DNA of 45,198 nt. Origin: Armatimonadota bacterium. Lineage in GTDB: Bacteria > Armatimonadota > Fimbriimonadia > Fimbriimonadales > GBS-DC. The stretch lies in assembly GCA_023511915.1 (NCBI GenBank), contig JAIMAN010000018.1, positions 1 through 45,198 on the forward strand, written 5' to 3'. The position numbers and the translations under genes are program-made. Below the pieces are notes generated by a model. That model saw nothing but the letters and a program-made list of their open reading frames with translations, did not search any database and was not told the origin of the DNA. Below are positions 1 to 45,198 of the stretch, one piece after another (position 1 is the stretch's first letter; each line of letters starts with the position of its first letter).

Positions 1-75
1 CGGCGTAGCTCAGTTGGTGAGAGCGACCGGCTCATACCCGGTAGGTCGGCGGTTCGAGTCCGCCCGCCGCTACCA
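1..75 (+). tRNA. tRNA with CAU anticodon (Met-type), 5' end cut by window
   Basis: Cloverleaf visible by pairing: anticodon stem ACCGG/CCGGT (26-30/38-42) around loop CTCATAC with anticodon CAT at 33-35; T-stem GGCGG/CCGCC (48-52/60-64) around TTCGAGT; 3' acceptor strand CGCCGCT (65-71), discriminator A72, encoded CCA 73-75. The acceptor pairs with the first five bases plus two bases that must lie before the window, so the gene lacks its first two nucleotides here. The anticodon stem lacks the three G:C pairs typical of initiator tRNA, so it is an elongator Met tRNA or the lysidine-modified Ile2 tRNA; the sequence alone does not decide which. Confidence 0.95.
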
Positions 76-172
76 GCCCGAATCTGTGTTCAAATCCGCT
101 CTCTGCACCCCACTTGCCCGCGCCACCAATCGGCGCGACCGGTGGGTCTGAACGCCTCCAATACGCCGTGCC

Positions 173-213
173 AAAAAATTTACCCCCTAAGCCCTGCTAA
201 TAGAGCTTAGGGG
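173..213 (-). terminator. Intrinsic terminator downstream of nrdA
   Basis: Inverted repeat CCCCTAAGC (184-192) / GCTTAGGGG (205-213), a perfect 9-bp stem with a 12-nt loop. On the minus strand it is followed within a few bases by TTTTTT (178-173). It lies 19 bp past the nrdA stop and fits a rho-independent terminator for nrdB-nrdA. Confidence 0.8.
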
Positions 214-231
214 TCGGGGCGAGCGGTCAGC

Positions 232-1899
232 TCACGCCTCGCACACGCGACAGCTCAGTAGCAGCTCGCGATTGAACTCCTGCGCGGCGTTCACGCTGTA
301 TTGGTAATACAGCGACTTCACGCCCATCTCCGCCGCCCGCAGCAGCAGCAGGTTGATGTCGCGCACGGGCGTCTCGGGGTGGATCATCAGGTTCAGCGAC
401 TGCCCCTGATCGATAGACGCCTGCCGCTGCGCCGCCTGCTGCACCAGCGTCATCTGCGAGATTTCGCTGAAGGTCTTGAAAGTGTCGCGCTCCTCGTCGC
501 TCAGGAAGTCCAGGTGTTGCACCGAGCCGTCGTGCGCGGCGATGCTCTGCCACACCTCATCGGTGTCCTTGCCGCGCTCGCGCAACACCTCTTGCAGGTA
601 CGGGTTCTTGAAGGTGGTCTTCACCTTCGCGAGATCCTTTACATGGTAGTTGCTCATAAACGGCTCGATGGAGGGCGAGACCTGCCCCAAGATGAACGAC
701 GACGACTTGGTCGGCGCAATCGCCAGCAGGGTCGCGTTGCGCCGACCCGTGCCCTTGAGGTACTCTGGCTCGCCAAAGCGACGCGCCAAATCCATCGAGG
801 CGTTGTACGCGCGGTCGTGAATCGTGCGGAACACCTCCGTGTTCAGCCGATAGGCGTCCATACTCTCGATGGGGATGCGCTTGGACTGCAGCAGCGAGTG
901 CCAGCCCAGCACGCCCAGCCCCAGCGCACGGTGGCGCACGGCGAAGTTGTACGCCCGATGCATAAACGGGATCCCCTCGACGCGCCGAATGAAGTCCTCC
1001 ATCACCGCGTCCAGGAAAAAGACCATCGTCTCCACCGCGTCAGTGTCTTTCCACTCGTCGTAGTGCAGCAAGTTCATCGACGACAGGCAGCACACGAAAC
1101 TTTCGTCCACGCTGGCGGGCAACATAATCTCGGTGCAGAGGTTGGAGGCGTAGATCCGCTTGCCGAGCCGCTTGTAGACTTCGGGTGCGCCGTTGTTCGC
1201 GTTGTCCTTGAAGAAGATGTAGGGGATGCCGACCTCCGAGCGCGCTTGCAGCACTTTCGCCCACAGGCGGCGTTTGTCGGCGTCGCCATCGCGCATCTGC
1301 TGCAGCCACTCGTTGCCCACGCACACGCCCCAGTAGAGCAGCTGGATGTCGCACCCCTCGCGCTGAATCCAGAGCCACTCTTCGATGTCGGGGTGTTCGA
1401 TGTCGATGTAGGCGGCGCACTGCCCGCGGCGCGTGCTACCCTGACTGAACACTTCGATCATGCGGTCGAACAGCTTGGCGAAAGAGAAGCTGCCGTTACT
1501 GGAGCCGTTATCGCGGATGGGCGCGCCGCGCGGGCGCAGCTTGCCGAAGTACGCCGAAGTGCCGCCGCCCAGCTTGGTCATCATCCCCACTTCGGACGCC
1601 GTGAACAAGATGGACGCCGAGTCGTCCTCGATGGAGCTGCCGTAGCAGGAGATGGGCAGCCCGCGATGCAAGCCGAAATTCGTCCACACGGGCGTCGCCA
1701 GCGAGTACCAGCCCCGCGCCATGTAGTCATAGAACTTGTCGCCGAAGCCCTCGATGCCCAGAATCCCTTCCGCATAGTCGGCAATCTGGCGGATGCGCTG
1801 TTCCGCACTCACACCTGGCAGGAGATAATCGCGCGAGAGGAACCGTCGGCTCTCCTCGTTGAGCCAATAGAATGGGGGTCTTTCCGTCGATGTCCGCAT
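232..1899 (-). CDS. nrdA: Ribonucleoside-diphosphate reductase class I, alpha (large) subunit
   Basis: Catalytic subunit that reduces ribonucleotides to deoxyribonucleotides for DNA synthesis, working with the radical-bearing beta subunit encoded just upstream (nrdB). The 555-residue protein has the expected active-site set: C85 in PISCYG, N253-L-C255-T-E257 (NLCTEI), C270 before CLSSMNL, the Tyr pair Y531-Y532 in LYYQ for radical transfer, and a C-terminal C550-R-V-C553 redox pair. It is short for NrdA because there is no N-terminal ATP-cone, so overall activity control by dATP is probably absent. The start is the ATG preceded by AGGAGG seven bases away; an in-frame ATG 15 bases upstream lacks such a site. 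No nrdI or nrdH lies next to it, which favours class Ia-like over Ib. Confidence 0.93.
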   Translation of the reverse strand: MRTSTERPPFYWLNEESRRFLSRDYLLPGVSAEQRIRQIADYAEGILGIEGFGDKFYDYMARGWYSLATPVWTNFGLHRGLPISCYGSSIEDDSASILFTASEVGMMTKLGGGTSAYFGKLRPRGAPIRDNGSSNGSFSFAKLFDRMIEVFSQGSTRRGQCAAYIDIEHPDIEEWLWIQREGCDIQLLYWGVCVGNEWLQQMRDGDADKRRLWAKVLQARSEVGIPYIFFKDNANNGAPEVYKRLGKRIYASNLCTEIMLPASVDESFVCCLSSMNLLHYDEWKDTDAVETMVFFLDAVMEDFIRRVEGIPFMHRAYNFAVRHRALGLGVLGWHSLLQSKRIPIESMDAYRLNTEVFRTIHDRAYNASMDLARRFGEPEYLKGTGRRNATLLAIAPTKSSSFILGQVSPSIEPFMSNYHVKDLAKVKTTFKNPYLQEVLRERGKDTDEVWQSIAAHDGSVQHLDFLSDEERDTFKTFSEISQMTLVQQAAQRQASIDQGQSLNLMIHPETPVRDINLLLLRAAEMGVKSLYYQYSVNAAQEFNRELLLSCRVCEA

Positions 1900-1970
1900 G
1901 ATAGCCTCCTTCAATTGAATCGGGGGCGCAGCGGCGCGCCATGCGCCGCCACGCCCCGTCTGCGCTCCGC

Positions 1971-2945
1971 TCAGAACAAAGCGTCTTCGCTGAAACTTTT
2001 CATCTTCTTGGAGTAGGTGATACTCCGCTTGTTGAAAAAGTCGTTCTCTTTGGTGGCGAGCAGCTCCTCGTCGAACCAGCGCGTCGCGGCGAGCGCGGTC
2101 TCGTCCACCGTGAAGTAGGGGCGGATGCCCACACTGCGCAGCGAGTTATTGAAGCGGTTCTTCAGGAAGGCGTCCACCTGATGGCGCGGTAGGTACTCCA
2201 GCTCGCCGCGCTCGAAAATCCAGTCCACAATCCGCTCCTCGGCGGCGTAGGCGCGCTCGACGGCGTGCAGAATCGCGTCTTCCGTCTCCGCGCCGAACCA
2301 TTCGGGGTACTCGTGCTGCAGGATGCGCACCAGCTCCACGCCGAACATACCGTGAATCTGCTCCTCTTTGCTGGTCGCCTCCACGATGTTGGAGACGCCC
2401 TTGAACGCCGCGCGATGCTTGTTGAATGCCATAATAATTAGGAACTGCGAGAAGAGCGAGATATGCTCCACGAACGCGGAGAACAATAGCACGGTGAGCG
2501 CGAACTGACGGTTGTCGCTGCTGCGCATGCCCTCTTGCGCCTGCTGGAGATACTGCACGCGTTCGCTGATCGCAGGGATGCTGTGAATCTTCTCGAACTC
2601 GCCGCTTAGTCCCAGCATGTCCAGCAGGTGCGAGTAGGCGTTGGCGTGGCGCACCTCGCTTTCGGCGAAGGTCATGCCCACTTCGGCGATTTCGGGCTTG
2701 GGCATGCGATCGTAGATTCGCGCCCAGAAGGTCTTCACCGAGACTTCAATCTGGGAGATGGCAAGCATAGTGTTTTTGAGCGCGTTGCGCTCGTGTGGCT
2801 CAGTGCGCGCGTACCAGTCCTGCACATCGCCCGACAGCGAGAACTCGGTATGCAGCCAGTAGGAATGGCGGATGGCGTCCCGAAACTTCAGCAGGTCGGG
2901 ATACTCATACGGCTTCAAATGCACCCGTTTTTCGAACAGCGCCAT
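1971..2945 (-). CDS. nrdB: Ribonucleoside-diphosphate reductase class I, beta (radical) subunit
   Basis: Beta subunit (324 aa) that houses the metal cofactor and passes a radical to the alpha subunit. Ferritin-like ligands line up: E67 (first carboxylate), E97-x-x-H100, E160, and E195-x-x-H198 in EEQIHGMFG. A tyrosine, Y104, sits four residues after H100, where the radical Tyr of E. coli NrdB (Y122) lies, so it is probably a Tyr-radical enzyme. A hydrophobic, mobile C-terminal tail (ends EDALF) is typical for docking to alpha. It is first in a two-gene unit: 71 bp separate its stop from the nrdA start. GGAGGG precedes the ATG. The promoter lies about 100 bp upstream in a region rich in inverted repeats. 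Confidence 0.93.
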   Translation of the reverse strand: MALFEKRVHLKPYEYPDLLKFRDAIRHSYWLHTEFSLSGDVQDWYARTEPHERNALKNTMLAISQIEVSVKTFWARIYDRMPKPEIAEVGMTFAESEVRHANAYSHLLDMLGLSGEFEKIHSIPAISERVQYLQQAQEGMRSSDNRQFALTVLLFSAFVEHISLFSQFLIIMAFNKHRAAFKGVSNIVEATSKEEQIHGMFGVELVRILQHEYPEWFGAETEDAILHAVERAYAAEERIVDWIFERGELEYLPRHQVDAFLKNRFNNSLRSVGIRPYFTVDETALAATRWFDEELLATKENDFFNKRSITYSKKMKSFSEDALF

Positions 2946-3047
2946 CGTTAGAACCCTCCATGTATGGTAGTTAATCGCGCAAAATCGCGATTTTTCTCGC
3001 CTACAGCCACAACCTGTAGCGGTACACCTTGTTGTGGCAGCGCGTGC

Positions 3048-3078
3048 AGTATACCCAATCCCTTGACGACTTTGTCAA
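3048..3078 (-). promoter_or_regulatory. Promoter of nrdBA
   Basis: Minus-strand TTGACA (3078-3073) and GGGTATACT with hexamer TATACT (3053-3048), 19-nt spacing. An 8-bp palindrome, CCCTTGAC/GTCAAGGG (3060-3081), covers the -35 and most of the spacer, so it could be an operator. Transcription would begin about 100 bp before nrdB, leaving a leader with further dyads. Confidence 0.6.
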
Positions 3079-3272
3079 GGGGTTAAGGGGCAGGAATGTT
3101 AAATTTGCCCCCAAATCTGGGGGATGCGAGACGCGCGAGTGGACAACGGACGCATCGAGCGCGTGAACCTGAACCAGTGGGCGAACCCGTGCGCGGGCGT
3201 GACGCAACGGGCGTCTCTTCCCGATCGTCGCGAGGCAATAGCTACCCAGAAACCGCGCGTCTAATCGTCATG

Positions 3273-3299
3273 CGGCGGGCAGCGCAACGTTGCCCGCCG
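3273..3299 (-). terminator. Stem-loop downstream of M1 peptidase gene
   Basis: CGGCGGGCA/TGCCCGCCG, perfect 9-bp stem, 9-nt loop, starting 8 bp after the peptidase stop codon. No T-run follows, so it would be a weak or rho-assisted terminator or an mRNA 3' stabiliser. Confidence 0.4.
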
Positions 3300-3306
3300 A
3301 TTGGTC

Positions 3307-5517
3307 TTAGCACCCGTTCCCAAACGCGAACAGCACCAGCAGTAAGTCCGCGTCATCCACCGAGTTGTCGCCGTTGGCGTCTTCAGGGCGCGCGCCTTGC
3401 GCCCCGAACGCGAACAGCACCGCGAGTAGGTCGGCGTCGTCCACGCAGCCGTCGCCGGTGATGTCGCCGTTGGCTGCCAGCACGCGCAGGGGCAGCGTCG
3501 CCTCGCCACTGGGCACACCGTCGCCCGACGGCAACTGCCCGAAATACTCGCCGTCCAGCGCCAGCCCCGAATTGGTCGCCGTGACGGTCGGCGCAATCCG
3601 AACAGTGTAGGCGTCGGGCTTGAGCGGCTGGGCAAGCGTCAGGCGCACGCGCCGCGCGTTGGCGTCGTAGGCGAAGTTCGCGCTGACCGCGCCTTGCGTC
3701 GCGCCCGTGAGTTGCACCTGCGCGCTGTTGATCTGCACGGGCGTCTGGAAGTAGAGGTCAATCTGGCTCACGGGCTGCGTCGCCAGCCCAGGCGCGGGGT
3801 TCATCTCCACAATCACGGGCGGTCCGGGGCGGTAGGTCTCGGCGTTCGAGCCGCCCTTCAGAATCCACTCGTCGGGGTCAAACGCCAGATTCGAAACCGC
3901 GCCCGACACGGGGATCACATAATACTGCGTCGGCGCACTGTTCCAAACGCGCAAATCCTGCGATTGGCTGCCGATTTGCGCCCGCAACCCGATAGGCATC
4001 GTGTAGACTCCATAGCTGCTCTGTTGTGTCTGGCGAATGGAAAGCAGCAGGTAGTCCTTGGTGTTCACGCGGGTGGTCGTCCAACCCCAGGTGTAGGTCG
4101 GCGCGCCCGTGCCGTACACCCACGGCTGGAAGAACCAGTCCATCGAGCCGCCCCAAAGCTCCTCCGCAACGGCTTGGAAATCGGCGGTGGTCGCGTGGCT
4201 GTAGGCGTAGCGCTGACGGTAGCGGGCGAGTAGCTCGAAAAACCGCTCCGTGCCCAGCACCCAGCGCAGCTGGTGCAGCACCCACGCGCCCTTGCGGTAG
4301 GCGAAGTTCGAGCTGAAAATCGCGTTCACGCTACTGGTGTCGTAGCGGTAGACGCTGCCGCCCAGGCTGCTGGGGCGACGGTTCAGCATTGCCGTGCGCA
4401 GCGCAGCAGGGTCGCTCACGCCGTTTCGGAACTCCTCCCACAACGCCTCCGAGTAGGTTGCGAAGCCCTCGTTCAGCCAGATGTCGTTCCAAGTGGCGCA
4501 GGTCACCATATTGCCCCACCACTGGTGCGCCAGCTCGTGCGCCGTCAGCGATTCGCCAAAACCGCCCTGCCCGCTCATCGTCTGATGCTCCATCCCCCCG
4601 CCGAACTGGAACTGGTAGATGCCGTACCGCTCCCGAATGAACGGATACTCGCCGAACAGGTCGCTGAACACTTGCAGCATCGGGATGCACCGCTCCCACG
4701 CGGCGCGGTTGGCTGCCGTGTTGTTTTCGGGGTAGATGTAGAAGTCCACAGGCATCGTGCGCCCGTTGTAGGTGAAGGTGCGCGACCAACTCTGGTAGTT
4801 TGTCGCGGCGAAGGCGACCAGATACGGCACAATCGGGTAGGTATGCTCGTAGCGGTAGCGGCGGCGGTTGTTGGGCAGGTCGGCGGTCTCGGTCAGCATC
4901 CCGTTGGCGACGGCGAACATATCGCGGGGCGTGATTAGCGTGAAGGTCAGCGTCGCCTTGTCGGTGTTCTCGTCTTTGGCGGGCCACCAAGTGTAGGCGT
5001 AAAACGGCTGGCTCAGCGTCGCGACAATCACCGCCCCCGACGCGCGCGTCGTGAAGTCTATCGAGCCGAACCCGCGCGAGACGGGCACGCCCTGATACTC
5101 CACGCGCAGTTCGAACACCTCGCCCTGCGTGTAGGGGCGGTCGAACTCGGCGCGCACAGTGGTGATGCTCTCGCGCACGAACGATATTGGGCGCCCATCC
5201 AGTCGCAGCCCTGTAATCAGGAAGTTCTCGCGCAGGCGGAAGCGAAATGCGCTTAGCGTCGGCTGCAACACCTTAACGCGCATCAGGCACGCGCCAATCA
5301 GCGTCTGTGTGCTGGGCACGACCTCGAGGGTCAGGTCGTAGTGCAAGACATCGGTCAGCTGTGGGTCTTGAACAAGCGATGGGAACGAGAGAAGCGCGAC
5401 TTCGGGGTGCTTGACGGCAGCGGCGTGCGCGCGCCCACACAATGCGCATCCATCACTGCCTGCCCACGCGAAAAGCACACTCCAACAAACGAAACTTACT
5501 GCCCATAGCGCACGCAT
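3307..5517 (-). CDS. Secreted M1-family zinc metallopeptidase with dockerin-like C-terminal tail
   Basis: Exported aminopeptidase N-like enzyme, 736 aa. It starts with a hydrophobic signal sequence (MRALWAVSFVCWSVLFAWA). The M1 catalytic core is clear: exopeptidase motif GGMEHQ, then H327-E-L-A-H331 and E350 in WLNEGFATY (zinc ligands His, His, Glu). About 50 C-terminal residues form two Asp-rich loops (DITGDGCVDDADLL and DANGDNSVDDADLL) like type I dockerin or EF-hand calcium loops, and the protein ends in Gly-Cys; the WD40 protein at 17.7 kb ends the same way. The chosen ATG lies 6 nt after a perfect TATAAT; an upstream in-frame ATG overlaps that promoter. The gene follows a LolA-like gene on the same strand, and its promoter touches that gene's stop. 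Substrate unknown. Confidence 0.88.
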   Translation of the reverse strand: MRALWAVSFVCWSVLFAWAGSDGCALCGRAHAAAVKHPEVALLSFPSLVQDPQLTDVLHYDLTLEVVPSTQTLIGACLMRVKVLQPTLSAFRFRLRENFLITGLRLDGRPISFVRESITTVRAEFDRPYTQGEVFELRVEYQGVPVSRGFGSIDFTTRASGAVIVATLSQPFYAYTWWPAKDENTDKATLTFTLITPRDMFAVANGMLTETADLPNNRRRYRYEHTYPIVPYLVAFAATNYQSWSRTFTYNGRTMPVDFYIYPENNTAANRAAWERCIPMLQVFSDLFGEYPFIRERYGIYQFQFGGGMEHQTMSGQGGFGESLTAHELAHQWWGNMVTCATWNDIWLNEGFATYSEALWEEFRNGVSDPAALRTAMLNRRPSSLGGSVYRYDTSSVNAIFSSNFAYRKGAWVLHQLRWVLGTERFFELLARYRQRYAYSHATTADFQAVAEELWGGSMDWFFQPWVYGTGAPTYTWGWTTTRVNTKDYLLLSIRQTQQSSYGVYTMPIGLRAQIGSQSQDLRVWNSAPTQYYVIPVSGAVSNLAFDPDEWILKGGSNAETYRPGPPVIVEMNPAPGLATQPVSQIDLYFQTPVQINSAQVQLTGATQGAVSANFAYDANARRVRLTLAQPLKPDAYTVRIAPTVTATNSGLALDGEYFGQLPSGDGVPSGEATLPLRVLAANGDITGDGCVDDADLLAVLFAFGAQGARPEDANGDNSVDDADLLLVLFAFGNGC

Positions 5518-5523
5518 GCGCCT

Positions 5524-5529
5524 ATTATA
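5524..5529 (-). promoter_or_regulatory. -10 element (TATAAT) of M1 peptidase gene, leaderless type
   Basis: Minus-strand GTGTATAAT ends 6 nt before the ATG, so transcription should start at or next to the start codon. No Shine-Dalgarno sequence fits between. It lies immediately past the stop codon of the LolA-like gene. Confidence 0.7.
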
Positions 5530-5531
5530 CA

Positions 5532-6221
5532 CTACTTGCTGGCGGCGAAGGTCTGCTCCGAGACCTCCACATTCGGCTTGGCGTCGAACTCCATAATCAG
5601 CACGAACGCGCCAGGCTGCTCTTCAATCTTGACCTCGGTGCGGATTGTGAGGCTGGTCATCAGCGTGGTCGTCTTGTCGATGACGATTTCCAGCGCGTCC
5701 TCCTTGTTGCGCTCGTTTTTGATGCGCCCCATCAGCACGACCTGTTTGTCGTCTTCGCGGGCGAGGCGCAGTTGCGTGATTTGCTTGCGGAACTTCTCTT
5801 GGCTGGCGCGCCCCCCGACAAGGAACACGAGGTCGTAGGTGGGCAAGACGCCCGCGTCGGTCAGTTGTTCCAGCAGCGCGGCGCCCGAGTTGGCAACGGG
5901 CTTGGACTCACCGCCCGCCGTGAAGGTTTGCCCATTAGACACATAGCGTTGCCCCTCGTCTTTGGCGTTCAGGTCTTTGACCAGCAGGTTCAAGCGTGCG
6001 GGGGGCTGCGCGGTGTAGGCGTAGAGGTACTTCTGGATGGGGGTTCCGTCGGGCGTGCGCGGGGTGACCATCAGCACGGTAAGCGTCGTTTTGCTCTGCA
6101 GGCTCTGCAGTTGGCTGTAGGCTTGGAAGCACTTCTGCAGCCACTCGTCGGCGGCTTTGTCCACCTGCGCCCAGCCGCACGCCGCGCACAGCAACGCCAG
6201 TAAAACGCCAGCCCTTCGCAT
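5532..6221 (-). CDS. LolA-like (outer-membrane lipoprotein carrier fold) secreted protein
   Basis: Protein of 229 aa with an N-terminal signal sequence ([19 protein letters not shown]) and a pattern typical of LolA/DUF2092-type proteins: a helical start, then alternating beta strands ([39 protein letters not shown]) that curve around a hydrophobic cavity. Members of this group move lipoproteins or bind lipids in the periplasm, but many copies have no assigned role, so the function is inferred from fold only. There is no clear lipobox. The ATG is set by TACACT nine bases upstream; an earlier in-frame ATG overlaps that promoter. It is followed directly by the M1 peptidase gene, which has its own promoter. 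Confidence 0.6.
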
Positions 6222-6230
6222 AGCAGGGAA

Positions 6231-6236
6231 AGTGTA
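6231..6236 (-). promoter_or_regulatory. -10 element (GGGGTACACT) of LolA-like gene
   Basis: Minus-strand TACACT preceded by GGGG, ending 9 nt before the ATG; matches the window-wide leaderless motif. Confidence 0.6.
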
Positions 6237-6258
6237 CCCCACTGCGAACTGCAAGGCT

Positions 6259-7563
6259 GTGCGCGTGTGGGCGATTGGACTGGGGCTTATCCTGCTGCTG
6301 AACCTGCTGGGGGGCGCACGCTGGCACTACGACGACGGCTTGCACGACGGCTTCGAGAACTTAGACACGCGCGTCATTCTGCAGCGGTTGCAGCAGCCCC
6401 ACTCGGTTGGGCAATGGTTTGTGGGCGACTGGGTGCTGGGCAACGGGTTTTATCGCCCGCTGCCCAGCGTGCTGTACCAGGTGGACTATTGGCTGTGGGG
6501 CGATGCCTTGCTGCGCTGGAAGTGGACGAACGGGCTGCTGGCGACGGCGGCTGTGCTTGCGCTGGTGGGGTTCCTGTATACGCTTACGGGGCGTCAGCGG
6601 GTTGCACTTGCGGCAGGGCTGGCGTTCACGCTGTGGCAGACGGGCTTCGCGCCGCCAATGCCGCTCTGGGTGGGATTCGGGCTGTTGGCGGCGGGCGTCG
6701 TGTGGGGCTACTGGCAGGGCGATTGGCGGCGGGGCGCGGTGTGGGGCGCGCTCGCCTTCGCGCTCGTGGTGGAGTGGGGCTTCATCGGCAACCTGCCCGA
6801 CATCCACACGCAGTCGTTCGCCTACCGCGCGATGGGCTGGATTCCAGGGCGCACGGCGACGCTGATGACGCTGTTCGCGCTGCTGGCGTTGTGGGGCGCG
6901 GCGGGCTACGCCCGCACGGGACGCGCTCGCTGGGCTGGGCTGACGCTCGGCGGCTTCGTCGGCGCGATGCTGTGCTACGAACAGTTCGCCGCGTTGCCCG
7001 TGCTGATGGCGATGGCGGTATGGGCAGTACGCCCGCCGCGGGCGTTGGCGATTCGCGCGGGCGCGGTGTGTCTGGCGTGCTTGTTGCTGCTCGCGCCCTA
7101 CACCGCCTTCTATCGGGCGCATATCCCGACGCAGACGCAGTATCACCAGCAGCGCGTCAAGCGACAGAAGACGCTGCCGATGACCGTCCTCACTTGGCTT
7201 GTGCCGCCCGCACCCGAAGCGTGGACACAGGTGGACTTGGCGCGCACTGCGCCGTTCAGCCTGTTGTTCCCGCGGTTCTGGCTGGCGCAGGTGGGGCTGG
7301 TCGCGTATTTGGTTGCGCTGCGGTACGGGCTGCGCTCGCGCTTTGGGTGGCTGGGCTGGCTGGGATCGCTGTTGGCGTATGCGCCCGCTGCGCCGCTATT
7401 GCCGCTGATGCACTACTACTACCTGCCCGCCGCGCTGCGCGCCCTCTGGTGGGGTATACTTCTGACATGCCTGTATACGCTGCGCCCGACGAGAAGGGCT
7501 ACTTCGGTCGCTATGGTGGACGCTTCGTGCCTGAAACGCTCATCCCAGCCCTCGACGAACTGA
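6259..7563 (+). CDS. Polytopic membrane protein, GT-C glycosyltransferase-like
   Basis: About 434 residues, mostly hydrophobic with roughly ten predicted membrane spans. After the first span comes an acidic loop ([10 protein letters not shown]), then [20 protein letters not shown]. The same arrangement (acidic loop, then YFRPL, then a span) occurs in the TPR membrane protein at 39.1 kb and is typical of GT-C or PMT/TMTC-like proteins, so a lipid-linked sugar transferase is possible but unproven. The start is uncertain; GTG at 6259 is the first good candidate past the divergent LolA-like promoter. The gene overlaps trpB by 97 bp in another frame, and its last 30 or so residues are polar and unlike a membrane protein, so the 3' end may have run on into trpB after loss of an earlier stop. 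Confidence 0.55.
7455..7460 (+). promoter_or_regulatory. -10 element (GGGGTATACT) of trpB, inside the preceding gene
   Basis: TATACT ends 6 nt before the trpB ATG. It lies within the coding sequence of the membrane protein gene. No -35 is evident. It predicts a leaderless trpB mRNA. Confidence 0.7.
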
Positions 7564-8675
7564 CCGAAGCGTACCTGCGCCTCAAAGACGACCCCGACTT
7601 CCAGCGCGAGTTGAACTACTACCTGATTACCTTCGCGGGGCGACCGACGCCGTTGTATTACGCGGCGAACCTCAGCCGCGCGCTGGGACGCCATGTCTAC
7701 ATCAAGCGCGAAGACCTGTGCCACACGGGGGCGCACAAGATCAACAACGCGCTGGGGCAGGCGCTGTTGGCGCGGCGAATGGGTAAGCAGCGCATCATCG
7801 CCGAGACGGGCGCAGGACAACACGGTGTCGCCACCGCTACTGTCTGCGCCCTGCTGGGGCTGCACTGCGAGGTCTACATGGGCGCGGAAGACATGCGCCG
7901 CCAAGCGCTGAATGTGTTCCGCATGCAGCTCTTGGGCGCGAAGGTCGTGCCCGTCCACAGCGGCACAGCGACGCTCAAAGACGCCACCAGCGAAGCGATT
8001 CGCGACTGGGTCACCAATGTGCGCACGACGCACTACATCATCGGCTCGTGCGTCGGTCCGCACCCGTACCCGATGATGGTGCGCGACTTCCAGTCAGTGA
8101 TTGGGCGCGAGGCGCGGGAACAGATTCTGGCGTATGCAGGTCGGCTGCCCGATGCGGTGGTCGCCTCCGTGGGCGGCGGCAGCAACGCAATCGGCATTTT
8201 CTACCCGTTTATCGAGGACGAGGGGGTGCGGCTGATTGGCGTGGAGGCGGCGGGGCACGGGCTGAACACCGACGCGCACTCCGCAAGCCTCGTGGCGGGC
8301 GAGTACGGCGTGCTGCACGGCTCCGCCAGCCTCGTGCTGCAGACCGACGACGGGCAGATTCGGCTCACGCACTCGGTGTCGGCGGGGCTGGACTACCCTG
8401 GTGTGGGTCCCGAACACGCCTACCTCAAAGAGATTGGACGCGCCGAGTACGCCGCCGCGACCGACGAGGAAGCGCTGGGCGCGTTCGTGTGGCTCGCACG
8501 GCATGAGGGCATCATCCCCGCGCTGGAATGCGCCCATGCGTTCGCCTACCTGAAAGACCTCGCGCCGGCGCTGCCGCCCGACGCAGTGATTCTGGTGAAC
8601 CTGTCGGGGCGCGGCGACAAGGATGTTGCACAGGTAGCCGAACTGTTGACGCAACAGGGCGCGGCAGAGGAATAA
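7467..8675 (+). CDS. trpB: Tryptophan synthase beta chain
   Basis: PLP enzyme that joins indole and serine to give tryptophan, normally in an alpha2beta2 complex with TrpA. The 402-aa protein shows the full family signature: N-terminal [17 protein letters not shown] lysine K91 in [13 protein letters not shown], phosphate-binding [21 protein letters not shown], and C-terminal LSGRGDKDV. Length is standard for TrpB1, which pairs with TrpA. The ATG is supported by the family N-terminus and by TATACT six bases upstream. No trpA, trpC or trpE is adjacent, so the tryptophan genes are dispersed. The gene starts inside the 3' end of the preceding membrane protein gene. Confidence 0.96.
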
Positions 8676-8730
8676 GCGCATTCAAGCAGGACTCTGCTCG
8701 CCTTGCTGCGAATCTGTAAGCGAGCGGCTT

Positions 8731-9066
8731 ATGACGCATCAGGCGGATTTCTCAGTACCGATCGAGCGCGTGGGGCGATATCTGCACTTCCGCTGGAATT
8801 TCGTCGCGCCTGTGCCCGTTGAGGATGCGCGGCAGCGACTGCAGGACTACTTCACGCGGCTGGGCTACGCGCTCGCTTCGTCGGGCGACGCGCTGGTGAT
8901 GAAGCGCGGCACGCTGGCGCGCTCGATGCTCAAGTGGTCGCCGCGCAACCTCGCGGTGGAATTGACCGCCCGCTGCGCGCCCGCAGGGGACGGAACCGCC
9001 GTCACGCTGGAACTGCGGCTCAACCACAAAAGTATTGATACGCCTGCACGGTGGAACGGCATATGA
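8731..9066 (+). CDS. Unknown protein, truncated paralog of the next gene
   Basis: Protein of 111 aa with no family I recognise. It aligns over its length with the N-terminal half of the following gene product: VEDARQRLQDYFTRLGYALAS matches VDQARQRLQEYFAQLGYTLVA; MKRG...LKWSPR matches MRRG...LDWSPR; VELTARCAP and VTLELRL match ELIARFTP and AIELRL. The similarity stops about where this copy ends (NHKSIDTPARWNGI), and the membrane-anchored C-terminal half of the paralog is missing. Its TGA overlaps the next ATG (ATGA), so the two are translationally coupled. It looks like a partial tandem duplication; whether it makes a useful soluble version is unknown. Confidence 0.6.
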   Translation: MTHQADFSVPIERVGRYLHFRWNFVAPVPVEDARQRLQDYFTRLGYALASSGDALVMKRGTLARSMLKWSPRNLAVELTARCAPAGDGTAVTLELRLNHKSIDTPARWNGI

Positions 9067-9686
9067 CGGTGAACCCCAGCGCACACTTGGTGTCTATCGA
9101 GGAGACGGAGGAGGACATCCGCCTGCACTGGCGCTTCACGGCGTTGATGCCCGTCGATCAGGCGCGCCAACGCCTGCAGGAATACTTTGCGCAACTGGGC
9201 TACACGCTCGTCGCTTCGGACGAGAATACCCTGACGATGCGACGCGGGGCGGGAGACTCTGCCCTGGACTGGTCGCCGCGCAGTAAGAAGGCGGAACTCA
9301 TCGCTCGTTTCACCCCTTCGAAAAGCCGAACAGGTGTCGCCATAGAACTCCGCCTCTATGACGGGGGAGATTACGAAGCGGAGTGCCGCTTATATGCTTG
9401 GGAGTTGGTAGAGGCGGAACAATACCTGCATGGGGAACCCGTGAACTTCACGGCGATGAAACAATACAACCATCATATACGAATGCAGGTCTTCCGAGCG
9501 TCGGTGCGTGGCTTTGTCGCGGGGATGTTCCTTGCGCTAATCGCTATGGCGATTCTGTATCGCGTGCTGCCTGGCATGGGGATTGAGGGGTGGCTTCTCC
9601 ATGCTATTGTGGGGACTGTCGCGCATATACCCCTCTGGCTAAGTGCACGAGCCATGAGACAGGCGCTTGGCTCAAGGAAACGCTAA
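9063..9686 (+). CDS. Unknown protein with soluble N-terminal domain and two membrane helices
   Basis: Protein of 207 aa. Residues 1 to about 130 form an alpha/beta domain shared with the upstream gene (ARQRLQEYFAQLGY, then beta strands ending in IELRLYDGG). Two membrane helices follow (GFVAGMFLALIAMAILYRVL and WLLHAIVGTVAHIPLWLSA), then a short basic tail, so the domain probably faces the cytosol. I do not recognise the family. The start is the ATG overlapping the upstream stop; a GTG 12 bases earlier is less likely. A GT2 glycosyltransferase gene follows 6 bp later, which suggests one transcript, but nothing ties their functions together. Confidence 0.65.
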   Translation: MTVNPSAHLVSIEETEEDIRLHWRFTALMPVDQARQRLQEYFAQLGYTLVASDENTLTMRRGAGDSALDWSPRSKKAELIARFTPSKSRTGVAIELRLYDGGDYEAECRLYAWELVEAEQYLHGEPVNFTAMKQYNHHIRMQVFRASVRGFVAGMFLALIAMAILYRVLPGMGIEGWLLHAIVGTVAHIPLWLSARAMRQALGSRKR

Positions 9687-9692
9687 CCGACC

Positions 9693-10586
9693 GTGCCGAT
9701 TACGCTGAGTATCTGCATCGTGAACTGGAACACGCGCGAGTTGCTTCGGGCGTGCCTGCAGTCGATTTATCGCTACCCGCCCGACGCCCCGTTCGAAGTA
9801 ATTGTGGTGGACAACGCTTCCAGCGACGGCAGCGCAGCCATGGTGCGGACGGAGTTCTCCCAAGCCGTGCTGATTGCCAACGCCGAGAACCTCGGCTACG
9901 CGCGGGGCAACAATCAAGCAATCCAGCAGGCGCAGGGCGAATACATCCTGCTGCTGAACCCCGACACGGAGGTGTTCCCCGACACGCTGAACTGTGCGCT
10001 GGCGTTTCTGAAGGCGCACCCCGAGGCGGGCGCGATTGGCGCGAAGCAACTGTTCCCTGACGGGCGTGTGCAGCCATCTGTGCGCGGATTCCCGACGCCT
10101 GCGAACCTGCTGTGGGAGGTGTCGGGGTTGGCGCGGCTGTTCCCCCGCGCGCTGGGCGGCTACCGCATGCGCGCCTTCACTTACGACCGCATCGCCGAAG
10201 TGGATCAGCCGATGGCGACCTTTCTGATGGCGCGCCGCGCCGTCGTGGAACAGGTGGGGCTAATGGACGAGGCGTTCCCGCTCTTTTTCAACGATGTGGA
10301 CTGGTGCTACCGCATCAAGCAGGCGGGCTGGCGCATCTACTTCGTGCCCGAAGCGCAGGTTCTGCACTATGGGGGCGCAAGCACGCGCCAAGTGCGCCTC
10401 AGCGCGATTCGCGAATCGCACCGCGCGCTGGAGGCGTTCTACCGCAAGCACTATCGCGGGCGGCTGAACCCGCTGCTGTACGCGCTGTGCGTCGGCGCGA
10501 TACGGCTGGGCGGGCGGCTGCGCGTGCAATTCGCGCGATTGCAAGGCGCGCGGGAGCAGGAATCCGATTCTGTCGCGCATAATTAA
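9693..10586 (+). CDS. Family 2 glycosyltransferase (rhamnosyltransferase-like)
   Basis: GT-A fold enzyme of 297 aa, likely adding a sugar to a surface polysaccharide or glycolipid. N-terminal SICIVNWNTRELLRACLQSI and VIVVDNASSDGS form the nucleotide-sugar site; NAENLGYARGNNQAIQQAQGEYILLLNPDTEV contains the metal-binding region with NPDTE; FLMARRAVVEQVGLMDEAFPLFFNDVDWCYRIKQAGWRI is the acceptor side with the conserved ND(V)DWC motif. This set is typical of WbbL/RfbF-type rhamnosyltransferases; the donor sugar is not provable from sequence. GTG start, first in-frame start near the preceding stop (6 bp gap). No membrane helices are evident. It ends within the promoter region of the next gene. 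Confidence 0.88.
   Translation: MPITLSICIVNWNTRELLRACLQSIYRYPPDAPFEVIVVDNASSDGSAAMVRTEFSQAVLIANAENLGYARGNNQAIQQAQGEYILLLNPDTEVFPDTLNCALAFLKAHPEAGAIGAKQLFPDGRVQPSVRGFPTPANLLWEVSGLARLFPRALGGYRMRAFTYDRIAEVDQPMATFLMARRAVVEQVGLMDEAFPLFFNDVDWCYRIKQAGWRIYFVPEAQVLHYGGASTRQVRLSAIRESHRALEAFYRKHYRGRLNPLLYALCVGAIRLGGRLRVQFARLQGAREQESDSVAHN
10578..10583 (+). promoter_or_regulatory. Candidate -10 (CATAAT) of the cytochrome-domain gene
   Basis: CATAAT ends 11 nt before the ATG and overlaps the end of the glycosyltransferase gene. It lacks the GG prefix seen elsewhere, so it is a weaker candidate. Confidence 0.35.
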
Positions 10587-10594
10587 ATGACGCT

Positions 10595-13459
10595 ATGCGT
10601 GGGCTGACAGCGCTGTGGCTGAGTTATGTCGGGTTGCCGCTCGCGTTGGGCGGCTTGGTGTGGCATGCGCCCGAACCGCCCCCGCCGCCGCAACGCAAGG
10701 TGGACTTCGCGCGGGAGATCCTGCCGATTTTCCGCGCCTCGTGCTTCCCGTGCCACGGACCCGAACGGCGTCAGGGTGGGCTGCGCTTGAGCAACCGCGA
10801 GGAGGCGTTCAAAGGCGGCATCAGCGGGCGCGTGATCATCCCTGGCGACGCCGAGAACAGCCTGCTGGTCAAGCGCATCAGCAGCGACGAGGAAGGTCCC
10901 CGCATGCCCAAAGGGATGACCGCCCTCGCGCCAGAGCAGATTGCGCTCATCAAGCGGTGGATTAACGAGGGGGCGCACTGGCCCGACAACGCCGAGAACG
11001 CCGTCCACTGGGCGTTCATCCCGCCGCAGCGACCGCCCATCCCCGCAGTGAAAAACCGCGCGTGGGTGCGCAACCCCATCGACGCCTTCATCCTGCACCG
11101 TCTGGAGCAGGAGGGGCTGTCGCCCTCGCCCGAAGCGCCGAAAGAAACGCTGGTGCGACGGCTGTACCTTGACCTCACAGGGCTGCCGCCGACGCCCGAA
11201 GAGGTGGACGCCTTCCTGAAAGACACGCGCCCCGACGCCTACGAGCGGCTGGTGGACAAACTGCTCGACTCGCCGCATTATGGCGAGCGGCAGGCGCTGG
11301 TGTGGCTGGATCTCGCCCGCTACGCCGACACCGACGGCTACGAGAAAGACCTGCGCCGCACCATCTGGCGCTACCGCGACTGGGTCATCGAGGCGTTCAA
11401 CCGCGATATGCCGTTTGACCAGTTCACGATTGAGCAAATCGCGGGCGACCTGCTGCCCAACCCGACGCTGGAGCAGCGCATCGCTACGGGCTTCCACCGC
11501 AACACGATGCAGAACTTGGAGGGCGGGGTAGATCAAGCGGAAGCGCACGAGAACAAACTCTACGACCGTGTGGACACCACCGCGACCGTGTGGCTGGGGC
11601 TGACGATGAACTGCGCCCGCTGCCACGACCACAAGTACGACCCCATCAAGCAGAAGGAGTATTACCAACTGCTGGCGTTTTTCAACAACTCCAAGATTTA
11701 CCCCGTCGGCGACGCGAGCATCAGCGAGGAGAAGTGGCTGGAGGCGCAAATCCCCGCGCCGACGCCCGAACAGACGCGCAGGCTGGAAGAGTTGACCCGC
11801 GCGATAGCGGCGTTTGAGCAGCGCACGCTGCCCCCTGCACACGCGCTGCCGCCGCTTTCGGTGGCGACAGCAAGCGGCGCGCCTGTCGCGATTCTGGACG
11901 ACGGAACCGTGCTGGCGCGGGGCAAGACGCCCGACACGGAGGTGTATCGCGTGCGCGTGCGCCTGCCTGCGGGCGAACTGCGCGTGCTGCAACTGGAGTG
12001 CCTGCCGCACCCCAGCCTGCCCGCGCAAGGACCTGGACGCGCCCACAACGGCAACTTCGTGCTGACGGGCGTGCGCATGCAGGTCGGCGGCAAGCCTGTC
12101 GCCTTCCGCGACGCTGCTGCCGACTTCGTGCAGGTCGGGTACAACGCCCGCGCCGTGCTGCAGCCCGACAACACCACCAGCGGGCTGGCAGTCGTCGGGC
12201 ACATCGGCAAGCCGAACACGCTGACGCTGACCCTGCAGCAACCCCTGCGCCTCAAGAAACCCACAGAGGCTGAAATCACGCTGGAGTGCCTATACACGAC
12301 GCACAAACAGCATGTGCTGGGCTGCTTCCGCCTCAAGACGGCGTATGGCGACACGGCGCGCCTGATTGAACTCAAGGCTGCCAAGCGGCAACTGGAAGCC
12401 GAAATCCCCACGACGCTGGTGATGGAGGACAAGCCGACGGACAAGCCGCTGACGGCGGTCGTGCGCCCGCGCGGGGAGTTCACGCGGCAGGGCGAGGTGG
12501 TCGAAACGGGCGCGCCCGCCGTGCTGCACCCGTTCCCCGAAGGCGCGCCGCGCAACCGACTGGGGCTGGCGCAGTGGCTGGTCGCCCGCGACAATCCGCT
12601 GACCGCCCGCGTGCAGGTGAACCGCATGTGGGCGACCATTTTCGGGCGCGGCATCGTGGAGACACTGGACAACTTCGGCACGCAAGGCGCGTACCCCACC
12701 CACCCCGAACTGCTGGACTGGCTGGCGGTGGAGTTTATGGAGAGCGGCTGGCGCATGAAGCACATCTACAGGCTTATCGTGACCAGCGCGACCTATCGGC
12801 AGAGTTCGCGGGCGACGCCTGAACAGCTGGCGCGCGACCCGAAGAACGAGTTGTACGCGCGTGCGCCGCGCTACCGCGTGCCCGCCGAGTTGGTGCGCGA
12901 TGTCGCGCTTGCCGCGAGCGGGCTGCTGAGCCGCACAATCGGCGGCGCGAGCGTCTTCCCGCCGCAGCCCGAAGGCGTGTGGGACATTCCCTTCAGCGGC
13001 GACCGCTGGGTGACCGACACGGGCGAGAACCGCTACCGCCGCGGGCTATACACCTTCTGGCGACGCACCGCGCCCTACCCGTCGATGGGGGCGTTCGACG
13101 CCCACTCGCGCGAGGTGTGCATCGCGATGCGCCCGCGCACGAACACCCCGCTGCAGTCGCTGGTGCTGCTGAACGACCCCGCGTACATGGAGGCGGCGGT
13201 CGCGCTGGCGCAACGCATGGCGGGCAAGGGCAACCTGCAGGCGAGCCTGCGCTACGGCTTCCGCTGCTGCACCGCGCGCGAGCCGACCCCTGCGGAACTG
13301 CAGCGGCTGGAGCAACTCTACCGCCAGATGCGCGAGCGGTACGCCAAGCAGCCCGACGCCGCGCGCAAACTCGTCGGTAAGCCCGACCCACACCGCGCTG
13401 CGCTCGCGCTGGTCGCCAACACGCTGCTGAACTTGGACGAAACAATCACGCGGGAGTGA
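10595..13459 (+). CDS. PSCyt1/PSCyt2/PSD1 (DUF1549/DUF1553) cytochrome-domain protein
   Basis: Large exported protein (954 aa) of the planctomycete-type cytochrome family. After an N-terminal membrane or signal segment (residues 8-22) comes a PSCyt1 c-type heme domain with C50-F-P-C53-H54. Next is PSCyt2/DUF1549 (about 155-365), with SPHYGERQALVWLDLARYADTDGYEKD and a second C340-A-R-C343-H344. A beta-rich insert spans about 430-570, and PSD1/DUF1553 covers about 650-905 (NRLGLAQWLVARDNPLTARVQVNRMWATIFGRGIV, RTNTPLQSLVLLNDP). Members are thought to be periplasmic and linked to polysaccharide use or electron transfer, but no activity is firmly assigned. In planctomycetes the gene is usually followed by a DUF1501 gene; here a convergent small gene follows instead. 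Confidence 0.87.
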   Translation: MRGLTALWLSYVGLPLALGGLVWHAPEPPPPPQRKVDFAREILPIFRASCFPCHGPERRQGGLRLSNREEAFKGGISGRVIIPGDAENSLLVKRISSDEEGPRMPKGMTALAPEQIALIKRWINEGAHWPDNAENAVHWAFIPPQRPPIPAVKNRAWVRNPIDAFILHRLEQEGLSPSPEAPKETLVRRLYLDLTGLPPTPEEVDAFLKDTRPDAYERLVDKLLDSPHYGERQALVWLDLARYADTDGYEKDLRRTIWRYRDWVIEAFNRDMPFDQFTIEQIAGDLLPNPTLEQRIATGFHRNTMQNLEGGVDQAEAHENKLYDRVDTTATVWLGLTMNCARCHDHKYDPIKQKEYYQLLAFFNNSKIYPVGDASISEEKWLEAQIPAPTPEQTRRLEELTRAIAAFEQRTLPPAHALPPLSVATASGAPVAILDDGTVLARGKTPDTEVYRVRVRLPAGELRVLQLECLPHPSLPAQGPGRAHNGNFVLTGVRMQVGGKPVAFRDAAADFVQVGYNARAVLQPDNTTSGLAVVGHIGKPNTLTLTLQQPLRLKKPTEAEITLECLYTTHKQHVLGCFRLKTAYGDTARLIELKAAKRQLEAEIPTTLVMEDKPTDKPLTAVVRPRGEFTRQGEVVETGAPAVLHPFPEGAPRNRLGLAQWLVARDNPLTARVQVNRMWATIFGRGIVETLDNFGTQGAYPTHPELLDWLAVEFMESGWRMKHIYRLIVTSATYRQSSRATPEQLARDPKNELYARAPRYRVPAELVRDVALAASGLLSRTIGGASVFPPQPEGVWDIPFSGDRWVTDTGENRYRRGLYTFWRRTAPYPSMGAFDAHSREVCIAMRPRTNTPLQSLVLLNDPAYMEAAVALAQRMAGKGNLQASLRYGFRCCTAREPTPAELQRLEQLYRQMRERYAKQPDAARKLVGKPDPHRAALALVANTLLNLDETITRE

Positions 13460-13470
13460 TCGGTAGGGCT

Positions 13471-13941
13471 TCACGGCTTGTCGTCGGCGCGTGAGGTGTG
13501 CAGCGCTTTGCGCCACTTCTCGCACAAGTCCAACGCCTCGCGCGCCTGACGCCACAGGTGCTGCTCCTGCTTGAGCCGCTCCGAAGCAGACAGTTCGGGC
13601 GCGGCGTTGGGCAGTTGGGGCGGCGGCGTCTCCAAGTAGTGGCGCACAGCGGTCAGGAACGCATCGTACATCGCCGCCGTCTCGGGCGGCAGGGCGTCGG
13701 GACCGCGCTCCAGTTGAATCAGTTGCGCCAGCGTCTGCAGGCAGAAGTGGCACGCCTCTTCGCGGGCGGCTTGCCACAGGTGCGGGGGTAGGCTGCGCGG
13801 GCGGGCGTGCTTGTCGCGCTGGCGACGCGCCAGATGGTGAATCGCCTCCGTCGCCAGCTGCACCGGCAGGCTGACCAACGGCAGCTGAAAGGTGTGCGCA
13901 ATCTCCTGCGCGATCCAGTCCCGCGACAGCGAACGGCTCAT
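13471..13941 (-). CDS. Hypothetical helical protein
   Basis: Protein of 156 aa that I cannot assign. It is rich in Leu, Arg and Glu, predicted mostly helical, with three cysteines in HFC and LCEKW contexts and a proline-rich break (ETPPPQLPNAAPEL) before a charged C-terminal helix (LKQEQHLWRQAREALDLCEKWRKAL). No signal peptide or membrane helix. The ATG in GGAATGAGC is preferred; an in-frame ATG 57 bases upstream would add a segment without protein-like character. It lies downstream of the helicase gene on the same strand, separated by a stem-loop, and its 3' end is 11 bp from the convergent cytochrome-domain gene. Confidence 0.5.
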   Translation of the reverse strand: MSRSLSRDWIAQEIAHTFQLPLVSLPVQLATEAIHHLARRQRDKHARPRSLPPHLWQAAREEACHFCLQTLAQLIQLERGPDALPPETAAMYDAFLTAVRHYLETPPPQLPNAAPELSASERLKQEQHLWRQAREALDLCEKWRKALHTSRADDKP

Positions 13942-14025
13942 TCCACTGTCATGGGACGCGCAGGTAGACAAATGTAAACCTAACGCGCAATCATGCAATC
14001 CGCCGAGATTCCCGAAGGTGAGTGG

Positions 14026-14048
14026 CAGGCGGATTAGGCATCCGCCTG
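14026..14048 (-). terminator. Stem-loop downstream of helicase gene
   Basis: CAGGCGGAT/ATCCGCCTG, perfect 9-bp stem with 5-nt loop, about 45 bp past the helicase stop. No T-run on either side, so termination is only inferred. Confidence 0.4.
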
Positions 14049-14094
14049 TCGCTCAACGGGTCGGGCAGCGCGCATAGGCTCTTTCGTACTGGGT

Positions 14095-16206
14095 TCACTG
14101 ATTGGGCAGGAATGTGCTGCGCCGTGTAGACCAGCTGATGTAGAGCCGCTCGCGGGCGCGGGTGCAGACCGTGTAGAGCAGCTGGCGCTCTTGGTCCTCC
14201 TTCGCTTTGCGCTCGGCGGTGTCCACAACATCTTTGATTGCCGCGTAGTTAGGGAAGTGACCCGCCGTAACTTGCACGACTGCCACTGCGCGGAACTCCA
14301 GCCCCTTGGCGTTGTGCGCCGTGCCGTAGTTGATCTCATGGGGCACGGGCATGGTGTCGCGCTTGAGCCTACGCGCTTGTATCCCGCGCTCATGCGAGAC
14401 CTCGTCGCGCAGCATGGTTTCAACAGGCGTGAGTGCGTTTTCGCTACGCGCGAAGATGGCAATCTCGCCGGGCTGGATGTTCTCGTTGAGGCAGCGGTAG
14501 ATCCACTCTTTCAGCCCGCGCATTTCGGCGGGGATGTTCTCGTAGCCGTGCAACTCGGGCGCAACGCCATGCATGAGCGCAATCGGGCGGTCGGAGAGGA
14601 TGCGCGTCTCGTCCTCTTGCACGCCTTCAATCGCTTCTGGCAGCACGCGCTCCGCGAAGTCTTGGATCTGGCGGGTGGTGCGGTAGTTGACGCGCAGGGT
14701 GTAGCTGCGCCCGCGCGTGTCGATGCCGAACCGCAGCCACGGCACGGCGGGACGATAGATGCGCTGACGCATGTCGGCGCACAGGAACAGCGCGTTCTCC
14801 AAGTCGGTCGGCGCTAGGGCGCGAATCAGCGTAAGCTCGGCGGGACCGAAATCTTGCGCCTCGTCGACCACCACGCATCGATAGCGCGCTTCGGGATGCT
14901 GGTTGAGGTACTCCGCAACCGCGTAGCAGAGGGCGCTGAAGGTCGTCAGATGGTGTTCCTCCAGCAGACGCCACATCCGTTCGAACACCTGCCAGAGTTC
15001 CTCGCGCTGCTTGCGCTGCAGGGGCATCTTCCGCCCGACGCGCTCAATCTGCAGGTAGGTCTCCAAGTCGCGCACTTGCCACGGGTCGATAATCGTCTCC
15101 CACTCCGGGCGCACGAAGGCGAGGGTATAGGGAGAGTTCACCTCGCGAATCGCCTGCTCAAGCAGCGCGTTCTGATCCTCGACGATGGCTTCCGTTCGGT
15201 TCAATTGCTGTGCGAACAAGCGTCGTGCGAGCGCGTGCAAGTTGACCACCTCGATTCCCGTCCCGTACAAGGAGCCGATGATCTGCTCGACGCGCTGCTT
15301 GAGGTTGTCCGCCAGCACGCCCGTGAAGGTCGTCAGCAAGATTGGCTCATTCGGATATTGTGTCGCCAGCCATGCGGTTCGGTGCGCCGCGACGACGGTT
15401 TTGCCTGTGCCTGCGCCGCCCCCAACGCGAATCGCTCCCTTCAGGTCGCGCTCCACCGCCTCGCGCTGCGCAGGATGCAGAAAGATTATCCACTCCTGCC
15501 AGCCGCGCTGAACCGCCTTGCGAATTTCCTGCTCGCTCTCAGGCGACCAGAAATCGCGCGGGTGACGACGCATCAGCTCCGACGGCATCAATATCGACAC
15601 TTGCGGGGGGAGTAGCTCGCGGTACGACTTCGTCTTGTCCTTCAGGTGTATCAGCCGCTCAATCACATCTTCAGGGAACCAGTCGTCGTCCAGCGCCTGC
15701 ACAAGGATGCGCTCAAGCTGCTCTTTGGTGGCTTTCGTCAGTCGCTCCGCCCAATCGCGGTCGGGGACGCCCAGGCGCATGATTTGTTCGGGCGTGTAGC
15801 CGCTCAGCGGCGCATGGAACACTGCCGAAGCCTCATCGGGCGCGGCTGTTGCTGCAATCGCCTCGTCAACAGGCGGCGCTAACGAGTAGCTGCCTGTGGT
15901 CAAATCTATCGTGAATCGCCTGCGCTCCGCCCACTGGTAGGCGGCGTCGTGGTGATCTACATAACAAACCACCCAGCTGTCATCCTGATCCGAGACAATC
16001 ACTCGGATGTCCATGTTCACATAGTAAGCCCACCAGCCTTTGTGCTTGGTGTGATCCAGTTCGTGGAAGCGCAGCGATGGATGCATCGGGTCTTGACGAA
16101 AGAGTTCGAGCTTCTCGTCGATCTCGCGATGATAGTGCGGCAATCGTTCGCGCGCCTTATTGTAGCGGCGCGTGATGACCACTTCTCTGTTTCCCGCAGT
16201 TCGCAT
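14095..16206 (-). CDS. UvrD/Rep-like SF1 helicase fused to an N-terminal RelE/ParE-like domain
   Basis: Protein of 703 aa. Residues about 10-98 resemble a RelE/ParE toxin fold (ITRRYNKARERLPHYHREIDEKLELFRQDP..., FHELDHTKHKGWWAYYVNMDIRVI, VDHHDAAYQWAERRRF). After a linker of about 130 residues comes an SF1 helicase: Walker A GGGAGTGKT (262-270), motif Ia LLTTFTGVLADNLKQRV, Walker B VVVDEAQDFG, motif III ADMRQRIYRPAVPW, motif IV LRVNYRTTRQI, motif V GTAHNAKGLEFRAVAVV, motif VI LYTVCTRARERLYISW. Such helicases act in DNA repair or on stalled replication forks; the RelE-like part suggests RNA or ribosome contact, but its catalytic residues are not obvious, so it may only bind. TATAAT ends 9 nt before the ATG. 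A near-copy of the start region lies 70 bp upstream. Confidence 0.85.
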   Translation of the reverse strand: MRTAGNREVVITRRYNKARERLPHYHREIDEKLELFRQDPMHPSLRFHELDHTKHKGWWAYYVNMDIRVIVSDQDDSWVVCYVDHHDAAYQWAERRRFTIDLTTGSYSLAPPVDEAIAATAAPDEASAVFHAPLSGYTPEQIMRLGVPDRDWAERLTKATKEQLERILVQALDDDWFPEDVIERLIHLKDKTKSYRELLPPQVSILMPSELMRRHPRDFWSPESEQEIRKAVQRGWQEWIIFLHPAQREAVERDLKGAIRVGGGAGTGKTVVAAHRTAWLATQYPNEPILLTTFTGVLADNLKQRVEQIIGSLYGTGIEVVNLHALARRLFAQQLNRTEAIVEDQNALLEQAIREVNSPYTLAFVRPEWETIIDPWQVRDLETYLQIERVGRKMPLQRKQREELWQVFERMWRLLEEHHLTTFSALCYAVAEYLNQHPEARYRCVVVDEAQDFGPAELTLIRALAPTDLENALFLCADMRQRIYRPAVPWLRFGIDTRGRSYTLRVNYRTTRQIQDFAERVLPEAIEGVQEDETRILSDRPIALMHGVAPELHGYENIPAEMRGLKEWIYRCLNENIQPGEIAIFARSENALTPVETMLRDEVSHERGIQARRLKRDTMPVPHEINYGTAHNAKGLEFRAVAVVQVTAGHFPNYAAIKDVVDTAERKAKEDQERQLLYTVCTRARERLYISWSTRRSTFLPNQ

Positions 16207-16285
16207 AGTTCACCCATTATACCTAATACCCGATCAGAATGCCAAGTGCTGCTCACTGTTTCCCACAGTGCGCATCGTTCACCTC
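16186..16285. repeat. Imperfect direct repeat duplicating the helicase start region
   Basis: Copies at 16186-16215 and 16256-16285 (minus strand: GGTGAAC, then ATGCG, ACTG, GGGAAACAG) agree at most positions over 30 bp. The downstream copy is the real helicase start (MRTAGNRE). The upstream copy begins a 13-codon reading frame (MRTVGNSEQHLAF) with its own GGAGGTG ribosome site and stops before the helicase promoter. It may be a remnant of a duplicated or replaced gene start, or a leader peptide. Confidence 0.6.
16216..16221 (-). promoter_or_regulatory. -10 element (GGTATAAT) of the helicase gene, leaderless type
   Basis: Minus-strand GGTATAAT ends 9 nt before the ATG; perfect consensus hexamer. 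Confidence 0.7.
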
Positions 16286-16288
16286 CGC

Positions 16289-16322
16289 GCTGTTCGCAGC
16301 GACAGAGGCGACTGCGAACAGC
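16289..16322 (-). terminator. Perfect 11-bp stem-loop downstream of the symporter gene
   Basis: GCTGTTCGCAG (16289-16299) / CTGCGAACAGC (16312-16322) with a 12-nt loop, starting 3 bp after the symporter stop. The tight placement suggests a terminator or 3' mRNA barrier for that gene, though there is no U-tract. Confidence 0.5.
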
Positions 16323-16325
16323 ATT

Positions 16326-17549
16326 CTACTTCCGACCGACAACATTCGCCAAGATCACCGCGCCTCCTGCATCGCCCTCGACATTGACCATCGTGCGGAA
16401 CATGTCCAGAATGCGGTCAACCGCCAGAATCAGCCCGATGCCCTCCAGCGGCAGCCCGACCGCCTGCAGCACAATCACCATCGTGAACAGCCCCGCGCTG
16501 GGGATGCCCGCCGCGCCAATCGCCGCCAGCGTCGCCGTGAACAGCACCACCATCTGCTGCGTGAACTCCAGTTGCACGCCATACGCCTGCGCGATAAATA
16601 GCGCGGCGACCGCCTCGTACAGCGCCGTGCCGTCCATGTTCACCGTCGCGCCGATGGGGATGCAGAACCGACTGATGTAGCCGGGCACTTTGAGTTCGCG
16701 TTCGACGGTGCGCATCGTCACGGGCAGCGTCGCCGCGCTGGAGCTGGTGCTGAGCGCGGTAATCATCGCGTTCGAGACGCCCGCCAAAAACCGCCACGGG
16801 GGCACGCCCCCAAGCAGCCACACCAGCAGCGGCAGCACAATCAGCCCGTGCACCGCCAGCCCGCCCAGCACCGCGCCCATATATTTGGCGAGCGGCGCGA
16901 ACACCTCCCAGCCCGCCTGACCAATCGCCCGCGCCAACAGCAACGCCACACCCACCGGCAACAGATACAGCACCCAGCGCACGATGACCATCGAGAGGTC
17001 GAGCAACTCCGCCACGAAGCCTTTGAGCGCCTGCGCGCGGTCGCCCATCAGGTTCAACGCAACGCCAACAATCAGGCTGAAGCTGATAATCTGCAGCATA
17101 TCGGCGCGGGCAAGCGCGTCGATGGGGTTCGCGGGGATAAGGTTGCGCAACAAATCGGCGAAGGTCGGCGGCTCGCGCTCCAGAATCTCCTTGGGCGTTT
17201 GTGCGCCTTGCAGCACCGCGCCGACGCCAGGGTCAACCAAGTTCACAATCACCAGCCCCAGCGCGGCTGCCAGCACAGTGGTCGTCGTGTAATACACCAG
17301 CGTAATGACGCCCAGCCGTCCCAGATAGCGCGTGTCCAGTCCCGCCGCCGCCGAAATCAGCGAGGCGACCACCAGCGGCACAATCACCATCCGCAGCAGG
17401 CGGATGAACAAGTCCGCGCCCAGCCCCACTATGCCGAACAGCGGCGACTCCGTTCCGCCCGCGCGATTGAGCAGCAAGCCCCCGACAATCCCTATCAGGA
17501 TGCCCGCCACAACCCATCGGAGGGACACAAACTCCCTGTCGCGTTCCAT
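16326..17549 (-). CDS. Dicarboxylate/amino acid:cation symporter (DAACS family)
   Basis: Secondary transporter of the GltP/DctA type, 407 aa, taking up C4-dicarboxylates or Glu/Asp with protons or sodium. Family landmarks in order: N-terminal helices with LRWVVAGILIGIVGGLL; MVIVPLVVASLISAAAGL; the serine-rich hairpin HP1 in ALSTSSSAATLP; TM7 signature NMDGTALYEAVAALFIAQAYGV; HP2 in GIPSAGLFTMVIVLQAVGLP; TM8 with VDRILDMFRTMVNVEGDA carrying substrate- and ion-binding Asp and Asn. Substrate choice cannot be read safely. The start MERDREF just before TM1 fits the family; an upstream in-frame ATG would add a non-homologous tail. It stands alone and diverges from the WD40 gene. Confidence 0.92.
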   Translation of the reverse strand: MERDREFVSLRWVVAGILIGIVGGLLLNRAGGTESPLFGIVGLGADLFIRLLRMVIVPLVVASLISAAAGLDTRYLGRLGVITLVYYTTTTVLAAALGLVIVNLVDPGVGAVLQGAQTPKEILEREPPTFADLLRNLIPANPIDALARADMLQIISFSLIVGVALNLMGDRAQALKGFVAELLDLSMVIVRWVLYLLPVGVALLLARAIGQAGWEVFAPLAKYMGAVLGGLAVHGLIVLPLLVWLLGGVPPWRFLAGVSNAMITALSTSSSAATLPVTMRTVERELKVPGYISRFCIPIGATVNMDGTALYEAVAALFIAQAYGVQLEFTQQMVVLFTATLAAIGAAGIPSAGLFTMVIVLQAVGLPLEGIGLILAVDRILDMFRTMVNVEGDAGGAVILANVVGRK

Positions 17550-17623
17550 CGCATGTGGGGTTCGCGCTCGAAGCGAAGATTCCTGTCGTCCACAATCGTT
17601 TGGTTGTACCCCTACCGCAGGAG

Positions 17624-17653
17624 TTGCAAAAGCCAGCAATCTTGTGGTATAAT
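17624..17653 (+). promoter_or_regulatory. Promoter of the WD40 gene
   Basis: TTGCAA (17624-17629), 18-nt spacing, TGTGGTATAAT with TATAAT at 17648-17653. The leader is about 25 nt with GGAGGTG just before the ATG, so this gene is not leaderless. Confidence 0.7.
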
Positions 17654-17684
17654 TAAGGGGCTTACTCAGAATGGAGGTGTTGCC

Positions 17685-19829
17685 ATGCAAACATTACTGG
17701 GATGGAAACAAGCGAAGGGTTCGCTGTGTGCGCTGACGGTTGTGCTGCTAACGACGCTGAACGGGTTTGCCCAGTCTCGTCTCGATACGCTCTGGATGCG
17801 CGGCGGTCACTACTACTACGGTGGCGGATATTCAACGACAGGTGCAGTATTTCTGCCCGACGGCAACACGATGCTCAGCTGGGACTACTCTCACAGACGA
17901 TTTCTGATTTGGAATCTGTCGAACCAGACGATTTCGCGTACCCATGCTGCATACGACGACAGCTACTACGGGCCTGCAGTATCTCACGATGGAAGTACAC
18001 TCGCCTACAGAGCGGCAAATCGCGAGTCCGTTCGCATATTGCGACTGCCGCAGTTCGAGCTGGTGCGGACGATTGAACGCCCCGCAAACGCCTGGATAGG
18101 AAAGTGCGCCCTCTCACACGATGGCTCCTTGATTGCACTTGAACTCGACGATGGCACCTACAACAGATGGGTCGAAATTCGACGCGTCTCCGATGGTCGG
18201 GGGGTTGCGCAATTCGGCGGATTAGGGTATTCGACGAATTACCAAAACCCGTTGTTCTCCCCTGATGGTAGGTTTTTTGTTGCGCAATCGGGCAATTATT
18301 ATGTCGTCTACCGTCGTACCGACACGGGGTACACTCCGGTAGCCTCTTACGGTACGGATTATCGCCTTCCTCAATTCTCCCCTAACGGGCAATTCTTCAT
18401 CGTATACAACACCAGAAACAACAGAATGATTTTATACGACACATCTTCGTGGTCGATTTCACGCGAGCTGCAGTTGCCTTCGTCGCCTAATGTTTACGCC
18501 TTCTCTCACGATGGGCGTTTGCTGGCGGTGAACCGTACATCAGACATCGAGATCAGACAAGCCTCGAACGGGCAGGTTGTGCGCACGATTCGGGGGCATC
18601 TGCGCGGCGTCGTCAGTCTGTCGTTCTCCCCCGATGACTCGATGCTGGTTTCAGGCGCTCAGGACGGGACTGTGCGAATTTGGCAGGTATCCAGCGGCGA
18701 CAACCTTTTCATATCCGAGGTTGGCGACACGACCGGTGTCGCCTTCTCGCCCAACGGCGAACTGCTGGCGACCGTTTCCAGCGCGTTATCGTCGGAGTTC
18801 GGATATTTGCCAACCGTGCGCGTTTTTCGCGTTTCTGACGGTGCGCTGCTGCGGATATTGGACACTGCGAACTACTACTCAAGCACCGTGCATAGAGTCG
18901 CCTTCTCGCCCGATGGCGCACTGTTAGCAGCAACGACCTCTAATGGGCTGAAACTCTGGCGTGTTTCGGATTGGTCGCTTGTTCGTGTGCTTCCGATATT
19001 CGCGCCGTTCGTCTTCTCTCCGAATGGTCGGCTAATTGCATCGACTGCTGAGGGTTCTGTTCGTGTCTTTCGTGTATCGGATGGAACGCTGCTGCGCGTG
19101 CTGACGGGGCATCAGGGCACGGTGCGAAGTATCGCCTTTACGCCCGACGGGCGCCTGTTGGCAAGCGCAGGCGATGACGGCGCGATACGCCTCTACCGCA
19201 CGGTGGATGGAAGCCCTGCAGGCGTACTCACCGCGCACACGGGCAAGGTATTCGGCATCGCGTTCTCGCCGAACGGCAAGCTGCTGGCGTCAGCAGGCGA
19301 GGACGCCACAATCCGACTCTGGCGCACAGCCGACTGGAGCCTTCTGCGCACTATAAGCACACTTTACTATCCCCGCTATGACACGCGGGTCGCCTTCTCG
19401 CCCGATGGAAAACTGCTGCTCTCGTGGAATGCGCCGACCGATTCCTCTCGAAACCAACCCGATGGTCAAATTACAGTGTGGCGCGTATCTAACGGCTCGG
19501 CGATTGCTTGGTATAGACGCTACGACCACTATACACAAGTGCGTAACCCAATTGGGCAACCCGTGTTTTCCGTGGAAGCCTCGCCTGATGGGAGTTTGTT
19601 TGCCTATGGAGGCGGCTTGGACATCACGCTTGGCTTGGCGCGCATGCCGCAGCTGGAGTGGGAAGGCGATGTGAACGGCGACGGGTGCGTCGACGACTTA
19701 GACCTGCTGGAGGTGCTGTTCACATTCGGCGAGTCAGGGTGGTACCTACCGCAGGATGTGAACTACGACGGGCAAGTCGACGACGCAGACCTCCTGCTGG
19801 TGTTGTTTGACTTCAGCGGCGGGTGCTGA
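17685..19829 (+). CDS. Secreted WD40-repeat beta-propeller protein with dockerin-like C-terminal tail
   Basis: Exported protein of 714 aa. A signal peptide (GSLCALTVVLLTTLNGFAQ) is followed by many WD40 blades with the recurring core FSPDG...LLA...W..S(D/N)G (for example VSLSFSPDDSMLVSGAQDGTVRIW and FGIAFSPNGKLLASAGEDATIRLW), about 14 blades, perhaps two propellers. The C-terminal 55 residues carry two Asp-rich loops (DVNGDGCVDDLDLL and DVNYDGQVDDADLL) and end in Gly-Cys, as in the M1 peptidase at 3.3 kb. The start has GGAGGTG eight bases upstream. Base composition is lower in GC than its neighbours. Role unknown; likely a surface protein-binding scaffold. A strong hairpin follows the stop. 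Confidence 0.85.
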   Translation: MQTLLGWKQAKGSLCALTVVLLTTLNGFAQSRLDTLWMRGGHYYYGGGYSTTGAVFLPDGNTMLSWDYSHRRFLIWNLSNQTISRTHAAYDDSYYGPAVSHDGSTLAYRAANRESVRILRLPQFELVRTIERPANAWIGKCALSHDGSLIALELDDGTYNRWVEIRRVSDGRGVAQFGGLGYSTNYQNPLFSPDGRFFVAQSGNYYVVYRRTDTGYTPVASYGTDYRLPQFSPNGQFFIVYNTRNNRMILYDTSSWSISRELQLPSSPNVYAFSHDGRLLAVNRTSDIEIRQASNGQVVRTIRGHLRGVVSLSFSPDDSMLVSGAQDGTVRIWQVSSGDNLFISEVGDTTGVAFSPNGELLATVSSALSSEFGYLPTVRVFRVSDGALLRILDTANYYSSTVHRVAFSPDGALLAATTSNGLKLWRVSDWSLVRVLPIFAPFVFSPNGRLIASTAEGSVRVFRVSDGTLLRVLTGHQGTVRSIAFTPDGRLLASAGDDGAIRLYRTVDGSPAGVLTAHTGKVFGIAFSPNGKLLASAGEDATIRLWRTADWSLLRTISTLYYPRYDTRVAFSPDGKLLLSWNAPTDSSRNQPDGQITVWRVSNGSAIAWYRRYDHYTQVRNPIGQPVFSVEASPDGSLFAYGGGLDITLGLARMPQLEWEGDVNGDGCVDDLDLLEVLFTFGESGWYLPQDVNYDGQVDDADLLLVLFDFSGGC

Positions 19830-19853
19830 GCGTCGGGGATATCGCAAGTCCCT

Positions 19854-19889
19854 GCCCCCCTCGTGCGGTTGGCGAACGAGGGGGGCTTT
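19854..19889 (+). terminator. Terminator hairpin after the WD40 gene
   Basis: GCCCCCCTCGT (19854-19864) / ACGAGGGGGGC (19876-19886), perfect 11-bp GC-rich stem, then TTT. Short U-tract but a very stable stem, placed 24 bp past the stop. Confidence 0.7.
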
Positions 19890-19917
19890 GCGGTGTGGGT
19901 TCTTCCCTAAGCTTGGG

Positions 19918-19923
19918 TACACT
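19918..19923 (+). promoter_or_regulatory. -10 element (TTGGGTACACT) of the Uma2 gene, leaderless type
   Basis: TACACT preceded by GGG, ending 7 nt before the ATG. Helps reject a longer reading frame that would start inside the upstream terminator. Confidence 0.65.
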
Positions 19924-19930
19924 CTCCTCG

Positions 19931-20557
19931 ATGACGCAGGTTGGTACTGCCCGCCTACGGAAGCAGGCGCAGCGCACTTGGCAAACGCTGCCCCGACGCA
20001 AGTTCACGCGCGAGGACTACTACCGCCTTGCCGAACTCGGCGTCTTGCGCAAGGACGAGCGCGTGGAACTCATCGAGGGAGAGATTCTGCAGAGGGCGCC
20101 CATCGGACCTGAGCATGCTACGGCGACGCACAGCCTCCATGACCGCCTGCGCCGCGTGTTCGGCAAGGGGTATGTGGTGCGGATGCAGTCGCCGTTGTCG
20201 CTGGGCGACAGCGAACCACAGCCTGACCTCGCTGTCGTCGCGGGCAGCCCCAGCGACTTCCAGCACGCCCATCCCACGCACGCCGTGTTGGTCATCGAAG
20301 TCGCCCAGAGCAGCCTGCCCTACGACCGCGAGGTCAAATCCAGCCTGTACGCCCGCGCAGGCATCCCCGACTACTGGGTGCTGGACTTGGAGAACCGCCG
20401 CTTAGAGGTCTACCGCGACCCCGTCGAATCGCCCGACGCGCCGTTTGGCTACGCCTACCGCACGCGCCTCATGTTGTCGCCGCGCGATACGATTGCCCCG
20501 CTTGCCCGACCTGAGCGCGCGCTGCGCGTCCGCCGCCTGCTGGAGACCGCGCCGTGA
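19931..20557 (+). CDS. Uma2-family (DUF820) putative restriction endonuclease-like protein
   Basis: Protein of 208 aa from the Uma2 group, which has a PD-(D/E)XK nuclease fold. Motifs: FTREDYYRLAELGVLRKDERVELIEGEIL at the N-terminus (catalytic-fold Glu), PQPDLAVVAG (metal-binding Asp), VLVIEVAQSSLPYDREVKSSLYARAGIPDYWVLDLENRRLEVYRDP (E-x-A core with YDRxxK). These genes are abundant in cyanobacteria, Chloroflexi and Armatimonadota, and their biological role is largely unknown. The ATG is chosen from the TACACT motif seven bases upstream and the family's usual start. The stop overlaps the GTG of the next gene (GTGA), so the two are translationally coupled. Confidence 0.85.
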   Translation: MTQVGTARLRKQAQRTWQTLPRRKFTREDYYRLAELGVLRKDERVELIEGEILQRAPIGPEHATATHSLHDRLRRVFGKGYVVRMQSPLSLGDSEPQPDLAVVAGSPSDFQHAHPTHAVLVIEVAQSSLPYDREVKSSLYARAGIPDYWVLDLENRRLEVYRDPVESPDAPFGYAYRTRLMLSPRDTIAPLARPERALRVRRLLETAP

Positions 20558-21300
20558 CCCCCACCACCGCCATCGTGCTGGCAGGCGGCGCGATTGACGC
20601 CGCATGGCAACAACAGACAGGCGCACGCACCCGCGCCGAAGTGCCCGTCGGCGACTCGCCGATGTACCTGCATGTCGTCCGCGCCCTGCGCCAAGTGGAC
20701 GCCATCGGCGACATCCTGCTGATCGGCGACGCGCCCGCAGGCGAGGGCTACACCACCCTGCCCCCGCGCGACAGCCTGCTGGAGAATGTGCGCCTTGGAC
20801 TGGAGCGCAGCCCGACCGACTCGGTGCTGTTCGCGACCGTCGATCTGCCGTTCCTGACGCCTGAGAGCGTGCGCTTTTTCCTGAGCGAGAGCCTGGCAAG
20901 CGGCGCGGCGCTGACCTACGCCGTCGTGCCCGCCGACCTGTGCCGCGAGCGGTTCCCGCAACTGAAGCGCACCACCGTGCGCCTGCGCGAGGGCGAACTC
21001 ACGGGTGGCAACCTGTTCTGGGCGCAGCGGGCGGTCGCCCTGCGCGAACTCCACCGCCTCGAAGCGCTGTATCGCGCCCGCAAGCAGCCCGTGCGCCTCG
21101 CGCTGCACATCGGCGTCGGGCTACTCATCCGCTTCCTGTTGGCGCAGTACCTCTCGCCGCGCCTGCTGAGCGTTGAGCAGATTGAACGGCGCGTCGCCCG
21201 CATCTTGCATGTGCCCGTCAAAGCCATCCTAACCCCGTACCCCGAAGTCGGCACGGACATCGACCGCCTCGAACACTGGCTGGCGGTGCAATCCCCCTAA
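20554..21300 (+). CDS. MobA-like NTP transferase domain protein
   Basis: Protein of 248 aa with a nucleotidyltransferase (GT-A-like) fold: N-terminal TTAIVLAGG, then RAEVPVGDSPMYLHVVRAL (the base-binding Lys of many relatives is not clearly present), central FATVDLPFLTPESV with the metal-binding Asp. Relatives make molybdopterin guanine dinucleotide or activate sugars; the long C-terminal part (LHRLEALYRARKQPVRLALHIGVGLLIRFLLAQYL...) is not part of classical MobA, so the substrate is open. GTG start overlaps the Uma2 stop. Its TAA stop forms part of the sigma-28-like -35 of the flagellar cluster. Confidence 0.7.
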   Translation: MTPTTAIVLAGGAIDAAWQQQTGARTRAEVPVGDSPMYLHVVRALRQVDAIGDILLIGDAPAGEGYTTLPPRDSLLENVRLGLERSPTDSVLFATVDLPFLTPESVRFFLSESLASGAALTYAVVPADLCRERFPQLKRTTVRLREGELTGGNLFWAQRAVALRELHRLEALYRARKQPVRLALHIGVGLLIRFLLAQYLSPRLLSVEQIERRVARILHVPVKAILTPYPEVGTDIDRLEHWLAVQSP

Positions 21301-21325
21301 ACCTTTCGCCCGCCCGCGCCGATAA
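21298..21325 (+). promoter_or_regulatory. Sigma-28 (FliA)-like promoter of the flgB cluster
   Basis: TAAA (21298-21301), 16-nt gap, GCCGATAA (21318-21325). The -10 is an exact match to the FliA consensus; spacing is one base longer than the usual 15. The TAAA overlaps the upstream stop codon. Placement directly before flagellar genes makes this credible. Confidence 0.6.
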
Positions 21326-21363
21326 TCGGTAAGCAGGCTTACAGGCGCAAACAGGAGGTTTGC
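21319..21363 (+). repeat. Three successive dyads in the flgB leader
   Basis: CCGAT-A-ATCGG (21319-21329), GTAAGC-AG-GCTTAC (21329-21342), GCAAAC-AGGAG-GTTTGC (21347-21363). The last holds an AGGAGG that has no in-frame start at proper distance; flgB uses another ribosome site (GAGAGGAG) farther on. It could be a protein-binding operator or structured leader. Confidence 0.5.
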
Positions 21364-21398
21364 CATTCGCAGCACGGACGCGAGAGGAGCGAAGCAGC

Positions 21399-21839
21399 AT
21401 GCGCATCAACACCTACCGAACTTTTTGGGACACGCCGACTCTGCAGGCGAGCGAGCGAGCGATGAATCGCGCCACGACACGCCACACGATACTGGCGCAC
21501 AACCTCGCGAACGCGAACACGCCGAACTTCGTGCGCATGGACCTGCCCGAAGGCGAGTGGACGCCCGCGTCGAGCCTGCAACGCGCAAGGCAGGCAGGCG
21601 TGCTACCCCTGCGCACCACCGACCCGCGCCACATCAGCCTGCCCCCGACGGCGCAACCGCAACCTGCCGCGCCCACACCCCAGCCAACGCCGATGCGCAC
21701 CGACGGCAGCACGATTGACCCCGAATACGAACTCGCGCAACTCGCCGAGAACGAACTGCGCTACGCGATGCTGGCGCGTATCGCCAACAGCCAAATCCGC
21801 GGGCTGCAAAACGCCATTCGCGAAGGACGCGGACAGTAA
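21399..21839 (+). CDS. flgB: Flagellar basal-body rod protein FlgB
   Basis: Proximal rod subunit, 146 aa, built into the periplasmic rod of the flagellar basal body after export by the flagellar type III system. It has the rod-family N-terminus (RAMNRATTRHTILAHNLANANTPNFVRMDL, with the ANxxTP-type motif) and a C-terminal amphipathic helix (ELRYAMLARIANSQIRGLQNAIREG), separated by a Pro/Gln-rich disordered middle. GAGAGGAG lies before the ATG; a longer frame starting with TTG is less likely. First gene of a six-gene flagellar cluster behind a sigma-28-like promoter. Confidence 0.92.
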   Translation: MRINTYRTFWDTPTLQASERAMNRATTRHTILAHNLANANTPNFVRMDLPEGEWTPASSLQRARQAGVLPLRTTDPRHISLPPTAQPQPAAPTPQPTPMRTDGSTIDPEYELAQLAENELRYAMLARIANSQIRGLQNAIREGRGQ

Positions 21840-21850
21840 GGAGGTAAGCG

Positions 21851-22258
21851 ATGGGACTCATCAGCACACTTCGGGCAAGCGCAAGCGGGCTGTCGGCAGA
21901 GCGACTGCGGATGGACTTAATCGCCGACAACCTCGCGAACGCGAACACCACCCGCACGCCCGACGGACAGCCGTATCGTCGCAAGGTCGCTATTTTTGAG
22001 CCGATAACGCCGACGCCGCGCATGCCAGGCGGGGTGCGCGTCGCGCAAATCGCCGCCGACCCCAGCCCGCCGCGCATGGTCTACGACCCCAGCCACCCCG
22101 ACGCCGACCCCAACGGCTATGTGACCTACCCGAATGTGGACATCGTACACGAGATGGTGGACATGATTACCGCCAGCCGCGCGTATGAGGCGAACATTCA
22201 GGCGTTCAACGCGGCGAAGGGGATGTTCCTGCGCACGCTGGACATCGGGCGCGTGTGA
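21851..22258 (+). CDS. flgC: Flagellar basal-body rod protein FlgC
   Basis: Rod subunit, 135 aa. The N-terminus LRASASGLSAERLRMDLIADNLANANTTRTPDGQPYRRK and C-terminus VDIVHEMVDMITASRAYEANIQAFNAAKGMFLRTLDIGR are the standard FlgC halves that pack as coiled helices in the rod. AAGGAGG precedes the ATG. It follows flgB by 11 bp and precedes fliE by 11 bp, so the genes are co-transcribed in the classic order. Confidence 0.95.
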   Translation: MGLISTLRASASGLSAERLRMDLIADNLANANTTRTPDGQPYRRKVAIFEPITPTPRMPGGVRVAQIAADPSPPRMVYDPSHPDADPNGYVTYPNVDIVHEMVDMITASRAYEANIQAFNAAKGMFLRTLDIGRV

Positions 22259-22269
22259 GGTGAAGGCGT

Positions 22270-22599
22270 ATGGAAATCAAGGGCATCGTCAGGGAGCTGC
22301 CGCGCATCCAGATTCGCGAGATTGAGCCGCCGAAGTGGCTGCAGCCCGAGAGTGCGCCGTCGACGGAGAGCGCGCCCTACGCCGACTTCGGCGCGATGCT
22401 GCGCGAGGTCATCGGGCAGGTCAACGACGCGCAGCAGCACTCGGCAGACTTGGCGCAACGCTTCGCCCGCGGCGAGCCTGTCGACGAGCAGACGCTGGTG
22501 CTGGCGATGGAGCGAGCCAGCCTCGCCTTCCAACTGACCCTGCAGGTGCGCAACAAGGTGCTGGACGCCTATCAGGAGGTTATGCGGTTGCAGGTGTGA
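22270..22599 (+). CDS. fliE: Flagellar hook-basal body protein FliE
   Basis: Protein of 109 aa that links the MS ring to the proximal rod. The conserved C-terminal half is clear: FGAMLREVIGQVNDAQQHSADLAQRFARGE, then LVLAMERASLAFQLTLQVRNKVLDAYQEVMRLQV, the FliE signature. The N-terminal 30 residues are variable. Six bases separate it from fliF. Confidence 0.93.
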   Translation: MEIKGIVRELPRIQIREIEPPKWLQPESAPSTESAPYADFGAMLREVIGQVNDAQQHSADLAQRFARGEPVDEQTLVLAMERASLAFQLTLQVRNKVLDAYQEVMRLQV

Positions 22600-22605
22600 T
22601 AGCCT

Positions 22606-24306
22606 ATGCAGAACGCGCTAACTCGGTTTCGGGAACGGTGGGCAAGTTTGCCCCGCACGACGCGAATCGCGCTGATTGGCGGCGTGGTGGGGCTACTTGT
22701 GTTGTTTGTCGCGCTGGGCTTTTGGGCAAGCACGCCGACCTACACGACGCTGTATACAGGGCTGTCGCCTGCCGACTCGGCGGCGGTGGTGCAAGCCCTG
22801 CGCGAGAAGAATATCCCCGTGCGCACATCGGGCGGCGGCAGCGTCGTGGAAGTGCCCGAAGCGCGCGCCGAGGAAGCGCGACTGGAACTCGCGTCCAAAG
22901 GCTTGCCCAAGACGGGCGCGCCGGGCTACGCACGCCTCGAAAAGACCCCCTTCGGCATGACCCAATCGATGGAGCAGACCACGCTGCGCATCGCGCTGGA
23001 GGAGGAACTGGCGAACACCATTCAGCACTTGGAACCCGTCGAGAGCGCACGGGTGCATATCACGCCAGGCAACGACTCGCCGTTCGCCGACGCACGCACG
23101 GAGCCGACTGCCAGCGTGGTGGTCGCCCTCAAGCCGAACGCGACACTGACCCGCGAGCAGGTGCGCGGGATTGTGCATCTGGTGACCCACAGCGTGAACG
23201 GGCTGAAGCCTGAACAGGTGACGGTGGTGGATGCGGAGGCGCGCCCGTTGTGGCAGGGCGGCGACCAGTACGCCGTGGACAACGAACTGCTGCGCACGCG
23301 CCGTGAAGCCGAACGCGCCTACGCCGAAGAACTGCGCCGCCAACTCCAGCAACACCTCGACCGCGTGCTGGGACCCAACAAATCCAGCGTGATGGTGCAG
23401 GCGGAACTGGACTTGGACAAGGAAGAGGTGCAAGCGCAGCGCGTGGAGCCGTTCGACCCGAACCGCGCCGCCGTAGTGAGCGAGACGACCGCCACCGAGC
23501 GACTGAACGGCAACCCGCCTGTGGCAGGAGGCGCAGCGGGCATCGCGGGCAACCGCGCCGAGAACCCGATGTACCCCGCCGCGCCGCTGGGTGGAGGCGG
23601 GATCGGCGAATACAACCGCGAAGACCGCGTGCGCAACTACGAAATCAATCGGCAGGTGGAGCATATCATCCGCGCGCCCGGACGCATCGAGCGGCTAAGC
23701 GTGGCGACGCTGGTCGACGAGAGCGTGCCCGACGAGGCGCTGACCGCCGTGCGCAACTGGCTCGAGACCACCGTCGGCGTCACGCCGAACCAGCCGAACC
23801 GAATCGTGACCGTGCAGCGCGTCAAGTTCGACGCTTCGCAAGCGGAGCAGGCAGCGAAGGAACAGCAGGCGCGCGAGGCGGCGCAGCGACAAGCCCTCCT
23901 GTGGCAACTGCTGCCCGTCATCCTGCTGCTGATGGTCGCCTTCTTCCTCGCGCGGGTGATTGGCAAGCAGATTCGCAAGCCCGCGCCGCAGCCCAAAGCG
24001 CTGGCGGCGTTGCCAGGCGGGGGCGCAGTGTCTGTGGAGGGCGTCGCCCCTGCAGGCGCAATCACTGACGGCTCCGAACACGCCCTGAACGCCGTCATCG
24101 ACGACGAGGGCGTGATGCTGGTCGAGGAGGTCGGTCCCGACGGCACTGTGATTGTACGCAAACGGCGTGGACCGTCTGTCATCGAGGAGGAACTCGCCGA
24201 GCGCATCCGCGAGCGCACCCAGCCCGAACTGCTGGAAATCCAGCGGTTTGCCGATAATAAGCCTGAGCATATCGCAGCGCTGCTGCGCAACTGGATTAAG
24301 TCCTGA
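22606..24306 (+). CDS. fliF: Flagellar MS-ring protein FliF
   Basis: Protein of 566 aa forming the membrane-embedded MS ring, the base on which rod and switch assemble. A first membrane helix (IALIGGVVGLLVLFVALGFWAS, about residues 22-43) is followed by the YscJ/FliF ring domain (YTTLYTGLSPADSAAVVQALREKNIPVR, RIALEEELANTIQHLEPVESARVHI), a central loop with a Gly/Pro-rich stretch (about 300-335), a second helix (LPVILLLMVAFFLARVIG, about 430-450), and a cytoplasmic tail ending IAALLRNWIK that binds FliG. Length is normal. It is followed 3 bp later by fliG. Confidence 0.95.
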   Translation: MQNALTRFRERWASLPRTTRIALIGGVVGLLVLFVALGFWASTPTYTTLYTGLSPADSAAVVQALREKNIPVRTSGGGSVVEVPEARAEEARLELASKGLPKTGAPGYARLEKTPFGMTQSMEQTTLRIALEEELANTIQHLEPVESARVHITPGNDSPFADARTEPTASVVVALKPNATLTREQVRGIVHLVTHSVNGLKPEQVTVVDAEARPLWQGGDQYAVDNELLRTRREAERAYAEELRRQLQQHLDRVLGPNKSSVMVQAELDLDKEEVQAQRVEPFDPNRAAVVSETTATERLNGNPPVAGGAAGIAGNRAENPMYPAAPLGGGGIGEYNREDRVRNYEINRQVEHIIRAPGRIERLSVATLVDESVPDEALTAVRNWLETTVGVTPNQPNRIVTVQRVKFDASQAEQAAKEQQAREAAQRQALLWQLLPVILLLMVAFFLARVIGKQIRKPAPQPKALAALPGGGAVSVEGVAPAGAITDGSEHALNAVIDDEGVMLVEEVGPDGTVIVRKRRGPSVIEEELAERIRERTQPELLEIQRFADNKPEHIAALLRNWIKS

Positions 24307-24309
24307 GCC

Positions 24310-25326
24310 ATGCTGAAACCGGGCGAGAAGAAACTGACAGGCAAGCAGAAGGCGGCGATTGTGCTGGTCGCGTTGGGCACAGAGGTCGCTGCGAAGGTGC
24401 TGCCGCATCTCAGCGACGCGGAGGTCGAGGAACTGAGCCTCGAAATCGCGCGACTGGGCAGCATCCCCGCCGAACTGCGCCAACAGGTCATCTCGGAGTT
24501 CTATGAGGTCTGCTTGGCGCAGAACCTCGCGCTGGAAGGCGGCTTAGACCACGCCCGCGAGATGCTCGAACGCGCCTACGGTCCCGAACGCGCCCAAGAG
24601 ATCCTTGCGAAACTCACCCGCGCGATGCAGATGCTGCCGTTCGATTCGATCAAACGCGTGCATCCTGCGCAGCTCAGTACCTTTTTGCAAGACGAGCATC
24701 CGCAGACGATTGCGCTGGTGCTGGCGTACTTGGACCCGCAGTCCGCAGCGGCGGTGATGGGCAGCCTACCGCCTGAACTGCGCCCCGAAGTCGCCGAACG
24801 GCTCGCCACGATGGGCAGCACGCCTCCCGAAGTCATCCGCCGCGTGGAGAATGTGCTGCAGCGTAAACTCTCCAGCATCGCCAGCCAGGAACTCACCGCC
24901 GCAGGCGGCGTCAAGTCGCTGGTTGAGGTCATCCAGTGGGTCGATCGCAACACCGAGCGCATGATTTTCGACTACCTGATCGACAACAACCCCGAACTCG
25001 CCGAAGAGGTGCGCAAACTCATGTTCACCTTCGAAGACTTGCTGCAACTGGACGACCGCGCCATCCAGCAGATACTGAAAGAGGTGGACATGAAGGAACT
25101 CTCACTCGCGCTCAAGGGCGCCAGCGACGCGCTCAAGGACAAAATCTTCCGCAACATGTCCGAACGCGCGGTGAACATGCTCAAAGAGGAGCTGGAGTTT
25201 ATGGGACCTGTGCGCGTGCGCGATGTGGAAGAGGCGCAGCAGCGGATTGTGAGCATCGTGCGGCGCATGGAGGAGGCGGGCGAGATCGTCATCTCGCGCG
25301 GCGGCGAGGAGGAGATGCTCATCTAA
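24310..25326 (+). CDS. fliG: Flagellar motor switch protein FliG
   Basis: Protein of 338 aa of the rotor, on the cytoplasmic face of the MS ring, which meets the stator to generate torque. N-terminal domain GKQKAAIVLVALGTEVAAKVLPHLSDAEVEEL binds FliF; middle domain with LSTFLQDEHPQTIALVLAYLDPQSAAAVM contains the EHPQ motif for FliM binding; C-terminal domain MFTFEDLLQLDDRAIQQILKEVD...LSLALKGASDALKDKIFRNMSERA has the charged torque helix. Full length and intact. Only 1 bp separates it from fliH. Confidence 0.96.
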   Translation: MLKPGEKKLTGKQKAAIVLVALGTEVAAKVLPHLSDAEVEELSLEIARLGSIPAELRQQVISEFYEVCLAQNLALEGGLDHAREMLERAYGPERAQEILAKLTRAMQMLPFDSIKRVHPAQLSTFLQDEHPQTIALVLAYLDPQSAAAVMGSLPPELRPEVAERLATMGSTPPEVIRRVENVLQRKLSSIASQELTAAGGVKSLVEVIQWVDRNTERMIFDYLIDNNPELAEEVRKLMFTFEDLLQLDDRAIQQILKEVDMKELSLALKGASDALKDKIFRNMSERAVNMLKEELEFMGPVRVRDVEEAQQRIVSIVRRMEEAGEIVISRGGEEEMLI

Positions 25327-25327
25327 C

Positions 25328-26104
25328 ATGCGACCGCCCTTCCCGACGCTGGAAGACGCCGTATCGCAGGGGCATCCCGCGCCCCCAGCAGGGCTGATCG
25401 AACTGACGGCGCCTGCTGCGCCCCCGCCCCGAACAGCGCCTCGCCCAAGCACACAGCCGCCTTTCCCCGAATACGCGCTGCGGCAGAAGACGCACGAGTC
25501 GCCGATTGACCTCGAAGCTGTTCGCGCCGAAGCGGAAGCCATCTGCCTCAAAGCCATCCAAGACGCCGAGCGTATCCGCGAGCAGGCGCGCCGCGAGGGC
25601 TACCAGCGCGGCTACGACGACGGCTACCACGACGGCGCACGCGAGGCACAGCAACGCGCCGACGCCGAACTCCAGCAGACCGTCGAAACGCTTCGCGCCC
25701 AGTTGCAGCAAGCCATTCAGGGCGTCTACGCACAGCAGGAGGCGTACCTGCAGCACGCCGAAGCGCAGATGCTCGAACTCGCGCTGGAGGTCGCCCGCAA
25801 GGTCGTGCGCGAGGAACTCAAGCAGCAGCCCGCGCATGTGCTGGCAATCGTGCGCGACGCGCTCCGCCGTGTGCAGGGCTTCGGACGCTTGCGCATCCGC
25901 GTGAATCCGCTCGATGTTGACCTGCTGCGCCAGAACCGCCCTTCCTTGCTGCAACTCGTCGACGGCGTCGAGGGCATCGAAATCGTCGAGGACAGGCGCG
26001 TCGACCAAGGCGGCTGCGTCATCGAGACGGAGCAAGGGGTCTACGACGCGCGCATCCGCACGCAACTGGGCGAGATTGAGCGGGTCTTGCGCGAGGCGGC
26101 GTAG
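25328..26104 (+). CDS. fliH: Flagellar assembly protein FliH
   Basis: Protein of 258 aa, the regulator and stator-like partner of the export ATPase FliI. It has a Pro-rich N-terminus, a long Glu/Gln/Ala coiled coil (AEAICLKAIQDAERIREQARREGYQRGYDDGYHDGAREAQ..., about 60-130, with Gly-spaced repeats typical of FliH), and a C-terminal globular region related to V-type ATPase E subunits (LELALEVARKVVREELKQQP, VDQGGCVIETEQGVYDARIRTQLGEI). In most clusters fliI and fliJ follow; here the next gene is an unrelated RDD protein, so the export ATPase lies elsewhere. Confidence 0.88.
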   Translation: MRPPFPTLEDAVSQGHPAPPAGLIELTAPAAPPPRTAPRPSTQPPFPEYALRQKTHESPIDLEAVRAEAEAICLKAIQDAERIREQARREGYQRGYDDGYHDGAREAQQRADAELQQTVETLRAQLQQAIQGVYAQQEAYLQHAEAQMLELALEVARKVVREELKQQPAHVLAIVRDALRRVQGFGRLRIRVNPLDVDLLRQNRPSLLQLVDGVEGIEIVEDRRVDQGGCVIETEQGVYDARIRTQLGEIERVLREAA

Positions 26105-26125
26105 GCGTCGCATCTACTCGCAGGG

Positions 26126-26131
26126 TATGAT
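26126..26131 (+). promoter_or_regulatory. -10 element (CAGGGTATGAT) of the RDD gene, leaderless type
   Basis: TATGAT preceded by GGG, ending 9 nt before the ATG, 22 bp past the fliH stop. Confidence 0.6.
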
Positions 26132-26140
26132 TCCCGCGCG

Positions 26141-26935
26141 ATGCCCTACGAGTTCGTGCTGCAGAGTCCAGAGAAGGTCGAGATCCGCTACGAGATTGCG
26201 GGGCTGGGGTCGCGCGCGCTGGCGGCGGTGCTGGACGACCTACTCGTGTTGACGATTGTCGGCGTGGTCGGCGCGCTGCTCGCCCTGCTGGAAGAGACCA
26301 CGCAAGCCATCTCCAACCTGCTGACCGTGATTGGCGAGGGGTGGCTAATCGCGGGACTGATTTTCTTCGCCTACCTGCTGTGGTTCGCCTACTACATGGT
26401 GTTCGAGATTTTCTGGAGCGGGCAGACGCCAGCCAAGCGCGCGTTCGGGCTGCGCGTGATGATGCTCACGGGCGCGCCCGTGACGCCGACGGCAGTGCTG
26501 ATACGCGAGTTGGTGCGCTTGGTGGACGCCTTCCCGCTGTGTATTCTGGGCTACAATGTGGCGGGCGCGTTGGCGTTTTTCAGCCCCTACGGGCAGCGGC
26601 TGGGCGATATGCTGGCGGGCACTTTCGTCATCAAGGAGCGTCGCACGCCCGCGCCGACGCTGGAACAACTCAGTCCCGTCAGCGACGCGCCCCACCCGCT
26701 GGAGGTTCACCTCACGCCGCTGCTGCCGCTCAGCCCCGCCGAGTACCGCGCCTTGCGCGGGTTTCTGGACAGGCGCGAGCAGTTTGCGCAAGCCGCGCGC
26801 GAGCAACTGGCAGGCGAGCTGTATCGCCGTTTGGTAGAAGCAGGCGTGCTGCCCGACCCGCCGCCCGCCGCGATCGAAGGCTTGCTGGAGGCGGTCGCCG
26901 CACGCTACGCACGCGAACGCGGCAGGCTGGAGTAA
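26141..26935 (+). CDS. RDD-family membrane protein
   Basis: Protein of 264 aa with the RDD domain: GLGSRALAAVLDDLLVL opens the first helix (R..DD pattern), a second and third helix follow (IAGLIFFAYLLWFAYYMVFEIFWSGQTPAKRAFGLRVM), then LIRELVRLVDAFPLCILGYNVAGAL and SPYGQRLGDMLAGTFVIKER. The soluble C-terminal 90 residues are Leu/Arg-rich and helical with no known domain. RDD proteins are thought to act in ion or substrate transport, but their role is poorly defined. It begins a unit with glycerate kinase (3 bp gap) and has its own promoter after fliH. Confidence 0.82.
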   Translation: MPYEFVLQSPEKVEIRYEIAGLGSRALAAVLDDLLVLTIVGVVGALLALLEETTQAISNLLTVIGEGWLIAGLIFFAYLLWFAYYMVFEIFWSGQTPAKRAFGLRVMMLTGAPVTPTAVLIRELVRLVDAFPLCILGYNVAGALAFFSPYGQRLGDMLAGTFVIKERRTPAPTLEQLSPVSDAPHPLEVHLTPLLPLSPAEYRALRGFLDRREQFAQAAREQLAGELYRRLVEAGVLPDPPPAAIEGLLEAVAARYARERGRLE

Positions 26936-26938
26936 GCC

Positions 26939-28033
26939 ATGCGCTACCTCGTCGCCCCCACCGCCTACAAGGGCACGCTCTCGCCCACACAAGCCGCGCA
27001 GGTGATTGCCGCGAACCTTGACGGCGAGGTAGACCTGTGCCCGATTGCCGACGGCGGTACGGGCTGGCTGGAGGTGTGGGCGTACCACTTCCCCGACGCG
27101 CAACGACACGCGGTGGAGGCGCACGACGCCCTGCTGCAGCCGCGCCGTGTGGAATGGCTGCACCTGCCGTCGGGCGCGGCGGTCATCGAATCGGCGCAGG
27201 CGATCGGGCTTCACCTGCTCGCGCAGGAGTCGCTCGCGCCACTGCAGGCGAGTTCGCAGGGTGTGGGCGAGATGCTGAGGGCGGCTGCCGCCCACCCCGA
27301 CACGCGCGCGCTGTGGCTGGGGCTGGGCGGCGTGGCGACCACCGACGCGGGCGCAGGCGCGCTGAGTGCGCTTGGCTTCCGACTGCTCGACGCGGCAGGC
27401 GCGCCTATCCCGTCAGGGGGGCAGGGGCTGCTCGCCCTGCACGCGATTGAGCCGCCCCCGACCGACCCGCTGCAGGCTAAGCCACTGACGCTGTGCGCCG
27501 ATGTGCAGAACACGCTGCTGGACGCCGCGCAGGTGTACGCCCCCCAAAAAGGCGCGACGCCCGATCAGACCGCGACGCTCGTGCGTGCGCTGGAACGCTT
27601 CGCCGAAGTCGCCCTGCGCGACACAGGAATCGACCTCACGGCGACGGTGGGCGCAGGCGCAGCGGGCGGCTTGGCAGGCGGACTGCACGCCTACACCCGC
27701 GCGCCGATTGTGTCGGGCATCATGGGGCTGCTGCGCCAAGTGAATTGGCAGGCGCGCCTGCACGCGGCAGACTGCCTCATCACAGGCGAGGGTCAGGTGG
27801 ACGCGCAGACGCTGATGGGCAAAGGCGTCGGCGTACTGATTCAGCAGGCGGTCGCGCTTGGGAAGCCTGTAGTGGTGCTGGCGGGGCGCACGGGTGCAGG
27901 CTGGGAACCGCTCGCGCGCCTGCCGCGCGTGCAAGTCTACGCCTGCACAGAAGTCGCGCCTGACCTGCCGCCCGAAGAGGCGCTTGCCCAGACGACGCGG
28001 GAGTCGATGCGCGAATTTACACAGTCAGGGTAA
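26939..28033 (+). CDS. Glycerate kinase (GlxK/GarK type)
   Basis: Enzyme of 364 aa that phosphorylates D-glycerate to a phosphoglycerate (2-phosphoglycerate in the GarK/GlxK class), feeding glycerate from serine, glyoxylate or sugar-acid breakdown into glycolysis. Family blocks: AYKGTLSPTQAAQVIA at the N-terminus, CPIADGGTGWLEVW, WLGLGGVATTDAGAGALSALGFRLLDAAG, TVGAGAAGGLAGGL, and ADCLITGEGQVDAQTLMGKGVGVL. Length matches the family. It is in the same unit as the RDD gene. Its TAA stop supplies the first bases of the TAAACT promoter hexamer of the methyltransferase gene. Confidence 0.93.
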   Translation: MRYLVAPTAYKGTLSPTQAAQVIAANLDGEVDLCPIADGGTGWLEVWAYHFPDAQRHAVEAHDALLQPRRVEWLHLPSGAAVIESAQAIGLHLLAQESLAPLQASSQGVGEMLRAAAAHPDTRALWLGLGGVATTDAGAGALSALGFRLLDAAGAPIPSGGQGLLALHAIEPPPTDPLQAKPLTLCADVQNTLLDAAQVYAPQKGATPDQTATLVRALERFAEVALRDTGIDLTATVGAGAAGGLAGGLHAYTRAPIVSGIMGLLRQVNWQARLHAADCLITGEGQVDAQTLMGKGVGVLIQQAVALGKPVVVLAGRTGAGWEPLARLPRVQVYACTEVAPDLPPEEALAQTTRESMREFTQSG

Positions 28034-28036
28034 ACT
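28031..28036 (+). promoter_or_regulatory. -10 element (AGGGTAAACT) of the methyltransferase gene, built on a stop codon
   Basis: TAAACT, of which TAA is the glycerate kinase stop, ends 8 nt before the ATG. Leaderless-type placement. Confidence 0.6.
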
Positions 28037-28044
28037 ATCCACCG

Positions 28045-28854
28045 ATGGAAGCTATCCAGCCGAATCAGATATACCTGATGGACTGTCGCGAAGGGATGCG
28101 GCGGATGCCTGAGTCGTGCGTCGATCTGATCGTGACCGACCCGCCGTTCGCGATAGAGTTCGGCGCGAAACGCTCCAACTATAACCGCACGGCTTCGCGC
28201 GTTCTCGAAGGCTATAACGAGATTCCACAGCACGAATACTTTGAGTTCACTCTCGCCTGGATGCGCGAGGCGTACCGCGTCTTGAAAGATACGGGCAGTA
28301 TGTATGTGTTCTCTGGCTGGAACAATTTGCGCGACATTCTCAATGCTCTCGAAGATGTAGGGTTTATCACGGTCAACCACATCATCTGGAAGTATCAATT
28401 CGGCGTCTACACACGGCGTCGGTTTGTCACCGCGCACTATCACTGCTTATATGTCTGCAAGAATGATTCTCTGCGCAAGTTTTATCCCGAAAGCCGATAC
28501 CCTGCAGATGCAAAAGATTCTGAAGGGCGTAGCATTCGCTACCAGGATATGGAAGATGTCTGGTACATTCCACGCGAGTACTGGAACGGCGATGTGAAAA
28601 CGCCTACGAAGCTCCCTTCGGAACTTGTGCGCAAGATTCTGCAATATTCGTCGCAAGAGGGCGACCTGGTGATGGATCCGTTTCTTGGGTCAGGGCAAGT
28701 CGCAGTGGTTGCCAAGCAGATGGGACGATGCTACTTGGGATTCGAGATTGTGCCAGAGTATTACGAGTTCGCCAAACAGCGATTAGAGCAGGGCGTCTAC
28801 CGCATCAAAGCTCTGCCGAAGACGGACGAAACGCTTACTCTGCCGATGGAGTAG
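28045..28854 (+). CDS. DNA methyltransferase, beta class, probably N6-adenine
   Basis: Protein of 269 aa that methylates DNA using S-adenosylmethionine. Motif order is that of the beta class: catalytic motif IV D32-P-P-F35 near the N-terminus (DLIVTDPPFAIEFG), target-recognition region in the middle (WKYQFGVYTRRRFVTAHYHCLYVCKND...), then SAM-binding motif I DPFLGSGQVA (from residue 211) and GFEIVPEYYEFAKQRL near the C-terminus. DPPF favours N6-adenine, though N4-cytosine is not excluded. GC content is lower than the neighbours, suggesting transfer. Its last 20 bp overlap the convergent candidate endonuclease gene, an arrangement common in type II restriction-modification systems. Confidence 0.9.
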   Translation: MEAIQPNQIYLMDCREGMRRMPESCVDLIVTDPPFAIEFGAKRSNYNRTASRVLEGYNEIPQHEYFEFTLAWMREAYRVLKDTGSMYVFSGWNNLRDILNALEDVGFITVNHIIWKYQFGVYTRRRFVTAHYHCLYVCKNDSLRKFYPESRYPADAKDSEGRSIRYQDMEDVWYIPREYWNGDVKTPTKLPSELVRKILQYSSQEGDLVMDPFLGSGQVAVVAKQMGRCYLGFEIVPEYYEFAKQRLEQGVYRIKALPKTDETLTLPME

Positions 28855-29479
28855 CGTCTGAAACGAGCGCGTTCCATAAAGTAGGAGTGCCTCGTAGTAT
28901 CTCACGCGCCACTACCCGACTCACTAAATCACTTCGTGTTTTGTCTTTGGTCGCGGTAGGAACCTGTAGGGGAATGAGATACCTGGGGTTCGCGTTCAAA
29001 AACTGCTTCAGTTGGCTGTACCTCAATACAACGGCATCTTTCTCCCGTTTGGTCGCCTCATGACCCAGTAAATCGGGATCTGCGTAACCGATGCCTATTC
29101 CGTGAAGCACGAATAAGGTTCCTTCACTCCATTCCGCTTGAGTTGAATCTCCAAGCACATTTATCAGCCTAATATTGCCCGCACCGCTGAAATGCCCCTT
29201 TACAGAGAAACCGCCGCCAGAAATGCGTATATCGACGCGTTCCTCACTAATTCCGACATCTTCTGCATCAATACCCGCAGCACGCAAGGCTGCAGTGAGG
29301 ATTACTTCCAGTGCACCGCCAACGACAAAACGATTTTCACGCACGCTGGTTGCAAATCGTCCAAGGAGCTGGTCAAGCGCATATTCTATCTCTTGTTTGA
29401 GCCCAGTGTCAGAGTCCACTCCCCGCTTGAGTTGCGCAAAGGCGTGGCGCTCAACGGTGAATCGCTGAATACTCGCCAT
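28835..29479 (-). CDS. Candidate type II restriction endonuclease (unrecognised family)
   Basis: Protein of 214 aa with no family I can name. Context is the main evidence: it is convergent with and overlaps the DNA methyltransferase gene, and shares its lower GC. In the sequence a PD-(D/E)XK-like core can be proposed: E58 in the helix RFVVGGALEVIL, D83 in ERVDIRI, and S92-V-K94 in GGGFSVKGHF, followed by a beta strand IRLINVLG. That pattern is only suggestive. The start is the ATG in GTTCGTCATGGCG, seven bases after TACTAT; a much longer open frame upstream is antisense to gatC and is rejected. Alternatives: an unrelated accessory protein. Confidence 0.55.
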   Translation of the reverse strand: MASIQRFTVERHAFAQLKRGVDSDTGLKQEIEYALDQLLGRFATSVRENRFVVGGALEVILTAALRAAGIDAEDVGISEERVDIRISGGGFSVKGHFSGAGNIRLINVLGDSTQAEWSEGTLFVLHGIGIGYADPDLLGHEATKREKDAVVLRYSQLKQFLNANPRYLIPLQVPTATKDKTRSDLVSRVVAREILRGTPTLWNALVSDATPSAE

Positions 29480-29486
29480 GACGAAC

Positions 29487-29492
29487 ATAGTA
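29487..29492 (-). promoter_or_regulatory. -10 element (GGGTACTAT) of the candidate endonuclease gene
   Basis: Minus-strand TACTAT preceded by GGG, ending 7 nt before the ATG. Faces away from the gatC -10, 12 bp apart. Confidence 0.5.
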
Positions 29493-29504
29493 CCCGAAGC
29501 AGGG

Positions 29505-29510
29505 TATACT
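29505..29510 (+). promoter_or_regulatory. -10 element (AGGGTATACT) of gatC, leaderless type
   Basis: TATACT ends 9 nt before the gatC ATG. Its -35 region would fall over the start codon of the divergent endonuclease gene. Confidence 0.7.
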
Positions 29511-29519
29511 CTTTCGGCG

Positions 29520-29810
29520 ATGGCACTCACCTTAGAACAGATGCGCCATACGGCAAAACTGGCACGGCTGGAGCTGAGCGACGAGCAACTAATCGAACTC
29601 ATGCGCCCCATCAACGCGCTGATGGAGCATTTCGAGCGGCTGCAGGCGTTGCCGCTGGACGAGGTGGAGCCGACCTCGCACTCGATCCCCGTGTTCAACG
29701 CCTTTCGCGAGGATGTCGTGGGCGAGACGCTTCGCCGCGAGGACGCGCTGGCGAACGCCCCTGACGCCCGCGACGGGCTATTCATCGTCCCGCGCATCGT
29801 GGAGGAGTAG
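29520..29810 (+). CDS. gatC: Asp/Glu-tRNA amidotransferase subunit C
   Basis: Small subunit (96 aa) of the GatCAB complex, which turns Glu-tRNA(Gln) into Gln-tRNA(Gln) (and Asp-tRNA(Asn) into Asn-tRNA(Asn)). The sequence ALTLEQMRHTAKLARLELSDEQLIELMRPINALMEHFERLQALPLDEVEPTSHSIPVFNAFREDVV is typical of GatC, which wraps around GatA. The start is fixed by the family N-terminus and the TATACT motif; an upstream in-frame ATG overlaps the promoter. It abuts gatA with no gap. gatB is not in the window. Confidence 0.94.
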   Translation: MALTLEQMRHTAKLARLELSDEQLIELMRPINALMEHFERLQALPLDEVEPTSHSIPVFNAFREDVVGETLRREDALANAPDARDGLFIVPRIVEE

Positions 29811-31283
29811 ATGAAGGAGCTGCTGACCCTGAGCGTTGCCGAAATCAGCCAGAAACTGCACGCCCGCGAGGTGTCCGCCGTCGAGCTAACCGAGGCGGTG
29901 CTGACGCACATCAGCGAGACCGAGCCGAAAGTGCAGGCGTTCATCACCCCGACGCCCGAACTCGCGCTGGAGATGGCGCGTCAGGCACAGGCGCGACTGG
30001 ACGCGGGCGAGCGCGCCCCGCTGCTGGGCGTGCCCATCGCCCTCAAGGACAACCTCTGCACGCGCGGCGTGCGCACCACCTGCGCCTCGCGCATCCTGCA
30101 TAACTTCATCCCGCCGTATGACGCTACCGTTGTGCGTCGCCTGCGCGAGACGGGCGCGGTGTTCGTCGGCAAACTCAACATGGACGAGTTCGCGATGGGG
30201 TCGTCCACCGAGTTCTCGGCGTTCCACCCGACGCGCAACCCGTGGGACTTAGCGCGCGTGCCCGGCGGATCGTCCGGCGGATCGGCGGCGGCGGTCGCAG
30301 CGCACATGGCGTTCGCGACGCTGGGGTCAGACACGGGCGGCTCGATCCGCCAGCCTGCCTCGTTCTGCGGGGTGGTCGGTCTCAAGCCCACCTACGGGCG
30401 CGTCAGTCGCTACGGGCTGGTCGCCTACGCCTCGTCGCTCGATCAAATCGGACCCCTCACCAAAACGGTGGAAGACTGCGCGACTCTGCTGAATGCGATT
30501 GCGGGCAAAGACCCCCACGACGCCACCAGCGTTGACCTGCCCGTGCCCGACTTCCGCGAGGCATTGGTGGACGACATCAAGGGCATACGGCTGGGCGCGC
30601 CGAAGGAGTTTTTCGGGCAGGGCGTGCAGCCCGAAGTCGCCGAGACCGTGCGCAAAGCGATTGGGCTGCTCGAATCGGTCGGCGCGGAGGTGCAGGAAGT
30701 CTCGCTGCCGATGGCGGAGCAGTCGCTGGCGATTTACTACATCCTCGCGCCCGCCGAGTGTTCGTCGAATCTGGCGCGCTACGACGGCGTGCGCTACGGG
30801 CTGCGCGTCGGCGCAGAGAAAGGGCATATCGGCATGATGGAAGCCACCCGCGCCGAAGGCTTCGGCAAGGAGGTCATCCAGCGCATCATCATCGGCGCCT
30901 ACGCCCTCTCGTCGGGCTACTACGATGCGTTCTACCTCAAGGCGCAGAAGGGACGCACGCTGCTACGCCAGCAGTTCGACGCCGTGTTCCAGCAGGTGGA
31001 CGCGCTGGTGTGCCCCACTGCCCCCACGCCCGCCTTCAAACTCGGCGAACTCGTCGACGACCCGCTGGCGATGAAACTCGCCGATGTGCTGACGATTCCT
31101 GTGAACTTGGCGGGGTTGCCAGGGCTGAGCGTGCCCTGCGGCTTCGTGAACGGGCTTCCGGTGGGGTTGCAAATCATCGGCAAGCCGTTCGACGAAATGA
31201 CCGTGCTGCGCGTGGGCTATGCGTGGGAGCAGTTAGCCTGCCTGCGCGACGAGTTGCGGACGCCGACGGGACTGCAGGCGTAA
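29811..31283 (+). CDS. gatA: Asp/Glu-tRNA amidotransferase subunit A
   Basis: Glutaminase subunit of GatCAB (490 aa), supplying ammonia for transamidation. It belongs to the amidase-signature family; the Ser-cisSer-Lys triad is at K79 (PIALKDN), S154 ([11 protein letters not shown]) and S178 ([15 protein letters not shown]), the same numbers as in well-studied GatA proteins. The rest is full length and intact ([26 protein letters not shown], and [13 protein letters not shown]-type region near 430). ATG follows the gatC stop directly, with GGAGGAG as ribosome site. Its partner gatB is encoded elsewhere. Confidence 0.96.
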
Positions 31284-31296
31284 TCCCCCGTTCAGG

Positions 31297-31302
31297 TACA
31301 CT
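31297..31302 (+). promoter_or_regulatory. -10 element (CAGGTACACT) of purL, leaderless type
   Basis: TACACT ends 8 nt before the ATG, in the 27-bp gap after gatA. Confidence 0.65.
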
Positions 31303-31310
31303 CCATACCG

Positions 31311-33584
31311 ATGACGACCTACAGCCGCGCGTCCGAAGTGTGGCGCGAGATGGGACTGACCGACGCCGAGTACGAGCGCATCGTGTCGCTGATGGGGCGC
31401 GAGCCGACCGATGTGGAACTCGGCATGTTCGCCGTGATGTGGTCGGAACACTGCGGCTACAAGTATTCGCGTCCCGTGCTGCGCCTGTTCCGCAAGTATC
31501 GCGAGTCGCTGGAGGGGGCGGGCTTCGAGAACGCGGGCGTCGTGCCGCTGGACGAGCGACTGGGCATCGCCTTCAAGGTCGAAAGCCACAACCACCCGTC
31601 GGCAGTGGAGCCGCATCAGGGCGCAGCGACAGGCGTCGGGGGCATCATCCGCGACATCTTCACGATGGGCGCGCGCCCGATTGCCATCCTCAACTCGCTG
31701 CGCTTCGGATCCCTAAGTGAGCCGCGCAACCGCTACCTGTTCGAGCATGTGGTGGAGGGCATCGCAAGTTATGGCAACTGCATCGGCGTGCCGACCGTCG
31801 CGGGCGAGGTCTACTTCCACCCGTGCTATTCGGGCAACCCGCTGGTGAACGCGATGGCGGTGGGCGTTGTGCCGTTAGACCGCATCGTGTCGGCGCGGGC
31901 AGATGTGCCTGGCAGCGCGGTGATGTATGTCGGCGCAAGCACAGGGCGCGATGGCATCCACGGCGCGACCTTCGCCTCCGAGACCCTCGGCGACGACCAA
32001 GAGGAGAAGCGCCCGAATGTGCAAATCGGCGACCCGTTTATGGAGAAACTGCTGATTGAGGCGACGCTGGAAGCAATCGAAACGGGCGCGGTGCTGGGGA
32101 TGCAAGACATGGGCGCGGCGGGGCTGACCTGCACCACCTGCGAGCCGACCGCCAAATCGGGCACGGGCGTGGAGATTGAGACCAGCCTCGTGCCCACCCG
32201 CGAGGCGAACATGACCCCCTACGAGATTATGCTCTCTGAGTCGCAGGAGCGGATGCTGCTCTATGTGCAGGCGAGGCGTGAGGAGGAGGTCGCACGGGTA
32301 TTCCGCAAGTGGGGGCTGAACGCCGTCGTGATTGGGCGCGTCATCGAAGAGCCTGTCGTGCGCGTGCGCCATCGGGGCGAGGTGGTCGCCGAAGTGCCCC
32401 CCGACTACCTCACCACGCAGTGCCCGACCTACACGCTGCAGGCGGACGAACCCGCGTACCTGCGCGAAGTGCAGCGACTGGAACTCGCGGAAGTGCCCGT
32501 CCCCGACGATATGAACGCCGTGCTGCTCGCGCTGCTGGAATCGCCCACGATTGCCAGCAAGCGCTGGGTGTACGAGCAGTACGACTGGCTGGTCGGCACG
32601 CAGACGATTTTGCCCCCAGGCACGGGCGACGCGGCGGCGTTGCGCATTCGCGGCTCGGAGCGCGGGATTGCCCTCACGATTGACTGCAACGCACGGTATT
32701 GCTACCTGCACCCGTATCGCGGAGGGCAGATTGCGGTGGCGGAGGCGGCGCGCAACCTCGCCTGCGTCGGCGCACAGCCGCGCGCAATCACCGACTGCCT
32801 CAACTTCGGCAACCCGCAACGCCCCGAAATCTACTACCAGTTCGAGCAAGCCGTGCGCGGAATCGCCGACGCGAGCGAGTTTTTCGGGACGCCTGTCGTG
32901 TCGGGGAATGTGAGTTTCTACAACGAGAGCGAGTTCGGCGCGGTCTACCCCACCCCGACGATCGGCATGCTGGGCATTCTGGAGCGTCCCGAAGATGCGG
33001 TCGGAATGGGCTTTCGCGAGGCGGGCGATGTGGCGCTGCTGGTGTGCCCCGCATCCCGTCCCGCCGACGCCGAGCCGCACTTCGGGATTGGCGCGAGCGA
33101 GTATCTGTATGTGCTGCACGGGCTGGAGCGCGGCGCGCCCGACCCTGTGGATTTGGCGGCGGAGCGCGCGCTGCACCGCCTGCTGGTGGAACTGGCGCGT
33201 CGTCGGCTGGTGCGCTCGATGCACGACCTCAGCGAGGGCGGGTTCGCCGTTGCGCTGGCGGAGTGCGCGCTGGTGCATGGCGTCGGCGCGCAGGTAGACC
33301 TCACGGACGCTGCCAACGAGGGCGCGCCGCGCCCCGACGCTGCGCTGTTCGGCGAACGGCAGACGCGCGTGATTCTCTCGGCGTCGCCCCAGCATGTAGA
33401 CGAAATCACCGCGCGGGCGCAGACGCACGGGTTGGCGTGCCATGCAATCGGCGAAACAGGGGGCGACCGCCTGCGCATTCGCTGGAACGGCGCGCTGCTT
33501 ATCGACCTACCGCTGGAGCAGTGCAACGCAGCGTATGAGGGGGCGATTCCGCGCTGGTTCGGGCAGGCGGGCGTCGTTTACTGA
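31311..33584 (+). CDS. purL: Phosphoribosylformylglycinamidine synthase subunit PurL
   Basis: Purine-pathway enzyme (757 aa) that turns FGAR, ATP and glutamine-derived ammonia into FGAM, in complex with PurS and PurQ. It is the small PurL type. Landmarks: SEHCGYKYSRP, KVESHNHPSAVEPHQGAATGVGGIIRD, the metal and ATP site, VGASTGRDGIHGATFAS, QDMGAAGLTCT, and in the second half YRGGQIAVAEAARNLACVGAQPRAITDCLNFGNP and SMHDLSEGGFAVALAE. Domain order and length are normal. purS and purQ are not adjacent, so they must lie elsewhere. Confidence 0.95.
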   Translation: MTTYSRASEVWREMGLTDAEYERIVSLMGREPTDVELGMFAVMWSEHCGYKYSRPVLRLFRKYRESLEGAGFENAGVVPLDERLGIAFKVESHNHPSAVEPHQGAATGVGGIIRDIFTMGARPIAILNSLRFGSLSEPRNRYLFEHVVEGIASYGNCIGVPTVAGEVYFHPCYSGNPLVNAMAVGVVPLDRIVSARADVPGSAVMYVGASTGRDGIHGATFASETLGDDQEEKRPNVQIGDPFMEKLLIEATLEAIETGAVLGMQDMGAAGLTCTTCEPTAKSGTGVEIETSLVPTREANMTPYEIMLSESQERMLLYVQARREEEVARVFRKWGLNAVVIGRVIEEPVVRVRHRGEVVAEVPPDYLTTQCPTYTLQADEPAYLREVQRLELAEVPVPDDMNAVLLALLESPTIASKRWVYEQYDWLVGTQTILPPGTGDAAALRIRGSERGIALTIDCNARYCYLHPYRGGQIAVAEAARNLACVGAQPRAITDCLNFGNPQRPEIYYQFEQAVRGIADASEFFGTPVVSGNVSFYNESEFGAVYPTPTIGMLGILERPEDAVGMGFREAGDVALLVCPASRPADAEPHFGIGASEYLYVLHGLERGAPDPVDLAAERALHRLLVELARRRLVRSMHDLSEGGFAVALAECALVHGVGAQVDLTDAANEGAPRPDAALFGERQTRVILSASPQHVDEITARAQTHGLACHAIGETGGDRLRIRWNGALLIDLPLEQCNAAYEGAIPRWFGQAGVVY

Positions 33585-33586
33585 GG

Positions 33587-33592
33587 TATACT
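33587..33592 (+). promoter_or_regulatory. -10 element (GAGGTATACT) of the antitoxin-like gene
   Basis: TATACT starts 2 bp after the purL stop and ends 7 nt before a GTG start. Confidence 0.6.
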
Positions 33593-33599
33593 GGAATTT

Positions 33600-33854
33600 G
33601 TGGGACGCCTTCGCGTACTGCACGGCAGTCGTGAGCAACTGATGGGCTACCTACGGCGCCATCCCGAAATCGAGCGGCTCAGCCTGCTCATTTCCGAAGG
33701 TGACGATGGGGCTGAGTGCGTGGACACTTCTGGAACGGGGACAACCCGCGTTCGAAACGGCGTTCCCTTATTCCCCGATGTGCCGAACCCAGTGCCTGTG
33801 ACTGTAGAGCTGGTGAACCAGTTGCTCCATGAAGAAGAAACGACAACGGATTGA
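33600..33854 (+). CDS. Small protein upstream of a PIN gene, possible VapB-like antitoxin
   Basis: Protein of 84 aa with GTG start. The N-terminal half (RVLHGSREQLMGYLRRHPEIERLSLLISEGDDGA) is a compact alpha/beta segment, then a Pro-rich part (RNGVPLFPDVPNPVPVTVELVNQLLHEEE). I do not recognise the family as a known antitoxin fold; the assignment rests on the 26-bp overlap with a PIN-domain toxin gene downstream, as is usual in vapBC operons, and on the small size. It seems intact while its partner is truncated. Confidence 0.5.
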   Translation: MGRLRVLHGSREQLMGYLRRHPEIERLSLLISEGDDGAECVDTSGTGTTRVRNGVPLFPDVPNPVPVTVELVNQLLHEEETTTD

Positions 33855-34038
33855 CCTGCCCGATGTGAATGTTCTGGTCGCGCTGTTCGATCCTGCACAT
33901 GTGCACCATGAGGCTGCTCATGCGTGGTTCTCAGAGGCGCGTCATAGAGCTTGGGCAACCTGCCCACTTACACAAAGCGGTTTCTTGCGTGTGGTTACAA
34001 GCCTTGCATATCCGAACAGACGACATACTGTTATATAA
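33829..34038 (+). pseudogene. Truncated PIN-domain (VapC-like) toxin gene
   Basis: Encodes 69 aa where VapC toxins have about 130-145. The N-terminal half of a PIN domain is clear: DLPDVNVLVALFDPAHVHHEAAHAWF (first catalytic Asp in DVNVL) and WATCPLTQSGFLRVVTSLAYPN. The frame then ends in RRHTVI, and the second half with the remaining acidic metal ligands is absent in all three forward frames downstream. The RNase activity is therefore almost certainly lost, leaving the upstream small gene as an orphan. It overlaps that gene by 26 bp. Decay by deletion is more likely than a single frameshift. Confidence 0.75.
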
Positions 34039-34092
34039 CTCTTGATTTTTAGCAACGAGACCTGCAGGACGCAAGTGCGGCAAGTGCGGCGT

Positions 34093-34251
34093 AGCTGCGC
34101 GATATCAGGCTACACATTCAGCATGGGACAGGCGCTACGGTAAAGAATGGACAGCAGAAAGTCTATTGGGTTGAATGCCGATACCGACAGAAACGGTTGG
34201 AGTTGGCATGCGATGCGAAAGCGGGTATCCTATCGGCGGAGGTTGGCGCAT
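34093..34251 (+). pseudogene. Gene debris, possibly a PepSY-type fragment
   Basis: No start codon and no full gene. One frame reads VKNGQQKVYWVECRYRQKRL then ELACDAKAGILSAEV, which has the rhythm of a PepSY segment (a strand with VYWVE, then DA..G.ILS.E). The frame opens after a stop and is cut by the start of the next gene. A short tandem repeat (GCAAGTGCG twice) lies just upstream at about 34071. Base composition is lower in GC than the neighbours. Probably the remains of material between purL and the hydrolase gene; identity is tentative. Confidence 0.3.
34226..34231 (+). promoter_or_regulatory. Possible -10 (GGGTATCCT) of the MBL-fold hydrolase gene
   Basis: TATCCT preceded by GGG, 20 nt before the ATG, with GGAGG between. 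Weak hexamer. Confidence 0.35.
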
Positions 34252-34956
34252 ATGCAAACGCAGATTCAGTGGCTGGGACACTCGACCTTTCTGATCACTT
34301 CGCCGAACGGTAAGCGGATTCTGATTGACCCGTGGGTGCAGGGCAACCCCGCCTGCCCAGAAGACGCCAAGCAGCTACCTGGCGTGGACATTATGCTGAT
34401 TACGCACGGGCACGCCGACCACTGCGCAGACGCCGTGCCGATTGCGAAGACCTATCAGCCGACGGTGGCGTGCATCTACGAGATGTACCTCTACCTCACG
34501 CGGCACGGGGTACAAAAAGTGCAGCCGATGAACAAGGGCGGCAGCGTGGCGATAGACGGCGTCACCGTCACGATGGTGAACGCCTTCCACAGCAGCGGTC
34601 TGGAGGAGGGCGGGCAGGTGGTCTACGCGGGCGAGCCTGCGGGCTATGTGGTGCGCTTGGAGAACGGGCTGACGCTCTATCACGCGGGCGACACCTGCGT
34701 GTTTGGGGATATGCGCATCATCGGCGAGTTGTATCAGCCCGATGTGGCGATGCTGCCGATAGGCGATGTGTTCACGATGGGACCGCGCGAGGCAGCGTAT
34801 GCGATTCGGCTGCTGGGCGTCAAGCGCGTGATTCCGATGCACTGGGGCACTTTCCCGCTGCTGACGGGCACGCCCGATCAGTTGCGCGAGGCGACCCGCG
34901 ACATCGAGGGGCTGGAAATCCTCGCGCTGCGTCCTGGAGAGAGTGTGAGAGTGTAG
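34252..34956 (+). CDS. Metal-dependent hydrolase, metallo-beta-lactamase fold (UPF0173)
   Basis: Protein of 234 aa with the UPF0173 pattern: IQWLGHSTFLI at the start, RILIDPWVQGNP, metal motif THGHADHC (HxHxDH), NAFHSS, YHAGDTCVFGDM with the bridging Asp, and VIPMHWGTFPLLTG with the last His. Members are binuclear metal hydrolases of unknown physiological substrate. The ATG chosen begins the conserved strand and has GGAGG ten bases upstream; a longer frame adds 35 non-homologous residues and is rejected. It is convergent with the PHP gene, 3 bp apart. Confidence 0.92.
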   Translation: MQTQIQWLGHSTFLITSPNGKRILIDPWVQGNPACPEDAKQLPGVDIMLITHGHADHCADAVPIAKTYQPTVACIYEMYLYLTRHGVQKVQPMNKGGSVAIDGVTVTMVNAFHSSGLEEGGQVVYAGEPAGYVVRLENGLTLYHAGDTCVFGDMRIIGELYQPDVAMLPIGDVFTMGPREAAYAIRLLGVKRVIPMHWGTFPLLTGTPDQLREATRDIEGLEILALRPGESVRV

Positions 34957-34959
34957 GCG

Positions 34960-35865
34960 TTATTCCTCCAAACTCGCAGAGGCGGGCACGATTGCGCCTC
35001 CTTCGCGCGTGAGGTAATGCACCTCGCGAACGCCGTTGCGTAGCAGGTGCAGGCGCGCCTCCTCCAGCCCGAAGCCGACCTGCGCGGGGCGGTGGCTGTC
35101 GTCGCCGATGCAGAAGCGCACGCCCATCCGCGCGCCCAACTGCACAATCCAGTCGGCGGGGTAGGGTTGGTCAAGCCCCTTGCGCAGCGCAGAGGTGTTG
35201 ACCTCCACCCGTGCGCCGACTGCACGGATGGCTTCCAGCGCGTGCTCCACTGCTTGGCGCACGCGCGGGGTCGCAACCTGCTCCGCCAGTCCCAACCGCG
35301 TCGCCTTGAGGCGCACCAAGTCCAGATGCCCAATCACTTCGGGGCGCACCGCCTGCGCCATCGCGGCGACCTTGTGATAATACTGCACGGCGACCGACTC
35401 CATCCCGCCGACCCGCGCCATCATGTCCAGAAAACTCTGCTCCGAGTAGCCGTCGATGGAGGCGTCATGCAGGTAATGCACCGACCCGACGATGTAGTCG
35501 AACCCGTAGCGTTCGCGGTAGCCCTGCACCAGCGCGACATAACGGTCTTCGGGCACGACCTCGATCTCGAACCCGCGCAGCACGGTCAAGCGGTCAGCGA
35601 ACTCCTCGGCGAGTTGCGTAATCGTGTGCGCGTAGCGGTCGAAAATCTCTTCCAGCGTCTGCGTCGTCCAGCCCCACTCGACCTCTTTGGGGTACAAAAA
35701 TCGCGCTTCGGCGCGGGGCATATGTTCCGCCACGCCGAAGACCGTGTAGCCTGCGTGGTGCGCGGCTTCGAGAATCTCGCGCAGGCTGCCCTCGGCATGT
35801 TCGCAGAACTCGCCGCTGTGCCCGCCGTGCAGCGAGATTTTCCACGCCGCCTTTGCCGAACCCAT
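34960..35865 (-). CDS. PHP-domain phosphatase, histidinol-phosphatase (HisK)-like
   Basis: Protein of 301 aa with a PHP metal-dependent phosphoesterase fold: SLHGGHSGEFCEHAEGSLREILEAAHHAGYTVFGVAEHMP at the N-terminus (metal His residues and EHMP), FEIEVVPE, DYIVGSVHYL, VIGHLDLVRL, VEVNTSALRKG, and FCIGDDSHRPAQVGFGLEEA. These blocks match HisK/HisJ-type histidinol-phosphate phosphatases, the penultimate step of histidine synthesis; the substrate is inferred, since PHP proteins vary. TACACT ends 9 nt before the ATG. It stands directly after two membrane-associated genes on the same strand but has its own promoter. Confidence 0.82.
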   Translation of the reverse strand: MGSAKAAWKISLHGGHSGEFCEHAEGSLREILEAAHHAGYTVFGVAEHMPRAEARFLYPKEVEWGWTTQTLEEIFDRYAHTITQLAEEFADRLTVLRGFEIEVVPEDRYVALVQGYRERYGFDYIVGSVHYLHDASIDGYSEQSFLDMMARVGGMESVAVQYYHKVAAMAQAVRPEVIGHLDLVRLKATRLGLAEQVATPRVRQAVEHALEAIRAVGARVEVNTSALRKGLDQPYPADWIVQLGARMGVRFCIGDDSHRPAQVGFGLEEARLHLLRNGVREVHYLTREGGAIVPASASLEE

Positions 35866-35874
35866 AGCGGCGTT

Positions 35875-35880
35875 AGTGTA
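35875..35880 (-). promoter_or_regulatory. -10 element (AGGGTACACT) of the PHP gene, leaderless type
   Basis: Minus-strand TACACT, 2 bp past the stop of the upstream gene and ending 9 nt before the ATG: stop, promoter and start within 23 bp. Confidence 0.65.
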
Positions 35881-35882
35881 CC

Positions 35883-36448
35883 CTAATCGTTGCGGAACAG
35901 GCTCCCGACGAACCAGCCGAAGCCAATCGCCAGAAACGGCAGCGTGGACATGAAGTCCATCTGGAAGCGCAGCCAGTCGGCGATGTCGAGCGCGCCCGTC
36001 AGCATCAGTGCGCCGTCGAACAAGCCGCGGAAGCCCACATAGACCAGCGCGAGAATCGCCGCAGGGTTACTCTGCTCGCCGCGCGAGAGTGCCCAGAACA
36101 GCAGCGCGAACAGCCCGTACACGACAAACGCCGCGACGGGGTTGCCCAGCACGCCGTGCAGCAGGGTCAGCGCGAACAGGTCTCGATAGCCCGCGAGGTC
36201 TTCCAAGCGGTCAATCAGGTACGAGTTGGGCAGCCAGACGCCGATGAAAAACAGCGTCGCGATACTGCTCCAGACGCCCCAGTCGGGACGCCACGCGATG
36301 AAGATGAGGTTGAGCAACGCCAGCAGCAGCCCGACGCCGAAAAACCGCTCCAGTTTGGCGGTTAGCGTGTAGCCCGTGTTGACCTCGTAGAGGAACTTGA
36401 CCGACTTTTTCGCCTCTTCCGCCGCTTCGTACAGTGGGTTGTTGTGCA

Positions 36449-36452
<4 letters not shown>
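35883..36452 (-). CDS. Hypothetical multi-pass membrane protein
   Basis: Protein of 189 aa with a cytosolic N-terminus (NNPLYEAAEEAKKSVKFLYEVNTGYTLTAKLERF) and about five membrane helices (VGLLLALLNLIFIAW, SIATLFFIGVWLPNSYL, LTLLHGVLGNPVAAFVVYGLFALLFWAL, AILALVYVGFRGLFDGALML, STLPFLAIGFGWFVGSLF). I do not recognise the family. Its start overlaps the stop of the upstream gene (ATGA), so the two are translationally coupled and probably act together at the membrane. Confidence 0.65.
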
Positions 36453-38676
<2,224 letters not shown>

Positions 38677-38679
38677 GCG

Positions 38680-39087
38680 ATGCGCGAGTTTCTGCTGTCG
38701 ATTGTGAACCCTGAGCGCACGGTGCTGGAGGAGCGCGTGGTGCATGTGCGCCTGCCGGGCAGCGAGGGCTACTTCGGCGTGATGGCGGGGCACATGCCCT
38801 TCTTCGCGCAGTTGCAGTACGGCGTGGGCGAGTACCGCCGCGCGGACGGCGTCACGCGCAAGTTCACCGTGCTGGGCGGCTTCGCGGAGGTGCTGCCCGA
38901 CCGCACGATTGTGCTGGCGGACGGCGCGGAGCTGGCGGACGAGATTGACCCCGACCGCGCCCGCGTCGCCCTGCGCAAAGCACTGGAGGTGCTGAGCCAG
39001 CCCCTCTCGGAAGAGGAGCTGGCGGAGGCAAAGCTCGAGGTGGAACGCGCCAAAGCGCGCCTGCGCGCCCTCGGCGAGCAGGTGTAG
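38680..39087 (+). CDS. atpC: F1Fo ATP synthase subunit epsilon
   Basis: Subunit of 135 aa in the central stalk, which couples rotation to catalysis and can inhibit ATP hydrolysis. N-terminal beta sandwich (FLLSIVNPERTVLEERVVHVRLPGSEGYFGVMAGHMPFFAQL, FTVLGGFAEVLPDRTIVLADGAELADEID) and a C-terminal helical hairpin (PDRARVALRKALEVL, EEELAEAKLEVERAKARLRAL) are both complete. It follows atpD by 3 bp and is convergent with the TPR protein gene 3 bp later, leaving no room for a separate terminator. Confidence 0.95.
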   Translation: MREFLLSIVNPERTVLEERVVHVRLPGSEGYFGVMAGHMPFFAQLQYGVGEYRRADGVTRKFTVLGGFAEVLPDRTIVLADGAELADEIDPDRARVALRKALEVLSQPLSEEELAEAKLEVERAKARLRALGEQV

Positions 39088-39090
39088 CGG

Positions 39091-41169
39091 CTACCGCGAG
39101 CGTCGTGCGAGCATCTGCTCCGCTTCGGCAAGCAGGGCGTCGAGTGTCTGGTCGCGGTAGCCGCGTTCGCGCAGGTCGGTGAGCGCTTGCTTGGCTTCGG
39201 CGGGGCGATTCTGCAAAATGCGCAGGCGCGCCAGCGCGATGCCGTAGGCGACTCGGTCTGGGTCGCGCTGCGCCGCCGCCTGCAGGTGCGCCTCCGCCGA
39301 AGCCAAGTCGCGCTGGTTCATCCAGTGGTGCGCGGCGGCAATCCACTTGCTGGCTTGCTGCAACTCGCGCAGTCCCTGCTCGGCAGCCGTGCCCGCAGGG
39401 TTCGGAATCAGCGCATACGCCGCGCGGAACTCGGCTTCGGCGAGGTCTAACCGCGCCTTGCGTGCATAGAGCAGCCCCAACGCCTGATGCCCATAAAACT
39501 TCGGCGTGCGCCCCAGCACGCGCTCGCGAATAATGCGCTCCGACTCGTCGAATTCGCCCCGCTCGGAGAGCATCACCGCAAGGTTGTTCCAGCCGACGAT
39601 GTTGTGGGGCTCGATTTCGGTCGCTTGACGGAACAGTGCAATCGCCGCGTCGGGGTCGCCCAAGCGCAGCAGCGCGACGCCCTTGTTCACATAGCCCATC
39701 CCGCTGCGCGGGGCGACCTGAATGGCTTTCTCGGCGTACTCCAGCGCTTCGGTGTGGCGTCCCTGCTTGTTATACAGGTCGGACAGGTTGCTATACCCAA
39801 TCGGCGAGCGCGGCGCAGCGACCGTGACCCACTTCCAGAACGATTCGGCGTCGCGCCAGTTGGGGAGGTTGTAAGCCGTGGTCAGCAGCAGTGCGGCGCA
39901 GTAGCCAACCATCGCGCCTTGGATTGCCCGCACGCGCCGCGCCGACGCCCGCCCCAGCAGCCCCACCACAAGCCCCAGCACGATGAGCGCGAGCGGGAAG
40001 GTCAGGAACCGCTCCGCCGTGAAGACGCCAAACGCGAACTCCATCGGGCGCAGGTTCAGCACGGGCAGTAGCCCGACCAGCCCCGCCCCAAGCAGCCAAC
40101 CCACGCGCGGCTGACGACGCGCCATCCACCCAACGCCCGCCACAACAGCAACCGCAATCGCCAACTGCGCCCACGCCCAGCCGTCGCTGAGCAGAATCGG
40201 CAACTCCGAGTGGTGCGCGGGCGTGATGCTGAAAAACGGGAAGACCGCCAGCCCCGTTAGCGTCGCCAGCGTGCGCCCGACCAGTAGCAGGTGCTGGAGC
40301 GGCGTGCCCACGTCTATTTGCAAGTTCTCAGGCGGCGTGGTGAACAGGTAGCCCAGCGCGGCGTAGCGCAGCGCGAAGTAGACGCCCAGCGCAACCGCCA
40401 GCCCCGCATAGAGCGCACGCTCGCGGCGGAGTAAATCCCGCACATACGCCAGCGAGAAACGCCCCCCCCTCCGTGAGGTTCCCCCCACTGCGTGAGGGGA
40501 ACCCAGCGCAGGCGGTTCCCCTTGCGGAGCAGGGGGAACCTTCGAGGAGGGGGGCTTGGCATCCGTCGGATAACCCACCGCCAGTTGCCACAGGAGCATC
40601 ACCAGCGGCAGGGTAAGCGCGACCTCCTTGCACAGCAGGGCGAGCAGGAACGCCGTCGCGACGCCCGCCACACGCGCCGCGCCCTGCAAACGCCCCTCCA
40701 GCCACAACGCCAGCAGCAGAAACAGCGTCGCCAGCAGGTCGTACCGCGACGAGACGAACGCCACGCTCTCCACCAGCGCGGGATGCGCCCCGTACAGCGC
40801 GCCTGCCAACACTCCCTGCCAACGCCCGCCCAGCAGCCGCAGCCCCAACACGCACACCAGCGCGGTGTTCACGAGGTGAATCAGCACATTCGCCGCGTGG
40901 AACGGCGCGGGGTTCGCCTGCCAGACCCAGATTTGCACGAGCAGACTGCTGAGCGCGAGTGGGCGGAAGTAGTTCGGCGAGAAGTCCAGCGGCTGGCGCA
41001 CCGCCTCCAGCCAGCGCGACGGCGACTGGTACTCGATGCGCCCGTAGATGATTTGGTCGTCGTCCCAGACGAACCCGAAGCCGAGCGTCTGGGCGTAGAC
41101 CGCGCCGACCACTATCACGACCGCCAGCACGCCCAGCGCGTGCGCACGCCACAAGCGTTGGAAAAACAC
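39091..41169 (-). CDS. Multi-pass membrane protein with C-terminal TPR repeats (TMTC-like)
   Basis: Protein of 692 aa. About ten membrane helices (residues 10-430) start with an acidic loop WDDDQIIYG and YFRPLALSSLLVQIWVW, the GT-C/PMT-like pattern also found in the TMTC O-mannosyltransferases and in the gene at 6.3 kb. The C-terminal 240 residues are TPR repeats (SPIGYSNLSDLYNKQGRHTEALEYAEKAIQVAP, SGMGYVNKGVALLRLGDPDAAIALFRQATEIEP, HNIVGWNNLAVMLSERGEFDES). Protein glycosylation at the membrane is a reasonable guess. GTG start, with TATACT ending 5 nt upstream. Residues about 205-236 (Pro/Gly/Ser-rich) are encoded by a palindromic repeat inserted in frame in a loop between helices. Confidence 0.8.
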   Translation of the reverse strand: MFFQRLWRAHALGVLAVVIVVGAVYAQTLGFGFVWDDDQIIYGRIEYQSPSRWLEAVRQPLDFSPNYFRPLALSSLLVQIWVWQANPAPFHAANVLIHLVNTALVCVLGLRLLGGRWQGVLAGALYGAHPALVESVAFVSSRYDLLATLFLLLALWLEGRLQGAARVAGVATAFLLALLCKEVALTLPLVMLLWQLAVGYPTDAKPPSSKVPPAPQGEPPALGSPHAVGGTSRRGGRFSLAYVRDLLRRERALYAGLAVALGVYFALRYAALGYLFTTPPENLQIDVGTPLQHLLLVGRTLATLTGLAVFPFFSITPAHHSELPILLSDGWAWAQLAIAVAVVAGVGWMARRQPRVGWLLGAGLVGLLPVLNLRPMEFAFGVFTAERFLTFPLALIVLGLVVGLLGRASARRVRAIQGAMVGYCAALLLTTAYNLPNWRDAESFWKWVTVAAPRSPIGYSNLSDLYNKQGRHTEALEYAEKAIQVAPRSGMGYVNKGVALLRLGDPDAAIALFRQATEIEPHNIVGWNNLAVMLSERGEFDESERIIRERVLGRTPKFYGHQALGLLYARKARLDLAEAEFRAAYALIPNPAGTAAEQGLRELQQASKWIAAAHHWMNQRDLASAEAHLQAAAQRDPDRVAYGIALARLRILQNRPAEAKQALTDLRERGYRDQTLDALLAEAEQMLARRSR
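40461..40555. repeat. Three-armed palindromic element inserted in frame in the TPR gene
   Basis: Outer arms GCCCCCCCCTCC (40461-40472) and GGAGGGGGGC (40546-40555) can pair. Inside are two hairpins with the same stem, GGTTCCCC/GGGGAACC (40477-40503 and 40514-40540). The 95-bp unit folds as a clover-like structure on either strand and keeps the reading frame open, adding about 32 Pro/Gly/Ser-rich residues to a loop. No target-site duplication is obvious. It resembles short palindromic mobile repeats that insert within genes, such as those of Rickettsia. Confidence 0.7.
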
Positions 41170-41174
41170 CCGAT

Positions 41175-41180
41175 AGTATA
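41175..41180 (-). promoter_or_regulatory. -10 element (GTGTATACT) of the TPR protein gene, leaderless type
   Basis: Minus-strand TATACT ends 5 nt before a GTG start. Divergent from the M28 promoter, 25 bp apart. Confidence 0.6.
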
Positions 41181-41205
41181 CACGCTTGCACGCGGCAAGG
41201 TGGGG

Positions 41206-41211
41206 TACACT
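41206..41211 (+). promoter_or_regulatory. -10 element (GGGGTACACT) of the M28 peptidase gene
   Basis: TACACT preceded by GGGG, 19 nt before the ATG, with AGGCGGAG as a possible ribosome site; a short leader is expected. Confidence 0.6.
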
Positions 41212-41230
41212 GTGCGCTTGAGGCGGAGCG

Positions 41231-42421
41231 ATGCACGAAGCGTACCAGAACCTGACCGCGCTGATTCACGCTTTTGGGGCGCGCCCTGCGACGACCGAGT
41301 CGGAGGCGCGCCTGCGCGAGTACCTGCATCGTCGCCTGCACGAGCGCGGGCTGACGGTCTTCGAGCAGCCGTTTCGGAGCGTCGCGTCGCTAACTCCCGC
41401 GTGGCTGACGGTCTCCGCGCTGTTTGTGGCGTCGGCGGTGTTGGGCTGGCTGAACGCGCCTGCGCTGTGGTGGGTGGGCGCGGGCAGCAGCCTCACAGCG
41501 ATGGCGATGTTCTGGGGCTTGGTCAGCGGCAGGTGGGATGTGATGTCCCTGTTTCCGCAGCGCGAGAGCGCGAACCTGATTGCCGTCGCGCCTGCGCAGG
41601 GGGAGGCGCGACGGCGCATCGTGCTGATGGCGCATATCGACAGCCAGCGCGCCGCGCTGATGTGGCATCCGCGCCATGTGCGGGCGTTCGGGCGCAACTT
41701 CCAACTGCAGGCGGGCGTGCTGGCGGCGCACACGCTAAGCGCGCTCCTGCTTGGGTTGTCGCCGTTGCTGGGGCTGGCGTGGCTGCCCGCCGTCGCCCGC
41801 GCCCTCATGACGCTCGGCGGGCTGGTCGCGCTGTATGGAATGGCGCTGCTGCTGCATCGCGAATGGTTCCTGCCGTGGGTGCAGGGCGCGAACGACAACG
41901 GGTCGGGAACCGCTGCGCTGCTGACGGTGCTGGAACAGCTCGCCGACGCGCCGCTGCCCCACACGGAGGTCTGGGGCGTCTTCACGGGCTGCGAGGAGGT
42001 CGGCAGACCCAACGGCGCGTTCGCGTTTGAGCGCGAGTACGGACACCAGCTGCGCGACGCCGAGTTCCTGATTATCGACCACATCGGGCTGGGCGAGCCG
42101 CGCTACTTGGCGGTGGAGGCGATGCTGCCCCGCGCGCGGGCGCATCCCGACATGGTGCGTTCGATGGAATGCCTCGCGGCGGCGCGTCCCGACCTGTGCC
42201 TACAGCCCAGCGCGGTACCGCACGGCGCGTACACCGACGCGCTGCCGTTCTACCTGCGTGGCTACCGCGCGATTGCTCTGTGGTGCGAGATCGAAAAAGG
42301 CGTCCCGCCCCACTGGCACTGGATCACAGACACGCTGGAGCATGTGTCCGCGTCCGACCTCCAGCGGGCGGTCGCCGTGATTGAAGCGTTCCTTCAGACT
42401 TCGGGTTCGGGTCGCCCGTAG
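41231..42421 (+). CDS. M28-family metallopeptidase with inserted membrane helices
   Basis: Protein of 396 aa. The zinc peptidase motifs are those of family M28: VLMAHIDSQ (His), GANDNGSGTAALLTVLEQLA (bridging Asp), GCEEVG (catalytic and metal Glu), IIDHIGLG (Asp), and HWHWITDTLEHVS (last His). Four hydrophobic segments interrupt the fold: two near residues 55-100 (AWLTVSALFVASAVLGWL, VGAGSSLTAMAMFWGLV) and two near 160-215 (AAHTLSALLLGLSPLLGLAWL, MTLGGLVALYGMALLL). The enzyme is thus probably embedded in the membrane, with the active site on one side. Substrate unknown. The 3' end overlaps the convergent aldolase gene by 28 bp. Confidence 0.8.
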   Translation: MHEAYQNLTALIHAFGARPATTESEARLREYLHRRLHERGLTVFEQPFRSVASLTPAWLTVSALFVASAVLGWLNAPALWWVGAGSSLTAMAMFWGLVSGRWDVMSLFPQRESANLIAVAPAQGEARRRIVLMAHIDSQRAALMWHPRHVRAFGRNFQLQAGVLAAHTLSALLLGLSPLLGLAWLPAVARALMTLGGLVALYGMALLLHREWFLPWVQGANDNGSGTAALLTVLEQLADAPLPHTEVWGVFTGCEEVGRPNGAFAFEREYGHQLRDAEFLIIDHIGLGEPRYLAVEAMLPRARAHPDMVRSMECLAAARPDLCLQPSAVPHGAYTDALPFYLRGYRAIALWCEIEKGVPPHWHWITDTLEHVSASDLQRAVAVIEAFLQTSGSGRP

Positions 42422-43329
42422 TCGCGCATGATGGACTGAATCTGCTCCACCAGGCGCGCGGCTTCCTCGTAGGGTCGCTGCCAGATGTTGCGCCCGAAAA
42501 TCAGCCCGATTGCCCCCGCGTCCATCGACAGGCGCACCTTGTTCAGCACATCGGCGTCGTTGCCCTTCTCGCCGCCGGAGAGCAGCACGAAGGTGTTGAC
42601 CGCCGAGGTGACCACACGCTGGATGCGCTGCTCGTCGTTCTCTTCCAGTTCGTTGTAGGGCTTGGGGTGCTTAGCGCGCTCTTCGGGCGGGGCGAGTTTC
42701 GGGAAGTTGACCTTCACGATGTCCGCGCCGAGTTCGGCGGCGGTGCGCGCGGCGTAGTCTACCGCCCACAGGCTGTCGCGCCCGCCTTTGGCTTGCACCG
42801 CCTCGCCGCGCGGGTACGCCCACACAATCAGCGGCATGCCATACGCTTCGGCGGCGGCGCGCACCTCCATAAACTGGCGGAAGTCGTCGTCTTGGCGCGG
42901 CGAGCCGACATAGAGCGTGTAGCCGACGGCGTCCGCGCCCAGCCGCACGGCGTCCTCCACGCGCGAATTCAGCGGCGACAACGCCTGCGCGTCCGACGGC
43001 ACCTCGGTCTTGCCGTTCAGCTTCAGGATCAGCGGAATCTTGCCTGCGAACTTCGCGAGGTACTTCTCGGCGATTCCGTACTGGAACGCCACCGCCGAAA
43101 AGCCCAAGTCGATTGCCAAGCGGCAGATGTAGTCAGGGTCGCCCGAGGGCGGGTAGGGGAAAAAGTCGCGCGGTCCGTGTTCCAGCCCTTGGTCGTAGGG
43201 CAGCACCATCAGCGTGCCGTTGCCGATGCCGTACTTATACATCATCCGATACAGGCGGGTGCGCTTGCCCGTGCTTAGGTGGGGCAAATCGCTCAGTGAG
43301 AGCCGTTTGGTTGGCGTCATCGTTATCAT
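42394..43329 (-). CDS. Class I fructose-bisphosphate aldolase (DhnA/FbaB family)
   Basis: Schiff-base aldolase of 311 aa that splits fructose 1,6-bisphosphate (or runs in reverse in gluconeogenesis). Motifs: LPYDQGLEHGPRDFF near the N-terminus, LILKLNGKTEVPSD, ADAVGYTLYVGSPRQDDDFRQF, LIVWAYPRG, the Schiff-base lysine in ADIVKVNFPK, FVLLSGGEKGNDADVLNKVRLSMDAGAIGLIFGRNIWQRP. A classic archaeal/bacterial FbaB-type protein. The ATG at MITMTPTKR follows GAGGTGG; a second ATG nine bases later is possible. Leader about 20 nt after TATAAT. It lies just after aroQ on the same strand. Confidence 0.92.
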   Translation of the reverse strand: MITMTPTKRLSLSDLPHLSTGKRTRLYRMMYKYGIGNGTLMVLPYDQGLEHGPRDFFPYPPSGDPDYICRLAIDLGFSAVAFQYGIAEKYLAKFAGKIPLILKLNGKTEVPSDAQALSPLNSRVEDAVRLGADAVGYTLYVGSPRQDDDFRQFMEVRAAAEAYGMPLIVWAYPRGEAVQAKGGRDSLWAVDYAARTAAELGADIVKVNFPKLAPPEERAKHPKPYNELEENDEQRIQRVVTSAVNTFVLLSGGEKGNDADVLNKVRLSMDAGAIGLIFGRNIWQRPYEEAARLVEQIQSIMRDYGRPEPEV

Positions 43330-43350
43330 CGTACCACCTCGCTGCAGGGG

Positions 43351-43356
43351 ATTATA
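43351..43356 (-). promoter_or_regulatory. -10 element (CAGGTATAAT) of the aldolase gene
   Basis: Minus-strand TATAAT, overlapping the end of aroQ, 21 nt before the ATG. Confidence 0.65.
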
Positions 43357-43804
43357 CCTGCTCGGCGGGTTTTTGCAGCAGGTACGCCATCGCTTGCACG
43401 GCGAGCAGGTAGCTGTGTGCGCCGAAGCCGCTGATGTGCCCGACACAGGCGGGCGCGATTACCGATTGGTGGCGGAACGGCTCGCGGGCGTAGATATTGG
43501 TCAGGTGGACTTCGATCGTGGGTAGCCCGACGGCGCGGATGGCGTCGTAGAGGGCGATGCTGGTATGCGTGTACGCGCCCGCGTTGATAATTATGCCGTC
43601 CGCCCATGCGCGCGCCGCGTGCAGTGCGTCGATGAGCGCGCCCTCGTGGTTCGACTGCACATGGCGCAGCTCGATGCCGAGCGATTGGGCGTACTCGGTC
43701 GCGCGTTGCACGATAGCATCCAGCGTCTCCGCGCCGTAGATGTGTGGCTCGCGCGTCCCCAGCAGGTTCAAGTTCGGTCCGTTCAGCAGCAGGATGCGAG
43801 GCAT
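43352..43804 (-). CDS. aroQ: Type II 3-dehydroquinate dehydratase
   Basis: Shikimate-pathway enzyme (150 aa) that dehydrates 3-dehydroquinate, acting as a dodecamer. Family landmarks: [21 protein letters not shown] with the catalytic Tyr, [58 protein letters not shown] with the catalytic His and Arg. Full length. The start lies 7 nt after TAGACT, so the mRNA is likely leaderless; the TAG of that hexamer is also the stop codon of the preceding nucleotidyltransferase gene. A diverged copy of this promoter and 5' end is found about 0.9 kb upstream, beyond the toxin-antitoxin pair. Confidence 0.95.
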
Positions 43805-43811
43805 GGCAAGG

Positions 43812-43817
43812 AGTCTA
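43812..43817 (-). promoter_or_regulatory. -10 element (CGGGTAGACT) of aroQ, built on a stop codon
   Basis: Minus-strand TAGACT preceded by GGG, ending 7 nt before the ATG; TAG is the stop of the upstream nucleotidyltransferase gene. The diverged copy at 44703-44708 reads TAAACT in the same setting. Confidence 0.6.
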
Positions 43818-44168
43818 CCCGTTGAGCGCGGCAGTTGCTTCGTTGGCAGGGGGCGGTTCCATCCGCTGATAGAACACCACGCCTGCCTGCTGAATGTGCG
43901 CCTTCAGGTCAGGGTCGCTCACCTGCCCAAAGATGACCAAGTCCACCGAGTAGGGCAGCATCAGGTCATCGATGGCGTCCATGATTTTGCATAGCATCTG
44001 TAGGTTCAGGTCGTCCCCGAAGAGGGCGAGGTCGATGTCGGAGCCGTTGCGGTAGCTGCCCGTCGCTCGTGAGCCGTACAGCACGGCTTGCTCTACCTGC
44101 GGGTATTGCGCCAGCACCGCGCAGAGTCTCTGGATGATCGCCTCACTCAAGCCGAAGCGCGTGGTCAT
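43815..44168 (-). CDS. MNT-type minimal nucleotidyltransferase (MntA-like antitoxin)
   Basis: Protein of 117 aa with the DNA polymerase beta-like minimal nucleotidyltransferase fold. The signature G32[12 protein letters not shown]44-I-D46 and a later Asp in SVDLVIFGQ supply the metal-binding triad. In HepT/MntA pairs such a protein neutralises the HEPN toxin by AMPylating it, so an antitoxin role is expected; the intact GSx10DxD motif suggests it is active. Its start overlaps the stop of the HEPN gene by 4 bp, so the toxin-like gene comes first. Its stop lies inside the aroQ promoter. Confidence 0.85.
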
Positions 44169-44593
44169 GAAGGTTCCTCGCTCGCTTTAAGTTGTTCCAT
44201 ACGCTCACGGAAGGCAGCGAACTCTGCGAAGTAATTATCGACGATCGCGGAGAAGATTATTGCTGCGGTTTCCTCGTTGTAGGTGTGCGAGGTCAGGTTG
44301 CGGCTCTGAATCATCTCCATCCAGACCTCGCCGTTATCGATCAAGCCTGCCTTGAACGCCTCGCGAGTAGCGTCTCGGGAGCCGTAAATATTCTGCACGC
44401 CGCGCTCCTCCAGAAAGTCCTTCATCGTCTTCCAAGCAAGTTCATGTGTGTACTCGAACGCTTGGATCAGCCCCTGCTGTTCGAGTTTCGAGAGTTCGCG
44501 CTGTCGGGACAGCTTGACCGCTTCCTCCAGCTGGGCGAACGCCTTGACGAAGTTGTTGAAGCGTCTCACCCAGCGGCGCTCGGATTGGTTCAT
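44165..44593 (-). CDS. HEPN-domain protein (HepT-like toxin, HI0074 family)
   Basis: All-helical protein of 142 aa of the nucleotidyltransferase-substrate-binding (HI0074) family. The HEPN active-site motif is intact: R98-N99-L-T-S-H103-T-Y105, where Arg and His are the RNase residues and the nearby Tyr is the AMPylation target in studied HepT toxins. N-terminal helices (RRFNNFVKAFAQLEEAVKL, IQAFEYTHELAWKTMKDFLEERG) match the family. The start MNQSERRW with AGGAAG upstream is preferred over a longer frame that overlaps the aroQ remnant. It is cotranscribed with the MNT gene from a TACAAT promoter. Confidence 0.85.
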   Translation of the reverse strand: MNQSERRWVRRFNNFVKAFAQLEEAVKLSRQRELSKLEQQGLIQAFEYTHELAWKTMKDFLEERGVQNIYGSRDATREAFKAGLIDNGEVWMEMIQSRNLTSHTYNEETAAIIFSAIVDNYFAEFAAFRERMEQLKASEEPS

Positions 44594-44615
44594 CGCGTAT
44601 CTTCCTGCGAGACTG

Positions 44616-44621
44616 ATTGTA
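44616..44621 (-). promoter_or_regulatory. -10 element (AGGGTACAAT) of the HEPN-MNT pair
   Basis: Minus-strand TACAAT preceded by GGG, 22 nt before the ATG, with an AGGAAG ribosome site in the leader. Confidence 0.55.
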
Positions 44622-44656
44622 CCCTTTGTGGGTGCGACGGGCGCGCCTGCCATGCG

Positions 44657-44711
44657 AGTTTAAGTTCGGGTCGTTCCCCAGCAGGCTGCAGGGCATGGGA
44701 AGAGTTTACCC
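44657..44711 (-). pseudogene. Diverged remnant of the aroQ promoter and first codons
   Basis: About 55 bp matching 43765-43820 at roughly three of four positions by eye. It includes the -10 motif (GGGTAAACT against GGGTAGACT), the ATG at 44696, and codons for MPCSLLGNDPNLNSHGRR against [18 protein letters not shown] in aroQ. The similarity ends after about 18 codons; the frame then runs on as unrelated sequence antisense-free but non-homologous to AroQ. It marks the far edge of the HEPN-MNT pair. Confidence 0.65.
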
Positions 44712-44852
44712 TATAGTGAGGAGTGTATAAAAAAGGGACGCTAATCGCGCCTCTAACGAGAGGAAGGAACGGCACTGTGCTATCCTACGATGCAAGCAAT
44801 AGTCATTCAGGTACAGTTAGTGCCGCAACTGGTAGAACACAACAGCGATACT
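44712..44852. other. Gene-free spacer of lower GC
   Basis: No gene seen. It has an AT-rich patch (GTATAAAAAAGGG near 44724) and a short dyad CGCCTCTAACGAGAGG (about 44739-44754). Composition is like the helicase fragment beside it, so it probably belongs to the same acquired segment. Confidence 0.35.
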
Positions 44853-45198
44853 TCAGTGATTTTCTTGTTGCAAGAAGCTCTTGAGTGCTCGTTTATCCTC
44901 TTCAGATAGGTCGTCTTGTGTGATTTCGCCCCTATCTATAGCATCAATCAGTTCACGAATCACGGAATACTTCTGTTCCAAGCGTTGTTTCTCATGGGGC
45001 GACAAGTCTCGATGCACGACTTTCAACTTTGCAAGAAGTTCATTGTCAGGGTAAGTAAAATCGAGCCTGAAACCATTCTGCTTCAATCTGTTAAATTCAG
45101 AGACAAGATTTTCCATTCCCTGTCCGTACCCAAGCACTCTCACCCAAGCTTTGCTGCGAGTTATGGCTGTAAATAAACGATTGCGTAGGGTTGCCAGT
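44853..45198 (-). CDS. C-terminal end of an SF1 DNA/RNA helicase, cut by window
   Basis: The open frame continues to the window edge, so the gene starts outside. The first visible residues, LRNRLFTAITRSKAWVRVLG, are helicase motif VI of UvrD/RecD2-like SF1 enzymes (arginine finger in TR). The last 95 residues (GQGMENLVSEFNRLKQNGFRLDFTYPDNELLAKL..., then a charged helical tail LIDAIDRGEITQDDLSEEDKRALKSFLQQ) match the tail found in one group of such helicases. A GTG at 45143 is not a real start. GC content is lower than most of the window. The full domain set, and any partner genes, lie beyond the edge. Confidence 0.75.
   Translation of the reverse strand, partial: LATLRNRLFTAITRSKAWVRVLGYGQGMENLVSEFNRLKQNGFRLDFTYPDNELLAKLKVVHRDLSPHEKQRLEQKYSVIRELIDAIDRGEITQDDLSEEDKRALKSFLQQENH

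Follow-up and report, generated by a model that had tools for sequence, protein, structure and literature searches.

A GC-rich palindromic element dispersed in a Fimbriimonadales genome and inserted in frame in several conserved genes

A gene for a membrane protein with C-terminal TPR repeats, from an Armatimonadota bacterium of the Fimbriimonadales, carries within its coding sequence one copy of a palindromic unit of ~90 bp, which occurs in multiple copies in the same genome. The family is multicopy, its insertion in genes is lineage-specific, and it has been inserted in frame in several conserved genes. The copy described here is very probably one of a set of dispersed, non-autonomous palindromic elements which have spread within one Fimbriimonadales family and can enter protein genes. 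We infer that such spreading occurs by transposition in trans, via a putative enzyme, and that the resulting loops are near-neutral.

Results

The unit and its host gene in the window

The window, i.e., the whole stretch of DNA analyzed (45,198 nucleotides), contains the copy at positions 40464-40553 of the minus strand, where it scores 76 bits against the family model; this canonical orientation is also that of the coding strand of the host gene. The initial annotation had placed the element at 40461-40555, and its account of the sequence stands, with the limits now refined to those of the canonical unit. The unit is built of CCCCCTCC/GGAGGGGG outer arms which enclose two GGTTCCCC/GGGGAACC hairpins, and the proposed arrangement of two hairpins with a common stem inside pairing arms, all in frame, was recovered in full in the window. 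The features are as follows.

39091-41169, minus strand: host gene (ORF), 692-aa membrane protein with C-terminal TPR repeats
40354-40419, minus strand: predicted helix, residues 251-272, directly after the inserted loop (structure model)
40464-40553, minus strand: palindromic unit in canonical orientation (family-model match, 76 bits)
40464-40472, no strand: pairing outer arm CCCCCCTCC, the right arm in canonical orientation
40477-40503, no strand: hairpin with GGTTCCCC/GGGGAACC stem, the second in canonical orientation
40514-40540, no strand: hairpin with GGTTCCCC/GGGGAACC stem, the first in canonical orientation
40546-40554, no strand: pairing outer arm GGAGGGGGG, the left arm in canonical orientation
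40573-40626, minus strand: predicted helix, residues 182-199, directly before the inserted loop (structure model)

When folded as single-stranded DNA, the window element gives a z of -4.1, with none of 200 shuffles as good. Its lowest-energy fold is one long interrupted hairpin, and the consensus fold of 26 copies is an outer stem with two hairpins. The motif GGTTCCCC occurs six times in the window, compared to 1.1 expected. A known RNA family was rejected as the identity of the unit, since no family in Rfam 15 exceeded its gathering score, the top one (mir-2545) reaching 37 bits versus a gathering score of 94.

The unit corresponds in frame to residues 206-236 of the ORF, with the peptide PPSSKVPPAPQGEPPALGSPHAVGGTSRRGG, and this inserted loop is flanked by predicted helices at residues 182-199 and 240-249/251-272. 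In the AlphaFold model of the protein, the insert is located in a coil (residues 200-239) with a block pLDDT of ~41-54, bordered on either side by confident helices. Orthologs from ten other genomes of the genus align well on both flanks, and the loop is found in none of the ten. Between fixed anchors, the window gene comprises 201 nt, compared to 96 nt in each of G010, G008 and G004, i.e., a net gain of exactly 105 bp; insertion sizes are given throughout as net values, the nearest full-length ortholog of the window protein (73% identical) being too diverged for exact ends. The window copy would thereby have added 35 residues to a loop between two predicted helices. The initial annotation had called for a search for homologs lacking the loop and for additional genomic copies of the unit. 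Both were found, and the combination of a unique unit with a conserved loop, which would have spoken against mobility, is excluded by the loop-less orthologs and by the ~78 places at which the unit occurs.

The repeat family in the genome

The genome searched (2.73 Mb, Fimbriimonadales, an assembly in 122 contigs) contains 132 matches to the pattern GGTTCCCCN{2,20}GGGGAACC and none to the reversed control pattern. A covariance model built from 26 copies yielded 146 matches over both strands, which were merged by hand to 78 distinct places, and the copy number is thus to be read as "about 78". The consensus consists of CCCCCTCCTTAAGGTTCCCCCTGCNNGCAGGGGGAACC, a linker of ~8-20 nt and GGTTCCCCTCGCGAAGCGGGGGGAACCTNAAGGAGGGGGG, often followed by CAA. 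Individual copies contain one (51 nt), two (~85-98 nt) or three (~125-137 nt) hairpins, most copies being 85-98 bp in length, and the outer arms pair in nearly all of them. The closest pairs of copies are 96-97% identical, with a median pair at 77%.

The covariation term of the 26 copies is about zero (-0.04), such that the pairing reflects the anatomy of the element and provides no evidence of an RNA function. The unit has a GC content of 72%, and roughly half of its frames are open. Special adaptation to many open frames was rejected as an explanation, since the 3.36 open frames of the unit compare to 3.31 in shuffled sequence; being short and GC-rich would suffice.

In-frame copies in other genes

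Thirteen of the 78 copies are located inside ORFs which run through the unit and exhibit coding-like codon usage on either side. The identified hosts are MurE, MurD, alanine racemase (alr), PrmC, a Ppx/GppA-type protein, a GlcE-like protein, a PMT-type membrane protein, a tandem ABC ATPase, a HEAT-repeat protein and the window protein. Three of the 13 ORFs (C111, C22 and C95; membrane-protein-like) were assigned by codon usage alone or nearly so, and the tandem ABC ATPase has a weak left codon-usage score owing to the repetition of several units at that site. The hosts include cell-wall enzymes which are essential in other bacteria.

For seven genes, the relatives compared lack the unit. The net insertion amounts to 87 bp in the HEAT-repeat gene, 84-87 bp in prmC, 129 bp in ppx and 150 bp in alr, which contains a three-hairpin copy; in MurE and MurD the insert is visible in protein alignments with relatives (a single relative for MurD). 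Alignments to solved chains of MurE, MurD, Alr, PrmC/HemK and exopolyphosphatase break off and resume at the insert. The MurE model has moderate confidence (mean pLDDT 70); its insert region (326-361), flanked by two strands, scores below pLDDT 50, and the modeled chain can nonetheless be matched to MurE structures. The murE and murD genes are ~4 kb apart on one contig. The ORF of the GlcE-like gene (C14:30740) is uninterrupted, and translation seemingly extends to part of an outer frame, described below; homologs of the protein are too variable at this position to reveal an empty site. Among the relatives, none of the 33 distinct copies examined is an in-frame gene copy, and peptide matches in G001 were rejected as such, their frames having no coding signal.

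Other repeat-like in-frame insertions, of the PSPPGPLSRVAGEGEQG and LTPCPSPTVQERG types, were observed in murE of G009 (L206) and in murE and prmC of G010 (L205 and L264, respectively), where they occupy the same loops as the GGTTCCCC unit does in this genome.

Distribution among genomes

The family model detects the unit in 11 of the 13 genomes of the genus; in the remaining members, G004 and G006, it went undetected with the more stringent filters applied to multi-genome searches. Of the five other genomes of the family, four carry the unit (G013, G014, G016 and G017) and G015 does not. Beyond the family, its occurrence is sporadic and it is rare elsewhere in the phylum: in a phylum sample of 251 genomes, 10 reach an E of 1e-6, seven of which belong to this family. 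The related contigs carry the titles Fimbriimonadales or Armatimonadota. A phage or plasmid source was considered and rejected, as viral contigs showed no match to an exact 27-mer of the unit and plasmids none to its consensus.

Intergenic copies and the outer frame

The remaining 65 copies lie between genes, for the most part close to a 3' end. With neighboring genes predicted from codon usage by a simple script, 56 of the 65 have a called gene on each side (25 same-strand, 22 convergent and 9 divergent); the median distance is 41 bp for a neighboring 3' end and 95 bp for a 5' end. Since bacterial genomes consist mostly of coding sequence, random insertion would have placed far more than 13 of the 78 copies in genes, and the deficit is what the loss of most gene insertions would produce.

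A second inverted repeat, ATACCAATCGCC...GAGTTCATAA / TTATGAACTCTG...GCGATTGGTAT, surrounds many of the intergenic copies. A loose motif test detected one or both outer arms at 42 of the 65 intergenic copies versus 2 of the 13 gene copies. The outer inverted repeat ATACCAATCGC...GCGATTGGTAT encloses copies at many loci (e.g., L085, L087 and L092), and was also seen with another interior, without this core (L101). In other species, the same core appears in other surrounding frames.

Discussion

How the unit may spread

The preferred reading is that of a non-autonomous unit which would be copied or moved in trans, landing widely. Most copies would be retained between genes near 3' ends, where they may do the least harm, and copies in genes would survive if their length preserves the frame and the GC-rich unit is free of stops in that frame. 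Such surviving copies would then encode a Pro/Gly/Ser/Arg-rich peptide in a tolerant loop.

A REP/REPIN-type element, mobilized by a RAYT (Y1, TnpA-REP) transposase of the same genome, would account for the paired hairpins, the many copies and the placement near 3' ends, and the genome does contain two Y1_Tnp genes. Yet one of these is flanked by a different repeat, GGAGTGCTGAAGC...GCTTCAGC, and no unit borders the other, the closest one lying ~2 kb away within a different gene. Moreover, G004 and G006, in which the unit went undetected, also have Y1 genes, and the ends of the unit (consensus CCCCCTCC and GGAGGGGGG) bear no GTAG or CGTC tag. Inspection of both Y1 genes of the genome thus revealed no RAYT gene flanked by the same unit and gave no support for a RAYT as the mover, and we regard this explanation as unlikely.

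The different repeat surrounds the Y1 (RAYT-like) gene at L114, ~15700-16900 (G000:C111:34408-34680 and flanks), in four copies on each side, as GGAGTGCTGAAGC...GCTTCAGC upstream and GCGGAAGCTTCGCTTCCGCACTCC downstream, and was seen at other loci as well. A Y1 gene of ~250 aa (L046, G000:C111:22861-23181, and relatives), with an HTH-like C-terminus, occurs in every genome of the genus searched and looks domesticated.

The mobile unit could instead be the larger outer frame ATACCAATCGC...GCGATTGGTAT, a MITE, of which the bare cores would be remnants; the frequency of outer arms at intergenic copies by the loose motif test, and their pairing at many loci, are in favor of such a view. The gene copies, however, point the other way: 11 of the 13 do not have both arms by the same loose test, and the net insertions in prmC and in the HEAT-repeat gene approximate the core in size. 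That other species carry this core in different frames, and that the frame surrounds another interior as well, also counts against such a view, and it is quite improbable that the outer frame was the unit which moved into the genes.

It is very unlikely that the unit is mainly a functional hairpin, i.e., a terminator or a stabilizer of mRNA 3' ends, spread by recombination or gene conversion with the gene copies as by-products. The hairpins are indeed strong, and the convergent setting of 22 of the 56 scorable intergenic copies, together with the median of 41 bp to a 3' end, would suit this role, but selection against harmful insertions predicts the same placement. The covariation term lends hardly any support to selection on an RNA structure, and clean insertions in seven unrelated genes require an insertion process. 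Finally, the GC-rich, low-complexity character of the stretch might point to palindromes arisen by chance in GC-rich coding sequence or to a long-conserved loop of the protein, but both can be dismissed in view of the 132 genome matches versus zero for the control and the orthologs without the loop.

Relation to known repeats

The initial annotation had likened the element to the RPE of Rickettsia, and this likeness has become stronger, with about twelve further copies found in frame in other genes. In reviews of Ogata 2000 and 2002 (PMC2229807 and PMC10969869), RPEs are described as multicopy elements of 105-146 bp which lie in frame within many genes; an RPE-bearing guanylate kinase was tested and still active. 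Both RPE and the present unit are multicopy palindromes of ~100 bp, intergenic as well as in frame in unrelated conserved genes. They differ in the host phylum, in the GC-rich double hairpin with GGTTCCCC stems and in the share of copies in genes, which is about one sixth here compared to nearly half as reported for R. conorii. In light of the different phylum and the 72% GC of the unit, descent from RPE is unlikely; the likeness is one of behavior, and the two are set apart by their descriptions.

In-frame REPs occur in other bacteria, e.g., Opitutus terrae and Thauera (Di Nocera 2013, PMC3733652). These are likewise hairpin repeats located mostly near 3' ends and in some cases in frame, the in-frame ones often being dimers which encode 20-30 residues; they carry GTAG/CGTC tags, the GTAG types being tied to RAYT, whereas the present unit has neither tag nor linked RAYT. 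REPINs (PMC3116915) share with it the two hairpins per dispersed unit, but differ in their RAYT, none having been found flanked by this unit. As in MITEs, the unit is small and non-autonomous, with terminal inverted arms and no coding capacity for a transposase, and many copies are surrounded by an outer frame which resembles a MITE; MITEs are further marked by a target-site duplication and a related autonomous element, and the relatives compared here are too diverged for exact ends. Fungal mitochondria harbor GC-rich double-hairpin elements which are thought to be mobile, some of them in genes; these are organelle elements, likened here by description. Palindromic repeats with coding potential are also referenced for Wolbachia and Methanocaldococcus jannaschii (Ogata 2005, Suyama 2005, as referenced in PMC2229807), and are similarly likened by description.

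The phenomenon of in-frame palindromic insertion is thus already known. Protein-coding palindromic repeats are dispersed multicopy palindromes of ~50-150 bp, present in frame in several unrelated conserved genes; the present unit occupies 78 places, mostly at 85-98 bp, and 13 ORFs, with insertion relative to relatives in seven genes. It represents a new family among such repeats, classified by behavior, and is not filed as RPE or REPIN by descent. The literature searched, with most subscription journals outside its coverage, contained no description of such a unit from Armatimonadota.

Significance

The best-known in-frame palindromic insertions in conserved genes are those of Rickettsia and Wolbachia. 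In the Armatimonadota lineage studied here, a comparable pattern affects murE, murD, alr and prmC, three of which serve the synthesis of peptidoglycan precursors. Weak selection in intracellular life is a natural explanation for the insertions in Rickettsia and Wolbachia, and Armatimonadota, to our knowledge, is not an intracellular phylum. Since many related genomes are without the inserts, they provide natural pairs of enzymes with and without the loop, in which the cost or effect of insertion is directly measurable.

The MurE loop contains the GGTTCCCC unit in this genome and other repeat-like insertions, of GEG type, in G009 and G010. We tentatively raise the possibility that core enzymes continue to gain in-frame loops from several unrelated palindromic repeat families, in some cases at the same loop in different species, by a non-RAYT route. 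If true, this would constitute an ongoing source of new protein loops outside Rickettsiales.

Additional arrangements of repeats were observed at single loci. In G001, whole units form nearly identical head-to-tail arrays with a spacing of ~101-106 bp (G001:C64:1478-1772, L199, and G001:C68:13341-13736, L198), which suggests local amplification. A membrane-protein-like ORF (L174:1395-2630, G000:C95) contains the GGTTCCCC unit and, later in its sequence, a second repeat-like segment, PPPRPSPHAGRARGFLPRVRGRLGGG.
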